Of a DNA stretch of 64,000 bases, positions 1 to 64,000 are shown piece after piece. Within the stretch, counting starts at the first letter, position 1. Every line of letters starts with the position of its first letter. The stretch is from Arthrobacter sp. StoSoilB5 (GTDB lineage Bacteria > Actinomycetota > Actinomycetes > Actinomycetales > Micrococcaceae). Below the pieces are notes generated by a model. It worked only from the letters and a program-made list of their open reading frames with translations. It was not told where the DNA came from and searched no databases. The DNA is taken from positions 4,588,001 to 4,652,000 of the forward strand of contig NZ_AP024646.1 of assembly GCF_019977235.1 (NCBI RefSeq). The letters are read 5' to 3'. Made by a program: the position numbers and the translations under genes.

Positions 1-147
1 GAACGGGATGAGCGAGAAAGCCATGACGGCCACCACGAACACCCACACCAAGGGATGCAGTTTCGATTCCCCACGCAACCGACGCTTTGGCGCCTTGGGG
101 CGCGTGGCGAGTTCCGCCGTCGGGCGTTCTGCAGTCAGCGTGCTCAT
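1..147 (-). CDS. ABC sugar transporter permease (MalG-type), 5' part only
   Basis: The first 49 codons are present and the gene runs off the left edge. The start ATG overlaps the stop of the upstream permease (ATGA at 144-147), so the two are translationally coupled. The visible protein has a basic, proline-rich cytoplasmic N-terminus followed by the start of a hydrophobic segment (residues about 32-49), as in second permease subunits of carbohydrate ABC importers. The assignment rests mainly on position after a MalF-like permease and a solute-binding lipoprotein. The specific sugar cannot be told. Confidence 0.75.
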   Translation of the reverse strand, partial: MSTLTAERPTAELATRPKAPKRRLRGESKLHPLVWVFVVAVMAFSLIPF

Positions 148-1124
148 TGCTCCTCCTTCGCGACGTCGCGGATGTTGCCGCCGGCGAAGCGGACGTAGAT
201 GACCGAGACCACCATGACGGTGAGGAAGGTCAGGATGGACAGCGCCGAACCTTCGCCAACCAGCCGGTTTTCGCGCAGTTGCGTGTAGGCGAGCATGGAC
301 ATGGATTCGGTGCCGTTGGCGCCGCGGGTGAGGACGAACGGCAGGTCGAAGACGCGGAGGGCGTCCATGGTGCGGAAGATGGCCGCGAGGACGATCGCCG
401 GACGGAGCAGCGGCAGGGTGATATTCACGAACGTCTGCCATTTGCTGGCGCCGTCGAGCTCCGCGGCCTCGTACGTTTCGGCCGAGATGACCTGCAGGCC
501 GGCCAGGATGATGAGCGCGGCGAAAGGCGTGGTCTTCCAGACGTCGGCCATGACGATGACGGCCATCGCGTAGCCGTGCTCGCCGAGCCAGACCACATCG
601 CCGCCCGGCAGTCCCAGCGTGGAAAGAACGTTAGTGACCAGGCCCATCTTGGGCTGGAACATCGTTTGCCAGGTGATGGCGCTGACCACGGTGATGATCG
701 CGTAGGGCAGCAGAACCACGGTGCGCAGGACGGCGCGGCCCTTGAACGCGAGGTTGAGCAGCAATGCCATGGCCGTGCCGAGGATGAGTTCCAGGCTGAC
801 AGACAGGCCCGCGAAGAGGAAGGTCTGGCCGAAGGCGGTCCACCATTCATGGCTTGCGAGGGCGTTGATGTAGTTTTCCAGGCCGACGAACCGGGACAGA
901 CCGGCGGTCCGAACGCTGTACTGGTTCAACGAGAGCCAGATCGCGTAGCCGATCGGGACCGCCGCAACCAGCGCCATGATGACCAGCGACGGCGCGGTCA
1001 TGCGGAACGCGAGCTTGCGCTCGGCACGGTCGCGGCCGCTTGTCGTTTTTGCTGTCCGTGTGGGTGCGCCGCGGTTTGGCGCGCCCCTTGGGCTGCGGCC
1101 CGGTAGGAGTGTCTTGATGGCCAT
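144..1124 (-). CDS. Carbohydrate ABC transporter permease (MalF/UgpA-type)
   Basis: A 326-residue integral membrane protein with about six hydrophobic segments. The binding-protein-dependent transport EAA loop is readable as EAAELDGASKWQTF at about residues 219-232, where the permease docks on the ATPase. The N-terminus is a basic cytoplasmic stretch of about 40 residues. It follows the solute-binding gene by 2 bp and overlaps the next permease by 4 bp, so one transcript from the promoter before the binding protein is likely. No ATPase gene is visible here; many actinobacterial sugar importers share an MsiK-type ATPase encoded elsewhere (known of the family, not shown here). Confidence 0.92.
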   Translation of the reverse strand: MAIKTLLPGRSPRGAPNRGAPTRTAKTTSGRDRAERKLAFRMTAPSLVIMALVAAVPIGYAIWLSLNQYSVRTAGLSRFVGLENYINALASHEWWTAFGQTFLFAGLSVSLELILGTAMALLLNLAFKGRAVLRTVVLLPYAIITVVSAITWQTMFQPKMGLVTNVLSTLGLPGGDVVWLGEHGYAMAVIVMADVWKTTPFAALIILAGLQVISAETYEAAELDGASKWQTFVNITLPLLRPAIVLAAIFRTMDALRVFDLPFVLTRGANGTESMSMLAYTQLRENRLVGEGSALSILTFLTVMVVSVIYVRFAGGNIRDVAKEEQ

Positions 1125-1126
1125 AA

Positions 1127-2434
1127 CTAGAAGCTCGCCTTGGCGGTGGTGATTTCCTCGGCCATCTTCTTCACGGCATCCTCGGTGGAGGTGGTGCCGG
1201 AGAGGACCGCGTAGACGTTCTTGTAGATCGCCTGCGAGATCTGCGGGTAGACAGGGGAGATCGGGCGCGGCTTGGCACCCTTCACGGAGGCGAGGAGTTC
1301 CGTGGCGAACGGCATCTTCTGGAGAACCGCCGGGTCAGAGTAGGCAGCTTCGTTGACCGGGGCCTGTGAGTAGTCCATCGCCACGTGCTTCTGCCAGTCC
1401 GGGGTGGTGGCGAAGTCTATAAATGCGACAGCTCCGGCCTGGTTGGTGGAGTGGGCCGAGATCGCCAGGTTCCAGCCGCCGAGCACGCCCGAGGCTTTGC
1501 CGCCCTCCCATGCCGGCAGGGGCGCGACGCCGAAGCTGGACGCCAGCGGTGTCGCGTTGAGCAGGCGGTAGACGTGCGGCCAGTTGCGCTGGTATCCGAA
1601 GTCTCCGGACTCGTAGGCGAGTCGGGCGGGGTCTTCGTTGTAGGTGAGGACGGCGCGGTCGGCTGAGCCGTTCTTGAGGCCGTCGCTCATGAAGTTGAGG
1701 ACGTCGCGGGTTTCCTTGGAGTCGATTTTGACGTCGCCTTGGTCGTTGAGGACTTCGCCGCCTGCGCTGTAGAGCATTTCGAGGAAGTTCACCGTGAGGC
1801 CCTCGTACTGCTTGCCCTGGTAGACGTATCCGTTGCCGGGAGCCTTGGCGGCTTCCGCGTAGAGCTGCTGCCAGGACTCGGGCTTGGCCACCTTGTCCTT
1901 CTGGTAGTAGATCAATCCGGCGTTGGTGAAGAACGGCGAGGCCCAGTACTTGTCTTGGTACTTGGTGGTTTCCACAGTGGAGGGAATGAGCCTGTCCTTG
2001 TTGGCCTCGACCAGCTTGGTCTGGTCCAGCAGCCAGCCCTGGGAGGCGAACTCGGAGGTCCAGATGACGTCCGTGAGGAAGAGGTCGCACTCGGTGGACT
2101 TGCCTTCGAGCCGCTGCACAATCTGCGTGCGGGCTTCGTCCGTGGTGGCGCCGATCTCGGTGTACTTGGCCGTGACCTTGCCGTTCGCCTTGGTGAACGC
2201 CTCTGCCGTGCCCTTGTAGATGCCGCTCGCGTCCTTGACGCCGCAGATGTTCACGGCACCGCTGGCATTAGCGCCCGACGCCGGATCGGCAGCTGCCGCT
2301 TGTTCCGCACCTTGGGGTGAGGCTCCCCCGCCGCACGCGCTGAGGAGGAGGGCTGCGGCTATTGCGGTCGCTGCTAGGGCTTTGCGGTTTGTGGCTTTGT
2401 TCTGGAGCGGTAGAGCAGGTCGGTTCAAGTCCAC
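1127..2434 (-). CDS. Sugar ABC transporter solute-binding lipoprotein
   Basis: Family-1 extracellular solute-binding protein. The GTG at 2434 is chosen as start because AAAGGAG lies 7 nt upstream and the protein then opens with a compact lipoprotein signal peptide ending in LLLSAC, with the lipid-anchored cysteine at residue 34. The longer reading frame to 2629 would run through the operators and lacks a signal peptide at its start. The mature part has typical binding-protein segments such as GLIYYQKDK, and the mature length of about 400 residues is normal. It should capture a sugar or oligosaccharide outside the membrane and deliver it to the two permeases downstream. The ligand is not deducible. 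Confidence 0.93.
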   Translation of the reverse strand: MDLNRPALPLQNKATNRKALAATAIAAALLLSACGGGASPQGAEQAAAADPASGANASGAVNICGVKDASGIYKGTAEAFTKANGKVTAKYTEIGATTDEARTQIVQRLEGKSTECDLFLTDVIWTSEFASQGWLLDQTKLVEANKDRLIPSTVETTKYQDKYWASPFFTNAGLIYYQKDKVAKPESWQQLYAEAAKAPGNGYVYQGKQYEGLTVNFLEMLYSAGGEVLNDQGDVKIDSKETRDVLNFMSDGLKNGSADRAVLTYNEDPARLAYESGDFGYQRNWPHVYRLLNATPLASSFGVAPLPAWEGGKASGVLGGWNLAISAHSTNQAGAVAFIDFATTPDWQKHVAMDYSQAPVNEAAYSDPAVLQKMPFATELLASVKGAKPRPISPVYPQISQAIYKNVYAVLSGTTSTEDAVKKMAEEITTAKASF

Positions 2435-2534
2435 AAGTGGCTCCTTTGGTGGCTGTGGGCGAGTGGCGTTCAGTGCGCGTTTTGGCTGTCCCGCGTGCTG
2501 AGGGTGGCTTCTTTGCCGGTGGTTCTTTTTGGTT

Positions 2535-2595
2535 TTTGGAATCGATTCCAAATGTTTCCAAAAGAATCGGCCTTTCGGCCGTGGAATCGATTCCA
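2535..2595. promoter_or_regulatory. Twin LacI-family operators upstream of the sugar importer
   Basis: Two copies of the palindrome TGGAATCGATTCCA lie at 2537-2550 and 2582-2595; the first extends to the 18-bp palindrome TTTGGAATCGATTCCAAA at 2535-2552. Their centres are 45 bp apart. Both sit between lacI and the binding-protein gene, about 100-160 bp upstream of its start. The central CG and two-fold symmetry are typical of LacI-family sites. Repression by the adjacent regulator, lifted by the imported sugar, is inferred. Confidence 0.88.
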
Positions 2596-2634
2596 AAGTA
2601 GTTTGACAGTGGTTGCTCGGGGCTGTCAACCCTT

Positions 2635-3630
2635 TTATTTCGTGGAGTCCCGGATGACGAGTTCGTGCGGGAGGAAGGTTCTTCCCTTGCGATGTGAGCC
2701 CTCGACGGTCATCCGCTCCAGGAGTTCAGCGAAGGCTACGCGGCCCATTTCGTAGGCTGGCTGGCGGACTGTGGTCAGCTCCGGGACGCACATTTCTGCT
2801 TGGGCAGAGTCGTCGAAGCCTGCCACGGCGATGTCATCGGGAACTCGTAGTCCGGCGTCGGTGAGTTCACGGACGCAACCGGCTGCGACTACGTCGGTTC
2901 CGCAGAAGACTGCGTCCGGAAGCTCTTTTGCTTCCAGGAGCTTCTTCGTGAGCCTGCGGCCAGCGTGGAATCCGAAATTGCCTTCACCGAACAGGATCTG
3001 GTCCGGTTCCAATCCTTGCTCCGTGAGCGCTTGGCGGAAGCCCTCTTCCCGCAGCCGGCCTGAGCGGGCTCCCCTATGGGCGAGCATGGCCAGCTTCTTG
3101 GCGCCGGTGTTGATCAGGTGTTTGGTGATGTCGTAGGCGGCTTGGCGGTCGTCGATGGACACACCGAATGCCGCCTCGGCGTCGACGATTTCACAGACCT
3201 GGACCACGCTCATTTGCTCAGCGACTGTGTTGACGTCCTCGTCAGACATTGTTGGCGAAAAGATCACGAGCCCGTCCACTGAGCCGTTCCGCAGCATGTC
3301 CACGAGTTGCTGTTCGCGATCGAGGTCCCCGTCGGTGGCAGCGATGAGGCTGACGTAGCCGGAGTCCGCTGCAGCGTCGCCGACTCCGCGGAAGACTTCG
3401 CTGATCACCAATGAGTCCAGGTTCTTGGCGAGGGCCAGGACACGCATGGTGCGGTCTCTTCTTAGGTCTCTTGCTGAAGCGAGAGGACGGTAGCTGAGCT
3501 GACGGATTGCGGCGTTGACCTTCTCCTTGGCTGCCTCGCTGACGGCCGGGCTCCCGTTCAAAACGCGCGACACCGTCCCCACGGAGACACCCGCAGTCCT
3601 GGCGACGTCTTGAACTGTCGCTCGAGCCAT
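2635..3630 (-). CDS. LacI-family transcriptional regulator
   Basis: A 331-residue regulator with an N-terminal helix-turn-helix (VQDVARTAGVSVGTVSRVLN, residues 5-24) followed by a periplasmic-binding-like effector domain. The ATG at 3630 is preferred over the upstream start at 3693 because it places the HTH at the very N-terminus, as is usual, and has GGAAGG upstream. It lies directly upstream of, and in the same direction as, the sugar importer, with two perfect operators between. It is almost certainly the local repressor. The effector sugar is unknown. Confidence 0.93.
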   Translation of the reverse strand: MARATVQDVARTAGVSVGTVSRVLNGSPAVSEAAKEKVNAAIRQLSYRPLASARDLRRDRTMRVLALAKNLDSLVISEVFRGVGDAAADSGYVSLIAATDGDLDREQQLVDMLRNGSVDGLVIFSPTMSDEDVNTVAEQMSVVQVCEIVDAEAAFGVSIDDRQAAYDITKHLINTGAKKLAMLAHRGARSGRLREEGFRQALTEQGLEPDQILFGEGNFGFHAGRRLTKKLLEAKELPDAVFCGTDVVAAGCVRELTDAGLRVPDDIAVAGFDDSAQAEMCVPELTTVRQPAYEMGRVAFAELLERMTVEGSHRKGRTFLPHELVIRDSTK

Positions 3631-3782
3631 TCGATTTGTCCTTCCGCGAGCAGTGACGATGGTCCCGGCGCATTCACCGTCAATCCACAGCATTTTGGGG
3701 ATAACTAACCTGAGTACAGTACATCACGACTAGGGAACACAGATTATACGGACGACCCGCGTTAGCACCCTACCCCCTACAC

Positions 3783-4337
3783 CTAATCTTCCAAAACCTT
3801 TGCGACGGCTTCATCTAATGAAACTACAAAGTTTGCCGCTATCTCAATGGCCAGCTGACCGGCATTTGCTTTAAGCACTATAACTCGCCCCTGAAGCTCA
3901 GATTGCAAATCCAAGCTCAGCCTCTTCTTAAGTTCAAGGACTTTGAAGAGACTCTTGGCCTGGCGATCAGTCAGTTGATTGTTGCCATGCACAATTGCAT
4001 TTCGGACCTCGACAATCGTGGTGAGACTCTTAGCTTCGGAAAATTGACTCAAGGCAATGCCGAAACCTTTATCTAACCATAAGTTCCGCTCATCCCATGA
4101 TTGATGAAATGAGTTTGCGTTCCGCTGGACAAGCTGCCGACCGAAAGATGTCGTCAAAACATAAGACTTTCCAATGAATTCATCCAAAAAGTGGTCCACC
4201 AAAGCTTCTACGAGAGTTACCGACGTAACTATCTGGGCGTTGACCCCGCCCACCTCGGTCGAACGCAGGTTGAACAAAGACCGGAGGGAATCCTCGCTGG
4301 CTGGAAGTACCTTGGCATCAACCCGCAAATGAGGCAC
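3783..4337 (-). CDS. HEPN-domain protein paired with the reverse transcriptase
   Basis: A largely helical protein of about 184 residues. The segment EVRNAIVHG (residues 110-118) contains R112-N-A-I-V-H117, the Rx4-6H signature of HEPN ribonucleases, set between helices as in RiboL-PSP/AbiA-like HEPN domains. The GTG at 4337 gives a 20-bp overlap with the RT gene and has a weak GAGTGGG upstream. An ATG at 4412 is open in the same frame, but its extra 25 residues look like a shadow of the RT coding sequence. A single-base shift in the overlap would fuse it to the RT, which is the arrangement of AbiA (RT plus C-terminal HEPN). HEPN toxins in defence loci usually cut RNA; that role here is inferred. 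Codon use is more A/T-rich than in neighbours. Confidence 0.72.
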   Translation of the reverse strand: MPHLRVDAKVLPASEDSLRSLFNLRSTEVGGVNAQIVTSVTLVEALVDHFLDEFIGKSYVLTTSFGRQLVQRNANSFHQSWDERNLWLDKGFGIALSQFSEAKSLTTIVEVRNAIVHGNNQLTDRQAKSLFKVLELKKRLSLDLQSELQGRVIVLKANAGQLAIEIAANFVVSLDEAVAKVLED

Positions 4338-5805
4338 CCCACTCGAACGCAGGTTTCGTGAGGGCAGAGTCGGCCCGCAAAGCCTTGCCCACATTAGTGG
4401 GTTTAGCCGCATCTAACTTCCCTGCACAGGCCGCAAGGCCAATACGCGTAACATCGGTGGCGGCCACATAGAGTTCCCCAAGGCGGTCCGATGTCAACCG
4501 TTGTCGCATTGCCAGGAACCAAGCGGCCTCAGCGCGGACCGATTCAAAACGGTCGTCGAGTAATCCTACGGCCCACTCGATAACTGTCGACTCGGCAGAT
4601 GTCCACCCCGACTCGAAGGAATTGCCCAAATTAAGCATCCAAAGCCGCGCCCACGGGCTTTGGCGCGGCATTAGCGTCAATTGCGCCAGTGTCGACCAAT
4701 TCTCATCGACCTCATCACGACCTGTCACATATTTTGCGATATTGAAAAGCCGTATCGGCTCGCGTTGAGCAATTGCAGACAACCAGTCGTCATTAATACG
4801 GTTTGGGGCCGAAGTAAGCACTTTCAGAGCGCGGGTTCCATAGAAGGTGTAGATCCCTCGCTCACCAGATTCCTTGACTGCCCAGTCCTTTACAACCTCA
4901 GACAGGGCGGCAAAGTCCACGTCATCATCATCCGCCTCCGTGAGTACGACATCAAAGTCGTCGTACCCTACCCTGACATGCTCAATCGAACTCAGCTCAT
5001 CAGCCGCGCTATCCCTATATCTTTGGAACGCCGACTCTCTATCAATTTTCTCGCGACGAACCTGACGCGCGGAACGTATCTTTGTTTTACCATCCGCAAG
5101 CACTAAACCTATTCCGCGAGCGATTTCGACGGCTCGCTCAATGGCTTCATGTGCTTCACCCCAAGAAGCACTAATAACCCTAAAGTCATCGGCATATCTA
5201 TCTACTTGATATCCCGCACGGACCAACCCTCGTTCAAGCTGATTGAGATAGGCGTCCGCCAGGAGGTGGCTGCATTCCATGGCCTGCGGTATACCGACTC
5301 CTCGCGGAAATACGTCACCAAGCAAGCTACCCAAGGCAGAGATTGGCTTCTCATTCAGTGTTTGAAGAAGCAGTTCATTCGTGAGAACTTCGTGATTGAT
5401 GTACTCATAGCAAGCTGCAATGTCAAAGTCCACCAAGAGGACGTCATCAGCTTCCCCGCGATCAATACCGAATTCGTTGTGGGCATCCATGTCTCTATCC
5501 CGAGATGGAGACGGAAGACCTGACTTGAGGCTCTCCACTAATCCTTCATACAGGGTGCGAGCTTCCGGGGAAAGCAGCCCTATGGGACGTGGACCGAGTC
5601 CCTGCTTAGGCATTGCAACAGTTTCCATCACGGGCACATGGCCTGTGGTAAATCTGGCTTTTGTAGACTGGGCCAGCTCTTTGGTGGCACCCGCCAACGA
5701 ACGCTCCGATACCAGGTGAGGCATGAGAGTCAATGACGTGCTGACCGTCTTCTCAGCGGCAGCGTCGAACGGCAGGATGGATGCAACTTCAGACGATATA
5801 AGCAA
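4318..5805 (-). CDS. Reverse transcriptase of the Abi/unknown-group (defence) type
   Basis: A 495-residue protein with the full RT palm: the KQGLGPRPI region (67-75), motif A DFDIAACYEYI (126-136, catalytic D128), motif B GVGIPQAMECS (169-179), the catalytic YADD (204-207), and a GIGLVLADGKTKI thumb-side motif (231-243). Residues about 320-470 form a predicted all-helical, HEAT/alpha-repeat-like region (for example ESVRAEAAWFLAMRQ), as in AbiA, AbiK and other Abi RTs. The start is TTG at 5805, with AAGGAG 8 nt upstream. No maturase X domain, HNH domain or intron domain V was seen, and no retron msr/msd was recognised. It overlaps the HEPN gene. Line-level base composition is near 48% GC, against about 70% in the hyi gene, which suggests transfer. 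The product it synthesises is unknown. Confidence 0.88.
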   Translation of the reverse strand: MLISSEVASILPFDAAAEKTVSTSLTLMPHLVSERSLAGATKELAQSTKARFTTGHVPVMETVAMPKQGLGPRPIGLLSPEARTLYEGLVESLKSGLPSPSRDRDMDAHNEFGIDRGEADDVLLVDFDIAACYEYINHEVLTNELLLQTLNEKPISALGSLLGDVFPRGVGIPQAMECSHLLADAYLNQLERGLVRAGYQVDRYADDFRVISASWGEAHEAIERAVEIARGIGLVLADGKTKIRSARQVRREKIDRESAFQRYRDSAADELSSIEHVRVGYDDFDVVLTEADDDDVDFAALSEVVKDWAVKESGERGIYTFYGTRALKVLTSAPNRINDDWLSAIAQREPIRLFNIAKYVTGRDEVDENWSTLAQLTLMPRQSPWARLWMLNLGNSFESGWTSAESTVIEWAVGLLDDRFESVRAEAAWFLAMRQRLTSDRLGELYVAATDVTRIGLAACAGKLDAAKPTNVGKALRADSALTKPAFEWGASFAG

Positions 5806-6539
5806 CAGTCAGTCTCCTTGAGCTATGCGGTCAACTCTATGTTCGCACGTAGCAACGTGCTGTGAGTTCGCCGGTTACGGTGTCAAAGGATACGCGATTC
5901 AGTCCATTTGAAAGTCGCCGGAAGCCTACAGCTCTAAATGATTCATGTGAAAATCGGCGGGCTTGATTGGCCGACAGTCTGAAGAAATCCCCCGCAAGGT
6001 CCTGTATACCAAGGTAAAAGACCAGCTAGGTGAGCACTCATAACGGTCGCCCTTACTGAAGCTTGTTCCGAGAGTGACATCCGTTGCACAACTCGGCAAA
6101 GATCACACGGGAGCGGAACATTCATCGGTAAATCCCACGAAGGCGTCGATGCAGCAGACGAAGAAGCCGTATCCCACTCGCTAGCGTCAGAAGATTGGAA
6201 AAAGATCCCCAGCACACGGCCCTAACAACCAGCCACCATCGAGCGGGCCCGTTTGGCATCCCGACCGAGCGCCGGCATCCCCGAGCGCAACACGTGATGC
6301 CGCAGCACTTGGATAAACGAATAGATAGGACCATGCACCGGCGCAGAGACCGAGTTCCGCCCAAAATGATTTCCAAACCATCCTGAGCCCTGCGAGATAC
6401 TCCGCTTAGTCAGTCAAAGTCCATTATGAAAAACGCTGTCTTCGTCTGTTTTTCGCCGATCATGATTTCCTTCGCGGTCAAAGCGCACCAAAGCATGCCG
6501 CGTGGGCACTCGCTAAAGGCCAGCGGTGCCACCGCCCGC
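5806..6539. other. Unexplained 734-bp spacer between ATPase and RT genes
   Basis: No convincing gene is present. The short frames (for example 5943-6215 minus, 6122-6376 minus, 6426-6689 plus) overlap each other or the ATPase and look compositionally random. Visible structure: the hairpin GCACGT-AGCA-ACGTGC at 5845-5860, just upstream of the RT start on the transcribed strand, and CGGCATC-N16-GATGCCG at 6273-6302. Just after the ATPase stop, a small GCGGT/ACCGC hairpin lies near 6523-6535. The space is large enough for an RT-associated non-coding RNA or a promoter region; neither is proven. Confidence 0.5.
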
Positions 6540-7883
6540 TCAGTGAACTTCCACGGTTTCACCGGCAACTTTGCGAGCGTGGTGGACGAGCCAGCCCTTC
6601 GCCGTCAAGGTCACGGTCCTACGACGAGTGTCATCCTCGTCGATCTCAGCGTCGATGAGGCCAACCCGCTGAACCTCGGCGAAATTTGACCTCATCCGTT
6701 GGGGTGAGTTGAACCCCAAGGCCTCATGATCGCTCGGAGAGCATACTCCGCCCAGCGCGGCCAAGTCGTCAAACAACTGCCACATACGAGGTTGGAGCCT
6801 GATCGACGCTGTGATTTCCTGCGCTTCCAAAGCGAGCCACTGCTTCAGCGTCGGAAGATATTCGACTTGAGGTAGGTGAAGCTTGTCTTCGATTTCAAGC
6901 CAGCTGCAGAAGTCTTGCGCGTACCGAAACGCGTCACGCAAATTGGCGTGACACATTTCATAAAGATAGAGGAACTCCGTAGCGCCGACGGGGCACACAG
7001 CGCCGTCACGCGCAGCAAAGTGATTGAGCCGAGCACCAATCAACTCTTCAATGCGGGAGTCAGCGATTGGGGTAACCTCTATGGGTCGTGAAATTCTGCC
7101 GTTCAACCTAGGGGAACTGACCGAGGCACGAATAATACCTTTTGCGCCACAAAGAACCCAACGGACGCCTGGAAGACTCAGGGTAGTATCGCGGATCTTT
7201 TCCAAAACCCGACCAGCCTCACTGCTACGGCCAAGGAGTTCGACATTGTCAATAATGGCAACAAGACCACCCGCTGATTGGGTCGGGAAAACCTTTTTCA
7301 AGGCATCCCGTACGAGCCTTTCCAGTCCTGAATTTTCGAAACCAACCGAAGTGTTGACTTCATCAGTCTTTTGTCCTTCGGCGCCGATACCAAGTATCTG
7401 CACTCCGCCACCACCCGATGACACGATGGGTTCGTTCATCCACCGCTTCAACTCAGACAGGTTCGGCGTTGTAAGCCTAAGGTCTTTAAAGTGGCCCTCA
7501 TGCTTAATCAGAGACTGGGCTATTGCAAGCAAGGCCTCTCTGTGAAAGACGTTGGCGTCGGTTCCAAGCTGGAGCACACCATCGACCGGAACCAATGTCT
7601 GCCCCAACGTTCCCGCAAATCGCTTCTGAATTGCTTCGTAGACGGTAACCAGGACGAGGCTGGTCTTGCCGACGCCGTTATCGCCTTCCAGGGATGCATG
7701 AAGGGTTGAGCTCGTGAGCTTGCTCATCAGCTCGCGCTTTTCACGTTCACGACCGACAAGTAAGGTCAACCCTTCCGAGTTCGCTGCCAAGGAACGCGAA
7801 TCGAAGGGGTTGTCCGTGAAGCCTAAATCGTTCCAAAGTGACAAGTCTGAGCTCCCTGGCATGCGTCCGGTCTGGTCGTACAT
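6540..7883 (-). CDS. AAA ATPase with C-terminal winged helix (Orc1/Cdc6-like architecture)
   Basis: About 447 residues from the ATG at 7883. The protein begins with a short WNDLGFTDNPFDSR-type segment and LLVGREREKRELMSKL (41-56), the usual lead-in of Cdc6-like and AAA_16 ATPases. Walker A is GDNGVGKTS (67-75) and Walker B is LVAIIDN (207-213, D212), with Asn in place of the usual second acidic residue. Residues about 365-435 read as a winged helix (ALGFNSPQRMRSNFAEVQRVGLI). The start is uncertain: TTG 7952, ATG 7883 and ATG 7862 are in frame and none has a strong ribosome site. It lies on the same strand as RT and HEPN, shares their lower GC, and is separated from lacI and hyi by long spacers. 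A sensor or regulatory ATPase in a defence locus is plausible but inferred. Confidence 0.8.
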   Translation of the reverse strand: MYDQTGRMPGSSDLSLWNDLGFTDNPFDSRSLAANSEGLTLLVGREREKRELMSKLTSSTLHASLEGDNGVGKTSLVLVTVYEAIQKRFAGTLGQTLVPVDGVLQLGTDANVFHREALLAIAQSLIKHEGHFKDLRLTTPNLSELKRWMNEPIVSSGGGGVQILGIGAEGQKTDEVNTSVGFENSGLERLVRDALKKVFPTQSAGGLVAIIDNVELLGRSSEAGRVLEKIRDTTLSLPGVRWVLCGAKGIIRASVSSPRLNGRISRPIEVTPIADSRIEELIGARLNHFAARDGAVCPVGATEFLYLYEMCHANLRDAFRYAQDFCSWLEIEDKLHLPQVEYLPTLKQWLALEAQEITASIRLQPRMWQLFDDLAALGGVCSPSDHEALGFNSPQRMRSNFAEVQRVGLIDAEIDEDDTRRRTVTLTAKGWLVHHARKVAGETVEVH

Positions 7884-8290
7884 AAAACTAGCATCGCCGA
7901 AGTAAAACCGTGCTGCCCGCGGCCCCGCGATTGGCAAAAGAGACCCGCCCAATCACTGACAGGTACGGGCTGCACTCATGGGCAACCGTCGCAGCTTGAA
8001 GCGGCCTAGGATCTGACCCTCGCTGCACAAGCCACCGATCCGTTCATTCATTCGACTAAGTACAGCGCTGGGGTTAACCCCAGGAATCAAGCGCGCTGCC
8101 CGGTGGGGTGCACTTCATGTATGGGATGAACTTACGCTGACCTCCGGTCAGCAAGCCCAGATGCGCCCTTCATCGCGATTGGCGAGTCGTACTGAGTTTC
8201 GACAAGCACCCCTGTTCCGCGATGTTTCGGCGTTAGGGAAAAGCCACCCTAACCGTTTGACTGAGTACCCCCACTCCCCCACCCACCCCC
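7884..8290. other. Island edge spacer with three perfect hairpins
   Basis: No gene was recognised. Three perfect inverted repeats occur: CTGGGGTTAACCCCAG (8068-8083), GCTGACC-TCC-GGTCAGC (8136-8152) and GTTAGGG-N8-CCCTAAC (8232-8253). They lie upstream of the ATPase on its strand and upstream of the hyi promoter on the other. They could form a structured leader or small RNA of the island, or a terminator remnant. No flanking direct repeat or integrase was found to define the island edge. Confidence 0.45.
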
Positions 8291-8319
8291 TTGACTCCCA
8301 CCCCTACCTTCCCTAGACT
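8291..8319 (+). promoter_or_regulatory. Sigma-70-type promoter of the hyi operon
   Basis: TTGACT (8291-8296) and TAGACT (8314-8319) are separated by exactly 17 bp. The predicted start point falls inside the operator pair that begins at 8320. The hyi start codon is about 110 bp downstream. Confidence 0.75.
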
Positions 8320-8355
8320 TTTCATAAAGCAGAATCTAAATTCCACAAAGCGGAA
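8320..8355. promoter_or_regulatory. Two in-phase operators (TTCC-N7-GGAA type) of the glyoxylate operon
   Basis: TTCCACAAAGCGGAA (8341-8355) and its variant TTTCATAAAGCAGAA (8320-8334) match at 12 of 15 positions and are 21 bp apart, two helical turns. They start right after the -10 box, an arrangement suited to repression. A similar site, TTCCATGATGCGGAA, precedes uraD at 22446. The regulator is not encoded in the window; an AllR/IclR-like or GntR-like purine-catabolism repressor is a guess. Confidence 0.75.
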
Positions 8356-8429
8356 ACTGAGGCCAAGCACCGAGGCAGCAGTCAAGCAGCAGGAAGATAG
8401 ATCAAAGCCCCTCCTCGGAAGGACCTACG

Positions 8430-9233
8430 ATGACGTACACAGTGAACTGTTCCATCCTCCTGACGGAGCTGCCCTTGCTCGAGCGCCCCGCCGCCGCGAA
8501 GGCAGCCGGTTTTGACGCCGTCGAGTTCTGGTGGCCCTTCGAAACGTCCGTCCCCAGCGACGCCCAAGTAACCGAGTTCGAAACCGCCATCAAGGACGCC
8601 GGCGTTCAGCTCACGGGCCTGAACTTCAACGCCGGCAACATGCCCGGCGGCGACCGCGGCCTCGTCTCCTGGCCGGCACGCTCCACCGAGTTCCAGGACA
8701 ACATCGACGTTGTCGCAGGCATCGGTGAGCGCCTCGGCTGCAAGGCCTTCAACGCCCTCTACGGCAACCGCATCGACGGCGAATCGGCCGAGAAGCAGGA
8801 CGCCATTGGTGCCGAAAACCTCGCAACCGCAGCGGCCGGCGTCGCCCGCATCGGCGGCACCGTCCTCCTCGAGCCGGTCAGCGGCGCACCCAAGTACCCG
8901 CTCCTCACCGCCGAAGACGCACTCAAGGTCATCGCCCGCGTCAGGGCCGAATCCGGCGTCGACAACGTCAAGCTCCTCGCCGACTTCTACCACCTTGCAG
9001 TCAACGGGGACGACGTCGAATCCGTCATCGAGAACCACGCCAAGGACTTCGGCCACATCCAGATCGCCGACAACCCCGGCCGCGGCGCTCCCGGAACCGG
9101 CACGCTCCCCCTCGGCGAATGGATCGCCCGCAGCCGCGAACTCGGCTACGCAGGCTACATCGGTTTGGAATACAAGGAACCGCAGGAAACGGCCTTCAGC
9201 TGGGCAATCCGCCAGCGCGCCAACGCCAACTAA
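8430..9233 (+). CDS. hyi: Hydroxypyruvate isomerase
   Basis: A 267-residue cytoplasmic TIM-barrel enzyme of the AP-endonuclease-2/Hyi family. It interconverts hydroxypyruvate and tartronate semialdehyde. Family features visible include LEPVSGAPKYPLL (about 149-161), LLADFYHLAVNGDD (about 188-201) and FGHIQIADNPGRGAPGTG (about 212-229), which carry the metal-binding Glu, Asp and His residues. The length is normal. The start ATG follows GGAAGGA by 7 nt. It is the first gene of the glyoxylate operon with glxR and gcl, which supports the assignment strongly. Confidence 0.93.
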   Translation: MTYTVNCSILLTELPLLERPAAAKAAGFDAVEFWWPFETSVPSDAQVTEFETAIKDAGVQLTGLNFNAGNMPGGDRGLVSWPARSTEFQDNIDVVAGIGERLGCKAFNALYGNRIDGESAEKQDAIGAENLATAAAGVARIGGTVLLEPVSGAPKYPLLTAEDALKVIARVRAESGVDNVKLLADFYHLAVNGDDVESVIENHAKDFGHIQIADNPGRGAPGTGTLPLGEWIARSRELGYAGYIGLEYKEPQETAFSWAIRQRANAN

Positions 9234-9243
9234 GCACCGTGCG

Positions 9244-9309
9244 CCCAACTAAGTAGCAGCAGAGCGCGTTTAGAACCCTCAAAACGCGCACTAATGCGAC
9301 CTAGTTGGG
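9244..9309. repeat. 66-bp intergenic palindrome, copy 1
   Basis: Begins CCCAACTA and ends TAGTTGGG, with long imperfect arms (GCGCGTTT / AAAACGCGC near the centre) around a core TAGAACCCTCA. The length equals that of the copies at 48814 and 57544. It lies between hyi and glxR, so its transcript would fold into a long hairpin inside the operon. Confidence 0.85.
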
Positions 9310-9379
9310 TAAGCACACCTGATTTAGCGCACTCGAGTTAAAAGACACACACACAGACTTCCCCAGAAAGAGAACCACA

Positions 9380-10258
9380 ATGAGCAACGTTGCAGTCATC
9401 GGCCTCGGAATCATGGGCCTCCCCATGGCCATCAACCTCGTCAAGGCCGGCCACACGGTCACCGGTTTCAACCGCAGCCAGGACAAGATCGACAAGCTCG
9501 TCTCCGAAGGCGGCAAGGGTGCCACCAGCATCGCGGACGCAGTCAAGGACGCCGACGTCATCATCACCATGGTCCCGGACTCCCCCGATGTTGAGGGTGT
9601 TGTCAGCGGCAAGGACGGCGTCTTCGCCAACGCGAAGAAGGGCGCACTCTGGATCGACGCTTCCAGCATCCGCCCGGATGTCGCCGCCCGCCTCGCAACA
9701 GACGCCAAAGAAGCAGGCATCCGCCCGCTCGACGCTCCCGTATCCGGTGGCGAACAGGGCGCAATCGACGCCGTCCTGTCCATCATGGTCGGCGGCGAAG
9801 CAGCTGACTTCGAGGCAGCACAGGATGTCCTCAACGCTGTGGGCAAGACCATCGTCCACGTCGGCCCGTCCGGCTCCGGCCAGACCGTCAAGGCAGCCAA
9901 CCAGCTGATCGTGGCCGTCAACATCCAGGTCCTCGGCGAGGCCATCGCCTTCCTCGAGGCCTACGGCGTAGACACCGACGCAGCACTGAAGGTCCTGGGC
10001 GGCGGCTTGGCCGGCTCCAAGGTCCTCGACCAGAAGGGTCAGAAGATGCTCGACCGCAACTTCGACCCCGGCTTCCGCCTGGCCCTCCACCACAAGGACC
10101 TCGGCATCGTCACCTCCGCAGCCCGCGAAGCCAACGTCGCTGTCCCGCTCGGCGCAGTCGTCGCCCAGCTCGTCGCCGCAACCGTCAACCAGGGCGACGG
10201 CGGCCTCGACCACTCGGGCCTTTTCAAGCAGGTCCTCCAGCTCAGCGGCCGCAAGTAG
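9380..10258 (+). CDS. glxR: Tartronate semialdehyde reductase (2-hydroxy-3-oxopropionate reductase)
   Basis: A 292-residue beta-hydroxyacid dehydrogenase. The N-terminal Rossmann motif is GLGIMGLPMAINL (residues 8-20). The substrate-binding segment is DAPVSGGEQGA (about 119-129), and GSGQTVKAANQL (about 160-171) carries the catalytic lysine. It reduces tartronate semialdehyde to D-glycerate with NAD(P)H. AGAAAGAGAACCACA precedes the ATG. Position between hyi and gcl fixes the pathway. The closely related GarR (glucarate pathway) has the same reaction. Confidence 0.94.
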   Translation: MSNVAVIGLGIMGLPMAINLVKAGHTVTGFNRSQDKIDKLVSEGGKGATSIADAVKDADVIITMVPDSPDVEGVVSGKDGVFANAKKGALWIDASSIRPDVAARLATDAKEAGIRPLDAPVSGGEQGAIDAVLSIMVGGEAADFEAAQDVLNAVGKTIVHVGPSGSGQTVKAANQLIVAVNIQVLGEAIAFLEAYGVDTDAALKVLGGGLAGSKVLDQKGQKMLDRNFDPGFRLALHHKDLGIVTSAAREANVAVPLGAVVAQLVAATVNQGDGGLDHSGLFKQVLQLSGRK

Positions 10259-10294
10259 CAGCCCAGCGCTAAAGCGCCAAAGAAACAAACAGCA

Positions 10295-10331
10295 GGGAAC
10301 CCGCCGTCGTACTTAAACGACGGCGGCTCCC
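10295..10331 (+). other. Strong hairpin between glxR and gcl
   Basis: CCGCCGTCGT (10301-10310) pairs perfectly with ACGACGGCGG (10317-10326) around ACTTAA. GGGA (10295-10298) and TCCC (10328-10331) can extend it. No run of T follows, so it is more likely an mRNA-stability or partial-termination element within the operon than a full terminator. Confidence 0.65.
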
Positions 10332-10391
10332 TCACCACACCCAAAAACACCACAGACTTCGCCCGAAAGGGCAAAAAACAAGGAGTACACC

Positions 10392-12167
10392 ATGGCTAAG
10401 ATGCGCACCGTTGATGCGGCAGTCGCCATCCTGGAAAAGGAAGGCGCCACCGAGGCTTTCGGCCTGCCAGGCGCAGCGATCAACCCCTTCTACTCAGCAA
10501 TGCGTGCCCACGGCGGCATCCGCCACACGCTGGCCCGCCACGTTGAAGGCGCCAGCCACATGGCCGACGGCTACAGCCGCGCAGCTGATGGCAACATCGG
10601 CATCTGCATCGGCACGTCGGGCCCCGCTGGCACGGACATGATCACTGGCCTGTACGCAGCCCAGGCCGATTCTATCCCCATGCTCTGCATCACCGGCCAG
10701 GCACCCGTTGCCAAGCTACACAAGGAAGACTTCCAGGCCGTGGACATCGAGTCCATCGCCAAGCCGTTGACCAAGTTCGCCATGACCATCCTGGAGCCGG
10801 GCCAGGTTCCCGGCGCCTTCCAGAAGGCGTTCCAGCTGATGCGCTCGGGTCGTCCGGGCCCGGTTCTGTTGGACCTGCCCATCGACGTTCAGATGGCCGA
10901 GATCGAGTTCGACATCGATGCCTACGAGCCCCTGCCCATCGAGAAGCCCAAGGCTTCCCGCAAGCAGCTGGAAAAGGCTTTGGACCTGCTGACCGCTGCC
11001 AAGCACCCGCTGATCGTTGCCGGTGGCGGCATCATCAACGCCGGGGCTTCGGCCCAGCTGGTTGAGCTGGCTGAGATCCTGAACGTTCCGGTGATCCCCA
11101 CCCTGATGGGCTGGGGCGCCATCCCCGACGACCACCAGCTGATGGCCGGCATGGTTGGCCTGCAGACCTCACACCGCTACGGCAACGAGACGTTCCTGCA
11201 GAGCGACTTCGTGATCGGCATCGGCAACCGTTGGGCCAACCGCCACACCGGCGGCCTGGACACCTACACGGCCGGCCGCAAGTTCGTGCACATCGACATC
11301 GAGCCGACGCAGATCGGTCGCGTTTTCTCGCCGGACTTGGGCATCGCGTCCGACGCCGGTGCGGCGCTGGACGGTCTGTTGGAGCTGGCACGCGAGCGCC
11401 AGGCAGCCAAGACCCTGCCGGACTACTCCGGTTGGGTTGCCGAGTGCCAGGAGCGCAAGGGCTCCCTGCACCGCAAGACCAACTTCGACAACGTGCCGAT
11501 CAAGCCGCAGCGCGTATACCAGGAGATGAACAAGGCCTTCGGCCGCGACACCACCTACGTGTCCACCATTGGCCTGTCGCAGATCGCCGGCGCACAGATG
11601 CTGCACGTGTTCGGCGCCCGCAAGTGGATCAACGCAGGCCAGGCCGGCCCGCTGGGTTGGACCGCTCCGGCAGCACTCGGTGTAGTCAGGGGCACCCCGG
11701 ACGCCACCGTTGTGGCCCTGTCCGGTGACTACGACTTCCAGTTCATGATCGAAGAACTGGCCGTTGGCGCACAGTTCAACCTGCCGTACATCCACGTTGT
11801 GGTGAACAACAGCTACCTGGGCCTGATCCGTCAGAGCCAGCGCGGCTTCAACATGGAACAGAACGTTTCCCTGGCCTTCGAGAACATCAACAGCCCGGAG
11901 ACCAACGGCTACGGCGTGGACCACATCAAGGTTGCTGAAGGTCTGGGCGTCAAGGCCATCCGCGTTGAGGACCCGAACGACCTGCCTGCCGCTTTCGACA
12001 AGGCCAAGGCCCTGATGGGCGAGTTCAAGGTTCCCGTGGTTGTTGAAGTGATCCTGGAAAAGATCACCAACATCTCCATGGGCGTTGAGATCAACGCGGT
12101 GAACGAGTTCGAAGAGCTGGCAGAAACCGCGGCGGATGCACCCACCGCGATTCTGACCAAAGCCTAA
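10392..12167 (+). CDS. gcl: Glyoxylate carboligase (tartronate semialdehyde synthase)
   Basis: A 591-residue thiamine-diphosphate enzyme. It joins two glyoxylates to tartronate semialdehyde and CO2. The N-terminal pyrimidine-binding domain has [15 protein letters not shown]; in Gcl the usual catalytic Glu of ThDP enzymes is replaced (family knowledge). The central domain binds the FAD-like cofactor, and the C-terminal ThDP/Mg motif runs [14 protein letters not shown] to NNSYLGLI (about 440-475). The length is typical. AAGGAG lies 7 nt before the ATG. Together with glxR, glxK and hyi it completes the glyoxylate-to-glycerate branch fed by allantoin breakdown. Confidence 0.96.
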
Positions 12168-12192
12168 AGAGAAACAGAAAGGAGGCACCGGA

Positions 12193-13371
12193 ATGCGTGT
12201 GGTCATCGCCCCGGACAAATTCAAGGGCTCTCTGTCCGCGCCCGACGTCGCCAGGCATCTCGCAACAGGATTGCTGGCAGGCTTCGGCCAAACAGGCCTT
12301 GAGGCAACACGCATTCCGGTGGCCGACGGCGGCGAAGGAACCATCGATGCCGCCATCGGCTCCGGCTTCACCCGCCGGACCACCACCGTCACCGGCCCGC
12401 TGGGCGAACCGGTGAAGGCCGACTTCGCGGTGCGGGACCAGGAAGCTGTCATCGAAATGGCGGCGGCTTCCGGTCTCGCCCTCCTGCCGGACGGCCCCAC
12501 GTCCCAGACGGCTAAAACCGCAACCAGCATCGGAACCGGCGAACTCATCCGCGCCGCGCTGGATCTCGGCTGCCGCAAGATCATCCTGGGCGTGGGCGGC
12601 AGCGCCAACACCGACGCCGGCGCTGGAGTCCTGCAGGGCCTCGGCGCCGTCTTCCTGGACGAGAACGGCAACGAGCTTCCCGGCGGCGGTGCCGCCGTGG
12701 CACAGCTGAACAGCATCGACTTCTCCAACTTCGACGTCCGCATCGAAGCCACGGAATTCGTGCTGGCGTCCGACGTCGACAATCCCCTTTTGGGGGCCAG
12801 CGGAGCCCCAGCCATCTTCGGTCCGCAGAAGGGCGCGACGCCGGACGACGTCACCTCGCTCGACGCGGCGCTGAGCCACTTCGTTGACGTGCTCGCAGCA
12901 ACCACCGGGCAACATGCCAAATACGCAGCCAAAGCAGAAGGCGCCGGAGCAGCAGGCGGCGTTGGCTACATTGCCATAGCGGCACTGAAGGCAGAGCGGC
13001 GGCCGGGCATCGACGTCGTGCTTGAATTCACTGACCTCGAACAGAGACTAAAGGGCGCCGATCTGGTGATCACCGGAGAAGGCAGCCTGGACGAACAAAG
13101 CCTGCTCGGTAAGACCCCCATGGGCATCTCGCGGGCGGCGCAGAAGGCCGGGGTTCCCGTGATCGCAGTCTGCGGCCGGAGTACCCTGAGCCGGGAACAA
13201 CTCACGGATGCCGGTTTCCACACGGTCCACGCTTTGACCGACATGGAATCCGATGTCCAGAAATGTATCGCTGAAGCAGGTCCGTTGCTTGAACAATTAG
13301 GTAAGCACATAGGCGTGTACCTGGCGGAACGGACCGGCAACCCCGACAACAAGGAGTACCTCAATGTCTGA
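12193..13371 (+). CDS. glxK: Glycerate kinase
   Basis: A 392-residue member of the GarK/GlxK glycerate kinase family. It begins with [14 protein letters not shown] (residues 3-16), the family's opening signature, and contains [13 protein letters not shown] (about 135-147) and [17 protein letters not shown] (about 296-312). It phosphorylates D-glycerate to a phosphoglycerate, which ends the glyoxylate pathway at glycolysis. AAAGGAGG stands before the ATG. Its last codons overlap the allB start (ATGTCTGA), indicating coupled translation. Confidence 0.94.
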
Positions 13372-14713
13372 AGCAATCGGCGCCTATGACCTCGTTATCC
13401 GGGGCCAGCGCATCCTGACCACTGCCGGCCTCGCAGCACGCGAAGTTGGTATCCGCGACGGCATCATCGTCGCTATCGAACCCTTGGGCAACGGCCTCAC
13501 AGGCAACGAGGTCATCGAACTCGCAGACGACGAAACCCTCATCCCCGGCCTGGTGGACACGCACGTCCACGTCAACGAGCCCGGCCGCACCGAGTGGGAA
13601 GGCTTCGCCTCCGCCACCCGTGCCGCTGCTGCCGGTGGTGTAACCACCATCATTGACATGCCGCTGAACAGCATTCCGCCCACCACCACTGTGGACGGCC
13701 TGGAGCAGAAGCGCGTGGTCGCCAAGGACCAGGCGTTTGTTGACGTCGGATTCTGGGGCGGTGCCATCCCGGGCAACAAGAGCGACCTCCGCCCGCTCCA
13801 CGACGAAGGCGTGTTCGGCTTCAAGTGCTTCCTCCTGCACTCCGGCGTGGACGAGTTCCCGCACCTGGACGCGGACGAGATGGAAGAGGACATGAAGGAA
13901 CTCAAGTCCTTCGACTCCCTCATGATCGTGCACGCCGAGGACTCGCACGCGATCGACCGTGCCCCGCACCCGGGCGGCGACCACTACGAGACCTTCCTTG
14001 CATCCCGCCCCCGCGGCGCGGAGAACAAGGCCATCGCCGAGGTCATCGAGCGCGCCCGCTGGACCGGCGCCCGCGCCCACATCCTGCACCTCTCCTCCTC
14101 CGATGCGCTTCCCATGATCGCCTCGGCAAAGCGCGACGGCGTCAACCTCACCGTTGAGACGTGCCCGCACTACCTGACGCTCATGGCTGAAGAAATCCCC
14201 GACGGCGCCACGGCCTACAAGTGCTGCCCGCCCATCCGTGAAGCCTCCAACCGCGAGCTCCTCTGGAAGGGCCTGCAGGACGGCACCATCGACTGCATCG
14301 TCTCGGACCACTCCCCCTCCACCCTTGACCTCAAGGACCTGGAAAACGGCGACTTCGCAGTGGCATGGGGCGGCGTTTCCTCGCTCCAGCTGGGCCTGTC
14401 CCTGATATGGACCGAAGCCCGGCACCGCGGCATCCCGCTGGAACAGGTCGTGTCCTGGATGGCCGAGAAGCCCGCTGCCCTGGCCCGCCTGCACAACAAG
14501 GGCCAGCTCGCCCTGGGTTATGACGCCGACTTCTCCATCTTCGCTCCGGACGAGGCCTTCGTCGTGGACGTCACCAAGCTCAAGCACAAGAACCCGATCA
14601 CGCCGTACGACGGCCGTCCCCTGGCCGGCGTCGTCCGCAAGACCTACCTGCGCGGCACCGCGATCGACGGCCAGAACCCCGGCGGCAAATTGCTCCGCCG
14701 CGGCAACGTTTAG
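13364..14713 (+). CDS. allB: Allantoinase
   Basis: A 449-residue cyclic amidohydrolase. [17 protein letters not shown] (about 65-81) has the HxH metal ligands, FKCFLLHSG (about 153-161) has the Lys expected to be carbamylated, and VHAEDSHAI and [13 protein letters not shown] carry the remaining His ligands. It opens (S)-allantoin to allantoate, which is later split to glyoxylate for the upstream genes. The start overlaps glxK by 8 bp. Dihydropyrimidinase or dihydroorotase is less likely given the context. Confidence 0.93.
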
Positions 14714-14724
14714 GGTCCACCGCC

Positions 14725-15492
14725 ATGGCAGTCAATGCCTACGGGCCGCCGCCTTCCCGTGATCCCGCAGCGCGGGCCATGGGTCGGCGGCCCGGCCTGA
14801 GCGCGCGTGGCCTTGCTCTTTGGGTCAACCCGGCCGAGGGCGACGAGATTGATCCAGCAGTCTGGGATCGGGCAGCACGCATGGTGCTGGCCCGGGCCAT
14901 GAAACTTGCCCCGGAGGCGGAAGTCCGCATCTGGCCCGCCATCGGGGCAGAACACTCCGGCGTCGGCGATACTTCCTGGGGCGGCACTCCGCAGGAAGCC
15001 GCCGACGCCGGTACCCACCCTTCCCTCTCCCTCGCCGACGCTCTGGCTGACGGAAATTCCCCCTCAAACGGACGAATCACCTCCGCACGCGAGGGTGATG
15101 TGTCCGTTAGCCGGGGTCGGACCGGAGGCGGCAGCACCGCCGTCGAGCCCGTCATGTTGGCCGGGCGCCGTAGTCAACTTGCAATCGACCTCGCGGCTGA
15201 AGTAGTACTGCTCGACGGCGTCCCGGTTGCCTTTACTGGCATGGAATACAAGCTGTTGCGCTACCTTGTGGTGAACTGCTCCAGGGCCATTAGTCGTGAA
15301 GAATTGCAACGCTTCCTGGAGTCATTTGACCTCCCCGGCGCGGCATTTCGCTCGATTGACGTTTATGTTGGAAGGGTGAGGCGGAAGCTCGGAAGCGCCC
15401 GCCACACTGTCGCCACCGTCCGTGGTGGTGGCTACCAGTTCGTGCCAGGCCCTTATGCCACAGTGCGCGGACCTGCGGAATACAGCATCTGA
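14725..15492 (+). CDS. Winged-helix DNA-binding protein without receiver domain
   Basis: A 255-residue protein. The C-terminal about 90 residues are an OmpR/PhoB-type winged helix: MEYKLLRYLVVNCSRAISREELQ, then SIDVYVGRVRRKLG (recognition helix) and VRGGGYQF (wing). The first about 150 residues are low-complexity and contain no aspartate-pocket receiver. It starts 12 bp after allB, so it may be read through from the operon. It could be a one-component regulator of this locus, but nothing in the sequence ties it to the TTCC-N7-GGAA operators, which look like sites for a different fold. Confidence 0.8.
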   Translation: MAVNAYGPPPSRDPAARAMGRRPGLSARGLALWVNPAEGDEIDPAVWDRAARMVLARAMKLAPEAEVRIWPAIGAEHSGVGDTSWGGTPQEAADAGTHPSLSLADALADGNSPSNGRITSAREGDVSVSRGRTGGGSTAVEPVMLAGRRSQLAIDLAAEVVLLDGVPVAFTGMEYKLLRYLVVNCSRAISREELQRFLESFDLPGAAFRSIDVYVGRVRRKLGSARHTVATVRGGGYQFVPGPYATVRGPAEYSI

Positions 15493-15572
15493 CTTCGCTG
15501 TTCTGTCCTTAGACAATCCGTTTTTAGAATGACCAATGCCGGCTGCAAGCCGGTGAAACGCAAAGGATCGCC

Positions 15573-16040
15573 ATGACCCAGAAACTCCTCGTCGGAACGC
15601 AAGCACCTGACTTCGCGCTGCTCGACGCCGACGGCACCAAGGTCTCGCTGTCCGACTACCGCGGACGCAACGTCATTGTTTACTTCTACCCCAAGGCAGC
15701 CACTCCGGGCTGCACCACCGAGGCCTGCGATTTCCGCGACAACCTCGCAAGCCTGCAGGGCAACGGTTACGACGTCATCGGGATCTCCCCGGACGCACCT
15801 GAGGCCCTCGCCAAGTTCACTGGTGAGTTCGCGCTGACCTTCCCGCTGCTCTCCGATGAGGACCACTCCGTGGCCCTTGCTTACGGCGCCTGGGGCGAGA
15901 AGCTTGTTGACGGCGAAATCGTCGAAGGCCTGGTCCGCTCCACCGTTGTGCTCGATGGCGAAGGCACCGTCAAGCTCACCCAGTACCAGGTCAGCGCCCA
16001 GGGCCACGTCCAGGCCCTGAAGGAAGAGCTGGGCGTCTAA
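15573..16040 (+). CDS. bcp: Thioredoxin-dependent peroxiredoxin (Bcp/PrxQ)
   Basis: A 155-residue cytoplasmic peroxiredoxin. YFYPKAATPGCTTEACDF (about 37-54) carries the peroxidatic Cys in the PxxxTxxC motif and a second Cys five residues later, the PrxQ arrangement that forms an intramolecular disulfide. It reduces peroxides and alkyl hydroperoxides. It has its own upstream region: a possible -10 TAGAAT at 15525-15530 and a perfect CCGGCT-GCA-AGCCGG hairpin at 15539-15553 in the leader. Confidence 0.95.
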   Translation: MTQKLLVGTQAPDFALLDADGTKVSLSDYRGRNVIVYFYPKAATPGCTTEACDFRDNLASLQGNGYDVIGISPDAPEALAKFTGEFALTFPLLSDEDHSVALAYGAWGEKLVDGEIVEGLVRSTVVLDGEGTVKLTQYQVSAQGHVQALKEELGV

Positions 16041-16044
16041 CGCT

Positions 16045-16090
16045 CTCTCACATCCCGCCGCTTTAAGGCAATCGTTCTCTCACATAACTG
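16045..16090. repeat. TTCTCTCACATC-type intergenic repeat, two units
   Basis: CTCTCACAT occurs at 16045 and again at 16077, exactly 32 bp apart. It is the shortest of three clusters of this family (others at 20106 and 42525) and lies just after bcp. Confidence 0.7.
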
Positions 16091-16100
16091 AACAAATTTT

Positions 16101-16134
16101 GTAACGCCCGCCCACTATTGTGAGCGGGCGTTAC
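16101..16134 (+). terminator. Terminator-like hairpin after bcp
   Basis: GTAACGCCCGC (16101-16111) and GCGGGCGTTAC (16124-16134) pair perfectly, with CAC/GTG continuing inside after one mismatch. A weak pyrimidine run (GTCTCTTT) follows. It fits as the end of the bcp transcript. Confidence 0.72.
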
Positions 16135-16186
16135 ACGTCTCTTTACTAAACGTGACAAAACCCCTGCGGCAGTAGTTAATGGAGCC

Positions 16187-17362
16187 ATGGTCTCAACCGC
16201 GTCCCCGCGCCACGCTGTCGTCGTCGAAGATGACGCAGACATCCGCGGCCTCCTCGTTTTGGTTCTTGAGCAGCTCGATTTCGTGGTCACGGAAGCGCCC
16301 GACGGTCTTTCCGGCGTCGAGGCTGTCCGTAACACCAACGCCGAACTGGTGACGCTGGACATCAACCTCCCGGACATCGACGGCATGGAAGTTTGCAGGC
16401 GCCTGCGGGAATTCTCGGATGCCTACATCATGATGCTCACCGCCCGCGCGGACGAGATTGACCGGCTCACCGGCTTGGACACCGGCGCGGATGACTACAT
16501 CAACAAGCCATTCAGCCCCAAGGAATTGCAGGCCCGCATCCGTGCCCTGTTCCGCCGGGCCCGGACGCCCGCCGCCCCCGCCGAGGACACCCGCCAGACT
16601 GACGAACTCGCCCGCGCCGCGGTTGTGCAGAAAAGCCTCCTCCCGCAGGAAACAGTGCGGCTGAAAGACTACGACGTCGCGGGCGCCTTCCGCCCATCGC
16701 GCAGCGTGGGTGGGGACTTCTACGACTGGTACCAGACCAGCGACGGCATGCACCTGACGTTCGCCGACGCCATGGGCAAGGGCATGGGCGCAGCGTTGAT
16801 AGCAGCCACCGTGCGTGCCGTCATGAGGTCCGTGGCAGACACCCCGGCAATCTCTGACGCCTTCGACTCCGCCAGCGCCACACTCACCTCCGATCTGGAC
16901 CAGTCAGGTTCCTTCGTGACCATGTTCCATGCGCGCTTGGACAGTGCTTCGGGCAAGCTCAGCTATGTCGACGCCGGCCACGGACTTGGCCTGCACGTCC
17001 CTGCCGAGGGGGCCGCACGGAGGCTGGTTTCCGCCGGGCCGCCTGTCGGGATCCTGGACGGGCAGCAATGGCCTGCCGCGGAACTGCAGCTGGAACCGGG
17101 CGATTCGCTGGTGATCGTCAGCGACGGCGTGCTTGACGCGCACGATTCCCTGGAAGACTTCGTCCGGAACGTGGAGAAGGCCGCTCGGAGCGGCGGCAAC
17201 TCGGACGACGTTTGCGCGGCCCTCCTGGAGCTGGCACCGGCGGCCACAGCGGAAGATGACGTGACCGCCGTCGTGGTTCACCGTCAACGGGATGTTGGAC
17301 GTAAACCGGATGCAGGGCTGGAAGCCAATCGCAGCGGAGTAGCTCATACAATCCAGCACTAG
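16187..17362 (+). CDS. Response regulator fused to PP2C (RsbU/SpoIIE-type) phosphatase
   Basis: A 391-residue protein. Residues 9-125 are a receiver domain: acidic pocket EDD (14-16), phospho-acceptor D58 in TLDINLP, and K107 in NKPFSP. A helical linker (135-160) follows. Residues 160-375 are an SpoIIE-type Ser/Thr phosphatase with metal-binding GGDFYD (176-181) and DAMGKG (194-199). It should dephosphorylate the STAS antagonist encoded two genes downstream when its receiver is phosphorylated. No histidine kinase is nearby. It begins a tight operon with a glycosyltransferase, STAS protein and anti-sigma-type kinase. Confidence 0.93.
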   Translation: MVSTASPRHAVVVEDDADIRGLLVLVLEQLDFVVTEAPDGLSGVEAVRNTNAELVTLDINLPDIDGMEVCRRLREFSDAYIMMLTARADEIDRLTGLDTGADDYINKPFSPKELQARIRALFRRARTPAAPAEDTRQTDELARAAVVQKSLLPQETVRLKDYDVAGAFRPSRSVGGDFYDWYQTSDGMHLTFADAMGKGMGAALIAATVRAVMRSVADTPAISDAFDSASATLTSDLDQSGSFVTMFHARLDSASGKLSYVDAGHGLGLHVPAEGAARRLVSAGPPVGILDGQQWPAAELQLEPGDSLVIVSDGVLDAHDSLEDFVRNVEKAARSGGNSDDVCAALLELAPAATAEDDVTAVVVHRQRDVGRKPDAGLEANRSGVAHTIQH

Positions 17363-17379
17363 CCACAAAAGGGGGGAAC

Positions 17380-19368
17380 GTGACGCGATTCTGGACTCGG
17401 CTTTTCGTTGTCCTCACCGTCATTCTGGGCGTGAACTACGTGGCGTGGCGTTGGCTGGCTTCGCTGAACTGGGAAGCCTGGTGGATCGCTGTTCCGCTGG
17501 TGATTGCCGAGACGTACAGCCTCATTGACGTGATGCTTTTCGGCCTGACGGTGTGGAACCTCAAGATCCGCAAGCCACCGCCCGCAGCGCCGGATACCGC
17601 AACGGTGGACGTTTTCATCACCACGTACAACGAGCCCTTGGACCTGGTGATGACCACGGCCTTGGCCGCCATGGACATCCGCTGGCCGCACAGCACCTGG
17701 ATCCTGGATGACGGCAACCGGCCGGAGCTGCGCGAGCTCGCGGAGGCCAACGGGATCGGCTACGTGACGCGCGGACCCGATTGGACGCCGGACATGCCGC
17801 GGCACGCCAAGGCCGGCAACCTGAACAACGCACTGATGGTCACCTCGGGCGAATACCTGTTAATTCTCGACGCCGACCAGATTCCCGAACCGGACATCCT
17901 GGATAAGACCCTGGGCTACTTCAACGATGACCGCGTGGCGTTGGTCCAGACGCCCCAGTACTTCGTCAACGTCCCCGACGACGATCCCTTGGGCAGCCAG
18001 GCTCCCCTCTTCTATGGGCCCATCCAGCAGGGCAAGGACGGCTGGAACGCTGCGTTCTTCTGCGGCTCCAACGCCATCCTGCGCAGGGAAGCCCTCATGC
18101 AACTGGGCCTGGTGGGCTACGTCAAAGCCACGGAACAGAGCGTTCGCCGTGCCCTGGCCGCATCACGGTCTGCCATCAAGAAGTCCCGGCGGTCCGCAGA
18201 GGCGCAGAACCCGCTGGTGGAGCAGATGCTCAACGAAGTTGAGGCCGCAACCAATGCAGCCCAGCAGGAACTTGAGGCCCGGGCACCGCTCAGCGAGATC
18301 ACGTACCGCGTGCGCCGGAAGGTCGATGAGGCGGTGCGTACCCTCGTAGCCGCCGACTTCTCGGCGCTGCAAGCCGACCTCGAAGAGATCGCCGCCATGG
18401 AACTCGCCCACGTGGGCGAAACCGGTGTCACCACGGTGGCCAGTGACGCCGTCGATCGGATGTCCGGACGCGACTGGTCGCCTTTGGGCGCGCTCGAGTC
18501 GGTCCACGCCGTGCTGGACGCCATCTCCGTGGAACGCACCGACGAAGCCCAGCCCATCATGCCGCTGGCCACCATCTCCGTCACGGAGGACATGGCAACG
18601 GCGATGCGGATCCACGGCCTTGGCTGGAAGAGCGTGTACCACCACGAAATCCTCGCCAACGGTCTGGCTCCCGAGGACATCAAGACCATGCTGACCCAAC
18701 GCCTTCGCTGGGCCCAGGGCACCATGCAGGTGATGCTCCGCGAGAACCCATTGGTCCAACGCCGCCTCACGTGGGGCCAGCGACTCATGTACTTCTCCAC
18801 CATGTGGAGCTACCTGAGCGGCTTCGCGGCGGTGGTGTACTTCGCCGCTCCGATTATCTACCTGACGCTCGGCATCCTTCCCGTCAGCAGCCTGAGCTTG
18901 GATTTCTTCATCAGATTCATCCCGTTCATGGTGGTGAACCAGTTGCTGTTTGTGATCGCCGGTCACGGGATCCCCACCTGGCGAGGGCAGCAATACAGCC
19001 TCGCGCTGTTCCCCACCTGGATCAAGGCCTGCACGACGGCGGCACGTAACGTCTGGTTCGGCCGTCCCCTGGGGTTCGCCGTCACCCCGAAGGCCAGGCA
19101 GAGTGGCGGACCCAGTTGGAGCCTGATTCGTCCGCAGATCGTCGTTGCGGTGTTGCTCGCCGTTGCCATGGTTGTCGGGCTGGCGCGGCTTCTTTCTGGC
19201 CTGTCGGAGCCCCTCGGAACCCTGGTGAATGTAGCGTGGGTAACCTTCGACCTCGTGGTCCTGAGCGTCCTGGTCAAGGCAGTTTTGTATAAGGGTTTTG
19301 TCCCTGAGGAATTGGCGGGTCCGGAAGGTCCTGGACGCCCCGAAGAGAGGAATGCTGATGCAGTTTAG
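17380..19368 (+). CDS. Membrane glycosyltransferase, family 2, cellulose-synthase-like
   Basis: A 662-residue inner-membrane enzyme. Two N-terminal membrane segments come first, then a GT2 core with DVFITTYNEP (77-86), DDGNRPEL (110-117) and LILDADQIPEPD (161-172). The TED motif (402-404) and QRLRW (440-444, the processive QxxRW motif) follow, then several C-terminal membrane helices. It should polymerise and export a polysaccharide. Unusual: about 150 helical, charged residues (roughly 245-395) are inserted between CGSNAILRREAL and the TED motif, where related synthases have a short link. The start is GTG 17380 behind GGGGGG. No c-di-GMP PilZ domain is evident. Location inside a partner-switching operon suggests control by protein phosphorylation. 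Sugar substrate unknown. Confidence 0.9.
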   Translation: MTRFWTRLFVVLTVILGVNYVAWRWLASLNWEAWWIAVPLVIAETYSLIDVMLFGLTVWNLKIRKPPPAAPDTATVDVFITTYNEPLDLVMTTALAAMDIRWPHSTWILDDGNRPELRELAEANGIGYVTRGPDWTPDMPRHAKAGNLNNALMVTSGEYLLILDADQIPEPDILDKTLGYFNDDRVALVQTPQYFVNVPDDDPLGSQAPLFYGPIQQGKDGWNAAFFCGSNAILRREALMQLGLVGYVKATEQSVRRALAASRSAIKKSRRSAEAQNPLVEQMLNEVEAATNAAQQELEARAPLSEITYRVRRKVDEAVRTLVAADFSALQADLEEIAAMELAHVGETGVTTVASDAVDRMSGRDWSPLGALESVHAVLDAISVERTDEAQPIMPLATISVTEDMATAMRIHGLGWKSVYHHEILANGLAPEDIKTMLTQRLRWAQGTMQVMLRENPLVQRRLTWGQRLMYFSTMWSYLSGFAAVVYFAAPIIYLTLGILPVSSLSLDFFIRFIPFMVVNQLLFVIAGHGIPTWRGQQYSLALFPTWIKACTTAARNVWFGRPLGFAVTPKARQSGGPSWSLIRPQIVVAVLLAVAMVVGLARLLSGLSEPLGTLVNVAWVTFDLVVLSVLVKAVLYKGFVPEELAGPEGPGRPEERNADAV

Positions 19369-19690
19369 CTACGAGGTCAAAGACTCCTACGCAGAGGTGA
19401 AGAGCGTCGGCCGGTTGAACATGGTGGCTGCTCCGAAGCTGCGCGAAGTCGTGGCCGAGGTTGTGGCCGGTGGATCCAGCCGCGTGGTGGTGAACCTTGC
19501 AGAAACCGACTTCATGGATTCTTCCGGCCTCGGAGCCCTCATCGGTTGCCTCAAAGCGGCCCGTCAGGCTGGTGGGGATTTGCGGATCTCGGGAGTGCAG
19601 CCCCAAGTCAAAATGGTCCTTGAACTGACCAATATGGACCGCGTTCTGACCGCGTACTCAACAGCCGAGGAGGCGTTCGGAAATGACTGA
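19358..19690 (+). CDS. STAS-domain anti-sigma factor antagonist
   Basis: A 110-residue single-domain protein. DFMDSSGLGALIG (51-63) carries the conserved serine (S55/S56) that anti-sigma kinases phosphorylate in SpoIIAA/RsbV. The ATG at 19358 is preferred over the ATG at 19352 because GAGAGG then has a 7-nt spacing. The gene begins inside the 3' end of the glycosyltransferase gene and its end overlaps the kinase gene, so all three are coupled. The phosphatase upstream and kinase downstream are its expected partners. Confidence 0.92.
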   Translation: MQFSYEVKDSYAEVKSVGRLNMVAAPKLREVVAEVVAGGSSRVVVNLAETDFMDSSGLGALIGCLKAARQAGGDLRISGVQPQVKMVLELTNMDRVLTAYSTAEEAFGND

Positions 19691-20102
19691 GGTCATCGCA
19701 CGCAGGGGCTACCACGGGCCGTCCAACGAGGAAGCAATCGAGGCCATCCATGGCGAGATCGATGCTTTGTGGGACGACGCCTCCTTCGTTCCGGACATGG
19801 ACCGCATGACCTTCACCACCGCCGTCATCGAGGCCGCGGCCAACATCGTGCAACACGCCCTTCCCGTGGCGGAGAAGCCCGTGGAGATCGGTGTGGACAT
19901 CAGCGTCCGGCCCGCCCGCCTGGTGGCGAGGGTCAGTGCCTTCAACGCCCGCGAGCCCTTCGCTGAGGACATGCAGCCCCACATGCCGGACGAGGACGCC
20001 GAATCCGGGCGGGGCCTTGCGCTCATCGAGGCCTTGGTGACGACGGTGACGTTCGAACGCCAGGACGGCACCAACACCTGGATCCTGACCCGCGAAACCT
20101 AA
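19683..20102 (+). CDS. Anti-sigma-type histidine-kinase-like ATPase (RsbW/SpoIIAB family)
   Basis: A 139-residue GHKL ATPase. The N-box EAAANIVQHA (about 50-59) and a C-terminal GRGLALIEALV (about 108-118) are clear. The intermediate DxGxG box, usual before the ATP lid, is replaced by SAFNAREPF, so nucleotide binding may differ. It would phosphorylate the STAS protein upstream and hold a partner, either a sigma factor or the glycosyltransferase pathway. No cognate sigma factor gene is adjacent. Confidence 0.87.
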   Translation: MTEVIARRGYHGPSNEEAIEAIHGEIDALWDDASFVPDMDRMTFTTAVIEAAANIVQHALPVAEKPVEIGVDISVRPARLVARVSAFNAREPFAEDMQPHMPDEDAESGRGLALIEALVTTVTFERQDGTNTWILTRET

Positions 20103-20105
20103 CCC

Positions 20106-20316
20106 TCTCCCACTTCCAACGCCCTTTTGGGCGATCCTCTCCCACATCCAACGCCCTCTAGGACGATCCTCTCCCACATGGAGGTGAGAGAACAACGGCT
20201 GAAACCGGTCAGGACGTGAGAGAACATCGGCTGAAACCGGTCAGGATGTGAGAGAACATCCAACTACCACCGATGTTCTCTCACATCCAACGGGTTTCCC
20301 GGCGATTTTCTCTCAC
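20106..20316. repeat. Cluster of TTCTCTCACATC-type repeats with central 16-bp hairpin
   Basis: Three direct units beginning CTCTCCCAC (20106, 20138, 20170) are spaced 32 bp apart. Inverted units beginning GTGAGAGAACA with CGGCTGAAACCGGTCAGGA follow. A perfect inverted repeat comes next, GATGTGAGAGAACATC (20245-20260) and GATGTTCTCTCACATC (20272-20287), and then one more unit. It fills the space between the anti-sigma gene and the converging aminotransferase gene. Confidence 0.85.
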
Positions 20317-21411
20317 TTACGCCTTGTCGATTGCCTCTTTCAGCGCACCCAATACCAAAGTCACCGAGGCTCTGTTCGCGTTTGGGCCCATCATTCCGAT
20401 GCGCCACACCGTATCCGCGTACTCTCCCACGCCGGAGCCGATCTCCATACTGAAGTTCTCCAGGAGGTAAGCGCGGACCGCGGCCGAGTTGACGCCGTCG
20501 GGCACTTTCACGGTGGTGAGGCTCGGCAGTCGGGCTCCTTCGGCGGCGAACAGCTCAAGCCCCATCTCCTGCAGGCCACTCTGCAGCGCAGCTCCGGCAG
20601 CGCGGTGGCGGGCTTGGACGACGTCGAGCCCCTCGGCGAGGATGCGGTCGAGCGCCGCTTCGAGACCGGCGATCATGGTGACCGGCGCGGTGTGGTGGTA
20701 AGTGCGGGCGCCACTGGCAGCGCCGACGTAGCCGCCGAGCAGGCCGATATCCAGGTACCAGGAGCGCGGATCCTTGATGCGCCGCTCAAAGGCGCGGTCC
20801 GAGACAGTGAACGGCGAAAGCCCCGGCGGAACGCCCAGGCACTTTTGCGTTCCGGCATATCCGACGTCGATCCCCCAGTCGTCTGCCCGGAGTTCCAGTC
20901 CGCCGATGGACGTCACGGCGTCGGTGATCAGCAGGGCGTCGCCCTTGCCTGCGCCCAGCGCAGCGATGTCAGAGAGAACGCCAACGGAGGTCTCGGCATG
21001 GACCGCCGCGATCACTTTCGGGTTGGGATGCGCAGCCAGCACACGCTCTGCGTCAACGGGCTTGCCCCATTCGTGATCCACCCGAACCACAGTGGCCCCG
21101 CAACGCCGCGCCACCTCGCACATGCGCGCCCCAAATAGTCCGTTGACAGCGATCACTGCCACGTCGCCGTCGGACACGGTGTTCACGAAAGCGGCCTCCA
21201 TGCCGCCCGAACCTGTGGCACTCAGGGGGAGCGTGCGCGCGTTCGCAGTACCCCAGACCGTCCGTAGCCCCTGGCACGTCCGGTCCAGGCGTTGAATGAA
21301 GACCGGATCCAAATGGCCGAGCACTGGATATGCCATCGCGGCCATGGCTTCGGGGTAGCAATTGCTCGGGCCGGGGCCGAACAGGAACCTGGACGTCAGT
21401 ATGTCTGGCAT
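20317..21411 (-). CDS. Class V aminotransferase, alanine/ureidoglycine-glyoxylate type
   Basis: A 364-residue PLP-dependent enzyme. FLFGPGPSNCYPEAMAAM opens the protein (about 9-26). AVHAETSVGVLSD and LITDAVTSIGG carry the cofactor Asp, and YAGTQKCLGVPPG carries the Schiff-base lysine. AAGGAG precedes the ATG. It transfers an amino group to glyoxylate. Serine-pyruvate or alanine-glyoxylate transaminase is the default call. With allB and uraD/uraH around it, a PucG-like ureidoglycine-glyoxylate aminotransferase is attractive, but the sequence alone does not separate these. Confidence 0.88.
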   Translation of the reverse strand: MPDILTSRFLFGPGPSNCYPEAMAAMAYPVLGHLDPVFIQRLDRTCQGLRTVWGTANARTLPLSATGSGGMEAAFVNTVSDGDVAVIAVNGLFGARMCEVARRCGATVVRVDHEWGKPVDAERVLAAHPNPKVIAAVHAETSVGVLSDIAALGAGKGDALLITDAVTSIGGLELRADDWGIDVGYAGTQKCLGVPPGLSPFTVSDRAFERRIKDPRSWYLDIGLLGGYVGAASGARTYHHTAPVTMIAGLEAALDRILAEGLDVVQARHRAAGAALQSGLQEMGLELFAAEGARLPSLTTVKVPDGVNSAAVRAYLLENFSMEIGSGVGEYADTVWRIGMMGPNANRASVTLVLGALKEAIDKA

Positions 21412-21565
21412 GTGCGAAACTCCTTCAGCTGGTCCTCGTCATTCTGCCCCAGCGCGGTGGCCGGGGCGAGCCACATCAACTGCCCCAAGCCCAAACTGCT
21501 AAGGTTACTCACCAATACGGAGGCCGCCACGCCGAGGGGACAGCCGCCACGGTAAGGGGACAAGG

Positions 21566-22396
21566 GTGACGACTGAAGGAAAAGAGCAGCCGGAGCAGGG
21601 CGTCCACGGCGAGGTAACCCAGGACCGGTTCGTCGCAGGGCAGGACCTTACCCGGTGGAAGTCCCCGGTAGGCCGCGTCTTGGCAGGGGCTGCACAGCGG
21701 ATCACCAGGCTTCTGGGCCCTTATGCAGCATTGATCATCACCTTGGCGGTGGGGCTTGTGGTAGCCGTCTCCCTCGCCGTCGCTTTTGGCGAGGTGTACG
21801 AGTCGGTCACCGAAGCCGACGGGGTCGCGGGGTTGGACCACCCCGTCCTTGATGCCGCCAAGGCCGTTCGATCACCGGCACTGGACCTCGCCGTTACTGC
21901 CTACACCGATATTGGCGGCACGGTTGGCATGCCCATCATCGCGGTGGGGATCATGATCGCACTGGCCACAAAGCGCCGCTCGTGGACTCCTGTCATCCTG
22001 ATGCTGACAGCAGGACTTGGTTCGCTCCTGATGACCGTCGCAGGCAAGCCCCTCTTCGGCCGCACCCGTCCGGACCTCGCGGACGCCGTTCCGCCCTACG
22101 AGCACTCGCCGTCATTCCCCAGTGGCCACTCCCTGAATTCGATCGTGATCGCCGGAATCGTGGCCTACTTGATCATTCTTCGCCTCAAAACGGCCAGAGC
22201 CAGGATCATCACGGTATTGGCGGCCTCAGCGTTCGCTGCAACCATGGGCTTGAGCAGGGTCTACCTTGGACACCACTGGCTCACCGACGTCCTGGCCGCG
22301 TGGGCTCTCGGCATTGCGTGGCTTGCCTTGGTTATTACGGCGCACCGCCTCTACCTCACTGTGAGAACACGGCGCTCGGGCGCGGTACTCTCTTGA
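21566..22396 (+). CDS. PAP2-family membrane phosphatase
   Basis: A 276-residue protein with about six membrane helices after a 45-residue cytoplasmic N-terminus. The PAP2 signature is complete: KPLFGRTRPD (motif 1), PSFPSGHSLNS (motif 2) and SRVYLGHHWLTDVLA (motif 3, catalytic His). It likely dephosphorylates a lipid phosphate such as undecaprenyl diphosphate or phosphatidate. The start is GTG 21566 with AAGGGGAC upstream. The exact lipid is unknown. Confidence 0.92.
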   Translation: MTTEGKEQPEQGVHGEVTQDRFVAGQDLTRWKSPVGRVLAGAAQRITRLLGPYAALIITLAVGLVVAVSLAVAFGEVYESVTEADGVAGLDHPVLDAAKAVRSPALDLAVTAYTDIGGTVGMPIIAVGIMIALATKRRSWTPVILMLTAGLGSLLMTVAGKPLFGRTRPDLADAVPPYEHSPSFPSGHSLNSIVIAGIVAYLIILRLKTARARIITVLAASAFAATMGLSRVYLGHHWLTDVLAAWALGIAWLALVITAHRLYLTVRTRRSGAVLS

Positions 22397-22445
22397 CACC
22401 AGCCCACGGGCTCGGCTTAACTATTTACGTATGCTGAAATAACAG

Positions 22446-22490
22446 TTCCATGATGCGGAAGCATTAGAAGCAAGCTTCCTCCAGCTGGAA
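22446..22490. promoter_or_regulatory. Two TTCC-N7-GGAA operators upstream of uraD-uraH
   Basis: TTCCATGATGCGGAA (22446-22460) matches the hyi operator TTCCACAAAGCGGAA at 12 of 15 positions. TTCCTCCAGCTGGAA (22476-22490) keeps the same half-sites 30 bp further on. A possible -10 TATGCT lies at 22430-22435, just upstream of the first site, as in the hyi promoter; its -35 is poor. Confidence 0.68.
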
Positions 22491-22551
22491 AGCAGGAGTT
22501 CCGCATAGCCCACACCATGGATGCCAGCATTTGCACGAGGATGACACAAGC

Positions 22552-23061
22552 ATGGAGCTTGCAGTATTCAACAATGTTGACCGGGACGAGGCCATCAGGA
22601 CCCTAACTCCCTGCCTGGATATCAGCCGCTGGGTTGAGGACATCGCCGATGCGCGCCCCTTCACCAGCGTCGACGAACTGCTGGGGCAGGCCCGCCAGGC
22701 CGCCCACCCGTTCACACCCGAAGAGGTGGAGTCCGCGCTCGCCCACCACCCCCGGATCGGCGAACGGCCCAAGGCCCAAACCACCGAGGCGGCCATGTCG
22801 CGTTCGGAACAGTCCGGCGTGGATCCCAGCGACGACGGCACGGCCGCCGCCCTCGCGGAGGGAAACCGCGCCTACGAGGAGAAATTCGGCAGGGTCTTCC
22901 TCATTCGCGCCGCAGGACGCAGCGCCCAGGAGATCCTCGGTTCCCTCCAGGAGCGCCTCACGCACACACCCGAAGAAGAAGACGAAGTTGTGGCTGGCCA
23001 GCTGCGGGAGATCGCCTTGCTGCGTCTCTCAGGCGTGATCAGCGAAGGAGAAAATGCATGA
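22552..23061 (+). CDS. uraD: 2-oxo-4-hydroxy-4-carboxy-5-ureidoimidazoline (OHCU) decarboxylase
   Basis: A 169-residue enzyme. ALAHHPRIGERP contains the catalytic His-Pro and the conserved RIG segment. Typical helical flanks are SRWVEDIADARPF and FIRAAGRSA-like FLIRAAGRSAQEIL. It decarboxylates OHCU to (S)-allantoin, the third step of urate oxidation. The ATG at 22552 is used; the in-frame TTG at 22531 lacks a site. It overlaps uraH by ATGA. No urate oxidase gene is in the window. Confidence 0.93.
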   Translation: MELAVFNNVDRDEAIRTLTPCLDISRWVEDIADARPFTSVDELLGQARQAAHPFTPEEVESALAHHPRIGERPKAQTTEAAMSRSEQSGVDPSDDGTAAALAEGNRAYEEKFGRVFLIRAAGRSAQEILGSLQERLTHTPEEEDEVVAGQLREIALLRLSGVISEGENA

Positions 23062-23399
23062 GTGTTTCACAGGTAACCACGCACATCCTGGATACCGGCT
23101 CCGGGCGCCCGGCGGCGGGGGTCGCCGTCGTACTTTACGTCCGCGAAGGTGACAGCTGGACCCTGATCGCAAAGGGCGAGACTGATGCCGACGGCCGCAT
23201 CAAGGACCTCGGCCCGGAACGGATTCCCGGCGGCGCCTACCGCCTGAACTTCGCCACCGGCGCCTACTACGAGGGCCTCGGCACGGAAACGTTCTTCCCG
23301 GAAGTGGACCTGAACTTCACAGTTTCGGACGCCGGCGAGCACTATCACGTGCCGCTGCTGTTGAGCCCGTTCGCGTTTTCGACCTACCGCGGCAGCTGA
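23058..23399 (+). CDS. uraH: 5-hydroxyisourate hydrolase
   Basis: A 113-residue transthyretin-related protein. It opens with VTTHILDTGSGRPAAGV (catalytic His), and ends in the signature YRGS at the C-terminus, which separates HIU hydrolases from transthyretin. It hydrolyses 5-hydroxyisourate to OHCU, the substrate of UraD. The start overlaps the uraD stop. Confidence 0.96.
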   Translation: MSVSQVTTHILDTGSGRPAAGVAVVLYVREGDSWTLIAKGETDADGRIKDLGPERIPGGAYRLNFATGAYYEGLGTETFFPEVDLNFTVSDAGEHYHVPLLLSPFAFSTYRGS

Positions 23400-23417
23400 C
23401 CCGCCCGCCGAGTTGCC

Positions 23418-23456
23418 AGATAATGCCAATGTTCCTGCCGAACATTGGCATTATCT
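23418..23456. terminator. Perfect 17-bp stem-loop after uraH
   Basis: AGATAATGCCAATGTTC (23418-23434) and GAACATTGGCATTATCT (23440-23456) pair fully around CTGCC. No T-run follows, so intrinsic termination is uncertain. The position right after uraH suggests transcript end processing. Confidence 0.6.
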
Positions 23457-23489
23457 GTCACTTGGGCGAGGAACGGTAGGCTGGAAGGC

Positions 23490-23834
23490 ATGGCTTCTGA
23501 GGACACCAACGCCCACCCTGGAAATGGCACTGCCCGCCGCGAGATTACGGTTCGCCGGGCACCTAAGTTCGTTCCGTTCATGATTCTCGGCGCCATTGTG
23601 GGTGCAATCGTCGCCGCCTTCATCGCCTACGGTCGTCCAGCCGACCCCGCCTTCGATGCCAGCACAGTCTTCGGCTTCTTCCTGGTGGCCTGCGTTTCAG
23701 GAGGCGTGATCCTGTTCTCGATCCTGGCCCTGGTACTGGACCGCATCAGCGTCAAACGGACCAAGCGGGCAGTTGTGGAGGCCGTTCCGGATTCAGTTCC
23801 GGATGAAGGTCCAGAGAACGACGGCGGCCGCTAA
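23490..23834 (+). CDS. Small two-helix membrane protein, unknown function
   Basis: 114 residues from the ATG at 23490, which is preceded closely by GGAAGG. There is a charged N-terminus, then a hydrophobic helix FVPFMILGAIVGAIVAAFIAY (about 28-48), a loop and a second helix VFGFFLVACVSGGVILFSILAL (about 60-81). The tail is acidic. It lies between uraH and purF and reads in the purF direction. No catalytic motif was recognised. Confidence 0.8.
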   Translation: MASEDTNAHPGNGTARREITVRRAPKFVPFMILGAIVGAIVAAFIAYGRPADPAFDASTVFGFFLVACVSGGVILFSILALVLDRISVKRTKRAVVEAVPDSVPDEGPENDGGR

Positions 23835-23968
23835 GTAGGCACCCCAACTCGCCTCTTTCGGGGGTGCCGCTGTGAGACACGCCGCATTTTGGCGGAATCG
23901 AGCCTGTTCACGGGGTCACAAAGCCGGAGCGGGAACTTACCACGGCCACAACATGAGACAATCGACCA

Positions 23969-25594
23969 GTGGCACGTGGCGACGGAAAACTTTCTCATGA
24001 TCTTCTCCCCGGCGAAAAAGGCCCTCAGGACGCTTGTGGCGTCTTTGGGGTCTGGGCTCCCGGTGAAGAAGTAGCAAAACTCACCTATTACGGGCTGTAT
24101 GCGCTGCAGCACCGCGGACAAGAATCGGCTGGTATTGCTACCAGTGACGGCAAGCGCATCAATGTCTACAAGGACATGGGCCTCGTGTCCCAGGTCTTCG
24201 ATGAGACAACCCTGAATACCCTTACCGGGCACCTGGCCGTTGGCCACTGCCGGTACTCCACCACCGGTGCCAGCCACTGGGCCAATGCTCAGCCCACCTT
24301 GGGCGCGACCGCAACAGGCACGGTTGCCTTGGCCCACAATGGCAACCTGACCAACACTGCGGAGCTCCGGGAGATGATCCTTGAGCGCAACGATGGCCAG
24401 CTGACCGGTGAAATGAAGCAGGGCAACACCTCTGACACAGCCCTCGTGACCGCCCTCCTGGAGGGTGAAGAGGGCAAGACGCTGGAGCAGACCGCATTGG
24501 AGCTGCTGCCCAAGATCAAGGGTGGCTTCTGCTTCGTCTTCATGGATGAAGGAACCCTCTACGCCGCCCGCGACACCTACGGCATCCGCCCGCTGTGTCT
24601 AGGCAGGCTGGACCGCGGTTGGGTTGTCGCTTCCGAGCAGGCCGGCCTCGCCACCGTTGGTGCAAGCTTCATCCGCGAAATCGAGCCCGGCGAGTTCATT
24701 GCCATTGATGAGGACGGGGTCCGCTCACAGCGCTTCGCCGAGGCTACACCCGCCGGCTGTGTCTTCGAGTATGTCTACCTCGCCCGTCCGGACGCCGCCA
24801 TTGCAGGCCGCTCCGTATACGAAGCCCGTGTTGAGATGGGCCGCCAATTGGCCCGCGAAAACACGCATGAGGCCGACATCGTGATTCCGGTTCCCGAATC
24901 CGGTACCCCGGCGGCAGTCGGTTACGCCGAGCAGTCCGGCATCCCTTTCGCGCACGGCTTCGTCAAGAACGCCTACGTTGGCCGCACGTTCATCCAGCCG
25001 TCGCAGACCCTGCGCCAGCTCGGCATCCGCCTCAAACTCAACGCCCTTGAATCCGTGATCCGGGGCAAGCGCGTTGTTGTGGTGGATGACTCGATCGTCC
25101 GCGGCAACACGCAGCGGGCCATTGTGCGGATGCTCCGCGAGGCCGGGGCAAAAGAGGTCCACATCAAGATCTCTTCCCCGCCGGTCCAGTGGCCTTGCTT
25201 CTACGGCATCGACTTCGCCTCCCGGGCAGAGCTGATCGCCAACGGCGCCACCATCGAGGAAATCTCCCAGGCAATCGGCGCTGACTCGCTGGCCTACATT
25301 TCCGAGGACGGCATGATCGGTGCAACCCAGCAGCCGCGCGAGCGCCTCTGCACGGCGTGCTTCACCGGCCAGTACCCGATTGAACTCCCGGGCGCTGACA
25401 AGCTGGGCAAGAACCTGCTGGAGCGCACGGACCTTGGCGGTTTGCCCCCTGCTGCTGAGTCCCCCGATGACACCGAGGATCCAGCCGACAAGCCGGGCGC
25501 CACGGGCTGCGACCCCGGGCCCGACGCCGAATTCGATAACCTGCTGACCGACGCTGATCGTTTGACCGACGCCGACAAGAAAGAGTCCGTATGA
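23969..25594 (+). CDS. purF: Amidophosphoribosyltransferase
   Basis: A 541-residue enzyme catalysing the first step of purine synthesis (PRPP plus glutamine to phosphoribosylamine). DACGVFGVWAPG (21-32) has the nucleophile C23 that becomes the N-terminus after propeptide removal, so the B. subtilis-type processed form is expected. LQHRGQESAG belongs to the glutaminase domain, and VVVVDDSIVRGNT is the PRPP-binding loop. Cys in ERLCTACF fits the iron-sulfur ligands of this class. The start is GTG. A longer-than-usual acidic tail of about 45 residues follows. The stop overlaps the purM start (ATGA). Confidence 0.97.
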   Translation: MARGDGKLSHDLLPGEKGPQDACGVFGVWAPGEEVAKLTYYGLYALQHRGQESAGIATSDGKRINVYKDMGLVSQVFDETTLNTLTGHLAVGHCRYSTTGASHWANAQPTLGATATGTVALAHNGNLTNTAELREMILERNDGQLTGEMKQGNTSDTALVTALLEGEEGKTLEQTALELLPKIKGGFCFVFMDEGTLYAARDTYGIRPLCLGRLDRGWVVASEQAGLATVGASFIREIEPGEFIAIDEDGVRSQRFAEATPAGCVFEYVYLARPDAAIAGRSVYEARVEMGRQLARENTHEADIVIPVPESGTPAAVGYAEQSGIPFAHGFVKNAYVGRTFIQPSQTLRQLGIRLKLNALESVIRGKRVVVVDDSIVRGNTQRAIVRMLREAGAKEVHIKISSPPVQWPCFYGIDFASRAELIANGATIEEISQAIGADSLAYISEDGMIGATQQPRERLCTACFTGQYPIELPGADKLGKNLLERTDLGGLPPAAESPDDTEDPADKPGATGCDPGPDAEFDNLLTDADRLTDADKKESV

Positions 25595-26739
25595 CCTCCG
25601 CATCCCCAGCCGCTGAGAATAACGCCGGTATCACCTACGCCTCCGCGGGTGTCGACGTCGAAGCGGGAGACCGCGCAGTCGAGCTCATGAAGGACGCCGT
25701 GAAGGCAACCCACAACACCTCGGTGATTGGCGGCGTCGGCGGTTTCGCTGGCCTGTACGACGTCTCGAAGCTGCTCACCTACAAGAAGCCGTTGCTGGCT
25801 ACTTCCACCGACGGCGTGGGGACCAAGGTTGCCATTGCGCAGGCAATGGACATCCACGACACCATCGGTTTCGACCTCGTCGGCATGGTTGTGGACGACA
25901 TCGTGGTTGTTGGCGCTGAGCCCCTCTACATGACGGACTACATCGCTTGCGGCAAGGTTGTCCCGGAGCGTATTGCGGACATCGTCCGCGGTATCGCAGC
26001 TGCTTGCTCGGTTGCCGGTACCGCCCTGGTTGGCGGCGAAACCGCTGAGCACCCGGGCCTGCTGGGTGAGCACGAGTACGACGTCGCGGGTGCCGCTACC
26101 GGTGTTGTCGAAGCCGACGCCCTGCTCGGCCCGGACCGCGTCCGCGCCGGAGACGTCGTGATCGGCATGGCTTCCTCAGGCCTGCACTCCAACGGCTACT
26201 CCTTGGTCCGCCGCGTCATCAACCACGCCGGCTGGGCTCTGGACCGCCAGGTTTCCGAACTCGGCCGCACACTTGGCGAAGAGCTGCTGGAACCGACGCG
26301 CGTCTACGCAGCCGACTGCCTGGACCTTGCCCGTACGTTCCCGGTCTCAGCCGGCGCAGCCGTCCATGGCTTCAGCCACGTCACCGGTGGCGGCCTGGCA
26401 GCCAACCTCGCGCGTGTCCTTCCGCAGGGCCTGGTTGCCACGGTTGACCGCAACACGTGGGAACTTCCCGCTATCTTCAAGCTGGTTTCCGAGCTTGGCA
26501 ACGTGCCCCTGGCCGATCTCGAGCGCACGCTGAACCTCGGCGTCGGCATGGTGGCAATCGTGTCCCCGGAGGCCGCTGACGCCGCCGTGGCACGCCTCAA
26601 CGAGCGCGGATTGCCGTCCTGGATCATGGGCACCGTTACTGCGGATTCTGACTCGATCGACAAGACCGGCCCGGACTACGTCCAGGGTGCCAAGGGCGTC
26701 GACGGCGGTGCCGTACGTTTGGTGAACGCCTACGCCTAG
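25591..26739 (+). CDS. purM: Phosphoribosylformylglycinamidine cyclo-ligase (AIR synthetase)
   Basis: 382 residues. ITYASAGVDVEAGDRAVELMK opens the protein, followed by STDGVGTKVAIA, the PurM glycine-rich segment, and GGETAEHPG. GLHSNGYSLVRRV and VTGGGLAANLARVLP are family hallmarks. It closes the imidazole ring to AIR using ATP. It overlaps purF by 4 bp and is followed by a strong terminator. Confidence 0.97.
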   Translation: MTSASPAAENNAGITYASAGVDVEAGDRAVELMKDAVKATHNTSVIGGVGGFAGLYDVSKLLTYKKPLLATSTDGVGTKVAIAQAMDIHDTIGFDLVGMVVDDIVVVGAEPLYMTDYIACGKVVPERIADIVRGIAAACSVAGTALVGGETAEHPGLLGEHEYDVAGAATGVVEADALLGPDRVRAGDVVIGMASSGLHSNGYSLVRRVINHAGWALDRQVSELGRTLGEELLEPTRVYAADCLDLARTFPVSAGAAVHGFSHVTGGGLAANLARVLPQGLVATVDRNTWELPAIFKLVSELGNVPLADLERTLNLGVGMVAIVSPEAADAAVARLNERGLPSWIMGTVTADSDSIDKTGPDYVQGAKGVDGGAVRLVNAYA

Positions 26740-26758
26740 GCGGTTGTTGCCTGAGTAG

Positions 26759-26799
26759 AAAGCGGGCGGGCAGTTGACCTCAACTGCCCGCCCGCTTTT
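26759..26799. terminator. Bidirectional terminator after purM
   Basis: AAAGCGGGCGGGCAGTTGA (26759-26777) pairs with TCAACTGCCCGCCCGCTTT (26780-26798), with T-runs on both strands. It separates purM from the converging VOC genes. Confidence 0.93.
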
Positions 26800-26887
26800 G
26801 CGTTTCTTGTTTGCGCCGTAGCGACTCAAAAGAGTCCTCGGCAACGGGGTGCCGACACCCAAGTTCAGGCCGCCAACGCCCGGACGG

Positions 26888-27658
26888 TCAGATCTGGATC
26901 AAGCTGAGAACCCCGCCCTGCGGATCCTGGATGGTCGCCAAAGATCCTGTTTCGGGCTTTTCTTCCGGTTCCACAAGTACGGCTCCGCCGGCAGCAACCG
27001 CAGCTTCAGCCGCTTTTCGAACGTCGGCCACACCGAAGTAGACCTGCCAAGCCGCCTCTTCGCCTTCTTCGGCAGGGACAATCCCGGCCACTTCGTCGCC
27101 GTTGACCATCAGCGTGCTGTAGCTGCCGCCGTCGTCCTGGGGATATTCAGTGACTTCATGCCCGAAGAGCTGCTGGAAAAACGCGATGGCTGCCTGCGGT
27201 TCAGGAGTCAGCAGCTCGGCCCATGCCAAGGCGCCAGCCTCATTGAACAGATGGCTTCCAATGTGGGTACCCGCCTGCCAGATCCCCGTGGTCCCGCCGC
27301 CCGGCGGCTCGATGAAAGCCAGGACGCCGGTATCGGCCACCTGCTCGGGGCCAAACGCGAGATTCCCGCCGGCATGGACGGCGACGTCTGCTATCTCCTC
27401 AGCATCCGTGGCCGCGAGGTAAATGTTCCATTGGCCGTGCTTGCCCGCCGCCTCCTGCATGGGGTTCTGCGGAGCGATGACCGCAACCAGCTCCTTGCCA
27501 ACAAACGCCTGCGCGTAGCTGCGGCCGTCAGGTGTGGGCAGGTCCGTGAACGTCCAGTCGAACAGCTTTCCGTAGAAGTCCTTGGCTGCCGAAACGTCCT
27601 GCGTCTGCAGGTCAGCCCAGCAAGGTTCACCAGTTGAATAATGAGTCCGGGAAGTCAT
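26888..27658 (-). CDS. Two-domain VOC (glyoxalase/bleomycin-resistance fold) protein
   Basis: 256 residues made of two tandem VOC modules (about 5-125 and 130-256), each beginning with a PCWADLQTQD or AWAELLTPEP-type strand. WADLQTQDVSAAKDFYGKLF and GGAVLVEPEEKPETGSLATI are typical. It overlaps the upstream VOC gene by ATGA, and the two products are clearly related. The substrate cannot be told; some metal ligands may be lost. Actinobacteria often carry such paired VOC proteins of unknown role. Confidence 0.88.
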   Translation of the reverse strand: MTSRTHYSTGEPCWADLQTQDVSAAKDFYGKLFDWTFTDLPTPDGRSYAQAFVGKELVAVIAPQNPMQEAAGKHGQWNIYLAATDAEEIADVAVHAGGNLAFGPEQVADTGVLAFIEPPGGGTTGIWQAGTHIGSHLFNEAGALAWAELLTPEPQAAIAFFQQLFGHEVTEYPQDDGGSYSTLMVNGDEVAGIVPAEEGEEAAWQVYFGVADVRKAAEAAVAAGGAVLVEPEEKPETGSLATIQDPQGGVLSLIQI

Positions 27659-28437
27659 GCGGCAAGTCCTGTCATGATGCTGAATGCGGCGCCTGCGGGG
27701 TCCATGAGTACGGCCATTCGCCCGACGCCGGGAACATCGAAAGCCGGTGCGATCACATGGCTTCCCAACTGGACGGCATGCTCAACCCCCGCATCCACGT
27801 CTTCGACGCTGAAGTACGTCATCCAGAACGGCGAAAGTCCTTCAATGGGCAGCTTAAGGGCACCGGCAATCCTCTTCCCGTCCACCAGCAGGCTGGTGTA
27901 CTCCTGAAGATCACCTGCGGGTGTGGTTTCACTGGTGCAGCCCGTCACGGCCTCATAGAACTTCATAGCCTTAGGGACGTCGTCGGTCTGCAATTCATTC
28001 CAAATCATGGTCCCTGGCTCATTGACCAAGCCGGATCCAGGATGGGTGCCGGCTTCCCAGAAGCCGATTTGTGCCCCTGTGGGGTCTATTGCGAAGAACA
28101 TCCGCCCGCTGCCGTTCGGCACGTCGTCAGGGGCGAAGAGGATGGATCCGCCGGCGGCCACAGCCCGTTCTGCAGCCTCGTCGGCGGAGTCCACGGCAAT
28201 GTAGTTGGCCCAATAGGAAGGCATTCCCTCCGGCGCATCCGGCAGTTGCTGCATCATGCCGGCTACTTTCCGTCCGTGAAGCATAGCCATGTAGTAGGTC
28301 ATGCCATTACCGGCGTCCATGGGATCCAACTCCCAGCCAAAAAGCTCGCTGTAAAACTTCTTGGAGACTTCGATGGCGGTGGAGGACAGGTCCACCCAAC
28401 ATGGTGTCCCCTGCTTGTAACTCTCGACCACCGGCAT
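27655..28437 (-). CDS. Two-domain VOC protein, paralogue of its neighbour
   Basis: 260 residues, again two VOC modules: GTPCWVDLSSTAIEVSKKFYSELFGWE at the start and IWNELQTDDVPKAMKFYEAVTG in the middle. It resembles the downstream gene along its length, so a local duplication is likely. GGAAAG lies upstream of the ATG at 28437. No function beyond the fold is supported. Confidence 0.88.
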   Translation of the reverse strand: MPVVESYKQGTPCWVDLSSTAIEVSKKFYSELFGWELDPMDAGNGMTYYMAMLHGRKVAGMMQQLPDAPEGMPSYWANYIAVDSADEAAERAVAAGGSILFAPDDVPNGSGRMFFAIDPTGAQIGFWEAGTHPGSGLVNEPGTMIWNELQTDDVPKAMKFYEAVTGCTSETTPAGDLQEYTSLLVDGKRIAGALKLPIEGLSPFWMTYFSVEDVDAGVEHAVQLGSHVIAPAFDVPGVGRMAVLMDPAGAAFSIMTGLAA

Positions 28438-28562
28438 GACGTTCCCTTTCCTAGCAACGCGGGGTCAAATATGGCCCATGATGGGGCCTTAAGTGACCCC
28501 GCGTTGGAGTCCTGGGGACAACGCTATGGCGCTTCCACTGCCAGCGCTAGCCGTGCGCCTGA

Positions 28563-29834
28563 TTACCCCGGCAGCCGAACAGGTTCGACCGCGTCTTCCG
28601 TGGTCTGGCGCGAAAGGCGCCGGGACAGCACCACCATAACCACCACGGCCAGCAAAACTGGGACGCAGACCGCAAGTACGATGTTCTGCGGTGATTGCCC
28701 TGACGACAGTAGGACACCGCCCAACGCGGGTCCGGCGATCGAGCCCAAACGGCCCAGCGCAGCCGCCCATGCGACCCCGGAGGTGCGCGACGTGGCCGGA
28801 TAGACGGACACCGCCACCGCAGCCTGTCCCACCATGCTGCTGGCCAGCCCCATGCCCACCCCCGCGAACAGCAGTAAGAGTTGCCATTGTCCGGGGTGCC
28901 CCAAGGCAATCGTGAGCAAGAAGCAAATGGCTACACAAGCGGCAACGACCAACATCCAACTGGTCTTGAATCGCACCGAAAAGATCATGAGTAAGAGGGC
29001 CCCCAGGATTCCGCCAATACCAAGTGCTGCTGCCCCGAGGGGAGCCATGGTCAGATCCAGGCCGAAGTTAGTGAGCAGGGTTGGAAGCCACGACGAGAAC
29101 GCGTAGAACGTGGCAAAGATCAAGAACGCAAAGAGCCAGAGAAGCACAGTGGGCAACGCCAAACCACGCCGGAAGAGGCTTTGGACAGTCTCTTGGCCCG
29201 CCTTCCGCGACGGCCTGGGCGCATCCGCCTCGCTGATTCCGAACCACATGACAGGCAGCAGGATGATAGGAAGAACTGCCCCGAGCCAGAAGATGGACTG
29301 CCAGCCCAGGTCGCTGATCAACTTTCCTCCGCTCAAACCAGCCGCCAAAGATCCCGCAGACAGGCCCATGGTCACGAAAACGGCAATCCGTTCGCGCTGA
29401 CCTCCGTCCCTGCCTGCCGTTGCGAGGGAAATAGCCGACGGCAGGACCGCCCCCAATCCGATTCCGGTCAAGAAGCGGGCAATCGTCATAAAGGGGATCC
29501 CTGAAGACATTGCAGTCAGGGCGGAGCCCAGGGCAAAGGCCACCACACCCGCCAGCAGCATCCGACGGAGCCCAAACCGAACGGATAGGCGCCCAGAGAC
29601 CATATAGCCCGCCACCACTCCTGCGTTTGTGGCAATCAGTGGGGCAGCGAAGGCTGCGGGCGACAGGGACCAGTTCTTGGCCAAGCTAGGCACCGCCAGG
29701 CCCAAGGACGCTGTGTCGAAACCGTCGAGCAGCACGGCCAGGAAAGCGAGGATAATGACTAGCCAGCGTGACAGACCTATGGCTGTGGCCACTGGCGGAA
29801 CGGGCTTTCCAGCGGGGGTACTGGATTCAAGCAT
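28563..29834 (-). CDS. MFS transporter, aromatic acid:H+ symporter (AAHS) type
   Basis: A 423-residue protein with 12 predicted membrane helices. LLDGFDTASLGLAVP in helix 1 is the DGFD signature of the AAHS family (PcaK/BenK/MhpT). GYMVSGRLSVRFGLRRM between helices 2 and 3 is the MFS loop motif. It lies 76 bp after an amidohydrolase on the same strand, so the pair probably imports and cleaves one compound, perhaps an amide or ester of an aromatic or other organic acid (inferred). Confidence 0.9.
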   Translation of the reverse strand: MLESSTPAGKPVPPVATAIGLSRWLVIILAFLAVLLDGFDTASLGLAVPSLAKNWSLSPAAFAAPLIATNAGVVAGYMVSGRLSVRFGLRRMLLAGVVAFALGSALTAMSSGIPFMTIARFLTGIGLGAVLPSAISLATAGRDGGQRERIAVFVTMGLSAGSLAAGLSGGKLISDLGWQSIFWLGAVLPIILLPVMWFGISEADAPRPSRKAGQETVQSLFRRGLALPTVLLWLFAFLIFATFYAFSSWLPTLLTNFGLDLTMAPLGAAALGIGGILGALLLMIFSVRFKTSWMLVVAACVAICFLLTIALGHPGQWQLLLLFAGVGMGLASSMVGQAAVAVSVYPATSRTSGVAWAAALGRLGSIAGPALGGVLLSSGQSPQNIVLAVCVPVLLAVVVMVVLSRRLSRQTTEDAVEPVRLPG

Positions 29835-29910
29835 GATGATTCCTTTCGAGGGCGCGGAAGATCGGCCGCCTTACGGATGTCTGGCAGCGGGGGGACGAGT
29901 TGGTTGTGGA

Positions 29911-31563
29911 CTAGTAAGCCAGTGAACCGTGGGTGATAACGCCGGCCGCCATGGTCAGCTCCACCTCAATGTCTGGGATTTCCTCGGGTTCCACAGCGCG
30001 CGGGTCTTCCGAGAGCACAACGAGGTCCGCGAGCATTCCCGCACGGATCGTTCCCGTTCGATGCTCATCGGCTGCGCACCAAGCACTGCCATTGGTGTAC
30101 ATGGCCAAGGCCTCTGCTGCGCTGACGCCCCATTCGAGGCCCAGCACCCCTGCTGAGCGGCTACGCCGGGTGACGGAACTCGACATGCCGCGAAGAGGCT
30201 GGAAAGGTGCCACCGGGCTATCCGAACCTCCACCCACGGGCACCTCCACGCGGGAAAGATACTGCGACAAGGGCGCGATATTTGCCGCTCTTTCCCGACC
30301 CAGATACTCGACGAATCCACCACCCAAGGCAAAGTGGAGCGGTTCCTGCGCAGCCACCCCTACACCCATGGCATTCAACCTGTCCCAGTGTTCTTCGTTG
30401 GGGTACAGCATGTGAATGAGGGTCCATCGGGCATCGGAGATGGGGTTCCACGCATGAGCTGCCTCAAAGGCGTCAAGGGCAATATCAATGCCAGCATCGC
30501 CAACGCAGTGCGCGCCTACGGGAAGGTTCGCACGGTTCGCTGCCACACAAATGGCTTCCAGCTCAGCCGCCGATTGGAACGATTTGCCACACGGGAAGTC
30601 GGGATCGTCCTGCCGTTCATAAGAATCCCGGTAGAAGCCGGTCTCCACACCGCCATCTACGCAAACTTTCACGCCCAGGGTACGAAGCCAGACGTCGTCG
30701 AGCTGTGCTGCTACCGCACCGGAATCGAGAAGTTCCACTGCCTCCTCCGCTGTACCGGCTGGCGTCGGCAACTTCCACATCATGGATACCCGGACCTTCT
30801 GTGGTCCGCCCCCGTAGATAACTCTGTAGGCAGCCATTTCATCCAAGGTCAGTCCGGGGTCGATGACTGAAGTGATGCCCGCCGCGGCATACCGTTTCTG
30901 GACCTCCTCCAGCGCCGCACGGTAGTGGTCAATGCTGGGTTTGGGTAGCTGGCTCAGCAAGCCTGCAACGTATCCGCTCCCTACGATCTGGCCGGTAAGT
31001 TTCCCGTTGTTACGAAGGTAGCTCGCGCCCTCAGGAGCATGACTGTCGTCCCCTATGCCGAACAGCGACATGGCAAGGGAATTCAGCACAATGTTGTGTC
31101 CTCCCCTGCGGAGGACCACGGGATTGTCGGGGGCCACGGCATCAAGCTCGGTCCGCGTTGGCATCCTGCCCTCAGCCAAGCCGCTTTCGTGCCAGTCACT
31201 TGCGGTTACTACCCACGCTCCGTTTTCAGCGGCTTCTGCTTGCCCTTGAACAACGTCCATGAGCTCCGCGACAGTACTGGCGCGGGCCAGGGAAGGCAGC
31301 AGCATTCCCATACCTGTGGACAACATGTGGTTGTGGGAGTCGTGGAAACCTGGACAGACGAACCGGCCGCGTAGGTCCACTTTCTTCGTTTCAGGTCCGG
31401 CGAGGCCCAGTGCCTCTGCGTCATTGCCTGCATACAGTATCCATTGGCCAGCTATCGCAATAGCCGACACCAGCCCGTTGGGGCTCGATGGGTCCGCCAG
31501 TACGTTTCCATTATGAAAGATGACATCGGGCAGCCTGCCCTCCATTTGTGGCGTCCGTTCCAC
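29911..31563 (-). CDS. Amidohydrolase family protein (YtcJ/exoenzyme-regulatory AepA-like)
   Basis: 550 residues from GTG 31563 with AGGAGG upstream. It begins DVIFHNGNVLADP, has the amidohydrolase metal motif CPGFHDSHNHM (HxxH/HxH region), a central GAHCVGDAGID segment and GGSDSPVAPFQPL near the end. Members hydrolyse C-N bonds of varied substrates and the true substrate is mostly unknown. It precedes an AAHS transporter. A palindromic site 120 bp upstream may serve as its operator. Confidence 0.88.
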   Translation of the reverse strand: MERTPQMEGRLPDVIFHNGNVLADPSSPNGLVSAIAIAGQWILYAGNDAEALGLAGPETKKVDLRGRFVCPGFHDSHNHMLSTGMGMLLPSLARASTVAELMDVVQGQAEAAENGAWVVTASDWHESGLAEGRMPTRTELDAVAPDNPVVLRRGGHNIVLNSLAMSLFGIGDDSHAPEGASYLRNNGKLTGQIVGSGYVAGLLSQLPKPSIDHYRAALEEVQKRYAAAGITSVIDPGLTLDEMAAYRVIYGGGPQKVRVSMMWKLPTPAGTAEEAVELLDSGAVAAQLDDVWLRTLGVKVCVDGGVETGFYRDSYERQDDPDFPCGKSFQSAAELEAICVAANRANLPVGAHCVGDAGIDIALDAFEAAHAWNPISDARWTLIHMLYPNEEHWDRLNAMGVGVAAQEPLHFALGGGFVEYLGRERAANIAPLSQYLSRVEVPVGGGSDSPVAPFQPLRGMSSSVTRRSRSAGVLGLEWGVSAAEALAMYTNGSAWCAADEHRTGTIRAGMLADLVVLSEDPRAVEPEEIPDIEVELTMAAGVITHGSLAY

Positions 31564-31684
31564 TTATGCCTCCTACCGGCCGCAGCCTGGGTGTTTCGAA
31601 TTCTTTATGACCGTCACAAAGAGTCGATACCTTGGTTGAGACTGTAGACCCGGGACGGGACTTGCGCAATGGTTTTGACGATTT

Positions 31685-31694
31685 TGGTATACCA
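31685..31694. promoter_or_regulatory. Possible GntR-type operator before the amidohydrolase
   Basis: TGGTATACCA is a perfect 10-bp palindrome located about 122 bp upstream of the amidohydrolase start and just beyond the DUF3073 terminator. Its form resembles FadR-subfamily GntR sites. No GntR gene is in the window, so this is tentative. Confidence 0.4.
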
Positions 31695-31707
31695 GATTTC
31701 CAGACGC

Positions 31708-31759
31708 AAAAAAGGCCCGCAGGGTACGCCAATGAATGGCGTGCCCTACGGGCCTTTTT
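31708..31759. terminator. Strong terminator downstream of the DUF3073 gene
   Basis: AAAAAAGGCCCGC to GCGGGCC-type arms, with AGGGTACGCC and GGCGTGCCCT inside, form a stem of about 20 bp with few mismatches. An A-run on one side and TTTTT on the other make it work in either direction. It ends the DUF3073 transcript. Confidence 0.92.
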
Positions 31760-31851
31760 CAGAGATATTCGACATCCGAAGATGCGCGACGACCTTAATG
31801 TACGACGGCGGTACGCAACTCAGTGCCGGAAGCACCGATAGTTTGCGACAG

Positions 31852-32076
31852 CTATCCGATACGGCGGGTGTCTACCTCGTCGTCATCGTCTTCCGCGTAC
31901 TTGTCCTCATAAGCCGAGTAGTCCGGCTCCGGAGGATCTTCGGGGAAGTGGCTCTTTACACGACTGGATGGGCCCGTGAGCTCACGCTCAAGTGCCGAAT
32001 AGTCAGTGTTCGGGGAGTAGTACTTGATGTCCCGAGCCTGCTTGGTAGCTTTTGCCTTTTGACGGCCGCGCCCCAT
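31852..32076 (-). CDS. DUF3073 family protein
   Basis: A 74-residue protein from the ATG at 32076, chosen because MGRGRQKAKATKQARDIKY is the invariant opening of DUF3073. YSPNTDYSALERELTG follows, and then an acidic Asp-rich tail. The basic start and acidic end are typical. The family is restricted mainly to Actinobacteria and has no established function. GGGGGTC precedes the start. Confidence 0.93.
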   Translation of the reverse strand: MGRGRQKAKATKQARDIKYYSPNTDYSALERELTGPSSRVKSHFPEDPPEPDYSAYEDKYAEDDDDEVDTRRIG

Positions 32077-32319
32077 GGCGTGACCCCCTTTTGTACTTGG
32101 ACCGGAGGTGGTCACCTTGGCTATCGGTGAGGCCCCGGAATGTTTGGTCAATTTGTCGTATGTCTAGATTACATGCTTTCGGGGGTGCCTGCGTGCCAAC
32201 ACAGACCTGCGTCAGGGACACCCACAGCCGAAAGCGGTCCCAAGCACCTCCAATACACCTAAAAATTGGGTAGAGTCTGCCTCAATGCGGCCCCAGAGCA
32301 GGAAGGCAGACACCGGGAT

Positions 32320-33138
32320 ATGAGCGAGGACAACACCCCACCACGCGAAGGTTCACCCCGCGATCAAGGCGAGGCCGGGGTGCCACCCGCGCCCAAAGTA
32401 CCGCCCGCGCCGCCGCAGGCCCCGGGAGAGCCGCCACAGGCCGCAGGAGAGCAGCCGAAGCAACCCGCCGGAACACTGCCCGAGGCTTCTGGCCTTCAGC
32501 CGGACCCTGCGCCGGACCTTGACCCGGACTTCGTACCCAACGCCAGCGACCAGCCTGATCCCGCCCAGCCTGACTACTCCGGCCAGCCAGGGGATCCACC
32601 CCAGGAGCCTCATCCGGCTCCGCACGGGGACCCGGTGAGACGCCAGCGGCTTGTCATCGGCGGAATCGTGGTGGGTGTCCTCGTGCTAATCGGCGTCGTC
32701 ATCTGGGTGTTGTTGAACCTGCTGGGTACCCGGCCCCAAGCTGTGGTCACTACGCCGAGTCCCACAGCAAGCCTTGGCCCACTCCCCCGGGACACCGAAG
32801 CCAAGGATTTCCAGGTAGGTGATTGCTTTGCCGACTTCGATCCCAATGCCCCCAAGGCCAGGGCCGTAGCGTGTGACACGGAGCATTCAGCCCAACTCGG
32901 GGCCGTCCACGTGTACCCGGCGGAGGATTCTTTCCCCGGCACCAACGCCCTGAAGGACAAAGGCCGTGAGGTCTGCGGCCAGGTAAAGCTGAATAACGCG
33001 GCGGCCGATAAGTACGTGCTGCTTCAGCAGAACGTCTACCCGAGCACCACCAGTTGGGACCGGGGCGACCGCCGCGTTGATTGCTTCATCGTTGTGGATT
33101 CGGGCAACACCATCAAGGAAGACCTCCTCAATAAGTAG
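32320..33138 (+). CDS. Membrane-anchored Septum_form-domain protein
   Basis: 272 residues from the ATG at 32320. The first about 105 residues are a proline-rich cytoplasmic tail, residues 111-134 form one membrane helix, and the rest is extracellular. DFQVGDCFADFDPN and VACDTEHSAQLGAVHVYPAEDSFPG with paired cysteines match the septum-formation (Septum_form/DUF4190-associated) domain of actinobacteria. A role at the septum or envelope is inferred from family naming only. It converges on clpB. Confidence 0.82.
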   Translation: MSEDNTPPREGSPRDQGEAGVPPAPKVPPAPPQAPGEPPQAAGEQPKQPAGTLPEASGLQPDPAPDLDPDFVPNASDQPDPAQPDYSGQPGDPPQEPHPAPHGDPVRRQRLVIGGIVVGVLVLIGVVIWVLLNLLGTRPQAVVTTPSPTASLGPLPRDTEAKDFQVGDCFADFDPNAPKARAVACDTEHSAQLGAVHVYPAEDSFPGTNALKDKGREVCGQVKLNNAAADKYVLLQQNVYPSTTSWDRGDRRVDCFIVVDSGNTIKEDLLNK

Positions 33139-33147
33139 CCCCCAAAC

Positions 33148-35805
33148 CTACTTCTTTCGAACCAGGAGCCCAGTTCCGGCCGACGGTCTGCCGTCGGGAC
33201 CTGTCGGCACCTCGAATCCCTGAATGGTGAGTTCGTCGAGGTCGGCTGCAGTATCAACCAGGACGGTATCGCCGTCGCTGATCTCGCCGGCAAGGATCTC
33301 TTTGGCCAGGCGGTCCCCGATTTCGCGCTGGACGAGGCGTCGCAGAGGACGCGCGCCGTACGCGGAGTCGTAACCGGACATCGCGAGCCAGGCGCGGGCT
33401 CCATCAGTTACCTCAAGGGTCAACCGGCGATCGCGCAGACGCTTGGTGAGTTCGGCAACGTGGAGCTCCACGATCCTGGCAAGCTCCTCGACGGACAGGG
33501 GATCGAACAGCACGATCTCGTCCAAACGGTTCAGGAACTCCGGCTTGAACGAGGCCTGGACCACCGCCATGACGGCATCACGCTTTGCCTTGGCATCCAG
33601 CGACGGGTCAACCAGGAACTGGCTTCCGGAGTTGGACGTCAATACCAGGATCGTATTGCGGAAGTCGACTGTCCGTCCTTGGCCGTCTGTGAGGCGGCCA
33701 TCGTCGAGAACCTGCAGGAGGATGTCGAAGACCTCTGGATGAGCCTTTTCCACTTCGTCGAGCAGCACAACGGAGTACGGGCGACGACGAACGGCTTCCG
33801 TCAGCTGGCCGCCTTCTTCGTAGCCGACGTATCCCGGAGGGGCACCGACCAGACGCGCAACAGAGTGCTTCTCTCCGTACTCGGACATATCGATCCGAAT
33901 CATGGCGCGTTCGTCGTCAAAGAGGAAGTCGGCCAAAGCCTTTGCCAGCTCGGTCTTGCCGACGCCGGTGGGGCCAAGGAACAGGAACGAGCCTGTGGGG
34001 CGGTTGGGGTCGCTGATGCCCGCCCGTGCACGGCGGACGGCGTCCGAAACTGCCTGGACAGCCTTGGTTTGGCCGATCAGGCGCTTACCGAGTTCCTCTT
34101 CCATGTGCAGCAGCTTTTGGGATTCACCCTGCAGCATGCGCCCAGCCGGGATGCCGGTCCACGCCGAGATGACCTCCGCGATGTCGTCTGCTGTCACATC
34201 CTCTGCGACCATGAGCTCGGGCTTTGCGTCGCCGCGGGCCGACTCCTCCTCGGCAGCCGCGTTGAGCTCACGTTCGAGGGCAGGCAGCTCGCCATAAAGT
34301 ATCCGCGATGCCGACTCGAGGTCGCCTTCGCGCTGGTACTTTTCGGCGGCAGATCGCAGCTCGTCGATCTTCGCCTTAAGGTCACCCACCCGGTTGAGTC
34401 CGGCCTTCTCGGCTTCCCAACGGGCGTTCAGGGCCCTTAGTGCTTCCTTCTTGTCAGCCATATCGGCGCGGAGGGCAGCCAGCCGCTCAACGGACGCAGG
34501 ATCAGTCTCGCCTTGAAGCGCCAGTTCTTCCATGGTCAGGCGGTCGACGGAACGGCGGAGCTGATCGATCTCCTCCGGCGCTGAGTCAATCTCCATCCGA
34601 AGCCGTGACGCGGCCTCATCTACGAGGTCGATCGCTTTGTCCGGGAGCTGACGGCCCGAGATGTAGCGGTTGGACAGCGTTGCTGCTGCCACCAAGGCGG
34701 AATCGGCGATTGCCACCTTGTGGTGGGCTTCGTACCGTTCCTTGAGGCCGCGCAGAATGCCGATGGTGTCCTCGACGCTGGGCTCGCCCACGTAGACCTG
34801 CTGGAAGCGACGTTCCAAGGCGGGGTCCTTCTCGATGTTTTCGCGGTATTCATCCAAGGTAGTGGCACCAATGAGGCGCAGCTCGCCGCGGGCCAGCATC
34901 GGCTTGAGCATATTGCCCGCATCCATGGCGCTCTCTCCGGTTGCACCAGCGCCAACAACGGTGTGGATTTCGTCGATGAACGTCACGATCTGGCCGTTGG
35001 AGTTCTTGATCTCCTCCAGAACCGCCTTAAGCCGCTCCTCGAATTCACCGCGGTATTTAGCACCGGCCACCATGGAAGCAAGGTCCAGGGCGATGAGTGA
35101 CTTGCCCCGCAGGCTCTCCGGAACGTCGCCGGCAACTATTCGTTGCGCGAGGCCCTCGACCACGGCCGTTTTTCCAACGCCAGGCTCACCAATCAGCACA
35201 GGGTTGTTCTTGGTTCGCCGGCTCAGGACCTGAACCACGCGACGGATCTCGCTGTCACGCCCGATGACCGGATCCAGCTTCCCTGAGCGGGCAATGGCGG
35301 TGAGGTCCGTGCCGAACTTCTCCAGGGCCTGGAACGTATTTTCGGGATCCGGCGAGTTGACCTTTCGATCGCCCCGGACGCCCGGCAGGGCAGCAAGCAG
35401 CGCTTCGTGGGAGGCGCCGGCGTCGCGCAATAACTTTCCGACAGCGTCGCTGCCAGCCGAAAGCCCCAACAGCAGGTGCTCGGTGGAGACAAAGGAGTCG
35501 CCGAGTTTGTCGGCCTCGTTCTGGGCGGCCTGGATTGCCTGCATGGACTGCCGGGAGAGCTGGGCTTGCTGGACTGAGCTGCCCGATGAGGATGGCAGCG
35601 ACTTAATAGCCGAACTGGCTTGGACACTCACGGCGTCCGGATCAGCCCCTGTGGCGCGCAGGAGAGCAACAGCAACGCCCTCGCGCTGGTCCATGAGGGC
35701 CTTCAGAAGGTGCGGCGGTTCCAATTGCGGGTTGCCGGCAGTAGAGGCATTCATGGCGGCCGCAGAAAGGGCCTCCTGGCTCTTGGTAGTGAATTTGACG
35801 TCCAA
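33148..35805 (-). CDS. clpB: ATP-dependent disaggregase ClpB
   Basis: An 885-residue Hsp100 chaperone. The start is TTG 35805 ([13 protein letters not shown]) with GGGAG 6 nt upstream; a longer frame to 35955 would cross the regulatory palindrome. Order: N-domain (1-145), AAA-1 with [10 protein letters not shown], coiled-coil middle domain (about 405-530), AAA-2 with [14 protein letters not shown], and a C-terminal domain ending in a short [14 protein letters not shown] tail. It rescues aggregated proteins with DnaK. The HAIR-like box upstream implies HspR heat-shock control. Confidence 0.96.
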
Positions 35806-35841
35806 AGAGAGCTCCCTTTCTGGAGTAAGACCAATACTTTC

Positions 35842-35868
35842 AAAGTTGAGTCTACTACGCTCAACTTT
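35842..35868. promoter_or_regulatory. HAIR-like operator (HspR) upstream of clpB
   Basis: AAAGTTGAG (35842-35850) and CTCAACTTT (35860-35868) form a perfect inverted repeat around 9 bp. Within it, TTGAGT-N7-GCTCAA differs by one base from the HAIR core (CTTGAGT-N7-ACTCAAG) bound by HspR in actinobacteria. It lies 37 bp upstream of the clpB start. Confidence 0.82.
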
Positions 35869-35967
35869 CCGTTGTGGCCCATGTGTTCCATGTTTGCCGA
35901 CGGCGAAACAACTGTCCAGACATAAACGGGGATATGTGAATAACAGGGCATCCACCTTGCGGAAACC

Positions 35968-37047
35968 CTACGCAGGATAGATCGAGACCAGGGCCGACTT
36001 CACAACGAACCGCACGTCCATCCCCGGAGCCAGGCCGAGATCGGCCGATGCCGCAGGAGTGATGTCGGCGGATAACGTGCTGCGCTCCCCCAAGCCCGGC
36101 GCGGTCGCCTTCACCCGGATCTGGTCGCCATGCGGCTCCAAATCACGGATGGTGACGGGAAACGAGTTTCGTGGGCTTCCGTGCACGTCGCCGAGGAAAA
36201 CGGAAACGGCCGACGGCGGAAAGGCCGCCACGCCTGCCTGTCCGGGCGCAGGTGACCACTCGGGATCGTGCTGGCCTGCGAAAAGCCGGCCATCCGGCGT
36301 CGTGATTCCCTGCCCCGTGATGCTTCCGCTGACGAGGTTGAGTCCTGCCAGTCCGGCCGCGAAGTGGCTCCGGGGGCGTTCCAGGACTTGTCGGGTATGG
36401 CCCTGCTCGGAAATGCGCCCGTTCTCCATGACGATGACCCGATCGGCGAGCATGTAGGCGTCGAGGACGTCATGGGTGATGATGATGGCCTTGCGTCCGG
36501 CCAGGACCCGTTTGAGTACCCGGCGCAGCAGGGGTGCGGCATGGATATCGAGGGCTGACATCGGCTCGTCGAGGAGCAGCAACTCAGGATCGGCGGCGAG
36601 CGCCCGGGCAACGGCCACCCGCTGCGCCTGGCCACCGGATAACTCTGCTGGTTTGCGGGATTCGAGGTGAAGGGCGTCCACTTCGGTCAGCCAAAGCCGG
36701 GCTGTTTCACGGGCGGCGGGTTTGGATGCGCCCTTGCTGCGCGGCCCGAAGGCGACGTTGTCCAGTACGGTCAGGTGCGGAAACAGCAGTGCCTCCTGAG
36801 CGAGCAGCGCCGTGCCGCGCACGTGCGGGGCGCTCCACCGGTGCGTGCCGCCGTCGAGGTTAAAAAGCTGCCGGTCCCCGATGCGGGCCCACCCCGAATC
36901 CGGCCGCAACAAGCCCGCGATCATCGCAAGCAGCGTGGATTTGCCCGCGCCGTTGGGACCCAGAATGGCTACCGTTTCACCGTCGGAGAGCCTGAGCGAC
37001 ATTTCGAAGTTGCGGGATGGAAGACTCGCGGTCAGTTCAAACGTCAT
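35968..37047 (-). CDS. modC: Molybdate ABC transporter ATPase
   Basis: 359 residues. Walker A is [10 protein letters not shown], the ABC signature [15 protein letters not shown], Walker B LLLLDEP, followed by the switch His in ITHD. Residues about 290-355 form a TOBE/mop domain ([21 protein letters not shown]), which binds oxyanion and sets ModC apart from sugar ATPases. It overlaps modB by ATGA and ends the mod operon. Confidence 0.93.
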
Positions 37048-37871
37048 AGCTGGACGTCCACACTGGCGCCTGCTTTAGTGCTGCTGGGGCGTCGACCATA
37101 ACTGAGGCCCACGACTGCCGCGGCGACGGCCACCAATACCAGCGACAAGGCGACGGCGGCCTCGGCGTCAGTTTCGCGCTGAAGGTAAATCTCCAGCGGC
37201 AGGGTGCGCGTCACTCCTTGCAAGCTGCCGGCGAAGGTCAAGGTAGCGCCAAACTCGCCGAGACTGCGCGCAAAGGACAAAACAGCGCCAGACGCCAGCC
37301 CAGGCAGGACCAAAGGAACTGTGACACGGCGCAGGACGGTGGTTGGCCGCGCGCCGAGGGTCGCCGCCACGGCCTCGTACTTGCTTCCTGCAGTCCTCAG
37401 AGCGCCTTCGAGGCTCACAACGAGGAAAGGCAAGGCAACGAATGTTTGTGCAAGCACCACGGCAGTAGTGGAGAACGCGATCTGAATTCCGGCCGCTTCG
37501 AGCGACTTCCCCAGCAGGCCTTGCCGCCCGAAGGTATACAGCAGTGCGATGCCTCCGACTACCGGCGGCAGCACGAGCGGCAACAGCACAAAGGAGCGCA
37601 ACAGCCTCTGCCCGGGGAACTCGCCGCGGGCCAGGACAAGGGCCAACGGCACACCAAGCACTACGCACAGCAAGGTGCTCGCTGCCGACGTCCTCAGGCT
37701 CAGGCCCAACGCATCCAGCGACGATTCCGACGTGATGAGCGGAAAGAACTGGGCCCAATTAACCCGCACCAGCATCGCGAGCAGGGGGAGTATCACCAAT
37801 AGTCCGCCCACAACGGCGATCGCATGGATCCATCGCGGGATGCCCTGGTAGCCGGAGGTATGTTTTCGCAT
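37044..37871 (-). CDS. modB: Molybdate ABC transporter permease
   Basis: 275 residues with about six membrane helices. The permease docking loop [21 protein letters not shown] (split across about 168-188) contains the EAA-type motif. It passes molybdate (or tungstate) through the membrane. It starts 8 bp after modA and overlaps modC, consistent with one operon. Confidence 0.92.
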
Positions 37872-37879
37872 GGCCGGTC

Positions 37880-38677
37880 CTACGAAGGACCGAAGCCGGC
37901 GTCGCCGAGGACCTTCTGACCTTGACTGCCGGCGACCATGGCAATAAAGGCGTGGGCGAGTTCCTTGTTCTTGCTGGTGCCAACCGTGGCGATCGGATAC
38001 GTATTGACGGCGTTGCCGGACTCCGGGAAGGGGATGCCCTTGACCTTGCCTTCGGCCCCCTTGACGTCCGTGACATATACCAGTCCGGCGTCCGCTTCCT
38101 GCGAGGTGACCTTACCCAGCACATCGCTGACAGATGATTCCTCGCTGACGGGGCTCAGGGTGGTTCCTGCGGCCTTCTCTATCGTGTCCGCGGCAGCACC
38201 GCAAGGAACCTGGCTGGCGCAGACCACCACTTTGATGCCGGGCTTTGACAGGTCCGCGAAGGAAGAGATCGACGCCGGGTTGCCGGGCGGGACTGCGATC
38301 TCCAGAACGTTCGTGGCGAAGTTTTGTGGGGCACCGTCAATGAGCTTCGCGTCCGCCAGTTTGGCCATGTTCCTGGCGTCAGCGGAAGCAAACACATCCG
38401 CTGGCGCACCTTGGGTAATTTGCGTTGCCAAGTCCGAGGACCCGGCGAAGCTGAGGTTTATAGTGGTCCCCGGGTTTTTGGCTTGGAAGTCCTCGGCCAG
38501 CTGGGTGAAGGTTGCTTTGAGGGACGCTGCGGCGAAAACCGTGATGGTTCCGCTCAACTGGTTGCTCCCGCTTGCCGTCCCGTTTGGGCCTGCGGCGTTG
38601 GAAGCACAGCCGGCCAGGCTTGCCGTCAAAGCGGCCGCAACAAAGAGCGCGGTGACGTTCTTGCGTGTGTTGCTCAT
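37880..38677 (-). CDS. modA: Molybdate-binding lipoprotein
   Basis: 265 residues from the ATG at 38677, which overlaps the stop of the preceding regulator. The signal peptide ends ASLAGC, giving a lipid-anchored Cys. The mature protein opens [20 protein letters not shown] and has [14 protein letters not shown] and [11 protein letters not shown], the oxyanion-binding segments of ModA. A long frame reaching 39211 exists but crosses the regulator gene and lacks a signal peptide at its start. Confidence 0.95.
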
Positions 38678-39084
38678 GCGATGCCCTTTCCCTGCGGCGT
38701 CTCGATGATGACAGTCGTCGCCTTGACCACGGCTGTTGCCACTGATCCCAGCTCCAGGCCCAGCTCGCGCACAGCTTCGCTGCTCATGAGCGACACCACA
38801 CGGAACGGCCCACATTGAAGCTCGACCTGCGCCATGACCTTGTCCGCGGTAATGCCCGTGACCAGTCCGACGAACCGGTTCCGGGCTGAACTGCCGGCAC
38901 GGGCGGGATCGTCCGGCAGGTGGGATTGATCGCGGGCAACCTTGGCGAGTTCCAGCCCGTCCACGGCGAGCCGGCCTGCAGCGTCCTTCCGGGCAGTGAG
39001 GGTTCCATTCTCGGTCCAGCGCCTCACCGTGTCGTCGCTGACGCCAAGGAAGCGGGCTGCTTCGGAAATCCGTATTTGCGGCAT
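38674..39084 (-). CDS. Helix-turn-helix plus TOBE/mop molybdate-responsive protein
   Basis: 136 residues. An excisionase/MerR-like HTH at the start (ISEAARFLGVSDDTVRRWTENG, residues 5-26) is followed by one mop/TOBE domain (NRFVGLVTGITADKVMAQVEL to the end) that should bind molybdate. This two-part design can serve as a small stand-in for ModE. It is the first gene of the mod operon and likely regulates it. Direct evidence for regulation is only the position and the symmetric site upstream. Confidence 0.88.
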   Translation of the reverse strand: MPQIRISEAARFLGVSDDTVRRWTENGTLTARKDAAGRLAVDGLELAKVARDQSHLPDDPARAGSSARNRFVGLVTGITADKVMAQVELQCGPFRVVSLMSSEAVRELGLELGSVATAVVKATTVIIETPQGKGIA

Positions 39085-39099
39085 GGAATGAGTCTAGTT

Positions 39100-39111
39100 C
39101 CGCAGATGCGG
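39100..39111. promoter_or_regulatory. Possible operator of the mod operon
   Basis: CCGCA-GA-TGCGG is a symmetric site 16 bp upstream of the first mod gene. A related half, ATCCGCAAAACC, lies at 39129-39140. Both could be bound by the HTH-TOBE protein; this is positional inference. Confidence 0.35.
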
Positions 39112-39329
39112 TTCGTGTTAGGGGGTTCATCCGCAAAACCGAATATGACACGCTGCCCGCAGGCGGCATCGCGCCGGCGAACTGGTGCCTACCGGCGTCG
39201 TAAGTATTCAAGTCAGCACCTCGCCCGCCTCTCCTCTTCTTCGCAACACTTGGTTGGCGGGAGCCTCAGCGCTGACCGCTGCCCGCGGCCGCAGCGGCAG
39301 CCTCGGGTTTGGCCGGCTGGGCCAGGTGA

Positions 39330-39600
39330 GAGCCGGCCCCCGATTCCGACTTGGGCAAGCTGTTCGCGGATCCTGCCTTCCAGAAGGCCCTGCACGGTGG
39401 CGAACCCCAGGAACAGAACATGGTTCAGTCCTCAAGCGGAACGGGCATGCTGGCTGGCGGCTGCACAGGGGAGGGCATCACGGCCGTCTCCGCCAACGCC
39501 AACGATTACATGCGGGCCACGGGCCTGGCCTATAACTCGGTTTTGGTAGCCACACAGGCCGCAGGGGAGGATCCGGGATCCGTCATGAGGCCTCAGCCAG
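39330..39600 (+). pseudogene. Remnant of a secreted-protein gene
   Basis: Between the mod operon and the DUF4031/HD gene (39112-39821) no intact gene is seen. One frame reads protein-like from about 39339 to 39590: GKLFADPAFQKALHG, then MLAGGCTGEGITAVSANAND and YNSVLVATQAAGEDP. It has a stop at 39327-39329 and loses coherence after about 39600. No start, signal peptide or second half is visible. It resembles cysteine-containing exported proteins of actinobacteria, but the family was not identified. Confidence 0.35.
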
Positions 39601-39701
39601 GGCTGCGGCCATGTTGGGATAACCGACTGACACATAGCTCGCGCAGTGCTCTAGCCCGGACGGAGCCGGACCCGTACCCTGATGCAAAGGAACTCCTACG
39701 C

Positions 39702-39799
39702 TCCTTCCCAGTTGCTGCGCCCCCTACAGGCAGTGAAGCCTGTGTTTCCGGGGCGGACGCTCGGCGGTAGCCGCTCCGATGGCCGGTAACTGGGAAGGA
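39702..39799. other. Candidate structured RNA or complex palindrome
   Basis: TCCTTCCCAGTT (39702-39713) pairs perfectly with AACTGGGAAGGA (39788-39799). Inside, CGCCCC pairs with GGGGCG, enclosing ACAGGC-AGTGAA-GCCTGT, and CGGC-GGTA-GCCG forms another arm. This multibranched fold does not match a riboswitch class I know. It sits just upstream of the DUF4031/HD gene on the plus strand. Which strand is transcribed is unknown. Confidence 0.5.
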
Positions 39800-39821
39800 T
39801 CGTTTGGCTTACACTTTGGCC

Positions 39822-40691
39822 ATGGCCGTATATGTCGATCCGCCCCTCTGGCCCGCCCACGGCACCGTGTTTTCGCATCTCATATCGGACAAGTCCTTGG
39901 ACGAGCTTCACGCTTTCGCCGCGGCCGCGGGAGTCCCTGAAAGGGCGTTCGACGGCGACCACTACGACGTCCCGGAACGCCGTTACGACGACCTCGTCGC
40001 TGCTGGCGCAATTCCCGTGGAAGCAAGGGTTCTGGTGCGGAAACTCATCGCGAGCGGCCTTCGCATTCCAGCCCGCGGACGCAGCAAGGCACTCACCGTT
40101 CCCCTGATGGAACGCTGGAACAGCACCTATCCGGGCCACGAGGAGCTCGGCTTGGAACTACTGGAACGGTGGGGCGAGGACAGCCGGAAGTATCATAGCC
40201 GCACCCACTTGCTCGCCGTCCTGGAAGCCCTGGACATTTTGACGGACCCCGCACTCCCTGCCCGCACGGTTGCCCTGGCGGCCTGGTTCCACGATGCCGT
40301 CTATGAAGGTGTGGCGGGGCGGGACGAGGAAGAATCCGCGCTCCTTGCCACGGACCGGCTGACCGCGGCACGGCTGGCCCCCGACGACGTCGCCGAGGTC
40401 GCCCGACTGGTCCGGCTCACCGCCGAACACAACCCCAAACCGGGCGATCATGCCGGCGCCCTTCTCTGCGACGCCGATCTCTCCGTGCTCGGAGGCGACG
40501 AACAGTCCTACGCGCGCTACCTGGCCGCCGTCCGGGAAGACTACGCCCACGTCAGCGACGACGACTTCGCCAAGGGGCGTGCCGCCGTCGTGCGTCATCT
40601 GCTGTCGCTGGACCCCCTCTTCCATAGTGAACGGGCCAAGGCGCTCTGGCTCGACGCTGCCCGCCGCAACCTCACTGCCGAACTCGCATGA
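39822..40691 (+). CDS. DUF4031 plus HD-domain-like protein
   Basis: 289 residues from the ATG at 39822. The first about 80 residues (MAVYVDPPLWPAHGTVFSHLISD) match the short DUF4031 domain. The rest is an HD-like hydrolase region: KYHSRTHLLAVLEALD and AAWFHDAVYEG give the His and HD metal ligands, and AEHNPKPGDHAGALLCDADLSVLG the last ligands. A metal-dependent phosphohydrolase is expected; the substrate is unknown. The stop overlaps the next gene (ATGA). Confidence 0.88.
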   Translation: MAVYVDPPLWPAHGTVFSHLISDKSLDELHAFAAAAGVPERAFDGDHYDVPERRYDDLVAAGAIPVEARVLVRKLIASGLRIPARGRSKALTVPLMERWNSTYPGHEELGLELLERWGEDSRKYHSRTHLLAVLEALDILTDPALPARTVALAAWFHDAVYEGVAGRDEEESALLATDRLTAARLAPDDVAEVARLVRLTAEHNPKPGDHAGALLCDADLSVLGGDEQSYARYLAAVREDYAHVSDDDFAKGRAAVVRHLLSLDPLFHSERAKALWLDAARRNLTAELA

Positions 40692-41452
40692 GCGAAGCCG
40701 GAGCGCCGCAGCGGCAGTTGCCGTTCTCGGTCCGTTTTGAGTGGGGGCTCGACGGCGCCCGGGCCATAGTGCCTCGGGCCGACCTTGCAGTGGTGATTGA
40801 TGTCCTGTCGTTCACCACGTGCGTGAGCGTCGCCGTGGACCGGGGAGCGGCCGTTTTTCCATACCCAATGAGCGATGCCGCGGCGAGTGAGTTTGCCGCT
40901 CATCATCGCGCTGCACTGGCCGGGCCTCGTGGCGGGGAGGGTTTGAGCTTGTCGCCATCGAGCTTGCGTCATGCAAAGCACCTGGAACGCGTGGTCCTGC
41001 CATCGCCCAACGGCTCGGCGCTGAGTCATGAGCTGGCCAGCTCAGCCCGGCAAGTAGTGGCTGTCTGCTTACGCAATGCCGCGGCGACAGCCGATTGGGT
41101 TCACGCGGACCTGCCGGAGGACGCCGTAATAGCCGTGATCGCCGCAGGTGAAAGGTGGACCCATGGATCGTTGCGACCAGCTTTGGAGGACGAGCTCGGA
41201 GCAGGCGCTTTCATCGCCGGCCTGGCGGGATCCGGGCGCCGTAATTTTTCGCCCGAAGCCGAGTCCGCAGCGGCAGCCTTCGACGCCGCCGAACCCAAGC
41301 TGGCAGCAATGCTGCGCGGCTGCTCCAGTGGGCGGGAACTCATCGATGCTGGCTTCGCTGACGACGTGGCAATCGCCGCCGAGTTGGATGGCAGCTCTGC
41401 GGTTGCCCTACTGACGGATGGAGCTTTTCAGGGCGTCAGTTCCACCGATTAG
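40688..41452 (+). CDS. ComB-like 2-phosphosulfolactate phosphatase family protein
   Basis: 254 residues. VVIDVLSFTTCVSVAVDRG (about 37-55) and VVLPSPNGSALSHEL (about 101-115) are the main ComB-family blocks, and VIAAGERW follows. In methanogens ComB serves coenzyme M synthesis, which this bacterium would not perform, so a different phosphatase substrate is likely. It is coupled to the HD protein upstream. Confidence 0.82.
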   Translation: MSEAGAPQRQLPFSVRFEWGLDGARAIVPRADLAVVIDVLSFTTCVSVAVDRGAAVFPYPMSDAAASEFAAHHRAALAGPRGGEGLSLSPSSLRHAKHLERVVLPSPNGSALSHELASSARQVVAVCLRNAAATADWVHADLPEDAVIAVIAAGERWTHGSLRPALEDELGAGAFIAGLAGSGRRNFSPEAESAAAAFDAAEPKLAAMLRGCSSGRELIDAGFADDVAIAAELDGSSAVALLTDGAFQGVSSTD

Positions 41453-41464
41453 GCCGCCATCAAC

Positions 41465-41866
41465 CTAGCGATAGGTGCTGACGAACGGCTGGTTGGTCGG
41501 CACAATCTGCTTACCAAGAGGCATGAGCGAGACCGGGATCAGCTTCAGGTTGGCGATTGCAAGCGGAATGCCGATGATGGTGATGGCCATGGCAAAAGCA
41601 GTCACCACGTGGCCGATCGCAATCCAGATACCCGCCACCAGCAGCCAAATCACGTTGCCCAGAAGTGCGAAGACACCCGTTCCGCCGGGCTTCTCCACCA
41701 CCATCCGGCCAAACGGCCACAAGCAGTAAGCACCGATCCGGAACGAAGCGATGCCCCAGGGAATGGTCACAATGAGCACGCAGCAAATGATGCCGGCCGC
41801 GAAATAGCCCAATGCCAACCAGAAACCACCGAAGACCAGCCAAATGATGTTGAGCAACGTTTTCAT
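41465..41866 (-). CDS. YccF-domain inner-membrane protein
   Basis: 133 residues from the ATG at 41866 with GGGAGA upstream. Two similar halves each carry an IIWLVFGGFWLALGY or VIWLLVAGIWIAIGH helix pair followed by a conserved loop (TIPWGIASFRIGAYCLWPFGR; IIGIPLAIANLKLIPVSLMPLGK), the duplicated YccF domain. No enzymatic role is known. Confidence 0.9.
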   Translation of the reverse strand: MKTLLNIIWLVFGGFWLALGYFAAGIICCVLIVTIPWGIASFRIGAYCLWPFGRMVVEKPGGTGVFALLGNVIWLLVAGIWIAIGHVVTAFAMAITIIGIPLAIANLKLIPVSLMPLGKQIVPTNQPFVSTYR

Positions 41867-41954
41867 AGTCTCAATTCTCCCTTGCCGGACTGACATTAAG
41901 CCTAGGGGTCTGCCCTGAATCGGCCCTGACTTTTATCGAGGGGTTGGAAGCATC

Positions 41955-42404
41955 TCAATCCAGCAACGCATCGAGCTTGTCGAACGAGGTGCCCCAGCCG
42001 TCCCGTGTCATTTCCACCCACTCTTCCGACGCGAACGGCCCTTGGGTGAGATGCATCCGGGTACGCCCGTTGAGGTCTTCGAATTCGAGGTGCATTTCCT
42101 CGTACTCATGGTCGGCATCGGGAGCAGCCTTCGCTCTTGCCACCAAAAGGGCTGGCGCGTCCAGCTCTGTGATGACAGCTTCGATGGGTGCTTCCTGATC
42201 CCCCTCCTCGTCCGTCCATGCCATGACCACCTGCCAGATGCCGCCTACGCGCGGTTCCACGATGATCTTGTCGCGGGGAGCATCCACCTCCACAGGACCG
42301 AACCACTTGGTGAGCTGGTCGGGGTCCATCCAGGCGTCGAAAATCCGCTCACGCGGGGCGTCAAACTCGCGGGTCATGGTCAGGGTGTACTGTTCCGTGC
42401 TCAT
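41955..42404 (-). CDS. SRPBCC (AHSA1-type) domain protein
   Basis: 149 residues of the START/Bet v1-like fold. TREFDAPRERIFDAWMDPDQLTKWFGP is the classic AHSA1 opening and TRMHLTQGPFASEEWVEMTRDGWGTSFDKLDALL the usual end. These small proteins bind hydrophobic ligands or act as co-chaperone-like factors. Function here is unknown. No ArsR partner gene, common beside such proteins, is adjacent. Confidence 0.88.
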   Translation of the reverse strand: MSTEQYTLTMTREFDAPRERIFDAWMDPDQLTKWFGPVEVDAPRDKIIVEPRVGGIWQVVMAWTDEEGDQEAPIEAVITELDAPALLVARAKAAPDADHEYEEMHLEFEDLNGRTRMHLTQGPFASEEWVEMTRDGWGTSFDKLDALLD

Positions 42405-42524
42405 TGCGTGACTCCTGGTTCAGTGTGGGCCGTGTTTTTAGGTGAGTGGTGTTTTTAGGTGAGTGGTGTCTTTCAGTGAATCTTGTCGTCATGAGCGAGT
42501 CTAGGTGCGCAAGTGGCACGCCCC

Positions 42525-42676
42525 GATGTTCTCTCACATCATCACCCGAATTGCCCAACGTTCTCTCACATCATGAACTGTCGGGGGTGTGCGGTGGCCG
42601 GACGTGAGAGAGGAACGCCCGAAAAGCCGCAGGACGTGAGAGAGGAACGCCCGAAAAGCCGCAGGACGTGAGAGAA
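42525..42676. repeat. TTCTCTCACATC-type repeat cluster before trpF
   Basis: GATGTTCTCTCACATC at 42525-42540 is identical to the arm at 20272. The next unit follows 32 bp on (CTCTCACATC at 42563). After a spacer, inverted units GGACGTGAGAGAGGAACGCC with CGAAAAGCCGCA occur twice with a 32-bp period, then a third partial unit. Directly before it (42431-42467) GTTTTTAGGTGAGTGGT occurs twice. The rest of the 42405-42679 gap has no gene. Confidence 0.85.
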
Positions 42677-42679
42677 GGT

Positions 42680-43276
42680 TTACGCCTTGGCTGCTTCCAC
42701 GAACGCGCGGATCTTGGCCAGGTCCTTCACTCCCCGGGATGACTCCACCCCCGAAGAAACGTCTACCCCCCAAGCACCCGCCGCAGCAGCAGCGAAGGCG
42801 ACGTTGCCGGGTTCGAGCCCACCCGCGAGCAACCACTCACGGCCGTCGAGTCCCTTGGCCCGCACGGACGCGTAGTCCCAGGACTCCCCCGACCCCGGCA
42901 CGGCCGCATCAATCAAGAGCAGTTCCTCGCCCAGATCACTGAACTCGTCCGGGTTGGCACCCATGGTGACGGCCCGGATAAGCCGCATCCCGGCGTCGTG
43001 CACTGTCTTGACGTCGTCGGCAGTGCGGGTGCCGTGCAGTTGAACCCAGGTGAGTCCTGCGGCGCGCGCAACAGAAATGGCATCCTCGGCAGGCTCATGC
43101 CGGAACACAGCCACGGCGTGAACACCTGCCGGTACCAGTGGCAACAGGATACGCACCTGGTCAGGACTGACTTCACGCGGGCTGGACGTCAGTACGAAAC
43201 CGACGGCGTCCGCGCCGGCATCCACGGCGGAGCGCACGGATTCAGGCGTGCTCAATCCACACACTTTGACGAACAT
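42680..43276 (-). CDS. trpF: Phosphoribosylanthranilate isomerase
   Basis: 198 residues, TIM barrel. MFVKVCGLSTPES starts with the catalytic Cys (CGL), VGFVLTSSPREVSPDQ is the phosphate-side segment, VQLHG the family strand, and LIDAAVPGSGESWDY carries the catalytic Asp. It catalyses the third step of tryptophan synthesis. It stands apart from other trp genes here. Confidence 0.94.
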   Translation of the reverse strand: MFVKVCGLSTPESVRSAVDAGADAVGFVLTSSPREVSPDQVRILLPLVPAGVHAVAVFRHEPAEDAISVARAAGLTWVQLHGTRTADDVKTVHDAGMRLIRAVTMGANPDEFSDLGEELLLIDAAVPGSGESWDYASVRAKGLDGREWLLAGGLEPGNVAFAAAAAGAWGVDVSSGVESSRGVKDLAKIRAFVEAAKA

Positions 43277-43373
43277 CCCGCGCCTCCAGCCCTAACCAAC
43301 AACCAAACCTCCATATGACGTTAGCAAGCCATGCCGGCAACGGAGAACCGGTGTCCACCACTAGGCTGGTCGG

Positions 43374-44021
43374 ATGGAGATCATCCGCTTTGCCGACATC
43401 CACCCCGAACCGTGGCGCAACGGAGGCGGGGTGACGCGCGAACTCGCCAGCCACCCGAAGGTCGCTTCAGCCCAGGACGGGGCATGGGACTGGCGCGTCA
43501 GCATTGCCGATGTCTCCAAGGCTGGCGACTTCTCCACGTTCCCCGGCATGGAACGCGTGATCACCATCATCGACGGCGAATTGCTGCTGCTGACCGTCGA
43601 CGGCGAAGAGCACCCGCTGGAGAAGTATCGTCCGTTCCGTTTCTCCGGCGAGGCAGCGTCGTCCGCCACACTGCCCACTGGGGACATCCGCGACCTCAAC
43701 GTCATCGCCCGAGCCAGCGCGTTCAAGGGGTACACCTCCATTGTCGAGATCTCCAAGAAGCGCGCACACCCCGTTTTCGAGGGCCAGTTGGCCATCCTCC
43801 TGGAAGGCAAGGCGACGGTTGCGCGTGGCGCCGATCCGGAGGAAGGCACCCCTGTAGGGGACGGGCCCGACGGCGGCCAACCAGCTCCCAGCGCGGCCGA
43901 ACCGGTTGAGCTGCACCGCTACGACGCCGTGGTGGGCTCGGAAAAGCGGAGCCCCGAGATTTCGGGCCGGGGTTTCATTGCAGTGATCTCCATCGACAAA
44001 GTGGAGCCGGCAAGCGCCTAA
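43374..44021 (+). CDS. HutD/Ves family cupin-like protein
   Basis: 215 residues. EIIRFADIHPEPWRNGGGVTREL (2-24) is the HutD opening with PWxNGGGxTRE, then DWRVSIADVSKAGDFSTFPGMER and LTVDGEEHPL of the double beta-barrel. HutD has been linked to histidine-degradation loci, but no hut gene is present here. The C-terminal third has a poorly conserved acidic insertion (DPEEGTPVGDGPDGG). Confidence 0.9.
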   Translation: MEIIRFADIHPEPWRNGGGVTRELASHPKVASAQDGAWDWRVSIADVSKAGDFSTFPGMERVITIIDGELLLLTVDGEEHPLEKYRPFRFSGEAASSATLPTGDIRDLNVIARASAFKGYTSIVEISKKRAHPVFEGQLAILLEGKATVARGADPEEGTPVGDGPDGGQPAPSAAEPVELHRYDAVVGSEKRSPEISGRGFIAVISIDKVEPASA

Positions 44022-44100
44022 TCAGGTGACTTTGGCCACCAGAAGTGGCCACCCTACGCGGGAGTTGCTAGCCTGAAATGAAGGTTCCGCTCTGGAACCT

Positions 44101-44141
44101 CCGGACGACGGTTCAGTACCCGGCACGCGACAAGACTGGCC
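44101..44141 (+). promoter_or_regulatory. Guanidine-III riboswitch (ykkC-III)
   Basis: CCGGACGACGG, then GTACCCGG and GACAAGAC follow in the order and spacing of the ykkC-III consensus. CCGG at 44101-44104 can pair with CCGG in ACCCGG to form the pseudoknot, and CAGT (44114-44117) pairs with ACTG (44135-44138). The ribosome site AAAGGA (44142-44147) follows immediately, so guanidine would control its access. Two SMR exporter genes lie directly downstream, the expected regulon. Confidence 0.85.
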
Positions 44142-44153
44142 AAAGGATCTGTC

Positions 44154-44468
44154 ATGTCGTGGTTAATTCTCATTCTTTCCGGCGCGCTTGAGGCCGTCTG
44201 GGCTGCCGCCCTGCACCGCTCCAAGGGCTTCCGCAAACCCATACCCACAGTGGTTTTCCTGGTGTCCGTCATCGCCAGCACCGGCGGCCTTGCGATCGCC
44301 ATGCAATCCATTCCTACCGGCACGGCGTACGCGGTGTGGGTGGGTGTCGGCGTGGTACTAACGTCGGCTTACGCCATGGTCACCAAGGTGGAACGCGCGA
44401 CGACGGCCCGGCTGCTGTTGCTCGCAGGTATCGGCGCGTGCGTGGTCGGCCTGAAGGTGGTGGCGTAG
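44154..44468 (+). CDS. SMR-family transporter, guanidinium exporter subunit 1
   Basis: 104 residues, four helices. WLILILSGALEAVWAAALHRSKGF has the essential membrane Glu (E13) of SMR pumps, and GTAYAVWVGVGVVLTSAYAMV the helix-3 packing motif. Placement behind a guanidine-III riboswitch and before a second SMR gene indicates a paired Gdx/SugE-type exporter of guanidinium. Confidence 0.92.
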   Translation: MSWLILILSGALEAVWAAALHRSKGFRKPIPTVVFLVSVIASTGGLAIAMQSIPTGTAYAVWVGVGVVLTSAYAMVTKVERATTARLLLLAGIGACVVGLKVVA

Positions 44469-44470
44469 CC

Positions 44471-44857
44471 ATGGCTGCAACAACAACCACTACCAGGAAC
44501 ACAGCAAAGAACGGCGTTTTCTGGCTGGTTCTCCTCGCCTCGGCCATTCTGGAGGCTGTATGGGCCACGGCGCTGGGACTTTCCGACGGATTCACGCAAC
44601 TCATTCCCACGTTGGTCTTCGCGGTCACGGCAACCCTGAGCATGCTCGGGCTGGGCATCGCGGTGAAGCGCATTCCCCTGGGCACAGCCTACGCAGTATG
44701 GGTGGGAATCGGTGCGGCGCTGACCGTCGGCTGGGCCATGGTCACCGGGGTCGAGCCTGCGAGCCCATTGAAGCTGCTCTTCATCGCGGGAATCGTAGGC
44801 TGTGCTGCCGGTTTGAAGGCCCTACCTGCTGAGAAACCTGTAGCCAAGGCAGAGTAG
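44471..44857 (+). CDS. SMR-family transporter, guanidinium exporter subunit 2
   Basis: 128 residues from the ATG at 44471, 2 bp after the first SMR stop. A 14-residue Thr-rich cytoplasmic lead precedes four helices, with FWLVLLASAILEAVWATAL carrying the essential Glu and GTAYAVWVGIGAALTVGWAMV matching its partner. Paired SMR proteins often work as heterodimers; this is inferred from tandem arrangement. Confidence 0.91.
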   Translation: MAATTTTTRNTAKNGVFWLVLLASAILEAVWATALGLSDGFTQLIPTLVFAVTATLSMLGLGIAVKRIPLGTAYAVWVGIGAALTVGWAMVTGVEPASPLKLLFIAGIVGCAAGLKALPAEKPVAKAE

Positions 44858-45070
44858 CTACCACTCCGTGGCTCTCCATTTCGACGGACCGCTGCACAAC
44901 AGCCTGACACATACCGTCCTACCATCGAATACGCAGCGAGCCGTCGAACTGGGCATCCCACCAGCCAGGCTCACTCCATCTCCATCGCTCCTGCAGGAAT
45001 ACCCATCGCGTCCATGGAGTTCACGCCAACAAAGGGCACTTTGGAACACCAACACGCATGGGAGAAGTTC

Positions 45071-46078
45071 ATGACTGCAGTTCAACTCGGCGATGGCCTC
45101 AATGTCAGCCCCCTCGGCTTTGGGGGTATGGCCCTGACACCGGTGTACGGGGGAATCGACCCCGAGGAAGTCCTGCAAACACTGAGGCATGCCGTGGATG
45201 CGGGCATCACGTTCATCGATACCGCGGATGTTTACGGCGCCGGCAGCAACGAGGAACTTGTTGGCAAGCTCCTGAAAGGCCGGCGCGACGAGGTCCAATT
45301 GGCCACGAAGTTCGGGATCGAGGGCAACCCCGCGAACGGATACACGGGAGTCCGCGGGGATGCGCCCTACGTCAGGCAAGCGGCGGAAGCGAGCCTCCGG
45401 CGTCTGGACACTGACGTGATTGACCTCTACTACCTGCACCGCCGTGACCTCCGCGTTCCGATAGTGGAAACCGTGGAGGCCATGGCGGAGCTGGTCCGTG
45501 AGGGCAAGGTTCGGCACCTCGGACTGTCTGAGGTGACAGCCGAGGAGCTCAGGCAGGCCAACGCCGTCCATCCCATTGCCGCGGTCCAGAGTGAATGGTC
45601 AATCTGGAGCAGGGATGTTGAGCAATACGTTGTTCCCGCAGCGAAGGAACTCGGTGTTGGCTTTGTGCCTTATTCGCCGCTCGGCCGTGGGTTCCTCACG
45701 GGAACCGTTAGCGCGAGCGACTTGGGCGAGAACGACTTCCGCCACAAGATTCCCCGCTTTGGTGGCGAGGCCCTTGATGCAAACCAGGCCGTCGTGGACG
45801 CGGTTCGCAAGGTGGCCGATGCCCTGGGAGCAACTCCTGCCCAGGTAGCTCTCGCTTGGCTGTTGGCCCAGGGCAAGCGCCTTGGGCTTTCGGTGGTCCC
45901 CATCCCCGGTACGCGGAAAACGCACCGGATCGACGAGAACCTTGGGGCGCTGTCCCTGCAACTGGGAACAGCGCAACTTGAGGTGCTCGATCTGGCCGCG
46001 GACGCCGTCGTGGGTTCACGTTCCGCCGACCCCAACTGGGTGTCGCAGGGCCGCGAAGCCAACCCGGCAACTGCATAG
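45071..46078 (+). CDS. Aldo/keto reductase
   Basis: 335 residues from the ATG at 45071 with GGAG upstream. NVSPLGFGGMALTPVYG begins the barrel. FIDTADVYGAGSNEELVGKLL contains catalytic Asp and Tyr, ATKFG the catalytic Lys, and DLYYLHRRD the His. VPIPGTRKTHRIDENLGAL is the NADP site. It reduces carbonyl compounds; AKR13/YakC-like enzymes are the closest type. The 44858-45070 stretch before it holds nothing recognised. Confidence 0.92.
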   Translation: MTAVQLGDGLNVSPLGFGGMALTPVYGGIDPEEVLQTLRHAVDAGITFIDTADVYGAGSNEELVGKLLKGRRDEVQLATKFGIEGNPANGYTGVRGDAPYVRQAAEASLRRLDTDVIDLYYLHRRDLRVPIVETVEAMAELVREGKVRHLGLSEVTAEELRQANAVHPIAAVQSEWSIWSRDVEQYVVPAAKELGVGFVPYSPLGRGFLTGTVSASDLGENDFRHKIPRFGGEALDANQAVVDAVRKVADALGATPAQVALAWLLAQGKRLGLSVVPIPGTRKTHRIDENLGALSLQLGTAQLEVLDLAADAVVGSRSADPNWVSQGREANPATA

Positions 46079-46087
46079 ACTGAGCCG

Positions 46088-46738
46088 ATGGATTCGCTTA
46101 TTCACTCATCGCGCGACGTCACCATCCGGAGCATCTCGGTCAGCGAGATGAACAACAATGTGTACCTGTTGACCTCGAAGTCCACAGGTGTGCAACTGTT
46201 GATCGACGCCGCCGATGACCTTCCAGCCATTGAGCAACTTCTCAACGACAGCGCTCCGGATACTTCCGCAGCGCCGAAGCTCGTCAGGATCGCCACCACC
46301 CACCAGCATTGGGACCACATCCGTGCCTTGGGCGAGTTGGTGTCACTTACCGGTGCAACCACTTCGGCAGGAGCGGACGACGCCGATGCGTTGCCCGTTC
46401 CGGTGGATGTCCGGCTTGGTCACGGCGACGTCGAGCGGTTCGGCGACTTCGAGATCACGGCGATCCACCTGCGTGGACACACCCCCGGCTCGATCGCTTT
46501 CGTTTACCAGGATCCCGACGGGCCTGCCCACATTTTCAGCGGGGACTCGTTGTTTCCGGGCGGCGTCGGCAACACACAGAACGATCCTTCACGTTTCACT
46601 TCACTGTTGAACGACGTGAAAGAGCGGCTGTTCGACACCTATCCGGATGACACCGTGGTCCACCCGGGCCATGGATTGCCCACGACCCTCGGCGCCGAGC
46701 GGCCCCACCTTGAGGAGTGGCGCGCCCGGGGCTGGTGA
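46088..46738 (+). CDS. MBL-fold metallohydrolase
   Basis: 216 residues. THQHWDHI is the HxHxDH-like metal motif, with Gln at the second position (T-H-Q-H-W-D-H). HLRGHTPGSIAFVYQD carries the next His, FSGDSLFPGGVG the bridging Asp, and HPGHGLPT the last His. Glyoxalase II-like or persulfide dioxygenase-like relatives share this layout; the substrate is unknown. It follows the aldo/keto reductase by 9 bp. Confidence 0.9.
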   Translation: MDSLIHSSRDVTIRSISVSEMNNNVYLLTSKSTGVQLLIDAADDLPAIEQLLNDSAPDTSAAPKLVRIATTHQHWDHIRALGELVSLTGATTSAGADDADALPVPVDVRLGHGDVERFGDFEITAIHLRGHTPGSIAFVYQDPDGPAHIFSGDSLFPGGVGNTQNDPSRFTSLLNDVKERLFDTYPDDTVVHPGHGLPTTLGAERPHLEEWRARGW

Positions 46739-46774
46739 CTTACGCGGATGCAGAGCGGGCCTCACAACTTGAGG

Positions 46775-48520
46775 CTAGCGACCGCGACGCTCATTCGACG
46801 CGGGAGCCGACGCGCGGCGCGGGCCACTGCGTGCCGGACGGCCAGCGCCCGAGCCGCCGCGACCGGAGTTACCGGAAGCTCCTGAACCATAGGATCCACC
46901 GGAGGTAGCGCCCGTTGCGGAAGACCATACGGCCTTGTTTCCACCGGTGCGGGTGCTTGTGGTGGAAGCCGTACGCGGAGCCGAAGCTGAGCGCTGGCCA
47001 CCGGTAGCAGCACGCTGGCCCGAAGCAGGACGACCGCTACGGCCGCCCTGGCCCTGCGAGCCGGGAACGTCGTTGCGGTGAGTGGCACCAGCCTTGCCGC
47101 GACCGCGTGAGCTGCGGGCGACGTCGTCGTTCATTGCTGCGCGACGATCGGCGCGGTTGATGTCGGTGCGAACCGGCTCAGCTGCGACCTTGCCGCGTCC
47201 GCCGCGACCGCCACGGCCACCCGCGGTGGGGGCCGCCTGGCCGCCGGTACGGCGTGCGCGCTTTCGCTGGGCATTGGCGCCCGTGGAGGTGCCGCCACCC
47301 TGCGGGGCTTTCGCCGCGAGGAGGGCTGCACGGGTGCGGGGATCAACCTTGTCCGCGATGTCGCCCACGAGCTCGGCGACCAGCGGGGAGTTGGCCGTGA
47401 CGCGCTCGAACGATACGTCCACGCCGGCGGCCTTCATGAGCTTCTTGACGTCGCTCTGCTGCTCAGGGAGCGTCAGGGTGACAACGGTTCCATCGGAACC
47501 TGCGCGGGCCGTACGGCCTGAGCGGTGCAGGTACGCCTTGTGCTCCGTGGGCGGGTCCACGTGGATGACGAGTTCGACGTCGTCAACGTGCACGCCACGG
47601 GCTGCGACGTCGGTAGCCACCAGGACGCGAACGTCACCGTTGGAGAACTCGGCAAGGTTGCGGTCGCGGGCGTTCTGCGACAAGTTGCCGTGAAGGTCGA
47701 CCGCTGGGATGCCGGCGTCGGTGAGGGTCTTGGCAAGCTTGCGGGCGTGGTGCTTGGTCCGCATGAAGAGGACGCGGCGGCCGGCGCCGGAGGCCAGTTC
47801 GACGATGAGCTGCTTCTTGACGGTTTGATCGTTGACCACCAGCACGTGGTGTTCCATGGTGGTGACAGCGGCCTGGGGATCGTCCACGGAGTGCGTCAGC
47901 GGGTTGGAGAGGTAACGGTTGACCAGCTTGTCAACACCGTTGTCCAACGTCGCTGAGAAGAGCAGGCGCTGACCCTGGGTGGGGGTCATGTCCATGAGCT
48001 TCTTGACTACCGGGAGGAAGCCGAGGTCAGCCATATGGTCGGCCTCGTCCAGCACGGTAACCTCAACGGCTTCGAGGGTCAGGATGCGCTGGCGGATCAG
48101 GTCTTCGAGGCGGCCCGGGCAGGCGATGACGATGTCGACGCCGGCACGCAGCGCCTTTTCCTGGCGCGCCTGGGAGATGCCGCCGTAGATGACCGTGGTG
48201 TTCAGGCCCATGGCCTTGGCCAACGGCTCGATGGTGGCGTTGATCTGGGTTGCGAGCTCGCGGGTCGGCGCAAGGACGAGGCCCATGGGGCGGCCCGGCT
48301 TGCGGAAGTGCTTGGCTTCACGCTCGGCCAAGCGGGCCACAAGCGGGATAGCGAAAGCAATGGTCTTGCCGGAGCCGGTGCGGCCACGGCCCAGGACGTC
48401 ACGGCCTGCGAGGGTATCCGGGAGGGTCTTCACCTGGATGGGGAATGCCTCTTCGATGCCGTCTGCGGCGAGGGAATCAGCAATGGCCTTGGGCGTGCCA
48501 AGGGCAGCAAAAGTAGTCAT
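46775..48520 (-). CDS. DEAD-box RNA helicase
   Basis: 581 residues. Q motif region FAALGTPKAIADSLAADGIEEAFPIQ, motif I GRGRTGSGKT, motif II LDEADHMADLGF, motif III SAT, and HRSGRTARAG (motif VI). From about residue 400 a basic, Gly/Arg/Ser-rich, low-complexity tail (RGGRGGRGK repeats) provides RNA binding. It is probably a cold-response or ribosome-assembly helicase of the RhlE/DeaD group. Confidence 0.95.
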   Translation of the reverse strand: MTTFAALGTPKAIADSLAADGIEEAFPIQVKTLPDTLAGRDVLGRGRTGSGKTIAFAIPLVARLAEREAKHFRKPGRPMGLVLAPTRELATQINATIEPLAKAMGLNTTVIYGGISQARQEKALRAGVDIVIACPGRLEDLIRQRILTLEAVEVTVLDEADHMADLGFLPVVKKLMDMTPTQGQRLLFSATLDNGVDKLVNRYLSNPLTHSVDDPQAAVTTMEHHVLVVNDQTVKKQLIVELASGAGRRVLFMRTKHHARKLAKTLTDAGIPAVDLHGNLSQNARDRNLAEFSNGDVRVLVATDVAARGVHVDDVELVIHVDPPTEHKAYLHRSGRTARAGSDGTVVTLTLPEQQSDVKKLMKAAGVDVSFERVTANSPLVAELVGDIADKVDPRTRAALLAAKAPQGGGTSTGANAQRKRARRTGGQAAPTAGGRGGRGGRGKVAAEPVRTDINRADRRAAMNDDVARSSRGRGKAGATHRNDVPGSQGQGGRSGRPASGQRAATGGQRSASAPRTASTTSTRTGGNKAVWSSATGATSGGSYGSGASGNSGRGGSGAGRPARSGPRRASAPASNERRGR

Positions 48521-48813
48521 GTACTTATGTCTTTCGGGCGGTGTCCAGTTGCGGACATCGGCCCCCGACGCCGGTTGGGCCAGGGGTTCGCCGAGGAAAA
48601 GTCAGGTGGTCTACCGGTTCGCAGCTATTGCGTTGGCCGGGACCAAATGGAAGCGTTCATCGACGCAGGATGTGCCTCTCACATGAAAAATGCCCCGCTG
48701 CGTAGCCTGTTGGGCCACCTGCTTCAGGGCGTCACCGCACATCAAGTGTTCCCAGTCTAGCAGTGATCAGGGTGGAGCCTTGCATCGGGGCTGGTCACGT
48801 TCGCGTCCGCCCG
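48521..48813. other. Leader region of the DEAD-box gene, no gene seen
   Basis: No coding or RNA gene is supported. A TAGACT box on the minus strand lies near 48755-48762 and could be the -10 of the helicase promoter, which would leave a leader of over 200 bases, as is common for cold-shock helicases. The -35 is weak. Confidence 0.35.
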
Positions 48814-48879
48814 CCCAACTAGGTCGCAATTAAGCGCGTTATGAGCCCTCAAAACGCGCTTAAATGCGACCTAGTTGGG
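48814..48879. repeat. 66-bp intergenic palindrome, copy 2
   Basis: CCCAACTAGGTCGCA ... TGCGACCTAGTTGGG, with AAGCGCGTT/AACGCGCTT inner arms around TATGAGCCCTCAA. It is the most regular of the three copies. It reaches into the last codons and stop (48871-48873) of the MFS gene. Confidence 0.88.
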
Positions 48880-50277
48880 GTGTGTGAGTGAGAGTTCCGG
48901 TGCGGCGTCCCGGGATGCGGATGCGGTGGCATGAGCGGCGACGCGTGGCGCTACAAGAACCCCGACGACGGCGATCACCGCCGTCAGCGCGAAGACCCCC
49001 GCAAACGGGTTCGTCGTCGTAAATGCCGCGAAGACGAGTCCCGTGGCGGCGAGGGCCAAGGCGCCGCCCAGGGAATCGGAGATGGACATCGCTGCGCTGT
49101 TGAAGCCTTGGTTATCGGGGGTCGAGAGAGCCAATGTCATGACGCTCAGCCGCGGGTACATGAGCCCCATGCCGCCGCCTGCCAGGATCCAGCCGCCAAT
49201 GGCAATGGCCGCCGGCAGCGCCAACGCCGCTGTCACCAGGGCCAGAACTATGGCCACCAGCACCAGTGCGGCCCCAATCTTCACGGCGAGGGCATCAGCC
49301 AGCTTGGAACCCAACCGGCCCTGGAGAGCGGACGCCCCTGCCCAGGCGAGCGCAGCACCGGTCAGCGTGAGCCCGGCAAATGTCGGCGTGAAAGCATACT
49401 GTTCGGTCAGCAGGTACGGCAGGTAAACCTCCGCGCCGAAAAACGCCGCCGACGCCAACCCGCGGGTGAGGATCACGCTGGGAAGACCTCGCCGGGCAAG
49501 CAGTGTTCCGCGCGGGACCAACGGCCGTACCGCCACCACAGCAAGTACAAGCGCGACGACGGCAATCACCCCGCCCACGCCCGGAACCTCCGCTGAAAGG
49601 TTCAGTGCGAGGACGGTCAGGGCAGCCAGCGCCGCCCACCCCATGCGTCCGAAAGCCCACGGGACAGGCTGTTTATCTGTTTCGGCGTCGGGAGCCATCC
49701 CCCGCACGGCTGGCACCACCATCAGCAGCGCCGGAACAACCAGCCCCACCACGCCAAGGAATACCCAGTGCCAACTGCTGAGCTGTGCCACGATGCCTGC
49801 AGCGAACGGACCCACCAGGGAAGGGATGACCCAGGAAGCAGCAAACGCGGCAAAGATCTTGGGATGCAGCACCGGCGGGTAGACGCGGGCTACCAGCACG
49901 TACAAGGCCACGGTCATGGCACCGCCCCCAAGTCCCTGCACGAGCCGCCCAAGCACCAGGACCTCCATGCTCCCGGCCGTTCCAGCGATCAGCAGGCCGG
50001 CAACGAAGAGCGCCACCGACCCGTATAGCGGTGCCGCCGGCCCCCGACGATCGGACCAGTTGCCTGCCGCCACCATGCCCATCACGCCAGTTGCCAGCGG
50101 GCCGGCGAAGGCCAGCGCATAAAGACTGGCTCCGTCCAGGTCCCGGCTGACGAGCGGCATGATGGTGGTAACCGCCAAGGACTCGAAGGCGCTGAGGAAG
50201 ACGAGCGCGCAAGCACCGACGGTAGCCAGTAGGTAGGGGCGGCGGAGTATTCCGGCCGTTGAGGAGTCAGAGGTCAT
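48871..50277 (-). CDS. MFS drug-type efflux transporter
   Basis: 468 residues with 12 or more predicted helices. LSAFESLAVTTIMPLVSRDL in helix 1, NWSDRRGPAAPLYG in the 2-3 loop and SLVGPFAAG in helix 5 (antiporter motif C) indicate a drug:H+ exporter. It is divergent from soxR across a symmetric SoxR-like box, so redox-active compounds are likely inducers or substrates. The C-terminal end is encoded by an intergenic palindrome. Confidence 0.92.
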   Translation of the reverse strand: MTSDSSTAGILRRPYLLATVGACALVFLSAFESLAVTTIMPLVSRDLDGASLYALAFAGPLATGVMGMVAAGNWSDRRGPAAPLYGSVALFVAGLLIAGTAGSMEVLVLGRLVQGLGGGAMTVALYVLVARVYPPVLHPKIFAAFAASWVIPSLVGPFAAGIVAQLSSWHWVFLGVVGLVVPALLMVVPAVRGMAPDAETDKQPVPWAFGRMGWAALAALTVLALNLSAEVPGVGGVIAVVALVLAVVAVRPLVPRGTLLARRGLPSVILTRGLASAAFFGAEVYLPYLLTEQYAFTPTFAGLTLTGAALAWAGASALQGRLGSKLADALAVKIGAALVLVAIVLALVTAALALPAAIAIGGWILAGGGMGLMYPRLSVMTLALSTPDNQGFNSAAMSISDSLGGALALAATGLVFAAFTTTNPFAGVFALTAVIAVVGVLVAPRVAAHATASASRDAAPELSLTHPN

Positions 50278-50292
50278 GGACGTTACCCTAGA

Positions 50293-50312
50293 ACCTCAAC
50301 TAATGTTGAGGT
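50293..50312. promoter_or_regulatory. SoxR operator between soxR and the MFS gene
   Basis: ACCTCAAC-TAAT-GTTGAGGT is a perfect palindrome with 8-bp arms. It resembles the SoxR consensus (CCTCAAGTTAACTTGAGG). It sits 15 bp from the MFS start and 33 bp from the soxR start. Confidence 0.85.
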
Positions 50313-50345
50313 CAATCCACCACGCCCACCACTGGAGGACCAGCC

Positions 50346-50807
50346 ATGCCGCAAGTTCCAGGCAGCGCCCACCGTCCCCTCAGCATTGGTGAGCTTTCCG
50401 AGCGGAGCGGAGTATCGCCGTCGGCCCTGCACTTCTACGAACGCAACGGGCTCATCGCAGCTGAGCGCACGGCCGGCAACCAGCGGCGGTACCGGCGCGA
50501 AACGCTGCGGCGGGTGGCTTTCATCAAGACTTCTCAAAGAGTCGGCCTTCCCCTGAAGGACATCCGCGAGGCGCTGGATTCCCTGCCGAACGGGCGGACG
50601 CCCACCAAACGGGACTGGACACGATTATCGTCGCGGTGGCGCAAGGAACTCGACCAACGGATTGCCGCGCTGCAACACCTGCGGAATGATCTGGACGGAT
50701 GCATCGGCTGTGGTTGCCTGAGCCTGAAGTCGTGCACGCTTCAGAACCCTGCCGACGAACTCGGGGCCGCCGGAGCGGGAGCGCAACGTTGGAACCAGTC
50801 CGGATAA
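50346..50807 (+). CDS. soxR: Redox-sensing MerR-family activator SoxR
   Basis: 153 residues. The MerR winged helix LSIGELSERSGVSPSALHFYERNGLI is at the N-terminus and a dimerising helix follows. CIGCGCLSLKSC (CX2CXCX5C) is the exact [2Fe-2S] ligand pattern of SoxR. It should switch on the divergent MFS exporter when the cluster is oxidised, as in actinobacteria where SoxR targets handle redox-active metabolites. Confidence 0.96.
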   Translation: MPQVPGSAHRPLSIGELSERSGVSPSALHFYERNGLIAAERTAGNQRRYRRETLRRVAFIKTSQRVGLPLKDIREALDSLPNGRTPTKRDWTRLSSRWRKELDQRIAALQHLRNDLDGCIGCGCLSLKSCTLQNPADELGAAGAGAQRWNQSG

Positions 50808-50812
50808 TCCCA

Positions 50813-52792
50813 TTAGATGATCGCCGTCATGACATTCCAGCCCACTCCCACCTGTACCCGCGGCGAATACCCCCCGAAGTCCTGCCCCGGGTAGAGCCAC
50901 AGAGTGCCGCTGGCGTCGCGGGCAAGGATGTCCGGCATGTCGTCGCTGTCGAAGTCGCCTGGGGTGACGATTGCCGACATAACATTCCACTCGATGCCAA
51001 CCAGCAAGGGTGGGTACCAACCACCCAAGCCGTCGGGTTCGTAGAGAAACAGCGTGCCCCAGGTGTCGCGGGCAAGGATGTCGCGACCCGGGTAGCGGAG
51101 GTTCCCCGGGCCCATAATGGCCGTCATCACGTTCCAGTTCGTACCCACCTTCGATCTCGGCAGCCACCCACCCGAGCCGTTCCCCGGATACAGCCAGAGG
51201 TCACCGGCACTATCCCTGGCAAGGACATCGGCTTTGCCATCATCATCAAAATCGCCAGGGGCCACGACGGCGGTCATCGCGTTCCAGCCGATGCCGACTT
51301 TGGAGCGGGGCAGCCAATCAGAATTGCCGTCGCCCGGATACAGCCACAAATCGCCAGCCTCGTCGCGGGCCAGGACGTCCGGTTTGGTGTCTCCGTCAAA
51401 GTCGCCTGATGCCATCAACAGGTTCATGATGTTCCAACCCGAACCAACCTGTGAGCGGGGCAGCCAGCCCTTGTTGCCGTTTCCGGGATACAGCCACAGG
51501 GCGCCGGCTGAGTCCCGTGCCAGAACGTCCGTAGCGCCGTCGGAGTTGTAGTCCTTCCACACGTTCTCCGGCCCTGCCGTGGTGACAGCCAAGAGGTAAT
51601 CGCCTTGGTTTCCCGGAACGACGTACCCCTTGGAGCCGTCCGGGAGCATGACGAACTGGCGGGGAAGCAACCCATCTTCCAACAGAATTACGCCTGCCGG
51701 TTTGAGCGTCGGCAGGCTGAGCACGTTGATGTCGTGGCCCAGCACATAGAGCCGCCCACCGTCCGGACTGACCTGGACAGAGAGGGATCCCATGTTCATG
51801 ACCGGGCCGTCACCGAGGCTGACCCGCGTCAGTGAATTCCCCTGCAGATCGACTTCAGCCACGTAATTGTCATTGGAAACCTGGTCCACGACGAACGCCC
51901 GCGACCCATCTGGAGTGAAGCTTGGCGCCGTGGCCACGGCTTGAGTTTGCACTTCCCCGATCACGGTATTCGTGGTGACGCTTACGATGGCGATGCCGCC
52001 TTCGAGCTTGGGGTAATACAGCCTTGATCCGTCCGGGGACATGGACCCTCCGGTTGACGTTCCCCCGAGCGGAATGGTGCTGGTCACGGTGTTTGTAGAC
52101 GTCTCAATGGCGGAGACCGACTGGTCCAAGAGGTTCAGGGCGAAGGCCGTGGCCCCGTTCGGCGTCACAAGAATCTGCGTTGGCTCACGGCCAACGGGAA
52201 TGGAGGAAACCACGGACGCCGCCGCCACATCGATGACCGCAACGGTTCCCGGCGTCGAACCTGTGTCCGCCGGAGTGCCGTACACAGCCGCGTAAACACT
52301 GGATGAGTCAGGGTTAAATGCCAGGCTGAAGACCGGGCCGTCCACGGGTATGTCCGCCACCACCATGGAGGCGGTGTCCACCACGGTCAGGAAATGCTCC
52401 TGGAGCTCGCTGGTTGCGAGGAACACCTTGGCGCCGTCGGGGCTGACCTCCATGGCCGTAACATCCCGGACATCCATGCCCGCTGTCACTGTGTCGGTGG
52501 CAACATCAATCGATGTGAACGCGCCGGATGCGGACACTGTGAACAGCTTGCTGCCATCGGGGCTCACCTCGACGAAGTGCGGGCTGGGGACCTCGATCTT
52601 CGACGGCGTCCCGAAAGTTGGCATCGGCGCGGTGACGGTTGGTGCAGCGATGGACGGTGCAGCGACTGTGGCAACGGCGTCGGGGTTTAGCGGATTGGCC
52701 TGGGCGGGCAGCCCTGAAGCCATGAGTGTAAAGGCCGCTACGAACGCCACAAAAACGGCACGCGCACGGAAAGCAGGCGTCCGTAACATCAT
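50813..52792 (-). CDS. Secreted beta-propeller protein with C-terminal FG-GAP/VCBS-like repeats
   Basis: 659 residues from ATG 52792, chosen for GGGGGG upstream and because the protein then begins with a signal peptide ending in ASGLPAQA. Residues about 70-400 are YVTN-type propeller blades (SPDGSKLFTVS, TPDGSRAFVVD). Residues about 410-659 are about six near-identical repeats of roughly 40 residues, DVLARDSAGDLWLYPG then GWLPRSKVG and WNVMTA, with Asp-rich DFDDDGKADV calcium-type loops. An extracellular binding or adhesion role is possible; no enzyme motif was seen. Confidence 0.86.
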   Translation of the reverse strand: MMLRTPAFRARAVFVAFVAAFTLMASGLPAQANPLNPDAVATVAAPSIAAPTVTAPMPTFGTPSKIEVPSPHFVEVSPDGSKLFTVSASGAFTSIDVATDTVTAGMDVRDVTAMEVSPDGAKVFLATSELQEHFLTVVDTASMVVADIPVDGPVFSLAFNPDSSSVYAAVYGTPADTGSTPGTVAVIDVAAASVVSSIPVGREPTQILVTPNGATAFALNLLDQSVSAIETSTNTVTSTIPLGGTSTGGSMSPDGSRLYYPKLEGGIAIVSVTTNTVIGEVQTQAVATAPSFTPDGSRAFVVDQVSNDNYVAEVDLQGNSLTRVSLGDGPVMNMGSLSVQVSPDGGRLYVLGHDINVLSLPTLKPAGVILLEDGLLPRQFVMLPDGSKGYVVPGNQGDYLLAVTTAGPENVWKDYNSDGATDVLARDSAGALWLYPGNGNKGWLPRSQVGSGWNIMNLLMASGDFDGDTKPDVLARDEAGDLWLYPGDGNSDWLPRSKVGIGWNAMTAVVAPGDFDDDGKADVLARDSAGDLWLYPGNGSGGWLPRSKVGTNWNVMTAIMGPGNLRYPGRDILARDTWGTLFLYEPDGLGGWYPPLLVGIEWNVMSAIVTPGDFDSDDMPDILARDASGTLWLYPGQDFGGYSPRVQVGVGWNVMTAII

Positions 52793-52953
52793 GAATCCCC
52801 CCGGTTTCATGCGCCACTGACTTGAGTCCGGCGCTTGGATCAAAGGCTAGTCACCATCAAATGGAAAAACCAGATCTTAGTGTTCGTATGTGTGGTTTTG
52901 CCGAAACAGCAACAGGCGTTGCCTAAGCAGGCAGCTCACGGCACGCTTGGGTT

Positions 52954-53682
52954 ATGGCTGAACACACTCACGACGGCGGCACTCACCGCGCCTCAGGCAG
53001 CGCGCACCAGGACACCCACCAGCGCGGCGACCAGCAAGGACACTTGAACTTGCACGAAGATGCCGACAACGCCGTGGATATGTGGGACGGGATGTACCGC
53101 GAGCGCCCGAAGATCTGGAGCGGGAACCCTAATCCACAATTGGTCGCCGAAGCCGCCGGTCTCCGCGCTGGAACCGCCCTGGACCTTGGCTGCGGCGAGG
53201 GTGCAGACGCTATCTGGCTCGCCGTGCAGGGCTGGACGGTCACCGGAATGGATGTGTCCGCCGTCGCGCTTGAACGTGCGGCTGCCCATGCAGCGGAATC
53301 CGGCTACGCCCACCGGATCACCTGGCAGCAGCAGGACCTTGCCGAATGGAAGCCGGAGCCCGTCTTCGACCTCGTTTCCGCACAGTTCCTCCACTCCCCT
53401 CTCCTGCCGTGGCGTGACTCCGCGGCATCAGCAGCAGCGGCGGTGGCCCCGGGCGGCACGTTGCTGGTGGTCGGCCATCACCCCCATGGACTCGCTCCAT
53501 GGGGCCACCACCACGAGACGGGCATGTTCTTCACGCCGGAACAGTTGGCTGGCGCGCTCCGCCTGGACCGCGAGCCGTGGTTCGTCAACGTTCTGACTTC
53601 GCGGGAACGCACCATCACGGGTCCGGACGGCGAGACGGCCACGATCTTGGACACTGTACTCAGGGCGACGAAGCATCTCTGA
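52954..53682 (+). CDS. SAM-dependent methyltransferase with His-rich N-terminus
   Basis: 242 residues. ALDLGCGEGADAIWLA (about 75-90) is SAM motif I and VTGMDVS motif II, and FDLVSAQFLHSPLL fits motif IV. The first 35 residues have seven histidines in a hydrophilic stretch (HTHDGGTHRASGSAHQDTH), unusual for the family and suggestive of metal binding or a linker. Small-molecule methylation (TehB/thiopurine-type fold) is the likely activity. Confidence 0.87.
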   Translation: MAEHTHDGGTHRASGSAHQDTHQRGDQQGHLNLHEDADNAVDMWDGMYRERPKIWSGNPNPQLVAEAAGLRAGTALDLGCGEGADAIWLAVQGWTVTGMDVSAVALERAAAHAAESGYAHRITWQQQDLAEWKPEPVFDLVSAQFLHSPLLPWRDSAASAAAAVAPGGTLLVVGHHPHGLAPWGHHHETGMFFTPEQLAGALRLDREPWFVNVLTSRERTITGPDGETATILDTVLRATKHL

Positions 53683-53809
53683 CGCGGCTTCTCTAACACG
53701 GCTTCTCTGACACGGCTTCTCTAGCGCGGCCGCTACGGCGGGCAACGGCACCCAGGCGGCCTCGCCGTCGTCGTTAACCTCCGCAACCAACCAAGCCCCA
53801 GGCAACCAG

Positions 53810-54847
53810 TCAGGCTGTTTCCGGCAGCAGTTCCCCATAGGGCGCCACCACTGTCCCCGTGGCCGTCGAGTCCGGGTTCAGCATCCAGCCAACCCGTTTG
53901 GCCGTATTTAACATGACCACGCTCTCAACGAGTTCGATGCCCGGGATGCGCTGCTGGATGGCAAGTTCCATTTCCATGACCTCCGCCAGCGAGCGCAGCC
54001 ACATGATCATGGTGAAGTTGGTGCGGCCGGTGGTGGATGCGGAGAACCTGACATTCCTGACAGAACGCAGTTCCGTTGCTGCGGCTTCGTGCTGGCCGGC
54101 GGGAACGTTCGCGAACCATTGGACGGTAATGGGATAACCGGAAAATTTCTGGGCGATCTCGCAGCGGAAGGAGAGCATCCTGCTGCTTAGCACCCGCCCC
54201 AACTGGCGTTGCACGGTAGCAGGATGCCGCCCCAAGGCCCGGGCGATCTCAGCGGCAGAAGCGCGGCCATCGCGTGCGAGGAACGGGATGAGCGCCAGAT
54301 GACTCTCGGGCAGCGGCACGACGATGGCGTCCGGAGCGGATGGGTTGGCCGATTCGGGCCCCGCCATCGCCCGGAGCGCCTGCTGTTCCCCTTTGGTGAG
54401 CACATTCAGCCGCCACGCATAGCCGCTGGTGTGGATGCGGGTACACAGCGACGTGTGGTACTTCGTAAGCCCCCGGACTTCCTTGAGTCTTGGCAGCAGG
54501 CTGGTGCTGAACTGATCGAGGTCCTGGGTGATGACCGTGAGCGTGAGGTCGCGGTTACTGGCCGCTTCTTCCACAGTGATGACTTCGGCGAGTTCTGCCA
54601 GGGCTGCCGTGACCTGCGGCCGGAGATCCATTTCGCAGTCGATGTCCACCATGGCAAGGCACATGTTCTTCGGATCGCCCATGAGATGCGCCGTAGTCCA
54701 GGCCGCACCGGCAGCCTTCAGCCGGTCCCACCGCGCGGCCAAGGTTGTGGCGTGGACGCCCAGGACTTCGCCGGCGTCGGACCAGCTGATGCGGGGCGAA
54801 ATCTGCAGGGCATTGATGAGGCGCAAATCCTCTTCACTGAGTTCCAT
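53810..54847 (-). CDS. Lrp/AsnC-family regulator with two Lrp modules
   Basis: 345 residues from the ATG at 54847; the longer frame to 54898 would include the operator palindrome. Two HTH-plus-RAM units: HTH 1 in EEDLRLINALQISPRISWSDAGEVLG and HTH 2 around LIPFLARDGRASAAEIARALGRHPATVQRQLGRV (about 200-233), each followed by an alpha-beta effector domain. It is divergent from an M20 hydrolase and MHS carrier and likely controls them in answer to an amino-acid-like ligand. Confidence 0.88.
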   Translation of the reverse strand: MELSEEDLRLINALQISPRISWSDAGEVLGVHATTLAARWDRLKAAGAAWTTAHLMGDPKNMCLAMVDIDCEMDLRPQVTAALAELAEVITVEEAASNRDLTLTVITQDLDQFSTSLLPRLKEVRGLTKYHTSLCTRIHTSGYAWRLNVLTKGEQQALRAMAGPESANPSAPDAIVVPLPESHLALIPFLARDGRASAAEIARALGRHPATVQRQLGRVLSSRMLSFRCEIAQKFSGYPITVQWFANVPAGQHEAAATELRSVRNVRFSASTTGRTNFTMIMWLRSLAEVMEMELAIQQRIPGIELVESVVMLNTAKRVGWMLNPDSTATGTVVAPYGELLPETA

Positions 54848-54866
54848 GAGTTCATTCTCGCAAACG

Positions 54867-54902
54867 ATGCATGAATCCTGCGTTCTTGAGAGATTCATGC
54901 AT
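54867..54902. promoter_or_regulatory. Operator-like inverted repeat between the Lrp gene and M20 gene
   Basis: ATGCATGAATC (54867-54877) and GATTCATGCAT (54892-54902) form a perfect 11-bp inverted repeat with a 14-bp centre. It lies in the divergent promoter region and is the obvious site for the Lrp-type protein. Confidence 0.72.
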
Positions 54903-54985
54903 TTTTATAGATGTTTTCGAGATTGTGAGTCAAGTCACCACAGAATTGCAATAAGGACCTGTAGCCGAGCACACCAGGAGAACAC

Positions 54986-56206
54986 ATGACCATCGCGGCC
55001 GACGCCAAGGAACTGCAGAACGACATTGTCCGCCTCCGCCACGACCTCCATCGCGAACCGGAGATCGGCCTGCAGCTCCCCCGCACGCAGGAAAAGGTGC
55101 TGAAGGCGCTGGATGGACTCCCGTACGAGATCACCCTGGGCAAGGACACGACGTCGGTCACCGCAGTCCTCCGCGGTGGCGCGGCTTACGCGTCGGCGGA
55201 GAAGCCCGTGGTGTTGTTGCGCGCAGACATGGACGGCCTTCCAGTCCAGGAGACCACCGGAGTTGACTACACCTCCAGGATCGATGGCGCCATGCACGCC
55301 TGCGGTCACGACCTCCACACGTCCATGCTCGCCGGAGCCGCCACCCTGCTGGCTGAGCGTCGCGATCAGCTGGCCGGCGACGTCGTCCTCATGTTCCAGC
55401 CCGGCGAAGAAGGCTACGACGGCGCGAGCTACATGATCAACGAAGGCGTCCTGGACGCTGCCGGTCGCCGCGCTGACACGGCCTACGCAATGCATGTGTT
55501 TTCCTCGCTGGAACCGCACGGCCAGTTCGTCACCAAGAACGGTGTGATGCTCAGTTCCTCGGACGGGCTCGTGGTGACCGTGCTTGGCGCAGGCGGTCAC
55601 GGCTCGGCACCCCATTCGGCCAAGGACCCCGTGACCGCTGCCGCAGAAATGGTCACGGCCCTCCAGGTCATGGTGACCCGCCAGTTCAACATGTTCGACC
55701 CCGTTGTCCTCACCGTCGGCGTGCTCCACGCCGGAACCAAGCGGAACGTGATCCCGGAGACCGCCCGTATCGAAGCCACCATCAGGACCTTCTCCGAAGC
55801 GTCACGGCAGAAGATGATGGATGTAGTACCCAAGCTGCTCCAAGGCATCGCTGCAGCCCACGGCCTGGAGGTTGATGTGGACTACCAACAGGAATACCCC
55901 CTCACTATCAACGATGAGGACGAGACGAACACCGCGGAAAAGGTCATCGCCGGCATGTTCGGCGAGTCCCGGCTGACGCGGATGGCTACTCCCTTGAGTG
56001 GTTCCGAGGACTTCTCCCGTGTGCTGGCCGAAGTCCCGGGAACCTTCGTCGGGCTCAGTGCCGCTGCCCCCGGCACCGACCACGCGACGTCGCCCTTCAA
56101 CCACTCGCCTTACGCGACGTTCGACGACGGCGTCCTCACCGACGGCGCCGCCCTGTACGCCGAACTCGCCGTATCCCGCATCGCCGCCCTCGCCGCCGCC
56201 AACTAA
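54986..56206 (+). CDS. M20-family amidohydrolase (hippurate/N-acyl amino acid hydrolase type)
   Basis: 406 residues. RHDLHREPEIGLQLPRTQ opens the family, GHDLHTSMLAGAA (metal His), FQPGEEGYDGASYMI (catalytic Glu pair) and MHVFSS follow, with GGHGSAPHSAKDP of the lid domain and SEDFSRVL near the end. It cleaves N-acyl or N-aroyl amino acids such as hippurate or amidobenzoyl conjugates. The carrier gene follows 31 bp later. Confidence 0.93.
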   Translation: MTIAADAKELQNDIVRLRHDLHREPEIGLQLPRTQEKVLKALDGLPYEITLGKDTTSVTAVLRGGAAYASAEKPVVLLRADMDGLPVQETTGVDYTSRIDGAMHACGHDLHTSMLAGAATLLAERRDQLAGDVVLMFQPGEEGYDGASYMINEGVLDAAGRRADTAYAMHVFSSLEPHGQFVTKNGVMLSSSDGLVVTVLGAGGHGSAPHSAKDPVTAAAEMVTALQVMVTRQFNMFDPVVLTVGVLHAGTKRNVIPETARIEATIRTFSEASRQKMMDVVPKLLQGIAAAHGLEVDVDYQQEYPLTINDEDETNTAEKVIAGMFGESRLTRMATPLSGSEDFSRVLAEVPGTFVGLSAAAPGTDHATSPFNHSPYATFDDGVLTDGAALYAELAVSRIAALAAAN

Positions 56207-56237
56207 CTCCCTGCCCTATCCCACCTTGGAGAAACAC

Positions 56238-57530
56238 ATGACCGCCACCGTTGGAACGTCCACCGAAGTCAAGGTCCACAAATCCCACCTGCGCACGCTC
56301 GTGGGAACCGGCATCGGCAACGCCGTTGAATGGTACGACTGGGCTATCTACGCTACGTTCTCGCCGTTCATCGCGAGTGCCTTGTTCAGCCAGGCCGACC
56401 CCACATCAGCTGTGCTGTCCACTTTGGCGATCTTCGCCGTCGGGTTTGTTGCCCGGCCGTTCGGCGGTTTCGTATTCGGCTGGATCGGCGACCGCATCGG
56501 CCGCAAGACGTCCATGACGGTAGCGGTTGCCCTCGGCGCTCTCGGCAGCCTCCTCATCGGCATCGCTCCGACGTTCCAGGCTGTGGGCGCGTTCGCATCT
56601 GTGATGCTCCTGCTTGCCAGGCTCATCCAGGGCCTTGCCCACGGTGGTGAGCTGCCGTCGTCGCAAACGTACCTGTCCGAGATGGCACCCAAGGAAAAGC
56701 GCGGCTTCTGGGCGACGCTCATCTACACGTCCGGCACCGCCGGCATTCTCGCAGGAACCCTGCTTGGCGCGATTCTCACCGCTGTCCTGTCCAAGGACGA
56801 CATGAGCGCCTGGGGTTGGCGTATTCCGTTCCTCATCGGTGGGGCGCTGGGCATCTACGCCCTGTTCATGCGGGCCAAAATGAAGGAAACCCATGCCTTC
56901 GAGGCCGAGACACCCAAGGAAAAGCGCTTGCCGATGTGGCCGCAGATCGTGAAGTACCGCAAGCAGGCACTGCAGGTCATCGGCCTCACGGTTGGCCTCA
57001 CGGTGGTCTACTACATCTGGGGCGTCGTGGCACCGAGCTATGCAGCCACCACGTTGAAGATGGACCGCGGCGCGGCACTCTGGGCCGGCGTGATCGCCAA
57101 TGTCGTATTCATCGCCGCACTCCCGTTCTGGGGCAAGCTGTCCGACCGTATTGGCCGCAAGCCTGTGCTGATAGGTTCGTCCATCGGTGCCATGCTCATG
57201 CACTTCCCCATGACGTGGCTGCTCAAGGATTCGCCGTGGCAGCTGACCGTGTCCATGTCCGTGATGCTGTTCTTCATCGCTGGCAGCGCGTCCATTGTCC
57301 CGGCCGTCTACGCCGAGCTGTTCCCGACGCACATCCGCACCGTTGGCGTCGGTGTCCCGTACTCCATCTGCGTCGCTGCCTTCGGTGGCACGGCTCCGTA
57401 CCTCCAGACCTGGCTCGCCAGCATTGGCCAGGGTTACCTGTTCAACGTGTACGCAGTGATCCTGCTGGTGATCGGCATCGCGTTCGCCTTCTCGATCCCC
57501 GAGACCAAGGGCAAGGACCTGACGCACTAG
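56238..57530 (+). CDS. MFS metabolite:H+ symporter (MHS family)
   Basis: 430 residues from ATG 56238 with GGAG upstream. IGNAVEWYDWAIYATF in helix 1 and ARPFGGFVFGWIGDRIGRKTSM in the 2-3 region are MHS signatures (ShiA/KgtP/ProP-like). It probably imports the substrate of the M20 hydrolase, an organic acid or acylated amino acid; this pairing is inferred from the shared operon. Confidence 0.93.
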   Translation: MTATVGTSTEVKVHKSHLRTLVGTGIGNAVEWYDWAIYATFSPFIASALFSQADPTSAVLSTLAIFAVGFVARPFGGFVFGWIGDRIGRKTSMTVAVALGALGSLLIGIAPTFQAVGAFASVMLLLARLIQGLAHGGELPSSQTYLSEMAPKEKRGFWATLIYTSGTAGILAGTLLGAILTAVLSKDDMSAWGWRIPFLIGGALGIYALFMRAKMKETHAFEAETPKEKRLPMWPQIVKYRKQALQVIGLTVGLTVVYYIWGVVAPSYAATTLKMDRGAALWAGVIANVVFIAALPFWGKLSDRIGRKPVLIGSSIGAMLMHFPMTWLLKDSPWQLTVSMSVMLFFIAGSASIVPAVYAELFPTHIRTVGVGVPYSICVAAFGGTAPYLQTWLASIGQGYLFNVYAVILLVIGIAFAFSIPETKGKDLTH

Positions 57531-57543
57531 CTTCTCCCAGCTT

Positions 57544-57609
57544 CCCAACTAGGGGACAGCACACGTCGCTATGAGCCCTCATTACGACATGTGCTGTCCC
57601 CTAGTTGGT
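57544..57609. repeat. 66-bp intergenic palindrome, copy 3
   Basis: CCCAACTAGGGGACAGCACA ... TGTGCTGTCCCCTAGTTGGT around TATGAGCCCTCAT. The arms differ from copies 1 and 2, but the ends, the central TATGAGCCCTCA and the total length are kept. It lies between convergent MFS genes, where it could end both transcripts. Confidence 0.87.
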
Positions 57610-58886
57610 TAGACGAACTTGTTGCGGCCTGCCCGATAGCCGAAGAAGGCAGCCAGCGCTCCGACCACAAGGAACAGGATTCCCGCCGCCGCGAATCCGC
57701 CCGTGGCTTGGTGCAGTTGTCCCACGAGCAGCGTTCCCACCGATCCCACTCCGTAGCCAACACCCTGCATCATCCCGGACAGGTGCGCAGCGGTATGGGC
57801 ATCGCGTGTGCGGACCATGATCATGGTGAGGGCAACCGCGGTGAGCGATCCCTGGCCGAGGCCCAGCAGTCCGGTCCAGATCCAGATCAGCCCAGTGGGA
57901 CCGAAGATGCTGAGGGCGAAGCCGCCGCCGGTCATCAGGGCCACTACGGTGTTGATGACCCGCTGGTCACTGAACCGCGTGGCCAAGGCAGGGGCGAAGA
58001 GTGAACCGAGCATCTGCAGGACGATCGACACCGAAACAATCAATCCCGCGGTTCCGCCATCAACGCCGCGGTCCCTCAAGATCGGCGCCAGCCAAGCGAA
58101 CACGCTGAACGACATCATGGCCTGCAGCACCATGAACAAAGTCACCTGCCACGCCACCGCGGACCTCCACACGTTGACTCCGCCGCTCACAGCGTGGTGC
58201 CGTACGGGGTGCTGGCGGACGGCCAGCGGAAGGAAGAGCAAAAGCACGACGGCGGCAGGCAGCGCCCAGGACCACAGCGCCGAAGTCCACTGGCCGGTTG
58301 CCGCAAAAACCGGATACGTGAAGCCTGCACCAAGGGCTGCGGAGGCGCAGATCGCCGTGGTGTACAGGCCACCCATAAGCCCAAGCCGGTGCGGGAAATC
58401 CCTTTTAACCACGCCCGGCAGGAGTACGTTGCAGAGCGCGATCGCCGCTCCGCAAGCTGCAGTTCCTACGAGAAGCGTGGGCAGGTGGCCCACTCCCGGG
58501 ACGTCCACGGGCCGTAGAAGCAATCCTGCTGTAAGGACAGCCATTGCTCCCAGCAGCACCCGTTCTGCACCGAAACGGCGAGCCAGGATCGGGGCGAGAG
58601 GTGCGAAGACACCCAGCAACGTCACGGGCACGGTAGTCAGGACCACCACCGCCCAGCCCGGCAGGCCGGCGTCGGACGTTATTTCCGGAAGGACAGCTGA
58701 GAAGCTCGAGAAGACTGTCCGCAGGTTCAAACCGATCAGCACCAAGCAGATGCCCAGGTAGACGAGTCCCCTCTTGGAGCGCAGCTGCGTAGGGGGTGCC
58801 GGCGGGACGTCGTCGATCTCGGCGTCAACTGCGATTTCGGGGAGGACTGGTTTCTCTGCGTAGCCGGGAGTCTTCGAGGAGGTCAC
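57609..58886 (-). CDS. MFS transporter of the CynX/NimT type
   Basis: 425 residues from GTG 58886 with AGGA upstream. GLVYLGICLVLIGLNLRTVFSSF is the CynX-family first helix (NLR). There are 12 helices in total. Relatives include cyanate and 2-nitroimidazole carriers and many of unknown substrate. A long in-frame extension to 59519 has no helix-free domain support and overlaps trmB. Confidence 0.9.
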   Translation of the reverse strand: MTSSKTPGYAEKPVLPEIAVDAEIDDVPPAPPTQLRSKRGLVYLGICLVLIGLNLRTVFSSFSAVLPEITSDAGLPGWAVVVLTTVPVTLLGVFAPLAPILARRFGAERVLLGAMAVLTAGLLLRPVDVPGVGHLPTLLVGTAACGAAIALCNVLLPGVVKRDFPHRLGLMGGLYTTAICASAALGAGFTYPVFAATGQWTSALWSWALPAAVVLLLFLPLAVRQHPVRHHAVSGGVNVWRSAVAWQVTLFMVLQAMMSFSVFAWLAPILRDRGVDGGTAGLIVSVSIVLQMLGSLFAPALATRFSDQRVINTVVALMTGGGFALSIFGPTGLIWIWTGLLGLGQGSLTAVALTMIMVRTRDAHTAAHLSGMMQGVGYGVGSVGTLLVGQLHQATGGFAAAGILFLVVGALAAFFGYRAGRNKFV

Positions 58887-58944
58887 ACGTCCTATTCTGT
58901 CAGCCGTGTCCGATCTGCTGCCTATGGGCGTGAGGTGACCGGGG

Positions 58945-59160
58945 TTGAAGGCCGGCAAGATTGTCCACATACGCCGGATTAGCTTTGTTTCTTTGGTACT
59001 CGGCACGGCATCGGTGGCGCTGGCTCGACGACCCACGCCAACCGGGCGGCACACCAAGGCGTGGTTCACAGGAATTGCCGGGCTGGGCGTTCTCGGGCTG
59101 GACGTTGCAATTGTTGCTGCCTGGATTTCTACCACGCACCGCATCATGATCCTGTTTTGA
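58945..59160 (+). CDS. Small two-helix membrane protein (tentative)
   Basis: 71 residues from TTG 58945, with GAGGTG 7 nt upstream and an in-frame stop just before. Two hydrophobic stretches, ISFVSLVLGTASVALA and FTGIAGLGVLGLDVAIVAAWI, flank a basic loop (RRPTPTGRHTK). It sits 71 bp before trmB. The hydrophobic pattern looks real, but no family was recognised. Confidence 0.5.
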   Translation: MKAGKIVHIRRISFVSLVLGTASVALARRPTPTGRHTKAWFTGIAGLGVLGLDVAIVAAWISTTHRIMILF

Positions 59161-59231
59161 CGCCGGAGCACGGATCCAGCCTCGTCTGAGCCAGCCAGCT
59201 GCCCCGACCGAACCGAAGTATTCTGGAAACG

Positions 59232-60137
59232 ATGAGTGAAACCCCAGATTCCCCCCGACCAGTCACACCCGGTAGCCAGGCTTCCTTCGGAACCTACGGT
59301 GGCCGGCCGGTCAGCTTCGTGCGCCGCGGTACCCGTTTGCAGGGACGCAGGCAGGCCGCGTGGGAGGAGCACGCCGAGCGCTGGGCCGTCCAGGTTCCGC
59401 GCCACGTCGCCAACACGTCGGTGCACCCCGATTACACGTTCGACGCCGAGGCCGTGTTTGGGCGCAAAGCTCCCCTGATCGTCGAGATCGGCTCGGGTCT
59501 GGGTGATGCAGTGGTCCATGCTGCCGAACAGAATCCGGACAAGGACTTTTTGGCCGTGGAGGTTTACACGCCCGGGTTGGCCAACACCATCATCAAGATC
59601 AACAGCCGTGGCCTGACCAACGTCCGGGTGGTGGAAGCCAATGCTCCCGAGGTTTTGGAGTCGATGCTTCCCGCTGGTTCAGTCAGCGAGCTCTGGGTGT
59701 TCTTCCCCGATCCCTGGCACAAAGCACGGCATCACAAGCGCCGCCTCATCCAGCCGGCTTTCGCTTCCGTGGCTGCCAAGGCATTGGAGAAGGGTGGTTA
59801 CTGGCGCATTGCCACCGACTGGTCCAACTACGCCGTACACGTCCGCGATGTCCTGGCAGACTCGACGGAATTCGAGAACATGCACGAAGGCGAGCGCAGT
59901 GGTGAGGAGAGCCCGCTGACGCAAGTGTGGAAGTCCGGCGTCGAGTCCGTTGTTGGAGGGGCGCCCGTGCGGGAAGGCCGGGCACCTGTCAGCACGGAGC
60001 ACACGGGCCCGAACGAGGGCGTGGACGAGGAAGGCGGCTGGGCTCCCCGGTTCGAGGGCCGTATCCGCACGAGCTTTGAGAACAAAGCCCACGAGGCCGG
60101 GCGCATGATCTTCGACCTCACGTATCGCAAGATCTAG
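59232..60137 (+). CDS. trmB: tRNA (guanine-N7-)-methyltransferase
   Basis: 301 residues. LIVEIGSGLGDAVVHAAE is the SAM motif and LWVFFPDPWHKARHHKRRLI (about 155-174) the TrmB signature PDPWxKxxHxKRR. It makes m7G46 in tRNA variable loops. An N-terminal extension of about 60 residues (RPVSFVRRGTRLQGRRQAAW) is usual for actinobacteria. A Gly/Glu-rich insertion near 240-275 is poorly conserved. Confidence 0.95.
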   Translation: MSETPDSPRPVTPGSQASFGTYGGRPVSFVRRGTRLQGRRQAAWEEHAERWAVQVPRHVANTSVHPDYTFDAEAVFGRKAPLIVEIGSGLGDAVVHAAEQNPDKDFLAVEVYTPGLANTIIKINSRGLTNVRVVEANAPEVLESMLPAGSVSELWVFFPDPWHKARHHKRRLIQPAFASVAAKALEKGGYWRIATDWSNYAVHVRDVLADSTEFENMHEGERSGEESPLTQVWKSGVESVVGGAPVREGRAPVSTEHTGPNEGVDEEGGWAPRFEGRIRTSFENKAHEAGRMIFDLTYRKI

Positions 60138-60158
60138 CCAACGTACTTTGGGGGAAAT

Positions 60159-60551
60159 ATGAGCTATCAGCCATCGATTGACCACTACCAGCAGCCTCAA
60201 CGGTCCAGGACACCCGGGTTGGGTGCGGGCATCACGAGCATCGTCGCGGCAGTGCTTTCGCCCGTCGCCGCAGTGGTCAGCATTCCCTTGGGCGTGGCAG
60301 CTGTCGCTTCGGCGATGAGCCGCTACAACCCGGGCAACGACGTCTGGTGGTTCAGTGCGCTTATTCTGGCAGTGATTGCGGTGGTTCTTGCCGTTGTGTC
60401 CGTCGTCAGTGGGCTCATCGCCGTATTTCGGGCTGGGCGCATGAACGCCGGACGCATTACAGGGATCATCGGACTGGCGATCATGGCTCTCAACGTTTTT
60501 GGTGTTGCCTTCATGGTGCTCCTGGTGCTTGGTTCAGGGCAGGGGTCCTGA
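60159..60551 (+). CDS. Small membrane protein, DUF4190-like
   Basis: 130 residues with a Tyr/Gln-rich cytoplasmic N-terminus (YQPSIDHYQQPQ) and three helices (about 24-52, 65-88, 100-124). Such soluble-tail-plus-helices proteins are common in actinobacteria without known role. The stop directly precedes the next ATG, indicating one transcript with the SRPBCC gene. Confidence 0.82.
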   Translation: MSYQPSIDHYQQPQRSRTPGLGAGITSIVAAVLSPVAAVVSIPLGVAAVASAMSRYNPGNDVWWFSALILAVIAVVLAVVSVVSGLIAVFRAGRMNAGRITGIIGLAIMALNVFGVAFMVLLVLGSGQGS

Positions 60552-61034
60552 ATGCCACAGGTCCGCGCCGAGCGGTTCATCCGTTTGGATCCCGAAACAG
60601 CTTTCGCACTCTCGCAGACCACTGGTGAATTCAGGCTCAGATGGGATCCGTTCATTTCGGCCCAAAGCTTCGTGGACGGAGCCAAGGCAGCAGGCAAGGG
60701 CGTGCGTACACGAACCGTGTCCCGCATGGGACTGAAAATGGTCAGCGAGTACGTCTCCTACACCCCGCCCCGAAATGTAGGGATGACCATGGTGTCCGGG
60801 CCTTGGTTCTTCGGGAACTTCGGCGGTGGCTGGCGGTTCACCCCCGACGACGGCGGCACCCGGGCAGTCTGGAAGTACACCTTTTCCTGCCGCCCGGCCT
60901 GGCTGAAGCCCATGGCAGAGAGAATCGGAAGCTGGTTGTTGGGCCGCGAAATTGAACGCCGGATCGAAGCATTTGCACGCGCCTGCGAAGACCCCGCACT
61001 TGTAGCCGAGTTGCGGGCGAATCTACGGTACTGA
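60552..61034 (+). CDS. SRPBCC-fold (polyketide cyclase-like) protein
   Basis: 160 residues. FIRLDPETAFALSQTTGEFRLRWDPF and RWRFTPDDGGTRAVWKYTFS-like GWRFTPDDGGTRAVWKYTF mark the START/cyclase fold, and RIGSWLLGREIERRIEAFARACE the C-terminal helix. It is translationally coupled to the membrane protein upstream. Lipid or hydrophobic ligand binding is likely. Confidence 0.84.
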   Translation: MPQVRAERFIRLDPETAFALSQTTGEFRLRWDPFISAQSFVDGAKAAGKGVRTRTVSRMGLKMVSEYVSYTPPRNVGMTMVSGPWFFGNFGGGWRFTPDDGGTRAVWKYTFSCRPAWLKPMAERIGSWLLGREIERRIEAFARACEDPALVAELRANLRY

Positions 61035-61037
61035 AAT

Positions 61038-61712
61038 CTACGGCACCGAAATTGAGGCCACTGTCTTTTCGGCTTCATCCCGGAGCTCAACACCGGCTAT
61101 GCCGCCAAGCTGCACGGGCGTAGCCCCAGTGATCTTGATGCGACCACTCGGCGTTGCTGTCCAACCGCAGGTGCGCTCTTCCGCTCCATCCCGGCCCTTC
61201 ACCCACAGGTAAAGCGTTCCTTCAAGCGGCATGCTCCTGCCTTCAACCTCAAGCTCCGTGCCCCAGGCCTTCTTCACCATGCCTACTGTCAGCTGCAGCC
61301 CCGTTTCGGACTGTACCGAGTAACTGGCATCCGGTTTTGGTGGCTGGTTCAGCAGCGGACCCGCAAGGAAACCAAGTGCCAGGCACGCAGCGGCGACTGC
61401 CCCCACGAAAGCCACCCACCGCCGTCGTGATTTTCTCCTACGTGCCGAAAGATCAATCAGGATTTTCTGCGGCAGAGCTTCCCGGCCCGGTTCCAAGGGT
61501 GAGAGCGCGCCAGCGGTACCCGTGAGGGTGAGTGCGATGGCGTCGGAGGCAGGAACGGCGTCCAGCAGCGCGGGGAGGCTTTCCAACTGCTCGAGTTCGC
61601 GCCGGCACTGGGCACATCCAGCGAGGTGCTCTTCAAAGGTGCGGGCTTCCTCGGGGTCCAACCCGCCCAGCAGGTATGCGCCCAGCAATTGGTGGACGGA
61701 GTTGCCGTTCAT
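61038..61712 (-). CDS. Membrane anti-sigma factor (RskA-like, zinc-associated)
   Basis: 224 residues. The cytoplasmic N-terminus has HLAGCAQCRREL (H-x3-C-x2-C, the ZAS motif) after DPEEARTFEEH. One membrane helix lies at about residues 98-118 (WVAFVGAVAAACLALGFLAG), and the outer domain (WGTELEVEGRSMPLEG) matches the RskA/anti-sigma-K class. It should hold the sigma factor encoded upstream until released by proteolysis. The genes overlap by ATGA. Confidence 0.92.
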   Translation of the reverse strand: MNGNSVHQLLGAYLLGGLDPEEARTFEEHLAGCAQCRRELEQLESLPALLDAVPASDAIALTLTGTAGALSPLEPGREALPQKILIDLSARRRKSRRRWVAFVGAVAAACLALGFLAGPLLNQPPKPDASYSVQSETGLQLTVGMVKKAWGTELEVEGRSMPLEGTLYLWVKGRDGAEERTCGWTATPSGRIKITGATPVQLGGIAGVELRDEAEKTVASISVP

Positions 61713-62212
61713 CGTTCCACCCCCATTTCATCAAGGATTGTTCGGAGGGCTTTCACAGCATAGAAAGCCCGGGATTTCACGGTGCCGGCAGGGATGTTCA
61801 GCTGCAGTGCTGCCTCGCTGACGGTGAACCGCTGGTAGTGCAGGGCCACAAGGACCTCGCGGTGTTCGTGACTGAGCCGCAGGAGCGCCTCTTCCATGAG
61901 GACGCGGTTCAGGAGTTCATCAACGCGTTCGGTCGCAACATGGTCTGGAAGGTCGTGCTCGCCTGCCTCGACAGGGCGCCTCTGGGCCTTCCGGTAGTTG
62001 TCGATGATGACGTTGCGGGCCGTCCGGAAAAGGTAGCTGCGGAGGCTGCCCGTGATCTGCGGGGCATGCTGCCAGACCTTGAGGATGGTTTCCTGCACGA
62101 CGTCGTCGGCCAGGTGCGTGTCCGAAGTGCAACTGAGCACAAAGCGCTTCAAGGCGGTGCCGTGATCGCGGTAGATTGCCGCCACCACGTCCTCGTCCAA
62201 CGGCATAGCCAC
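61709..62212 (-). CDS. ECF RNA polymerase sigma factor
   Basis: 167 residues. Region 2: LADDVVQETILKVWQHA, YLFRTARNVIIDNYRKAQRR (-10 recognition); region 4: LSHEHREVLVALHYQRFTVSEAALQLNIPAGTVKSRAFYAVKALR (-35 recognition). It forms a pair with the overlapping anti-sigma gene. Its own start is preceded by a promoter whose mirror image drives the divergent lipoprotein gene, consistent with self-activation. Confidence 0.94.
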   Translation of the reverse strand: MAMPLDEDVVAAIYRDHGTALKRFVLSCTSDTHLADDVVQETILKVWQHAPQITGSLRSYLFRTARNVIIDNYRKAQRRPVEAGEHDLPDHVATERVDELLNRVLMEEALLRLSHEHREVLVALHYQRFTVSEAALQLNIPAGTVKSRAFYAVKALRTILDEMGVER

Positions 62213-62246
62213 CTCCTTCGCACAGTGTCCTGCTGCCCTACCCTCA

Positions 62247-62310
62247 TACGACGCCGCGCGCGGGAAAAAGGTTCAGCTACTTGAACCATTCTTCCCCCGC
62301 TGGCGTCGTA
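62247..62310. promoter_or_regulatory. Mirror-image ECF promoters
   Basis: Plus strand: TGAACC (62282-62287), 16 bp, CGTCGTA (62304-62310), reading to the lipoprotein gene. Minus strand: TGAACC (62275-62270), 16 bp, CGTCGTA (62253-62247), reading to the sigma gene. The two are identical in both boxes and spacing, so both genes should be direct targets of this sigma factor. Confidence 0.88.
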
Positions 62311-62358
62311 GGGGTTAGCGCCGACCCATCCCGGCCGGCCCCGTCAAAGGAGCTAAAG

Positions 62359-62895
62359 ATGAGAAATAGACTCAGCGTTGGAATCGGCGCAGTGGTTTTC
62401 GCCGTGGCTCTTGCCGGTTGCGCGGGAAGCCCGGGGACGAGCACTACGTCCTCTGCCGCTCCAACCACCGCCACGTCCTCGACGGCGCCCACCACCGTGT
62501 CGCCTACCTCCAGTCCCGCCACCGCGGGTGCAGAAATGAAGGTTGCGTCATCCAGCGCAGGGCAGATCGTGGTGGACAGCAAGGGCATGAGCCTGTACTT
62601 CTTCACCAAGGACGTCAAGGACTCAGGAACCAGCGCCTGCACCGGCGCCTGCCTGACGGCTTGGCCGGTATTCACGACGACGTCGGATAAGCCAGCCGTT
62701 GAAGGCGTCAGTGGCACCGTGGGAACCATAGCTACCCCTGACGGGAAGAAGCAGGTCACCCTCAATGGCATGCCGCTGTACTACTACGCCAAGGACAAAG
62801 CACCGGGCGATGTCACCGGCCAAGGCGTCCAAAGTGTCTGGTACCTGGTCAGCCCGAGTGGGGAGATGATCAAGGGGGCTGCGTCGGGTTACTGA
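62359..62895 (+). CDS. Lipoprotein with COG4315-type (PF03640) repeats
   Basis: 178 residues from ATG 62359 with AAAGGAG. The signal peptide ends VALAGC. A Thr/Ser/Pro-rich linker is followed by two lipoprotein-repeat units: MSLYFFTKDVKDSGTSACTGACLTAWPVF and MPLYYYAKDKAPGDVTGQGVQSVWYLV. Function is unknown in the family. The ECF-type promoter upstream places it in the regulon of the neighbouring sigma factor. Confidence 0.92.
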   Translation: MRNRLSVGIGAVVFAVALAGCAGSPGTSTTSSAAPTTATSSTAPTTVSPTSSPATAGAEMKVASSSAGQIVVDSKGMSLYFFTKDVKDSGTSACTGACLTAWPVFTTTSDKPAVEGVSGTVGTIATPDGKKQVTLNGMPLYYYAKDKAPGDVTGQGVQSVWYLVSPSGEMIKGAASGY

Positions 62896-62994
62896 GGTTC
62901 TTGGTTCCGCCGCCGAGTTCGCGGGAACCCTTCCGTATAGCCGGAACCTTCCCTGCGAGCGCGCAGGTTTCCAGCGAACTCACGCCCGGCACCA

Positions 62995-63942
62995 TCACCT
63001 GAACGCCCGAAGTATGCGCTCCTTAAAGGCGCGCTCTTGAAAGAGGTCCTGCCATTCGACACGAATAAACCGCCAGCCCTCCTCAACAAGTGCCTTCTCC
63101 CGTCGCCGCTCCTGGAAGATGACCTCATCCGTAGGTTTGTAGTCGAAGTATTTGGTTCGTCCGTCGAACTCCAAGGCCAGCTTTTCCTCGTCCCATGCGA
63201 AATCCATGCGATGGCGCCCTAAGCGGGACTGAACTTCGAATTGTGGCTGTGGTGGCTTAATCCGCAGCCTTTGCAGCAACTCACGGGTCAGCGTTTCGCC
63301 CGCAGACTCGGAGCGGGTATCCGCGTTGTCCAAGGCCTTGCGCAGCGTACGAATTCCCCGCCTTCCGGCAGACGCCGCAGCCATGTTTGAAAGTGTGCTG
63401 ATGTCGGCCCCCAGTCTCAGCCCATGATCCATGATCACCAGCGCTTTGGGATAACTAAGCATCCTGGCACAGTCGGAAATGGTTCGCTCAAGGCTCGTCG
63501 CACGCAGCCCTTGAACCTCCACGACGTCGTCCTCACGGTAGCTTTCTGTATGTCCTCGAACATCCTTGCCCCAACGATCGGATGAGGGCCTGACCGGGTG
63601 GAGAACATGAACCTTGTCATCAACACCCCATACGAAGAGACCATGGAGTCGTGCCGCCGAAAGATGGCTGTAGACGAAGCCACGCGTTGACGTTGTCAGG
63701 GTTCCATGAGCGTGCGCCACAATCCGTGCCTTGGCTTGTCCTCTCGCACCCAGGGCGTTCCACCTGCTCGCCCTGACATAACAGCCGTACCTCAAACGAC
63801 GCACCTCACCGGAGTCCACCAGCGCCTTGATGCCTCGACTGTTGAGACCAAGGCGGAGCAACTCGTCGGTTCGCCACATGTTCCCGCGCTCGGGTAGTGA
63901 ACGGGCTTTCAGGACGGCGGTTTCAGTAGGTGTTGGATCCAT
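62995..63942 (-). CDS. AbiEi-like winged helix fused to DUF559 nuclease-like domain
   Basis: 315 residues. The first about 60 residues are an AbiEi-type winged helix (MWRTDELLRLGLNSRGIKALVDSGEVRRLRYGCYVR, 22-57). The last about 100 match DUF559, a Vsr-like PD-(D/E)xK fold: RMDFAWDEEKLALEFDGRTKYFD with Asp and Glu-x-Asp metal positions, then RREKALVEEGWRFIRVEWQDL. Common in actinobacteria as a lone gene. No AbiEii toxin partner is adjacent within the window. The remaining 63943-64000 shows nothing. Confidence 0.85.
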   Translation of the reverse strand: MDPTPTETAVLKARSLPERGNMWRTDELLRLGLNSRGIKALVDSGEVRRLRYGCYVRASRWNALGARGQAKARIVAHAHGTLTTSTRGFVYSHLSAARLHGLFVWGVDDKVHVLHPVRPSSDRWGKDVRGHTESYREDDVVEVQGLRATSLERTISDCARMLSYPKALVIMDHGLRLGADISTLSNMAAASAGRRGIRTLRKALDNADTRSESAGETLTRELLQRLRIKPPQPQFEVQSRLGRHRMDFAWDEEKLALEFDGRTKYFDYKPTDEVIFQERRREKALVEEGWRFIRVEWQDLFQERAFKERILRAFR

Positions 63943-64000
63943 CGATTCAGCATGGCGAGCTCACATGGGATCGCAGAAGCACCGTGGCACGTTATGTGGA

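What the first reader, a model, noticed from the sequence alone, without database searches (positions are those of the whole stretch)
3783..7883. Candidate undescribed defence locus: RT, overlapping HEPN protein and an Orc/Cdc6-like ATPase
Seen: three minus-strand genes with lower GC than their neighbours lie between a sugar-importer regulator and the glyoxylate operon. They are an RT with YADD and Abi-like helical C-terminus, a HEPN protein with RNAIVH, and an AAA ATPase with winged helix. Known: AbiA joins RT and HEPN in one chain, and several unknown-group RTs are anti-phage systems. Inferred: this is a split AbiA-like system with an added ATPase, which I cannot match to a named DRT type. 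The 734-bp gap means the ATPase may be separate.
Basis: partly seen in the sequence, partly recalled or inferred. Interest (0 to 1): 0.87.

Follow-up and report, generated by a model that had tools for sequence, protein, structure and literature searches.

The report
Reverse-transcriptase and RNase phage-defence gene pair

Summary
The three minus-strand genes are real, but they are not one three-part system. The RT (4318-5805) is a full-length member of the catalogued group UG22 (PADLOC E 2.8e-145). The overlapping HEPN gene (3783-4337) matches PADLOC's RT-associated HEPN model (E 7.9e-36). Of 28 RT loci examined, 24 carry a HEPN reading frame with RNxxxH overlapping the RT's end. In 150 genomes of the genus, both occur in the same four. 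The RT model matches Class-1 defence RTs over its full length (DRT6, DRT4/UG15, AbiK, AbiA), helical domain included. Its catalytic Asp are invariant, and a conserved Tyr281 sits where AbiA has its priming loop. HEPN R112/N113/H117 are invariant in 25 of 25. The ATPase was found at none of 27 other RT loci, so it is most likely a passenger. All three lie in a lacI-hyi hotspot, empty in three relatives; 11 of 15 other occupied copies hold PADLOC-type defence genes (DRT9, Septu-like PtuA, Dsr1). Most likely: a two-gene defence module whose template-free, protein-primed DNA polymerase gates a HEPN RNase that aborts infection. The identity is well supported; the mechanism is inferred. Two searches of the held library found no paper on UG22.

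The parts
3783..4337 (-). HEPN protein (184 aa, GTG start; ORF open up to ATG 4412), RTasHEPN family
3987..4004 (-). HEPN catalytic motif R112-N-A-I-V-H117
   Evidence: R112, N113 and H117 invariant in 25 of 25 aligned sequences, window included
4318..5805 (-). UG22 reverse transcriptase (495 aa, TTG start, AAGGAG at 5814-5819)
   Evidence: PADLOC RT_UG22 2.8e-145, residues 4-490; AlphaFold2 pLDDT 92
5185..5196 (-). RT active-site motif Y204-A-D206-D207 (third catalytic Asp, D128, at 5422-5424)
   Evidence: D128, D206 and D207 in 24 of 24 intact RTs from loci and 25 of 25 in A1
4963..4965 (-). Tyr281, candidate protein-priming tyrosine in the segment between RT and helical domains
   Evidence: Tyr in 21 of 24 intact loci RTs and in all 24 other A1 proteins; same place in the domain order as the AbiA 290-310 priming loop. 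Inference, not a test
4333..4929 (-). C-terminal helical (HEAT-like) domain of the RT, residues about 293-491
   Evidence: all-helical in the model; aligned with DRT6, DRT4 and AbiK up to residues 486-495; weak profile matches to coatomer gamma and designed armadillo repeats at 359-447
4318..4337 (-). 20-nt overlap of the RT stop and proposed HEPN start (translational coupling, inferred)
   Evidence: open HEPN frames overlap the RT end in 22 of 22 RT-HEPN loci; the start codons I chose lie 37 nt before to 6 nt after the RT's last base
5806..6539 (-). 734-bp gap upstream of the RT, no feature found
   Evidence: no Rfam match; folding z -0.91 for the 300 nt next to the RT; no significant DNA match at other RT loci or in plasmids
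6540..7883 (-). P-loop ATPase; most likely a separate passenger gene
   Evidence: not found near 27 of 27 other RTs; sporadic relatives without the RT
3666..8267 (.). variable cargo of the lacI-hyi hotspot (flanks lacI 2635-3693 and hyi 8430-9233)
   Evidence: flank homology stops here in relatives; 3 empty and 16 occupied copies measured, window included

Best explanation
A two-gene anti-phage module of the UG22 defence-RT group, carried as interchangeable cargo in a chromosomal defence hotspot. SHOWN by sequence and models: the RT and HEPN genes overlap and are inherited together; the RT has an intact active site and a Class-1 (HEAT-like helical) architecture; the HEPN keeps its RNase motif. 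INFERRED: the RT makes DNA without a nucleic-acid template, starting from its own Tyr281, and forms an oligomer that holds the HEPN dimer. On infection a phage factor that binds or alters this DNA-protein complex frees or activates the HEPN RNase, which cuts cellular RNA (tRNA is a common HEPN target) and stops phage growth. The neighbouring ATPase is a separate passenger. My confidence: identity as a UG22 RT-HEPN module 0.9; defence role 0.85; HEPN as the active effector gated by the RT 0.5.
Against: No experiment. In AbiA the HEPN showed no RNase activity and its R/H residues were dispensable for defence (PMC11077055, passages). In two loci (L060, L016) the RT frame is broken while the HEPN ORF is intact, which argues against a HEPN that is lethal without its RT. 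4 of 28 RT loci lack the HEPN. Tyr281 is missing in 3 of 24 intact loci RTs. A group II intron RT scores as high a Z (18.4) as UG15, though over 247 residues only. The mirror-tree test does not remove shared species ancestry. A small unannotated RNA partner cannot be excluded.
Confidence: 0.5

Rival explanations
1. AbiA-like in two pieces: the HEPN is a structural dimeriser that assembles the RT, and the protein-primed DNA itself is the toxic or phage-blocking product.
For: AbiA has RT, helical and HEPN domains; its HEPN mediates dimerisation, showed no RNase activity, and its motif is not needed for defence (PMC11077055, passages). DRT4, the second-ranked fold match, is described as a single-gene system acting through ssDNA (PMC13213688, part 1 of 2 of the text).
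Against: The motif is the canonical R-X4-H with R112, N113 and H117 invariant in 25 of 25 although mean column identity is only 33%. The HEPN is a free protein, and the RT already has its own helical domain, as in the single-gene DRT4 and DRT6.
Confidence: 0.27
2. ncRNA-templated system of the DRT2, DRT9, DRT10 or retron kind: an undetected RNA upstream or downstream is the template and the HEPN the effector.
For: Type IX retrons pair an RT and ncRNA with a HEPN RNase (PMC13405049, passages); 734 bp of sequence without a clear gene lie upstream.
Against: No Rfam match, folding z -0.91, no significant shared upstream sequence. Upstream spacing varies widely between loci, and between L060 and L061 upstream DNA (81-88% per 100 columns) is somewhat less conserved than the genes (87-98%). 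The RT matches Class 1 folds. No covariance model of the upstream regions was built.
Confidence: 0.12
3. Three-gene system in which the ATPase is the sensor or regulator of the RT-HEPN pair.
For: Same strand, same hotspot insert, similar low GC.
Against: ATPase not found at 27 of 27 other RT loci, though L005, L006 and L065 have under 2 kb upstream. ATPase in 3 of 150 genus and 2 of 296 class genomes, own genome included in both; the two other genus carriers, G028 and G085, are not among the four RT carriers. Hotspot copies stack unrelated cargo.
Confidence: 0.04
4. Not defence: a domesticated or decaying retroelement gene with a bystander HEPN.
For: The RT is rare and sporadic: 4 of 150, 6 of 394 and 5 of 396 genomes, own genome included in each; broken in L060 and L016.
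Against: Catalytic residues invariant in the intact RTs, HEPN in the same overlapping place in 24 of 28 loci, defence hotspot, PADLOC family match. The NCBIfam group II intron model scores 58 bits against a cut-off of 300.
Confidence: 0.05

Closest known systems
UG22 RT plus RT-associated HEPN (PADLOC-DB models RT_UG22 and RTasHEPN)
   Same: Full-length match of the RT and a match of the HEPN; same gene order and overlap in relatives
   Different: No difference found; this is a member. Two searches of the held library found no paper on UG22
AbiA (Lactococcus abortive-infection polymerase)
   Different: Two separate genes; HEPN motif R-X4-H instead of R-X6-H; RT fold scores higher against DRT6 and DRT4
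DRT6 and DRT4 (UG15)
   Same: Highest-scoring full-length fold matches, 425-432 residues aligned; also the first two Foldseek rows
   Different: Described as single-gene systems (PMC13213688, part 1 of 2)
Type IX retron (Kva2)
   Same: RT-gated HEPN RNase as a possible analogy
   Different: Retron has ncRNA/msDNA and a winged-helix protein; its HEPN lacks the canonical motif (PMC13405049, passages)

Membership tests
UG22 defence RT | Full-length match to the UG22 profile, better than any other RT profile | tested here: met
   483 bits, residues 4-490; next best UG21 at 95 bits
UG22 defence RT | RT-associated HEPN gene adjacent | tested here: met
   RTasHEPN 7.9e-36; 24 of 28 RT loci have the HEPN. 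That the adjacency defines UG22 is my reading of the PADLOC names, not taken from the defining paper
Class 1 UG/Abi RT | RT fused to a HEAT-like helical domain | tested here: met
   helical residues 293-491; full-length alignment with AbiK, DRT4 and DRT6; definition from passages
Class 1 UG/Abi RT | Template-independent, protein-primed DNA synthesis | not testable with these tools
   only a candidate priming Tyr281, present in 21 of 24 intact loci RTs
AbiA | RT, helical and HEPN domains in one chain | tested here: not met
   two ORFs in different frames overlapping by 20 nt
AbiA | HEPN motif R-X6-H | tested here: not met
   R-X4-H (RNAIVH), invariant R, N and H in 25 of 25; AbiA motif from PMC11077055 (passages)
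HEPN RNase superfamily | HEPN fold with R-X4-6-H motif | tested here: met
HEPN RNase superfamily | RNase activity | not testable with these tools
   none
Named DRT types | Best match to the RT of that type | tested here: not met
   highest scores in the 25 of 48 rows shown: Drt8 76, Drt9 35, Drt3a 35, UG17 (= DRT10) 30, Drt6 20 bits, against UG22 483; Drt3a 31.9, Drt4 19.4, Drt5 16.3 and Drt2 14.6 bits, all far below NCBIfam cut-offs
Group II intron RT | NCBIfam TIGR04416 cut-off (300 bits) | tested here: not met
   58.3 bits
Type IX retron | ncRNA and winged-helix partner | tested here: inconclusive
   no ncRNA signal; a winged-helix partner at the RT loci was not searched for by profile
Orc/Cdc6-like AAA (the third gene) | AAA_16 above the curated cut-off, winged helix | tested here: inconclusive
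   24.7 bits against 32.6; a few relatives are named MarR-type winged helix by their sources

The most novel reading that the evidence does not exclude
UG22-HEPN is a template-free counterpart of a retron: protein-primed, untemplated DNA made on Tyr281 of a Class 1 RT serves as the infection sensor that locks a co-encoded, catalytically active HEPN RNase, and phage DNA-binding or DNA-processing proteins acting on that DNA release it. This would be a Class 1 DRT with a separate enzymatic effector, unlike AbiA, DRT4 and DRT6 where DNA synthesis alone is thought to be the weapon.
Probability: 0.3. Interest if true: 0.75.

Novelty: new member of a known kind. Interest (0 to 1): 0.45.

Why it matters
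How Class 1 defence RTs turn odd DNA synthesis into immunity is open. UG22 separates the polymerase and a well-conserved HEPN into two genes, so each can be mutated or removed on its own. That makes the question 'is HEPN the effector or only scaffolding?', answered for AbiA in favour of scaffolding, directly testable in a system whose HEPN motif is strictly conserved. The lacI-hyi hotspot is also a practical place to look for further actinobacterial defence genes: in four occupied copies the proteins scanned had no strong PADLOC match.

Tried and rejected
Rejected: three-gene system (ATPase not found near other RTs). Rejected: group II intron or named DRT type. Tried without result: ncRNA in the gap; promoter and terminator scan no better than shuffles; exact direct repeats of 9 nt or more between 3561-3800 and 8181-8440, none; Foldseek for HEPN gave no significant hit, only VIA-align did; PDB sequence searches for the ATPase, none, and with the HEPN profile, nothing better than E 0.64; UG22 RT in phage records, none at E 1e-5; one weak RT in viral contigs, a 343-aa ORF, too short for UG22. 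Sequence searches of the PDB with the RT profile rank group II maturases above DRT9, Drt3a and AbiK; the family profiles and full-length fold decide otherwise. An RT tree was not built, as reference RT sequences were not fetched; profile scores and folds stand in for it.

Dropped rows: L020 and L026 (weak RT-only matches) and plasmid hits H3 and H4 (26% over 37-39% of the query, H3 annotated as group II intron) were left out of the 28; L001, L021, L063 and the like duplicate other loci. L060 and L016 were left out of the RT residue counts and the mirror tree because their RT frames are broken, which could also be a sequencing error. L018, L066, L069 and L070 lack the HEPN; L018 has a transposase-like ORF there (my reading of its translation), and by profile score L066, L069 and L070 are the three weakest RTs. 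Three RTs lack the Tyr at 281 (L018 Phe; L017 and L070 gap), and the alignment there is uncertain for L066 and L069. Some A1 proteins repeat the loci. Hotspot: copies were chosen from the printed, cut-off list where both flanks lay on one contig within about 21 kb; genomes with the flanks on different contigs or far apart were left out, so the 19 copies measured are no census of the 121 genomes. Only 29 cargo proteins, chosen for size, from 14 of the 15 other occupied copies were scanned (none of L076); L072, L073, L080 and L088 gave no strong hit. Some PADLOC models (PtuA, mad3, AriA) are broad ATPase models, so those labels are loose, and the control holds housekeeping proteins, not ATPases. 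In one of three ATPase relatives (L093) the gene adjoins another low-GC, ATPase-like ORF; in L094 and L095 it stands between high-GC genes.
Full report
WHAT IS THERE. The RT is 4318-5805 on the minus strand, starting at TTG behind a good ribosome-binding site (AAGGAG). The HEPN gene runs to 3783 and most likely starts at GTG 4337, overlapping the RT stop by 20 nt. The ATPase is 6540-7883, separated by 734 bp. GC is below that of the flanks. The flanking genes are a LacI-type regulator and a TIM-barrel enzyme of the hydroxypyruvate isomerase kind (Pfam LacI, Peripla_BP_3 and AP_endonuc_2; the name hyi is mine).

THE ATPASE IS MOST LIKELY NO PARTNER. tblastn finds it at none of the 27 other RT loci; 24 of these have at least 3.4 kb upstream of the RT frame, but L005, L006 and L065 have less than 2 kb. 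It is in none of the 18 other hotspot copies. It occurs in 3 of 150 genus genomes and 2 of 296 class genomes, own genome included in both. In three relatives inspected it is a low-GC gene, twice between high-GC genes and once beside another low-GC, ATPase-like ORF. The protein search gave 451 homologues from a capped candidate list; the named ones among the 120 shown are nearly all actinobacterial, with one Pseudomonas.

THE SETTING IS A DEFENCE HOTSPOT. Searching 121 genomes of the genus, own included, with 2600-9300 showed that homology typically ends near 3665 and resumes near 8267. From the printed list I fetched 18 further copies with both flanks on one contig within about 21 kb. In three the flanking genes' matches are 238-342 bp apart, so the site is empty. 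In the other 15 and in the window they are 4.2-18.5 kb apart, with lacI 85-95% and hyi 85-91% identical to the window's but mostly unrelated cargo. PADLOC scans of 29 cargo proteins from 14 copies gave strong matches (E 1e-20 or better) in nine: PtuA 4.3e-123 (L071), PD-Lambda-2_B (L074, L075), mad3 (L077), NsnA and AriA (L079), PRTase_III-A 2.2e-80 (L081), another UG22 RT 1.5e-151 (L082), Drt9 2.8e-168 (L083), and Dsr1 5.2e-62 with NsnA 2.2e-80 (L084). Two more follow by homology to these (L076, L078). That is 11 of 15. Eight flanking housekeeping proteins gave nothing better than 3.2e-4. This is the best evidence here that the RT-HEPN pair is a defence module; it is evidence by company, not by phenotype.

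HOW IT MOST LIKELY WORKS. Class 1 RTs studied so far synthesise DNA without a nucleic-acid template (PMC13174585, passages); DRT4 makes random ssDNA stabilised by a phage protein, and the same protein activates DRT6 (PMC13213688, part 1 of 2 of the text). AbiA primes from Tyr298/Tyr303 in the loop joining RT and helical domains (PMC11077055, passages). In UG22 the corresponding segment (between helix 246-271 and the first repeat helix at 293) varies in length and is often acidic but carries a Tyr (281) in 21 of 24 intact loci RTs and in all 24 other homologues of A1; some of those proteins repeat the loci. I predict it is the priming residue. I found no sign of an ncRNA: no Rfam match, unremarkable folding (z -0.91), no significant shared upstream sequence, variable spacing, and upstream DNA somewhat less conserved (81-88%) than the genes (87-98%) between the close pair L060/L061. 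The HEPN keeps strictly the RNase motif that AbiA does not need, so I favour a gated RNase effector, by analogy with the type IX retron in which an RT complex holds a HEPN RNase until infection (PMC13405049, passages). Against a simple toxin-antitoxin reading, L060 has an RT broken by a one-base deletion relative to L061 and an in-frame stop while its HEPN is intact and conserved against L061 (dN/dS 0.18; most of that divergence may precede the RT damage), and L016 has a frameshifted RT with intact HEPN. Because the genes overlap, a broken RT may also lower HEPN synthesis, so this is only moderate evidence.

WHAT IS KNOWN. Both genes are catalogued in PADLOC-DB, so 'undescribed' is too strong. 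In the held library no paper contains UG22 with HEPN and 'reverse transcriptase' or UG22 with 'reverse transcriptases'. The paper that defines the UG groups (Mestre et al. 2022) is not held, so I know it only through citing papers and cannot say what it reports on UG22. I therefore rate this a new member of a known, apparently untested kind.

Noticed in passing
window 3666-8267 and loci L071-L088: Chromosomal hotspot between lacI and hyi in this actinobacterial genus: empty in 3 and filled with different cargo in 16 of the 19 copies measured (window included), 11 of the 15 other occupied ones with PADLOC-type defence genes.
   Followed up: partly
L082 (G072), RT ORF 1060-2910: A second, distant UG22 RT (31% identical over 241 residues) with its own RNAIAH HEPN sits in the same hotspot in another genome, in the opposite orientation.
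   Followed up: yes
L083, ORF 1401-2933: A DRT9-type RT (PADLOC Drt9 2.8e-168) in the same hotspot of an actinobacterium.
   Followed up: no
L060 (G017) and L016: UG22 RT genes broken (one-base deletion plus in-frame stop in L060; frameshift in L016) beside intact HEPN ORFs.
   Followed up: partly
L072, L073, L080, L088: Hotspot cargoes whose scanned proteins gave no strong PADLOC match; candidates for unknown defence genes.
   Followed up: no
window 6540-7883; L093, L094, L095: Sporadic, low-GC P-loop ATPase family (451 homologues in a capped search, named ones mostly actinobacterial); possibly a single-gene defence or mobile gene.
   Followed up: partly
window 44079-44144 (+): Guanidine-III riboswitch (Rfam RF01763, 60.2 bits).
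   Followed up: no
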